Shown: positions 1 through 9,206 of the stretch, piece after piece | How positions within the stretch are numbered: position 1 is the first letter of the stretch | Layout: every line of letters begins with the position of its first letter | From: JBFLYE01 sp040756715 [NCBI: bacterium] | GTDB lineage: Bacteria; UBA9089; UBA9088 | Length of the DNA: 9,206 nucleotides | Direction of reading: 5' to 3' | Assembly: GCA_040756715.1 (NCBI GenBank) | Contig: JBFLYE010000213.1 | Span: 1 to 9,206 of the forward strand | Notes under the pieces: model-generated | Databases searched by the model: none | What the model was told of the DNA's origin: nothing | The model's input: only the letters and a program-made list of their open reading frames with translations | Made by a program: the position numbers and the translations under genes

Positions 1-553
1 AAAGGTCGATTATCCCTCCCCTTATTGATAGGTCAAGGGAGGATATAGGCTCATCGGCAATAAGAAGTTTTGGTTTTATTGACAAAGCCCTTGCAATGGC
101 TATCCTTTGCTTTTGTCCACCTGAGAATTGATGGGGGTATTTATTAAGGCTTTCTCTTTTGAAGCCAATTATAGAAAGAAGTTCATTTATCCTTTTTTCC
201 TTATCTTCTATTTTATGAATAATAAGGGGCTCTTTTAATATCTCATAAATCCTCTTCCTTGGGCTTAAGGAGGAATCTGGGTTTTGAAAGACAATAGAGA
301 TGTTTTTTCTTGCCATCTTTGAGGAAACCTCTCCTCCATCAAAATAAACCTTTCCAGAGGTAGGAGGGGTAAGATTTAGGATAATCCTTGCCAGGGTTGA
401 TTTTCCAGAGCCACTCTCTCCAACCAGCCCCAATATTTTTCCTTTTTCTAAAGAAAAACTTACACCATCAAGGGCTTTTATTATCCCCCTTGTCTTTGAA
501 AAGAAACCACCCTTTATGAGAAAATATTTCTTTAATTCCTTTACCTCAAGCAT
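1..553 (-). CDS. Oligopeptide/dipeptide ABC transporter ATP-binding protein, OppF/DppF type (C-terminus beyond window)
   Basis: Energises uptake of peptides (or a related solute such as nickel) by hydrolysing ATP on the cytoplasmic face of an inner-membrane permease. The 184 visible residues start MLEVKELKKYF and hold the nucleotide-binding domain in order: Walker A GESGSGKST (45-53), Q-loop Q90 in VFQNPDSSLSPR, signature FSGGQ (143-147; usual LSGGQ), Walker B LLIADEP (163-169) and D-loop SSLD (171-174). The switch histidine and the C-terminal oligopeptide-binding extension lie past position 1. The long insert between KKYF and ALDGVSF, and the FQNP..SLSPR block, are typical of the OppF/DppF half rather than OppD/DppD. 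ATG at 553 is chosen because a TATAAT box lies 8 nt upstream; there is no Shine-Dalgarno. Permease and binding-protein genes are not in view, so the substrate is unknown. All ten arginines are AGA/AGG. Confidence 0.9.
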   Translation of the reverse strand, partial: MLEVKELKKYFLIKGGFFSKTRGIIKALDGVSFSLEKGKILGLVGESGSGKSTLARIILNLTPPTSGKVYFDGGEVSSKMARKNISIVFQNPDSSLSPRKRIYEILKEPLIIHKIEDKEKRINELLSIIGFKRESLNKYPHQFSGGQKQRIAIARALSIKPKLLIADEPISSLDLSIRGGIIDL

Positions 554-561
554 TGGCACAT

Positions 562-591
562 ATTATAATCGCATTACAAACAGCTTATCAA
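562..591 (-). promoter_or_regulatory. Promoter of the ABC ATPase gene, apparently leaderless
   Basis: Read on the minus strand, TTGATA (591-586) is followed by an 18-bp spacer and a consensus TATAAT (567-562). Only 8 nt separate the -10 box from the ATG at 553, so transcription should start at or next to the start codon. This is the best two-box sigma-70-like match in the window. Confidence 0.65.
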
Positions 592-614
592 GGTTTGATA
601 AAAAAACAAAATAA

Positions 615-644
615 TTGCTTTTTGCTACAATAAATTATTATAAT
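615..644 (+). promoter_or_regulatory. Promoter of the coiled-coil/moaC unit, apparently leaderless
   Basis: TTGCTT (615-620, weak -35), an 18-bp spacer and TATAAT (639-644) end 6 nt before the ATG at 651. Because the -35 box covers the alternative TTG start at 615, that longer reading would not be in the transcript. Together with the minus-strand promoter this makes 554-650 a compact divergent control region. Confidence 0.55.
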
Positions 645-650
645 GGTCTT

Positions 651-1508
651 ATGAAGGATAAATATCTTTTTTTGCTTGTTATTCTTCTTTTTGTTGTGGG
701 CATAGGTTTATTCTTGCAGATATTTTTTCTTTTGGAGAAGCCAAAGATAAGCTCTGAAAGGAAAAAAATTGAGACAATAGTTTTAGAAAACAGCGAGCTT
801 AAAAAAGGGATAAATAGGCTTTTGGCAGAAAGGACTACTTTTTCTACCCAGATTGCTTCTCTTATTGAAGAAAATAAGAGGAAGGACGAACAAATAAAGA
901 TGCTTGTCTCAAGGAAGCCAAAGGAGATTGTGGTTTTTAAGCCAGATATTAAGCTTGAGGAAGAAAGAGAGAGGCTTATTCTGGAGAATGAGCATTTTAG
1001 CAAGATAAACAGGGAATTGGACAAAAAGATAGAAAAGGCATCAAGAGAGCTTTTAGCAAAGGAAGAGGGAATAAAAAGCCTTGAGCAAGAGATAAAAAAT
1101 AAAGAAAGAGAAAAAGGCATTGTTATGGCTGAGATGCAAGATGCTTTCTTGGATACGCAAGCCAAAGAAAGGGAGGAATCCCTTGAAAGGGATAAAATTG
1201 CCTTAGCTCAGAAAATCCTTTCCCTTCAGGATGAGATAGCAGAGCTTTCAAAGAAAAATGGAGAGCTTTTAGAAAAAAATTCCCTTATTTTAAAAGAGAT
1301 GGATGACCTGAAGGAAAAGCTTGCTATTTCCGAGGAGGAAAAGGAGAGAATAATTGAGTCTTCAAAGAGGGAAATTGAGGATATTCTTAAGAAAAAAGAG
1401 GAAGAGGTTTCAAAGATAAGTGTTGAAAAAGGGGAAGATAAAAAAAGGGCTCATAAGCGGTCTTTGGCAGGGAATTTCTTGAGCATGTTTTTATTATGGA
1501 AGAAATAA
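651..1508 (+). CDS. Membrane-anchored coiled-coil protein of unknown function
   Basis: I do not recognise a family. The 285-residue product begins MKDKYLF and has one hydrophobic segment at about residues 5-28, best read as an uncleaved signal anchor. A highly charged Lys/Glu-rich helix with heptad-like leucine and isoleucine spacing follows from about 35 to 260, then a basic patch (DKKRAHKRS) and a short hydrophobic tail NFLSMFLLWKK. This predicts a bitopic membrane protein with a long coiled coil; the low-complexity sequence makes homology by composition unreliable. An upstream TTG at 615 is open in frame but overlaps the -35 box, so ATG 651 is preferred; a TATAAT box lies 6 nt before it. 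The 3' end overlaps the moaC start by 13 nt in another frame, so the two are probably co-transcribed. A role in molybdenum cofactor synthesis does not follow from this. Confidence 0.75.
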   Translation: MKDKYLFLLVILLFVVGIGLFLQIFFLLEKPKISSERKKIETIVLENSELKKGINRLLAERTTFSTQIASLIEENKRKDEQIKMLVSRKPKEIVVFKPDIKLEEERERLILENEHFSKINRELDKKIEKASRELLAKEEGIKSLEQEIKNKEREKGIVMAEMQDAFLDTQAKEREESLERDKIALAQKILSLQDEIAELSKKNGELLEKNSLILKEMDDLKEKLAISEEEKERIIESSKREIEDILKKKEEEVSKISVEKGEDKKRAHKRSLAGNFLSMFLLWKK

Positions 1509-1996
1509 GGCTTTCTCATATTGATAGAGAAGGAAGGCCAAAGATTGTTGATATATCAAGAAAAAAAGAGACCCTGCGCAGAGCTATTGCCTCCTGTAAG
1601 ATTATAATGAAAAAGGAGACCTTAAAGCTCATAAAGGAGGGAAAAGCAAAAAAGGGTGATGTTTTAAGCGTTGCTGTAATTGGAGGGATAGAGGGGGTTA
1701 AAAAGACAGGAGAGCTTATCCTCCTCTCCCATCCATTAAATATTGAGGGAGCAGATGTAAGGTTTTTCTTTGAGGAGGATGGAATAAGGATAGAACAAGA
1801 GGTATGGCTTTATGGAAAGACAGGGCCTGAGATGGAAGCCCTTACCGGATGTGCTTTAGCTGCCTTAAATATTTATGACATGTGTAAGGCTGTTGATAAG
1901 GAGATGGTGATTTCCAATCTCTCTCTTATCTCAAAAAAAGGTGGAAAAACAAAGAAATTCAGTATCTCCTCACCTTTTTTAAGCCAGACCAGCTAA
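1496..1996 (+). CDS. moaC: Cyclic pyranopterin monophosphate synthase MoaC
   Basis: Cytosolic enzyme of molybdenum cofactor synthesis. It converts the 3',8-cyclo-GTP intermediate made by MoaA into cyclic pyranopterin monophosphate. The 166-residue length is normal for the family. Visible family blocks are the N-terminal HIDREGRPKIVDIS, KKGDV (52-56), SHPL (78-81, with the substrate-site His at 79; the usual residue before it is Cys), GKTGPEMEALT (107-117), YDMCKAVDKEMVI (127-139) and a C-terminal GGK (149-151). The EMEALT and DMCKAVDK blocks carry the conserved active-site acids and lysine. ATG 1496 lies inside the end of the coiled-coil gene (13-nt overlap) and has no clear Shine-Dalgarno, so translation is probably coupled. 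No other moa or moe gene is present in the window. Confidence 0.95.
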   Translation: MEEIRLSHIDREGRPKIVDISRKKETLRRAIASCKIIMKKETLKLIKEGKAKKGDVLSVAVIGGIEGVKKTGELILLSHPLNIEGADVRFFFEEDGIRIEQEVWLYGKTGPEMEALTGCALAALNIYDMCKAVDKEMVISNLSLISKKGGKTKKFSISSPFLSQTS

Positions 1997-2015
1997 ACAA
2001 ATGACTAAAATTGAA

Positions 2016-2025
2016 AATTCAAAAT
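2016..2025 (-). repeat. ATTTTGAATT-family intergenic repeat, single copy
   Basis: AATTCAAAAT on the plus strand is the reverse complement of ATTTTGAATT, the core shared with the repeats at 8001-8054 and 9159-9191. It lies 20 nt after the moaC stop codon. Confidence 0.45.
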
Positions 2026-2041
2026 AATTTAGAGGAACGAA

Positions 2042-2090
2042 TATTATTTCCTGCTTCGTGCTTAATCAGATATTGTTTCATGCTTCGTGC
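2042..2090 (+). repeat. Two-copy imperfect direct repeat, 29-bp period, with core TGCTTCGTGC
   Basis: The 20-mers at 2042-2061 and 2071-2090 match at 18 of 20 positions and share TGCTTCGTGC exactly. They sit in the moaC/bioF gap. Two copies are too few, and the spacing too short, for a CRISPR array. A dispersed repeat or a binding site for a dimeric protein is possible. Confidence 0.6.
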
Positions 2091-2144
2091 GTTTCTTTCA
2101 TTTCAACTTCCTTTCTTCTTCTCGTCTACCCACATACAGCGAAG

Positions 2145-3269
2145 CTAAACACTACCACATACCTTTAAAGCATCTACAAGCTTATCCAGAACCCCCTTTT
2201 TATGATAAAACGACAAAGAAAGCCTTATCCTTGATGTATTTTTTAAGACAGTGGGTGGTCTTATGGGAAGTGCCCAAAACCCTCCTTCACAAAGATATTT
2301 ACTTGCCTTAATTGCCCTTTCATCCTCTTTTAAAATAATAGGGATTATTTGGGTCTCAGAGGTTATGAGAAACCCAGAATCCAAAAGCCTTTTTCTTAAA
2401 TATTTGGCATTCTCCAATAAAACCTTCCTTCTTTCTGGTTCTTCCTTTAACAATTTTAAAGCCTCAAGGTTTCCTGCAATAATACAGGGAGGAAGGCCTG
2501 TTGAATAAATAAATGATCTCGCCTTGTTTATAAGGAAATCTATCATTTCTTTATCACCCACAACATATCCACCAAAACCTCCCAAAGCCTTGCTAAATGT
2601 TCCCATGATAAGCTCTGTTTTTTTACTTAAGCCTTTTTCTCCCACCAACCCTTCTCCATTTCTTCCAAATATCCCGGTTGCGTGTGCCTCATCAACCAAG
2701 AGCTTAAAGTTATACCTTTCCTTCAGGGATACAATATCAGAGAGAATTGCCTTATCTCCATCCATACTAAAAACAGATTCTGTAACCACCCAGATATTTT
2801 TTGCTTTATTCTTTTTAAGGAGGCTTTCAAGATGCTCAATGTCATTATGCTTAAACCTTAAAAGATGGGCAGAAGAAAGAATAGCACCATCTATTATGCT
2901 TGCATGGGAAAATCTATCGGCAAGGATAAGGCTTTCTCTGTCACATATTGCAGATATTATTCCAAGGTTTGCCTGATATCCAGAATTAAAAACAAGACCT
3001 TTTTCCTTTTCTTTTAGCTTTGCAATTTCCTCTTCAAGCATATGATGAATCTCATAATCTCCACTCAAAAGCCTTGAGGCACAACAACCTATTCCAAATT
3101 GTTCTACTGCATTTTTACAAGCCTCTTTTAGCCTTGGATGAGAAGATAGCCCAAGGTAATCATTGGAGGAAAAATCAATATATTCCCTTCCTTTAATATA
3201 GATTTTTCCATCCCTCCTTTTAAAACAGGGCTTTAATGTCCTATGAAACTCTTGCTTAAACCCTTTCAT
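2145..3269 (-). CDS. bioF: 8-amino-7-oxononanoate synthase (biotin synthesis)
   Basis: PLP enzyme that condenses pimeloyl-ACP (or pimeloyl-CoA) with L-alanine, releasing CO2, to give 8-amino-7-oxononanoate, the first ring-forming step of biotin synthesis. The 374-residue product has the alpha-oxoamine synthase blocks: FSSNDYLGLSSHP (33-45), GCCASRLLSGDYEIHHMLE (61-79), VFNSGYQAN (93-101), SHAS with the PLP-stacking His122, VDEAHATGIFGRNGEG (192-207), and TFSKALGGFGG (224-234) with the PLP lysine at K227. The C-terminal PIRPPTV...SRIRLSLS block favours BioF over 2-amino-3-ketobutyrate CoA ligase (Kbl), its nearest relative. ATG 3269 overlaps the prmC stop (ATGA, 4 nt), with no separate Shine-Dalgarno, so translation is probably coupled to prmC. 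No other bio gene lies in the window. Confidence 0.88.
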   Translation of the reverse strand: MKGFKQEFHRTLKPCFKRRDGKIYIKGREYIDFSSNDYLGLSSHPRLKEACKNAVEQFGIGCCASRLLSGDYEIHHMLEEEIAKLKEKEKGLVFNSGYQANLGIISAICDRESLILADRFSHASIIDGAILSSAHLLRFKHNDIEHLESLLKKNKAKNIWVVTESVFSMDGDKAILSDIVSLKERYNFKLLVDEAHATGIFGRNGEGLVGEKGLSKKTELIMGTFSKALGGFGGYVVGDKEMIDFLINKARSFIYSTGLPPCIIAGNLEALKLLKEEPERRKVLLENAKYLRKRLLDSGFLITSETQIIPIILKEDERAIKASKYLCEGGFWALPIRPPTVLKNTSRIRLSLSFYHKKGVLDKLVDALKVCGSV

Positions 3270-4060
3270 TGCATACCAAGAATTAATATTCTTTCTATAT
3301 CAGAATAATCTTTAACAATTCTTTTGAGGGAAAAATTATGATTTTTTGCAATTTCTGAAATAGCCTTCCTTTTCCCTTGCCCAATTTCAAGGATTAAAAG
3401 CCCATCCTTTTTGAGCAAATGCCTTGCTTCCTCAAATATCCTTGGATAAAAATCCAACCCAGAAGGACCTCCGTCAAGGGCTATCTTTGGCTCATATTCT
3501 AAAACAAGGCCTGTCTCTACATAGGGTGGATTAGAGACAATAATATCAAATTTTCCCTTTATTGCACTTAAAATTAAGGAGCGGATAAAATGTATTCTAA
3601 CATTATGCATCTTTGTATTCATTTTGCAAACAAGAAGGGCTTTTTCTGATATATCCGTTGCAAGGACACAAGAGTTAGGAAGAAATTTTTTTATAGATAT
3701 GGCAATTACACCCGAGCCACATCCTATATCAATTATTCTTGGACTTTTTATCTTTTCTGCCTCTTTTATTGCCTCGCTTACTAATATCTCTGTTTCTTTT
3801 CTTGGAATTAAAACATCCTTGGTTATCTTGAACAAAAGACCCATAAACTCTGTCTGTCCTGTTAGATATTCCAAAGGAACCCCCTTTTTTCTTTCCAAAA
3901 TCAATTTTTCAAAGCAAGAAATTCCATCTTCTTTTAGCTCATAATCTGGGTTTTTGTATAGCTCTATTATTGGCTTGTTTAGAACAAAAGAGAGGAGGAT
4001 TTCTACCTCAAGGCTATTAAGGCTAAGCCTTCCTTTAACTAAAGCCTCTTGTATTTTCAT
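3266..4060 (-). CDS. prmC: Peptide chain release factor N5-glutamine methyltransferase PrmC (HemK)
   Basis: Cytosolic S-adenosylmethionine-dependent enzyme that methylates the glutamine of the GGQ motif in release factors RF1 and RF2, improving translation termination. The 264 residues (E. coli protein 277) comprise a small helical N-terminal domain followed by a Rossmann methyltransferase. Landmarks are GVPLEYLTGQTEFMGLLF (60-77), VLIPRKETEILV (83-94; usual IPRPETE), SAM motif DIGCGSG (111-117), ATDIS (134-138), catalytic NPPY (177-180), EPKIALDGGPSGLDFY (190-205) and LEIGQG (224-229). NPPY and the substrate-recognition blocks separate it from BioC, the methyltransferase one might expect beside bioF. 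ATG 4060 has TACAAT 7 nt upstream and no Shine-Dalgarno. prfA, its frequent partner, is absent here. It overlaps bioF by 4 nt in an apparent two-gene operon. Confidence 0.92.
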   Translation of the reverse strand: MKIQEALVKGRLSLNSLEVEILLSFVLNKPIIELYKNPDYELKEDGISCFEKLILERKKGVPLEYLTGQTEFMGLLFKITKDVLIPRKETEILVSEAIKEAEKIKSPRIIDIGCGSGVIAISIKKFLPNSCVLATDISEKALLVCKMNTKMHNVRIHFIRSLILSAIKGKFDIIVSNPPYVETGLVLEYEPKIALDGGPSGLDFYPRIFEEARHLLKKDGLLILEIGQGKRKAISEIAKNHNFSLKRIVKDYSDIERILILGMQ

Positions 4061-4067
4061 GTTATGG

Positions 4068-4073
4068 ATTGTA
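4068..4073 (-). promoter_or_regulatory. -10 box of the prmC-bioF operon, apparently leaderless
   Basis: TACAAT on the minus strand ends 7 nt before the prmC ATG (4060). No convincing -35 box lies 16-19 bp upstream. The call rests on position and on the same layout at the other transcript-leading genes. Confidence 0.45.
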
Positions 4074-4195
4074 AATTTTAAATTCCCATTTTCCCCTATT
4101 TTATTTAAATAAAAAAATTGTTAGTGGCAATAGATTGTAAAATTATAAAATAAGAGATATTTATGATGATTTTAAATACATTAAAAGATAAAATC

Positions 4196-4202
4196 AAGGA
4201 GG
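4196..4202 (+). promoter_or_regulatory. Strong Shine-Dalgarno of the decayed secreted-protein gene
   Basis: AAGGAGG lies 5 nt before the ATG at 4208. It is the only full-strength ribosome-binding site seen before a start codon in this window, and it marks 4208 as the original start of a gene now broken. Confidence 0.7.
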
Positions 4203-4207
4203 AAAAA

Positions 4208-4645
4208 ATGAAAAAGATTTTTTGGTTTTGGTTTTAGGGGTAGTAGGACCCTCTCATACCCCTTCCAGGCAATATTATTTTTGCTGGGATTATCTATAGC
4301 ATTGAGCTTTTTGATGCAAACAATCAACCCTACGGAACACAATCTTTACCAGGCCAAGCAATCATTTACCTCCCTTATTCCGATAAGGACAATAATGGCA
4401 TCCTTGATGGGACAAAGATAAGGGAAGAAACCCTAAAGATATACCAATGGGATAACATTAGCTGGATAGCATTGCCTACCTCAATTGATAAGATAAACAA
4501 TATAGCCTTTAGCCCGGTTCCCCATTTTTCAACCCCTACCTTAGGGGGAGGAATCTTTGCCGAAACAAACAATGATGCCTTTGCTTATCCTAACCCCTGG
4601 AGGAGGGCGGAAAATGGGAAATTGCAATTGTTTGAGCTGTGCTAA
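4208..4645 (+). pseudogene. Remnant of a secreted/surface protein gene: broken signal peptide plus C-terminal domain fragment
   Basis: Behind a strong Shine-Dalgarno the frame reads MKKIFWFWF and stops at 4235; two more TAGs follow at 4241 and 4244. One extra T in the T6 run would give MKKIFLVLVLGVVG, a typical signal-peptide start, but that frame stops soon after. From 4247 the original frame is open to TAA at 4643-4645 (132 codons). It has IIYLPYSDKDNNGILDGT, an EETLKIYQWDNISWIALP block, PVPHFSTPTLGGG, and finally AYPNPWRRAENGKLQL. I read this as the end of a large extracellular protein: a beta domain with an Asp/Asn-rich, possibly calcium-binding loop, then the opening of a YPNPW-type C-terminal sorting or FlgD-like domain cut after about 20 residues. 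The evidence therefore suggests at least two lesions near the start, probable loss of the gene body, and loss of the 3' end against smc. It could instead be an assembly artefact. Confidence 0.7.
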
Positions 4646-7600
4646 ACTTTATTCTTAAGCCTCATAGAGAGGACTTTTGAAACACCAGGTGTCTCCATTG
4701 TTATTCCATAGATTGTATCAGCTATCTCTATTGTCCTCTTATTATGGGTTATTATAAGGAATTGGGTCTCCTTTGAAAACAGCTTAACAAGCTCAACAAA
4801 CCTTTTGATATTTGCCTCATCCAAAGAGGCATCAACTTCATCAAGAAAGCAAAAGGGCGCTGGTTTTACCATAAACAAAGAGAACAAAAGGATAATAGCA
4901 AGCAATGTTTTTTCTCCCGAAGATAACAAAATAAGCCCCTTTTTCCTCTTTCCCGGTAGCTCTATCTCCATATCTATCTTTCCATTATTCATAACAATCC
5001 CTGCATTTCCTCCGCCAAATATCTTTAAAAAAATGGAGGAAAAATTATCATTTATCTTTATAAAGGTTTTACCAAAGACCTCCTTTGCCTTTTTGTCAAG
5101 CTCTCCTATAAGATAATAGAGGTCATCTTTTGCCTTGTTCAGGTCAGAAAGCTCTTGTTCATAAAAGGAAAGCCTCTCCTTTATTTTATCATACTCATAA
5201 GCAGACGAAAGATTTACATTAGAATAATGCAAAAGCTCTCTTTCTATTTTCTCTGCCCTTTCTTTGTCAAGCTTGTTTTCCATCTCCTTTATCCTTTCTC
5301 CATAATCAGAAACAATAGAATTTATTCTCTCTGAAAGAAGGGAGAGAGAAAGAGAAATATCCGTTATTTCTTTATTCTTCTCCTCCCTTATTCTATAAAG
5401 GCTATTAATCTTATTTTCCAATTCCAAAATGCTTTTTTCTTCTTCCAGAATAGAAGAAGAGGCTTGTGCTTTTGTCTTTTCAGAGCTTGTTTCTTCATCA
5501 AGCACCAAAAAAAGGGCTTTTTTATCTTTTAATAACCCCTCCTTAATAAGGATTTGTTCTTTTTCTTTTTCCCTTGCCTCTTTTATAACAGCCTCCTTTT
5601 CATAGGATATTTCTTTTTGCTCTAGTTTCTGTTTCTTCTCCCTTTGCAAAAGAAGGTTTAATTTCTCCCTTTGCAATTCCATTTTTCTCTCCTCATCCAT
5701 CAAGTCTTTGAGCTCTGTGTTTATTTCATTTAGCTTTTGTTCTAACAATTTTACATTTTCATCACTTTCTTTCTCTGTAAGGGCTGATATCTCTTTATAT
5801 ATTTCATCCTCCCTCTCTTTAAAGAAAAGGATTTCATCCTCTATTCTTTGTATTTTTAAGGAGAGGCCATCTTCATTTCCTTTTTCTCTTTCCTCCTCTT
5901 GTAATAGCCTTTTAAGGCTTGCTTCATCTTTTAAAAGCAATTTCTCGCTTATTTCTAATTCCTTAACTATGGCCATTTTTTCTTTTTGCCCATCGCTTCT
6001 TTTTTTCTCTAATTCTTTTAATTCACCTTCCAGCTCAATCAAGCGATTTTTTAGAGAATCTACCCCTTTTTTCCTTGATAACAAGCCTATCTCATCACCT
6101 ACCTCAATTATCCCATTCTCTATCTTAATACCATCAATTGTAACTACCTTCCATCCAGCAGAAGAAAATTTTAAGGCTGTTTCAATATCCTTTACAATCA
6201 AAAGATTGGAGAATAGCCAATTTATACCCTCATCCTTTATCTTAATAAAGTCTGAAGCCCTTCCAAGGACATTCTGGTGCTCTGGTGCTAGTAGGCTGCT
6301 CTGGTGCTCTGATGCTCTTTTCTTTAAGACAATAAATATTCTTCCTAGATTAACCTTCTTTGTATGAGAAATTAACCCTTTTATCTCATCCTCGTTTGCT
6401 ACTATAGAACAAAGCCTATCTCCTAAAAATCCATCTATTGCCTTTGCAAATTCATCCTTTACCTCTATCATTTTCTCCAGAATAGATGTTTCTTTTATAG
6501 CCCCATCCTTTATAAACCCTTCTATTACCTTTTTTTTAAGGGGAAGGCTTGAGAGAGAAGAAATCTTATGCTTGCAAGAGACCTCTTCCTCCCTCATCTC
6601 ATCAATCATTTTGTTTATCTTTGCCTCTTTGGCTAAAATCTCATTTTCTCTTGCTTTAAGAGCATTAAAATTTCCCCTTTCTTTCTCTATTTTTTCCTTA
6701 AGGCTTTGTATTTGTTTTAACAATTCATCCCTTTTTAAAATTATTTCTAGCCTCTCCTTGTTTAGCTTTTCTACATCTTCACCTAGTCTTTTTGTTCTAT
6801 TTTTGATATTTCTAATCTCCCTTTCTCCTTCATCCCTTTTTCCCTTTATCCCTGCCTTTCTGCTTAAACCATCAATAAGCTCATTCTTTAGGCCATCCTC
6901 AATCTCTTGAAGCCTTTTTATTTTCTCTTTTATTTCTAAATTTTCTTCTGGTAAACCAATAGCCATTTTTTCAGCCTCTATGTTTAAAAGCTCATCCTTT
7001 AAGCTTTTTTCTTTTGTCAAAAGTCCTCTCTCCTTTTCTTTGAGGCTAGATATTCTCTCAGAAAGAAAGACGAGCCTTTCTTCTTTTCTTGCTATCTCTT
7101 CCCTTAATTTTTCCTTCCTTTCCCTTATTTCAAAAAGGAGGTCGTCTTTTTGTTTTAGTCCTTCTACGAGCCTTTTAAAATTCTCCCTTTTCCCCTTTAA
7201 GATGGCCTCATTTTTTATAATTTCATCGTTTATCCCCTTTTCTTCCTTCTCCTTTAGGCTTAATTCTCCTTTTTTTCTGTGATATTCCTCCCATAGGGTA
7301 TGATATTTATAAACATTAAGCTCATCCTTTAGCCTCTTATACCTTCTCGCCTTTGATGCCTGGTATTTTAAGCTATCTCCCTCTCTTTTAAGCTCTGCCA
7401 TAATATCAGATACCCTCGTAATATTCTCTAATGTTTTTCTTAAATTTCCCAAAGCCTCTTCCTTTTTTACCCTATAGCCTGCAATGGCTGATGCCTCTTC
7501 AAAAAGGCCTAATCTTTCATCAGGGCTTTTTAGTAGTAGCTCTATTTTTTCCTGTGTCATTAAGAAATAGCCATTCTGGGAAAGGCCTGTATCTAATAAC

Positions 7601-7977
7601 AATCTATTTATATCCTTAAGTCTACAGGGTTTTTGATTGAGCATATATACAGATTCTCCTTGAGGAAATATCGTTCTTGTAATCTTTACCTCAGAAAAAG
7701 GGGTTTTAAGGAGGTTATTGCTATTATCTAATAAAATAGAAACCTCTGCTATGCTGGTTGGCTTTTCCATCTCTGCTCCGTGAAAGATAAGGTCTGACAT
7801 AGATTTTGCCCTGAGAAGATGGAGATTTTGCTCACCCAAAACCCACCTTATCGCATCACAAATATTGCTCTTTCCGCAGCCATTTGGTCCAACAAAGAGT
7901 GTCAAGGGGTGATCAAAGGTAAATTTCTCCCTTTTAAATGACTTAAAGCCTATAAGTTCAAGGGAAGAGAAAAACAT
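4642..7977 (-). CDS. smc: Chromosome segregation protein SMC
   Basis: ATPase core of the bacterial condensin (with ScpA/ScpB) that loops and organises the nucleoid for segregation. The 1111 residues are slightly short for the usual ~1150-1190. Order: N-terminal head with FKSFKREKFTF and Walker A GPNGCGKSN (30-38); RWVLGEQ (44-50); outgoing coiled coil about 165-480; hinge about 485-630; returning coil about 640-960; C-terminal head with signature LSSGEK (1018-1023; usual LSGGE), Walker B FCFLDEVDASLD (D1046, catalytic E1047) and switch TH (1077-1078). All ATPase elements are present, so it looks functional. A run of 8-bp DNA repeats encodes residues about 553-569 of the hinge. ATG 7977 has TATAAT 7 nt upstream and no Shine-Dalgarno. 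The stop codon overlaps the end of the opposing remnant by 4 nt. No scpA or scpB is nearby. Confidence 0.96.
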   Translation of the reverse strand: MFFSSLELIGFKSFKREKFTFDHPLTLFVGPNGCGKSNICDAIRWVLGEQNLHLLRAKSMSDLIFHGAEMEKPTSIAEVSILLDNSNNLLKTPFSEVKITRTIFPQGESVYMLNQKPCRLKDINRLLLDTGLSQNGYFLMTQEKIELLLKSPDERLGLFEEASAIAGYRVKKEEALGNLRKTLENITRVSDIMAELKREGDSLKYQASKARRYKRLKDELNVYKYHTLWEEYHRKKGELSLKEKEEKGINDEIIKNEAILKGKRENFKRLVEGLKQKDDLLFEIRERKEKLREEIARKEERLVFLSERISSLKEKERGLLTKEKSLKDELLNIEAEKMAIGLPEENLEIKEKIKRLQEIEDGLKNELIDGLSRKAGIKGKRDEGEREIRNIKNRTKRLGEDVEKLNKERLEIILKRDELLKQIQSLKEKIEKERGNFNALKARENEILAKEAKINKMIDEMREEEVSCKHKISSLSSLPLKKKVIEGFIKDGAIKETSILEKMIEVKDEFAKAIDGFLGDRLCSIVANEDEIKGLISHTKKVNLGRIFIVLKKRASEHQSSLLAPEHQNVLGRASDFIKIKDEGINWLFSNLLIVKDIETALKFSSAGWKVVTIDGIKIENGIIEVGDEIGLLSRKKGVDSLKNRLIELEGELKELEKKRSDGQKEKMAIVKELEISEKLLLKDEASLKRLLQEEEREKGNEDGLSLKIQRIEDEILFFKEREDEIYKEISALTEKESDENVKLLEQKLNEINTELKDLMDEERKMELQREKLNLLLQREKKQKLEQKEISYEKEAVIKEAREKEKEQILIKEGLLKDKKALFLVLDEETSSEKTKAQASSSILEEEKSILELENKINSLYRIREEKNKEITDISLSLSLLSERINSIVSDYGERIKEMENKLDKERAEKIERELLHYSNVNLSSAYEYDKIKERLSFYEQELSDLNKAKDDLYYLIGELDKKAKEVFGKTFIKINDNFSSIFLKIFGGGNAGIVMNNGKIDMEIELPGKRKKGLILLSSGEKTLLAIILLFSLFMVKPAPFCFLDEVDASLDEANIKRFVELVKLFSKETQFLIITHNKRTIEIADTIYGITMETPGVSKVLSMRLKNKV
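6274..6316 (-). repeat. Cluster of 8-bp repeats inside the smc hinge
   Basis: Plus-strand CTGGTGCT occurs at 6274-6281, 6282-6289 and 6301-6308, with CTGATGCT at 6309-6316: two tandem pairs separated by 11 bp. Read on the smc strand it stays open and gives a duplicated EHQ (SEHQSSLLAPEHQN). It is locally GC-richer than the rest of smc. Confidence 0.75.
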
Positions 7978-7984
7978 AAGAGGT

Positions 7985-7990
7985 ATTATA
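7985..7990 (-). promoter_or_regulatory. -10 box of smc, apparently leaderless
   Basis: A consensus TATAAT on the minus strand ends 7 nt before the smc ATG (7977). The upstream 20 bp are AT-rich repeat sequence, and no convincing -35 stands out. It implies that smc can be transcribed separately from galT. Confidence 0.5.
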
Positions 7991-7997
7991 CAAAATC

Positions 7998-8054
7998 AAG
8001 AAATTTTGAATTTTAAATCCATTTTATAATTCAAAATTCACCATTCAAAATTTT
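7998..8054. repeat. AT-rich inverted repeat of the ATTTTGAATT family between smc and galT
   Basis: AAATTTTGAAT (8001-8011) is exactly complementary to ATTCAAAATTT (8043-8053). A further copy, AATTCAAAATT, lies at 8028-8038. AAGAAATTTTGAATT (7998-8012) recurs exactly at 9156-9170. The stem would be long but weak, and there is no T-tract typical of a terminator. Confidence 0.6.
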
Positions 8055-8076
8055 ATAAAGGGTTGTGGAATTAACT

Positions 8077-9072
8077 CTATATTTTTACCTCCCTCAAAAA
8101 TTTTCCACTCTCCTCTGGAAGGGAGGTATTGATGTACATCCCAGAGCCAAGCTCAAATCCAGCTGACTTTCCCATCCTTGGGACAATGCTTATATACCAA
8201 TGGAAATAATTGACATTTGAGCAATCAATGGGCGCCTGCCTTATGACATAGTTAAAATCCGGGTCAGATAAGCCAAAATATAGCCTTTTTAAGAGGTCTA
8301 AAAGGATGTTGCTTAAGCTTTCCATCTCAAGATCATTTATCTCAAAAAAGCTTGCAAAATGCCTCTTTGGAAGGAGCCAGATGTGAAATGGTGAGAATGC
8401 AGAATAGAGAACAAAGGCAACAAATTCTTTGTTTTCAATGATAATTCTTCTTCCATCAGCTATCTCATCCTCAATCATCTGGCAGAATACACAGGTATGG
8501 TGGTCGTCATAATATCTCATTGCCTCCTCAAGCCTGGTTCTTATGTGATTGGGAACAACCGGTGTGGCAATGAGTTGGGAGTGGGGATGCTCAAGGGATG
8601 TGCCAGCAGCTTCGCCGTGATTCTTAAAGATGATGACAAGGTTTATCCTTTTATCCTTTGCTATTTCTAAATTTCTCTCCTTATAGGATGTGATAATGTT
8701 AAGGACATCACTCTCTAGAAGGAGGGCTGTGGTAAGGTTATGCTTTGGTGTCTCAACAATCACCTCATGATAGCCAAATCCAGGAAGGCTTCTTACCAAG
8801 CCTGAAAGATAGGGCTTTTTCCAGGGAATATCGGGAAGCAAAGCAGAAAATTTATTTGGGACAACCCTTAATTTCCATCCTTTATCATCTTTGATAGAAA
8901 AGAGCTCTGGTGGTGTTTTGTCTTCATTCCCAGGGCAGAATGGACAGGTTTGGACAAATTCTAAAGCTGGCTTTTTCTCTTGTTTCTTTACAAAATCCTC
9001 AGGCCTTTTTGCCCTCTCTGTAGCAATGACAACCCATTCTTTGGTAGCAATATTCTGTCTTAATTCTGGCAT
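8077..9072 (-). CDS. galT: GalT-family nucleotidyltransferase (galactose-1-phosphate uridylyltransferase or ADP-glucose phosphorylase-like)
   Basis: HIT-superfamily enzyme that moves a nucleotide between sugar phosphates through a nucleotidyl-histidine intermediate; classical GalT swaps UMP between UDP-glucose and galactose-1-phosphate in the Leloir pathway. The 331 residues show RQNIATKEWVVIATERAKRP (5-24), first zinc Cys pair CPFC (C43, C46), H111 in VETPKH, and GTSLEHPHSQ (157-166). H162 is the likely zinc ligand and H164 the nucleotide-accepting histidine. A second CxxC (C194, C197) with H238 and H291 suggests a second zinc site, as in the ADP-glucose phosphorylase-like branch and not in E. 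coli GalT. HPHSQ in place of HPHGQ points the same way. The substrate is therefore unsettled. ATG 9072 has TATAAT 8 nt upstream and no Shine-Dalgarno. smc follows 99 nt downstream; no gal genes are nearby. Confidence 0.87.
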   Translation of the reverse strand: MPELRQNIATKEWVVIATERAKRPEDFVKKQEKKPALEFVQTCPFCPGNEDKTPPELFSIKDDKGWKLRVVPNKFSALLPDIPWKKPYLSGLVRSLPGFGYHEVIVETPKHNLTTALLLESDVLNIITSYKERNLEIAKDKRINLVIIFKNHGEAAGTSLEHPHSQLIATPVVPNHIRTRLEEAMRYYDDHHTCVFCQMIEDEIADGRRIIIENKEFVAFVLYSAFSPFHIWLLPKRHFASFFEINDLEMESLSNILLDLLKRLYFGLSDPDFNYVIRQAPIDCSNVNYFHWYISIVPRMGKSAGFELGSGMYINTSLPEESGKFLREVKI

Positions 9073-9080
9073 TTCATTAA

Positions 9081-9109
9081 ATTATAGTATCTTCCATTAC
9101 TTAGTGCAA
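9081..9109 (-). promoter_or_regulatory. Promoter of galT, apparently leaderless
   Basis: On the minus strand a weak -35 TTGCAC (9109-9104), a 17-bp spacer and a consensus TATAAT (9086-9081) end 8 nt before the galT ATG (9072). The expected transcription start falls at or beside the start codon. Confidence 0.55.
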
Positions 9110-9155
9110 AAATAGATAGGGTTGTGTTTATCTGTTAAAAATTCATCCACCTTTT

Positions 9156-9191
9156 AAGAAATTTTGAATTCTAAATTTTGAATTTTGAATT
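9156..9191 (+). repeat. Array of ATTTTGAATT repeats upstream of galT
   Basis: AAATTTTGAATT occurs at 9159-9170 and 9173-9184, and AATTTTGAATT at 9181-9191, giving offsets of 14 and about 7 nt. The 15-mer AAGAAATTTTGAATT (9156-9170) is identical to 7998-8012 at the other end of galT. No gene starts between here and the window end. Confidence 0.65.
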
Positions 9192-9206
9192 GAAGGTTTA
9201 AGTTTT

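Follow-up and report, generated by a model that had tools for sequence, protein, structure and literature searches.

Promoter-like TATAAT boxes at the start codons of first genes suggest leaderless initiation beside Shine-Dalgarno-led starts in a low-GC bacterium

We report sequence evidence that in JBFLYE01 sp040756715 sigma70-type promoters very probably lie at the ATG and yield leaderless or nearly leaderless mRNAs, alongside starts that are led by a Shine-Dalgarno (SD) sequence. Four features were observed directly, namely, the position of the -10-like box as a peak before the ATG, its concentration at first genes, a -35 element at a spacing of 17 or 18 nt, and conservation in relatives; because of these features, leaderless initiation is supported at the sequence level. 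It is an already known way of starting translation and is used here beside the SD route, not instead of it. We propose that the boxes would be the -10 elements of ordinary promoters (TTGACA - 17/18 nt - TATAAT); if box-bearing starts are such sigma70 promoters, transcripts should start within a few nucleotides of the ATG. We infer the transcription start from the usual distance between a -10 element and +1, with RNA polymerase beginning at the A of the ATG or up to approximately 4 nt before it, and we infer as well the translation of leader-free mRNA. Leaderless and SD-led starts would then coexist, the first gene often being leaderless and downstream genes presumably depending on SD sequences or coupling.

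Boxes in the window and their conservation

For the window, the whole stretch of 9,206 nucleotides analyzed here, the original prediction had placed -10 boxes 6 to 8 nt before the ATGs of five genes, four of them exact TATAAT and the fifth TACAAT, with no SD sequence before any. Direct reading bore out the coordinates, gaps, and hexamers (Table 1), and the 4-mers AGGA, GGAG, and GAGG were absent from the 20 nt before all five ATGs. A TTGnnn -35 hexamer at 17 to 18 nt was found for three of the five (the ABC ATPase, coiled-coil, and galT genes); none was found in this genome for smc or prmC. Neither moaC nor the aminotransferase gene had a box or an SD 4-mer upstream.

Table 1. Features of the window, with box gaps counted to the ATG
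Feature	Position	Strand	Remarks
ABC transporter ATPase gene	2..553	-	ATG 553; leaves window at edge; Pfam PF00005, E 6e-37
TATAAT -10 box, ABC ATPase	562..567	-	gap 8
-35 TTGATA, ABC ATPase	586..591	-	spacer 18
-35-like TTGCTT, coiled-coil gene	615..620	+	spacer 18
TATAAT -10 box, coiled-coil gene	639..644	+	gap 6
Coiled-coil protein gene	651..1508	+	ATG 651; coiled coil judged by reading the sequence; no Pfam family at E 0.001
moaC	1496..1996	+	overlaps preceding coiled-coil gene; Pfam PF01967, E 2e-47
Class I/II aminotransferase gene	2145..3269	-	overlaps prmC end; Pfam PF00155; presumably BioF/KBL-like
prmC	3266..4060	-	ATG 4060; Pfam MTS and PrmC_N
TACAAT, prmC	4068..4073	-	gap 7; no -35; weak candidate
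Additional segment separating smc from prmC	4061..4641		missing in G001
smc	4642..7977	-	ATG 7977; Pfam SMC_N and SMC_hinge
TATAAT -10 box, smc	7985..7990	-	gap 7; no -35 here
galT	8077..9072	-	ATG 9072; Pfam PF01087, E 1e-19
TATAAT -10 box, galT	9081..9086	-	gap 8; first four bases are the repeat element's end
MITE-like dispersed repeat, right part	9083..9206	-	cut by contig end; commonest full length ~241 bp
-35 TTGCAC, galT	9104..9109	-	spacer 17; within repeat element

On this reading, ribosomes would translate mRNAs with no leader, or nearly none, for no fewer than four of the five: the ABC ATPase, coiled-coil, smc, and galT genes. The earlier reading of the boxes as a leaderless signature is well supported at this level for these four genes and for the genome; its weak part is prmC. 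In G001, a genome of the same genus, no box precedes prmC, and the gene overlaps smc at the latter's end; the segment that separates the two genes here holds a decayed plus-strand gene, with an SD sequence, an ATG at 4209, and a stop after nine codons. The overlap in G001 suggests that prmC probably did not lead a transcript originally; it was down-weighted as an independent example because it is operon-internal and boxless in G001. A chance origin is possible for single boxes such as that of prmC.

Among orthologs, the TATAAT of the coiled-coil gene is kept at gap 6 in this genome, G001, and G002, and that of the ABC ATPase gene at gap 8 in this genome and G001; the galT gap is 8 here and 6 in the ortholog, and the smc gap is 7 here, 6 in G001, and 8 in G003, with TATATC at gap 6 in G002. 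These comparisons bear on the possibility that genuine promoters serve not the annotated ATG but an in-frame codon farther downstream, preceded by a short leader. The gene caller sets starts by coding potential only, so some will be misplaced, and many first genes have neither an SD sequence nor a box, as such a reading would allow. Against this, ortholog alignments begin at residue 1 for smc (G001, G002, and G003), galT and the ABC ATPase (G001), and the coiled-coil protein (G001 and G002), and the distance from box to ATG is approximately constant across them; we therefore regard use of a downstream codon as unlikely. Weighing against the leaderless reading, in 33 ortholog pairs in which both genes are first-like, a box was present in both members of 4 pairs, in one member of 7, and in neither member of 22 (Fisher p 0.04).

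Distribution of boxes and SD sequences across the genome

The sample comprised 634 kb at 37% GC, of which approximately 41 kb reads as N. Genes that were open at a contig end, had fewer than 80 nt upstream, or had N upstream were dropped, which left 512 starts from 549 genes in this genome and 334 from 348 in G001. A first gene was defined as one that is divergent or that follows the preceding gene on its strand at a distance of more than 60 nt; genes with gaps of 31 to 60 nt and genes at contig edges, including the window's galT, were assigned to neither of the two classes, first and operon. The first 20 contigs (L001 to L020) were chosen from a pattern-match list, and contigs taken by number are reported apart. 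Since the hexamer TATAAT is enriched in its own right, the reversed pattern was judged insufficient as the sole control, and a far-distance control was added.

The positioned TATAAT peak that the original prediction had expected before first genes was found at gap 6 to 8 in two genomes. In this genome, 17 of 205 first-gene starts carried the exact hexamer against 0.79 expected (Poisson p 2e-17), the expectation being 0.0038 per start over the three positions, taken from TATAAT at control distances in first genes; in G001, the count was 10 of 138 against 0.93 (p 6e-8), and the arrangement is indeed most unlikely to be accidental. G003, with 1 exact box at this gap among 22 first genes, has too few genes for a test. 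When promoters were scored with matrices derived from the other genome, strong ones were commonest at gap 6. Exact TATAAT at gap 4 to 9 preceded 9/87 starts on the picked contigs (control, 0) and 8/83 on the others, window included (control, 3); for a looser box, the values were 22/87 (control, 5) and 20/83 (control, 8). On contigs taken by number alone, a box was found at 16 of 43 divergent genes versus a control mean of approximately 3 and at 4 of 138 operon genes versus approximately 5; the exact hexamer there preceded 8 of 113 first genes versus 0 to 2 in controls, a modest count.

Ninety-nine starts, including four of the window genes but not galT, carried a box, and 44 of them had a -35 element (at most one mismatch to TTGACA) at a spacing of 17 or 18 nt, with none at 16 and none at 19; on by-number contigs it was present at 18/26, on picked contigs at 7/26, and in G001 at 16/40, so that for the -35, in contrast to the box, the picked contigs were the weaker group. 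This spacing and the class of gene involved bear on whether the AT-rich motif could be a translation signal, of the protein S1 or Kozak-like kind, and not a promoter. It has been noted that leaderless promoters cannot simply be taken as the source of an AT-rich bias, for which S1 sites may be responsible (PMC5397173). Such a signal, however, should also precede operon-internal genes and has no need of TTGACA 17 or 18 nt upstream. The looser box was found at 56/205 first genes in this genome and 43/138 in G001; before operon-internal genes it was at or near the control level, with 8/227 in this genome (control mean, ~10) and 11/156 in G001 (control mean, ~6). A pure translation signal thus seems highly improbable. 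The restriction of boxes to first genes is imperfect, since some operon-internal genes of G001 also show them, as with exact TATAAT at gap 5 to 11 in 4/156 (controls, 0, 0, 0, 1, 0, and 3).

SD sequences are used as well. The genome-wide absence of an SD peak that had been anticipated was not borne out: a peak is present at gap 6 to 8 before both first and internal genes, and SD 5-mers at gap 3 to 11 precede 25/205 first genes (controls, 0 to 7). Of the 99 starts with a box, a single one is also preceded by an SD 4-mer at gap 3 to 11. For the 3' end of 16S rRNA (anti-SD), there was no match in this assembly to the one pattern tried. The near-box excess amounted to 0.30 to 0.37 of divergent first genes in this genome and 0.47 in G001, and to 0.16 to 0.23 over all first genes; 117/205 first genes here and 71/138 in G001 lacked both a near box and an SD 4-mer. 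With an excess of 30 to 47% even among divergent first genes, with SD sequences also in use, and with so many starts showing neither signal, the suggestion that leaderless initiation is the default is too strong. Start callers that rely on SD sequences may misplace some starts in this lineage.

The phylum and known leaderless systems

In five genomes of the order, near and far counts of the layout TTGA-TATAAT-ATG were 30/7, 62/14, 38/11, 28/4, and 25/7, a 3.5- to 7-fold enrichment in all five. Elsewhere in the phylum, the enrichment is weaker or not clear in most genomes: near/far ratios were 1.7 to 3.0 in family f8, 1.4 to 1.7 in f7, and 0.8 to 1.7 in f3, f4, and f5, with few matches (9/1) in f6. 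With this gradient inside one phylum, gain or loss of leaderless initiation could be traced among relatives. In one scan, no relative was found among named genomes; the 80 best matches listed in a second scan, at 25 to 48% identity, belonged to other phyla or to unnamed groups. Chance, by which AT-rich DNA would give TATAAT before ATG anywhere, is the least probable explanation: TATAAT is common in AT-rich genomes, this sample has the low GC content given above, and some of 50 out-of-phylum genomes with small counts gave high ratios (46/23 in G034 and 67/40 in G077), but the observed number of exact boxes, their fixed gap, their concentration at first genes, and the -35 spacing all oppose it, the other 49 of the 99 out-of-phylum genomes, each with at least 80 far matches, had near/far ratios with a median of 0.96 that did not exceed 1.31, compared with 1.39 to 1.59 for the five order members in the same test, and positional and gene-class controls rule it out at the level of the genome.

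The sigma70-promoter reading resembles several known systems. Zheng et al. (2011) described TA-led genes, in which a -10-like TAnnnT lies approximately 10 to 12 nt before the start codon, beside SD-led genes (PMC3160421). Here, too, a -10-like hexamer at about -12 exceeds control, at SD-free starts of first genes and not inside operons, and coexists with SD-led genes. The same source reports a fuller TAtAAT in low-GC Firmicutes and leaderless genes in low-GC Lactococcus-Streptococcus and Mycoplasma, among others; its table puts Firmicutes at a mean of 4.2% of genes in the 56/209 genomes with signal, and five Mycoplasma are put at 18.3% in the text. Lactococcus is said there to lack a -35 element, whereas a full -35 is common in the present starts (44/99). 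In Deinococcus-Thermus, similarly, a -10 motif a few base pairs before the open reading frame drives leaderless mRNA, and an added -35 element enhances expression at 17 bp but not at 22 (PMC12340547); most genes with the -10 motif are described as having no classical -35, unlike the same 44 of 99 here (at most one mismatch). The mixture of leaderless and SD-led starts is also like the GeneMarkS-2 leaderless class (Lomsadze et al., 2018), as cited in PMC9581028, where leaderless transcription is predicted in 21.6% of bacterial species and for up to 40% of a genome's transcripts. The present data add to these cases a low-GC lineage whose promoters, set at leaderless spacing, have both the -35 and the -10 element intact. 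A literature search on leaderless starts in candidate phyla, judged by title, returned no paper on the subject.

A repeat element at the galT start

The galT promoter is the end of a MITE-like repeat of approximately 241 bp that is present in approximately 97 copies (97 right ends with at most two mismatches). Twenty pairs of ends lie 157 to 269 bp apart, 10 of them at 240 to 245 bp. The termini are imperfect inverted ends of the TATAGT type, both promoter-like, and the ends alone point to a putative TA target-site duplication. The repeat thus has the features of MITE and Correia-like elements: it is short, has many copies and inverted terminal repeats, and is too short for a transposase. A long element sharing these ends was considered and rejected, since the only long pair of ends that the sample contained spans two neighboring short copies.

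A broader picture can be offered only tentatively, and we lean against it in its full form: that in one order of a small phylum leaderless sigma70 starts are the commonest for first genes, other families using them less or undetectably, and that a miniature transposon of high copy number, with an outward-facing promoter at each end, rewrites such start regions in one species and restores TATAAT on insertion, as at galT.

The Correia repeat enclosed element of Neisseria is a short mobile repeat with TATAG ends that contains a -35 element along with part of a -10, the latter completable by the insertion site (PMC2649163). The galT repeat is likewise short and has a -35 and a partial -10 completed where it inserted; it differs from that description in sequence and host, in its commonest length of ~241 bp, and in having promoter-like sequences at both ends. 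It is not a member of the Correia family but, by analogy, appears to work alike.

Promoter-like boxes before first genes

By Pfam, the window encodes an ABC ATPase, MoaC, an aminotransferase, PrmC, SMC, and GalT; the coiled-coil gene matched no Pfam family at an E value of 0.001. Reading of the window sequence confirmed every one of the five TATAAT-like -10 hexamers (boxes), at the predicted positions and distances from the start codon (gaps), before the ABC ATPase, coiled-coil, prmC (TACAAT, gap 7), smc, and galT genes, and no Shine-Dalgarno (SD) 4-mer was found within 20 nt 5' of any of the five ATG codons. A TTGnnn -35 element at a spacing of 17 to 18 nt accompanies three of the five boxes (ABC ATPase, TTGATA; coiled-coil gene, TTGCTT; galT, TTGCAC).

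Genes were called from coding potential alone, with upstream signals ignored, in 81 stretches (634 kb, 37% GC) of the window's genome, G000 (1.55 Mb in 218 contigs, 96% complete), including the window itself, contig C213; the same test used 416 kb of a same-genus genome, G001. Gene starts were sorted as divergent, more than 60 nt behind the previous same-strand gene (with the divergent starts, "first genes"), or operon internal. In G000, exact TATAAT stood at gap 6 to 8 before 17 of 205 first genes versus 0.79 expected from control distances, a layout beyond chance, as originally predicted; each remaining 3-nt bin out to 65 nt held 0 to 4, and the figure for operon-internal genes was 2/227. 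The G001 counts were 10 of 138 first genes at gap 6 to 8, with a further 8 at gap 9 to 11 (0.93 expected), and 4 of 156 operon-internal genes. A looser box (TA...T fixed, at most one mismatch, gap 5 to 11) preceded 56/205 first genes (controls, 12 to 17) versus 8/227 operon genes (controls, 5 to 18) in G000, and 43/138 (controls, 5 to 14) versus 11/156 (controls, 1 to 8) in G001. Within the by-number contig subset of G000 alone, it preceded 26/113 first genes (controls, 6 to 9), 16/43 divergent genes (controls, 1 to 5), and 4/138 operon genes (controls, 2 to 10).

Among 99 box-bearing first genes from G000 and G001, four of them from the window, -35 elements with no more than one mismatch to TTGACA lay at a spacing of 17 nt in 21 cases and 18 nt in 23, with none at 16 or 19 and 0 to 3 at every other spacing between 4 and 39. 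By subset, the 17/18 spacing was found in 18/26 by-number genes, 7/26 genes from the picked contigs (those drawn from a pattern-match list), and 16/40 genes from G001 contigs C1 to C20. Distant boxes (gap 26 to 50) of first genes also have -35 elements at 17/18 (5/27, 3/23, and 9/42), as would be expected of leadered promoters. At the usual distance from -10 to +1, a box at gap 6 places +1 on the A of the ATG, and gap 6 was the most frequent value in the promoter scan.

The MITE-like repeat upstream of galT

The galT box lies at the edge of a dispersed MITE-like repeat with the termini TATAGTTAATTCC... and ...GGAAGATACTATA. The sample holds 20 end pairs (one right end counted twice) 157 to 269 bp apart, 10 of them at 240 to 245 bp, and the commonest length is ~241 bp. 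Right ends with at most two mismatches number 97 in G000 and 2 in G001; none occurs in the remaining 17 genomes of the phylum. Both termini of the copy examined are promoter-like and read outward (TTG(CAC/TAA)-17-TATA); therefore, the galT -35 and four bases of its -10 derive from the repeat, and the flanking AT completes TATAAT. Since the G001 galT gene has TATAAT upstream with no repeat end in the first 70 nt, we infer that the repeat inserted into, or beside, an older galT box and left it intact. Correia elements are described as carrying a comparable promoter, the Black promoter (PMC2649163), and the galT repeat promoter would operate in the same way.

The genome-wide box signal does not come from the repeat: a next same-strand gene is in view for 28 of the 38 right ends sampled, and of these genes galT alone has its called start at gap 5 to 11. 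G001 shows the same signal with two right ends. Other stretches with the repeat are L002, L008, L011, L016 to L018, L020, L021, L203, L205, L209, and L216; it is often located at contig ends and therefore probably breaks the G000 assembly. At four repeat ends, the called start is an ATG within the end itself (ATGGAAGATACTATA), in frame into the flank; these genes are candidate fusions or truncated genes. Two intergenic stretches of the window resemble dispersed repeats found elsewhere in the genome, with AATTCAAAATT-type filler that is also present inside the MITE-like repeat, plus a second family that also occurs in L043 and, within G001, in L239.

Coordinates of repeat-related features and of the smc-prmC segment
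Feature	Location	Remark
MITE-like repeat copy upstream of galT	9083-9206	Up to contig end
Segment between smc and prmC	4061-4641	~580 bp; holds decayed gene
Intergenic repeat-like stretch	8002-8080	
Intergenic repeat-like stretch	1998-2137	
Start called within repeat end	L002:4456	
Start called within repeat end	L002, near 110	
Start called within repeat end	L021, near 15640	
Start called within repeat end	L203, near 9180	

Orthologous upstream regions

Comparison with relatives showed the box layout preserved in flanks that have diverged. The coiled-coil box is at gap 6 in G000, G001, and G002 (protein identity, 77% for G001 and 41% for G002), and the smc box is at gap 7 in G000, 6 in G001, and 8 in G003, a genome of the same order; the G002 smc gene carries TATATC at gap 6. 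The ABC ATPase box is at gap 8 in G000 and G001 alike; that of galT is at gap 8 in G000 and 6 in G001, which has another at gap 5 before its second galT-like gene. As a counterexample, TATAAT precedes the galT-like gene of G002 at gap 12. TATAAT was absent upstream of the galT-like genes of G005 and G006 and from the 70 nt 5' of the aligned start in the ABC matches shown from G002 to G006, several of which have longer N termini. Comparing the G000 and G001 samples gave 88 reciprocal best pairs, 33 of which were first-like in both genomes; among these 33, the box was present in both members of 4 pairs, in one only of 7, and in neither of 22 (Fisher P = 0.04).

In G001, smc and prmC overlap, and prmC has no box. 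The decayed gene in the extra segment of G000 keeps an SD and an ATG at 4209 but stops after nine codons, downstream of which is a stretch related to L173:68-457; it is secreted-protein-like, with a C-terminal NPWR stretch. The TACAAT before prmC could be either a newly arisen promoter or a chance match.

Extent of probable leaderless initiation

The near-box excess over control was 0.30 (by-number) and 0.37 (picked) of divergent genes in G000 and 0.47 in G001; for all first genes it was 0.16, 0.23, and 0.22, respectively. Strong promoter matches (intergenic, score of at least 12, same-strand gene start within 200 nt) had gap 5 to 11 in 40/87 cases in G000 and 30/65 in G001 (summed from the scan table); the matrices for each genome came from box-bearing starts in the other, a choice that may favor leaderless-type promoters. 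The positioned TATAAT peak was found genome-wide, but the accompanying lack of an SD signal was not: SD 5-mers at gap 3 to 11 precede 25/205 first genes (controls, 0 to 7) and 34/227 operon genes (controls, 10 to 18) of G000. A near box and an SD 4-mer are both missing before 117 of the 205 first genes, and ATG use differs little between box-only (51/55) and SD (87/92) starts. Because the near-box excess is partial, SD sequences are in use, and many first genes have neither signal, the proposal that leaderless initiation is the default is not supported; judged from sequence, it appears to be one major mode in G000.

Zheng et al. 2011 (PMC3160421) reported leaderless genes, with a -10 close to the start, in 207 of 953 genomes, the low-GC groups named there including Mycoplasma and Lactococcus-Streptococcus; GeneMarkS-2 is cited as placing 21.6% of bacterial species in a leaderless class (PMC9581028), and those of Deinococcus-Thermus are described as backed by experiments (PMC12340547). 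Such genes are widespread in bacteria, and G000 adds another case of a known kind.

All 19 genomes of the phylum were scanned for TTGA-N19/20-TATAAT-N5-9-ATG (near) and the identical pattern with N25-29 (far). Near/far counts were 30/7, 62/14, 38/11, 28/4, and 25/7 in the order of G000 (each P ≤ 0.0011); 58/26 (P = 3e-4), 69/23 (P = 8e-7), 36/19 (P = 0.015), and 27/16 (P = 0.06) in family f8; and 29/19, 22/16, 24/14, and 21/13 in family f7 (P ≥ 0.07). The remaining six gave 5/3, 6/8, 18/13, 19/19, 11/9, and 9/1, with P < 0.05 only for the last, G008. With the -35 dropped, near/far ratios were 1.39 to 1.59 for members of the order, 1.41 for G005, and 0.84 to 1.19 for the 13 other phylum members; of 99 genomes outside the phylum, the 49 with 80 or more far matches had a median of 0.96 and a maximum of 1.31. 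G005, from another family, is discordant, with 191/135 without the -35 and no excess (19/19) once it is required; perhaps its leaderless promoters have a different -35. In two genomes of other phyla, G034 and G037, TATAATN5-8ATG occurred 46/23 and 18/3 times relative to N25-28, making them further leaderless candidates; the G034 spacers between TATAAT and ATG are GC rich (e.g., TATAATCCCGCCCATG).
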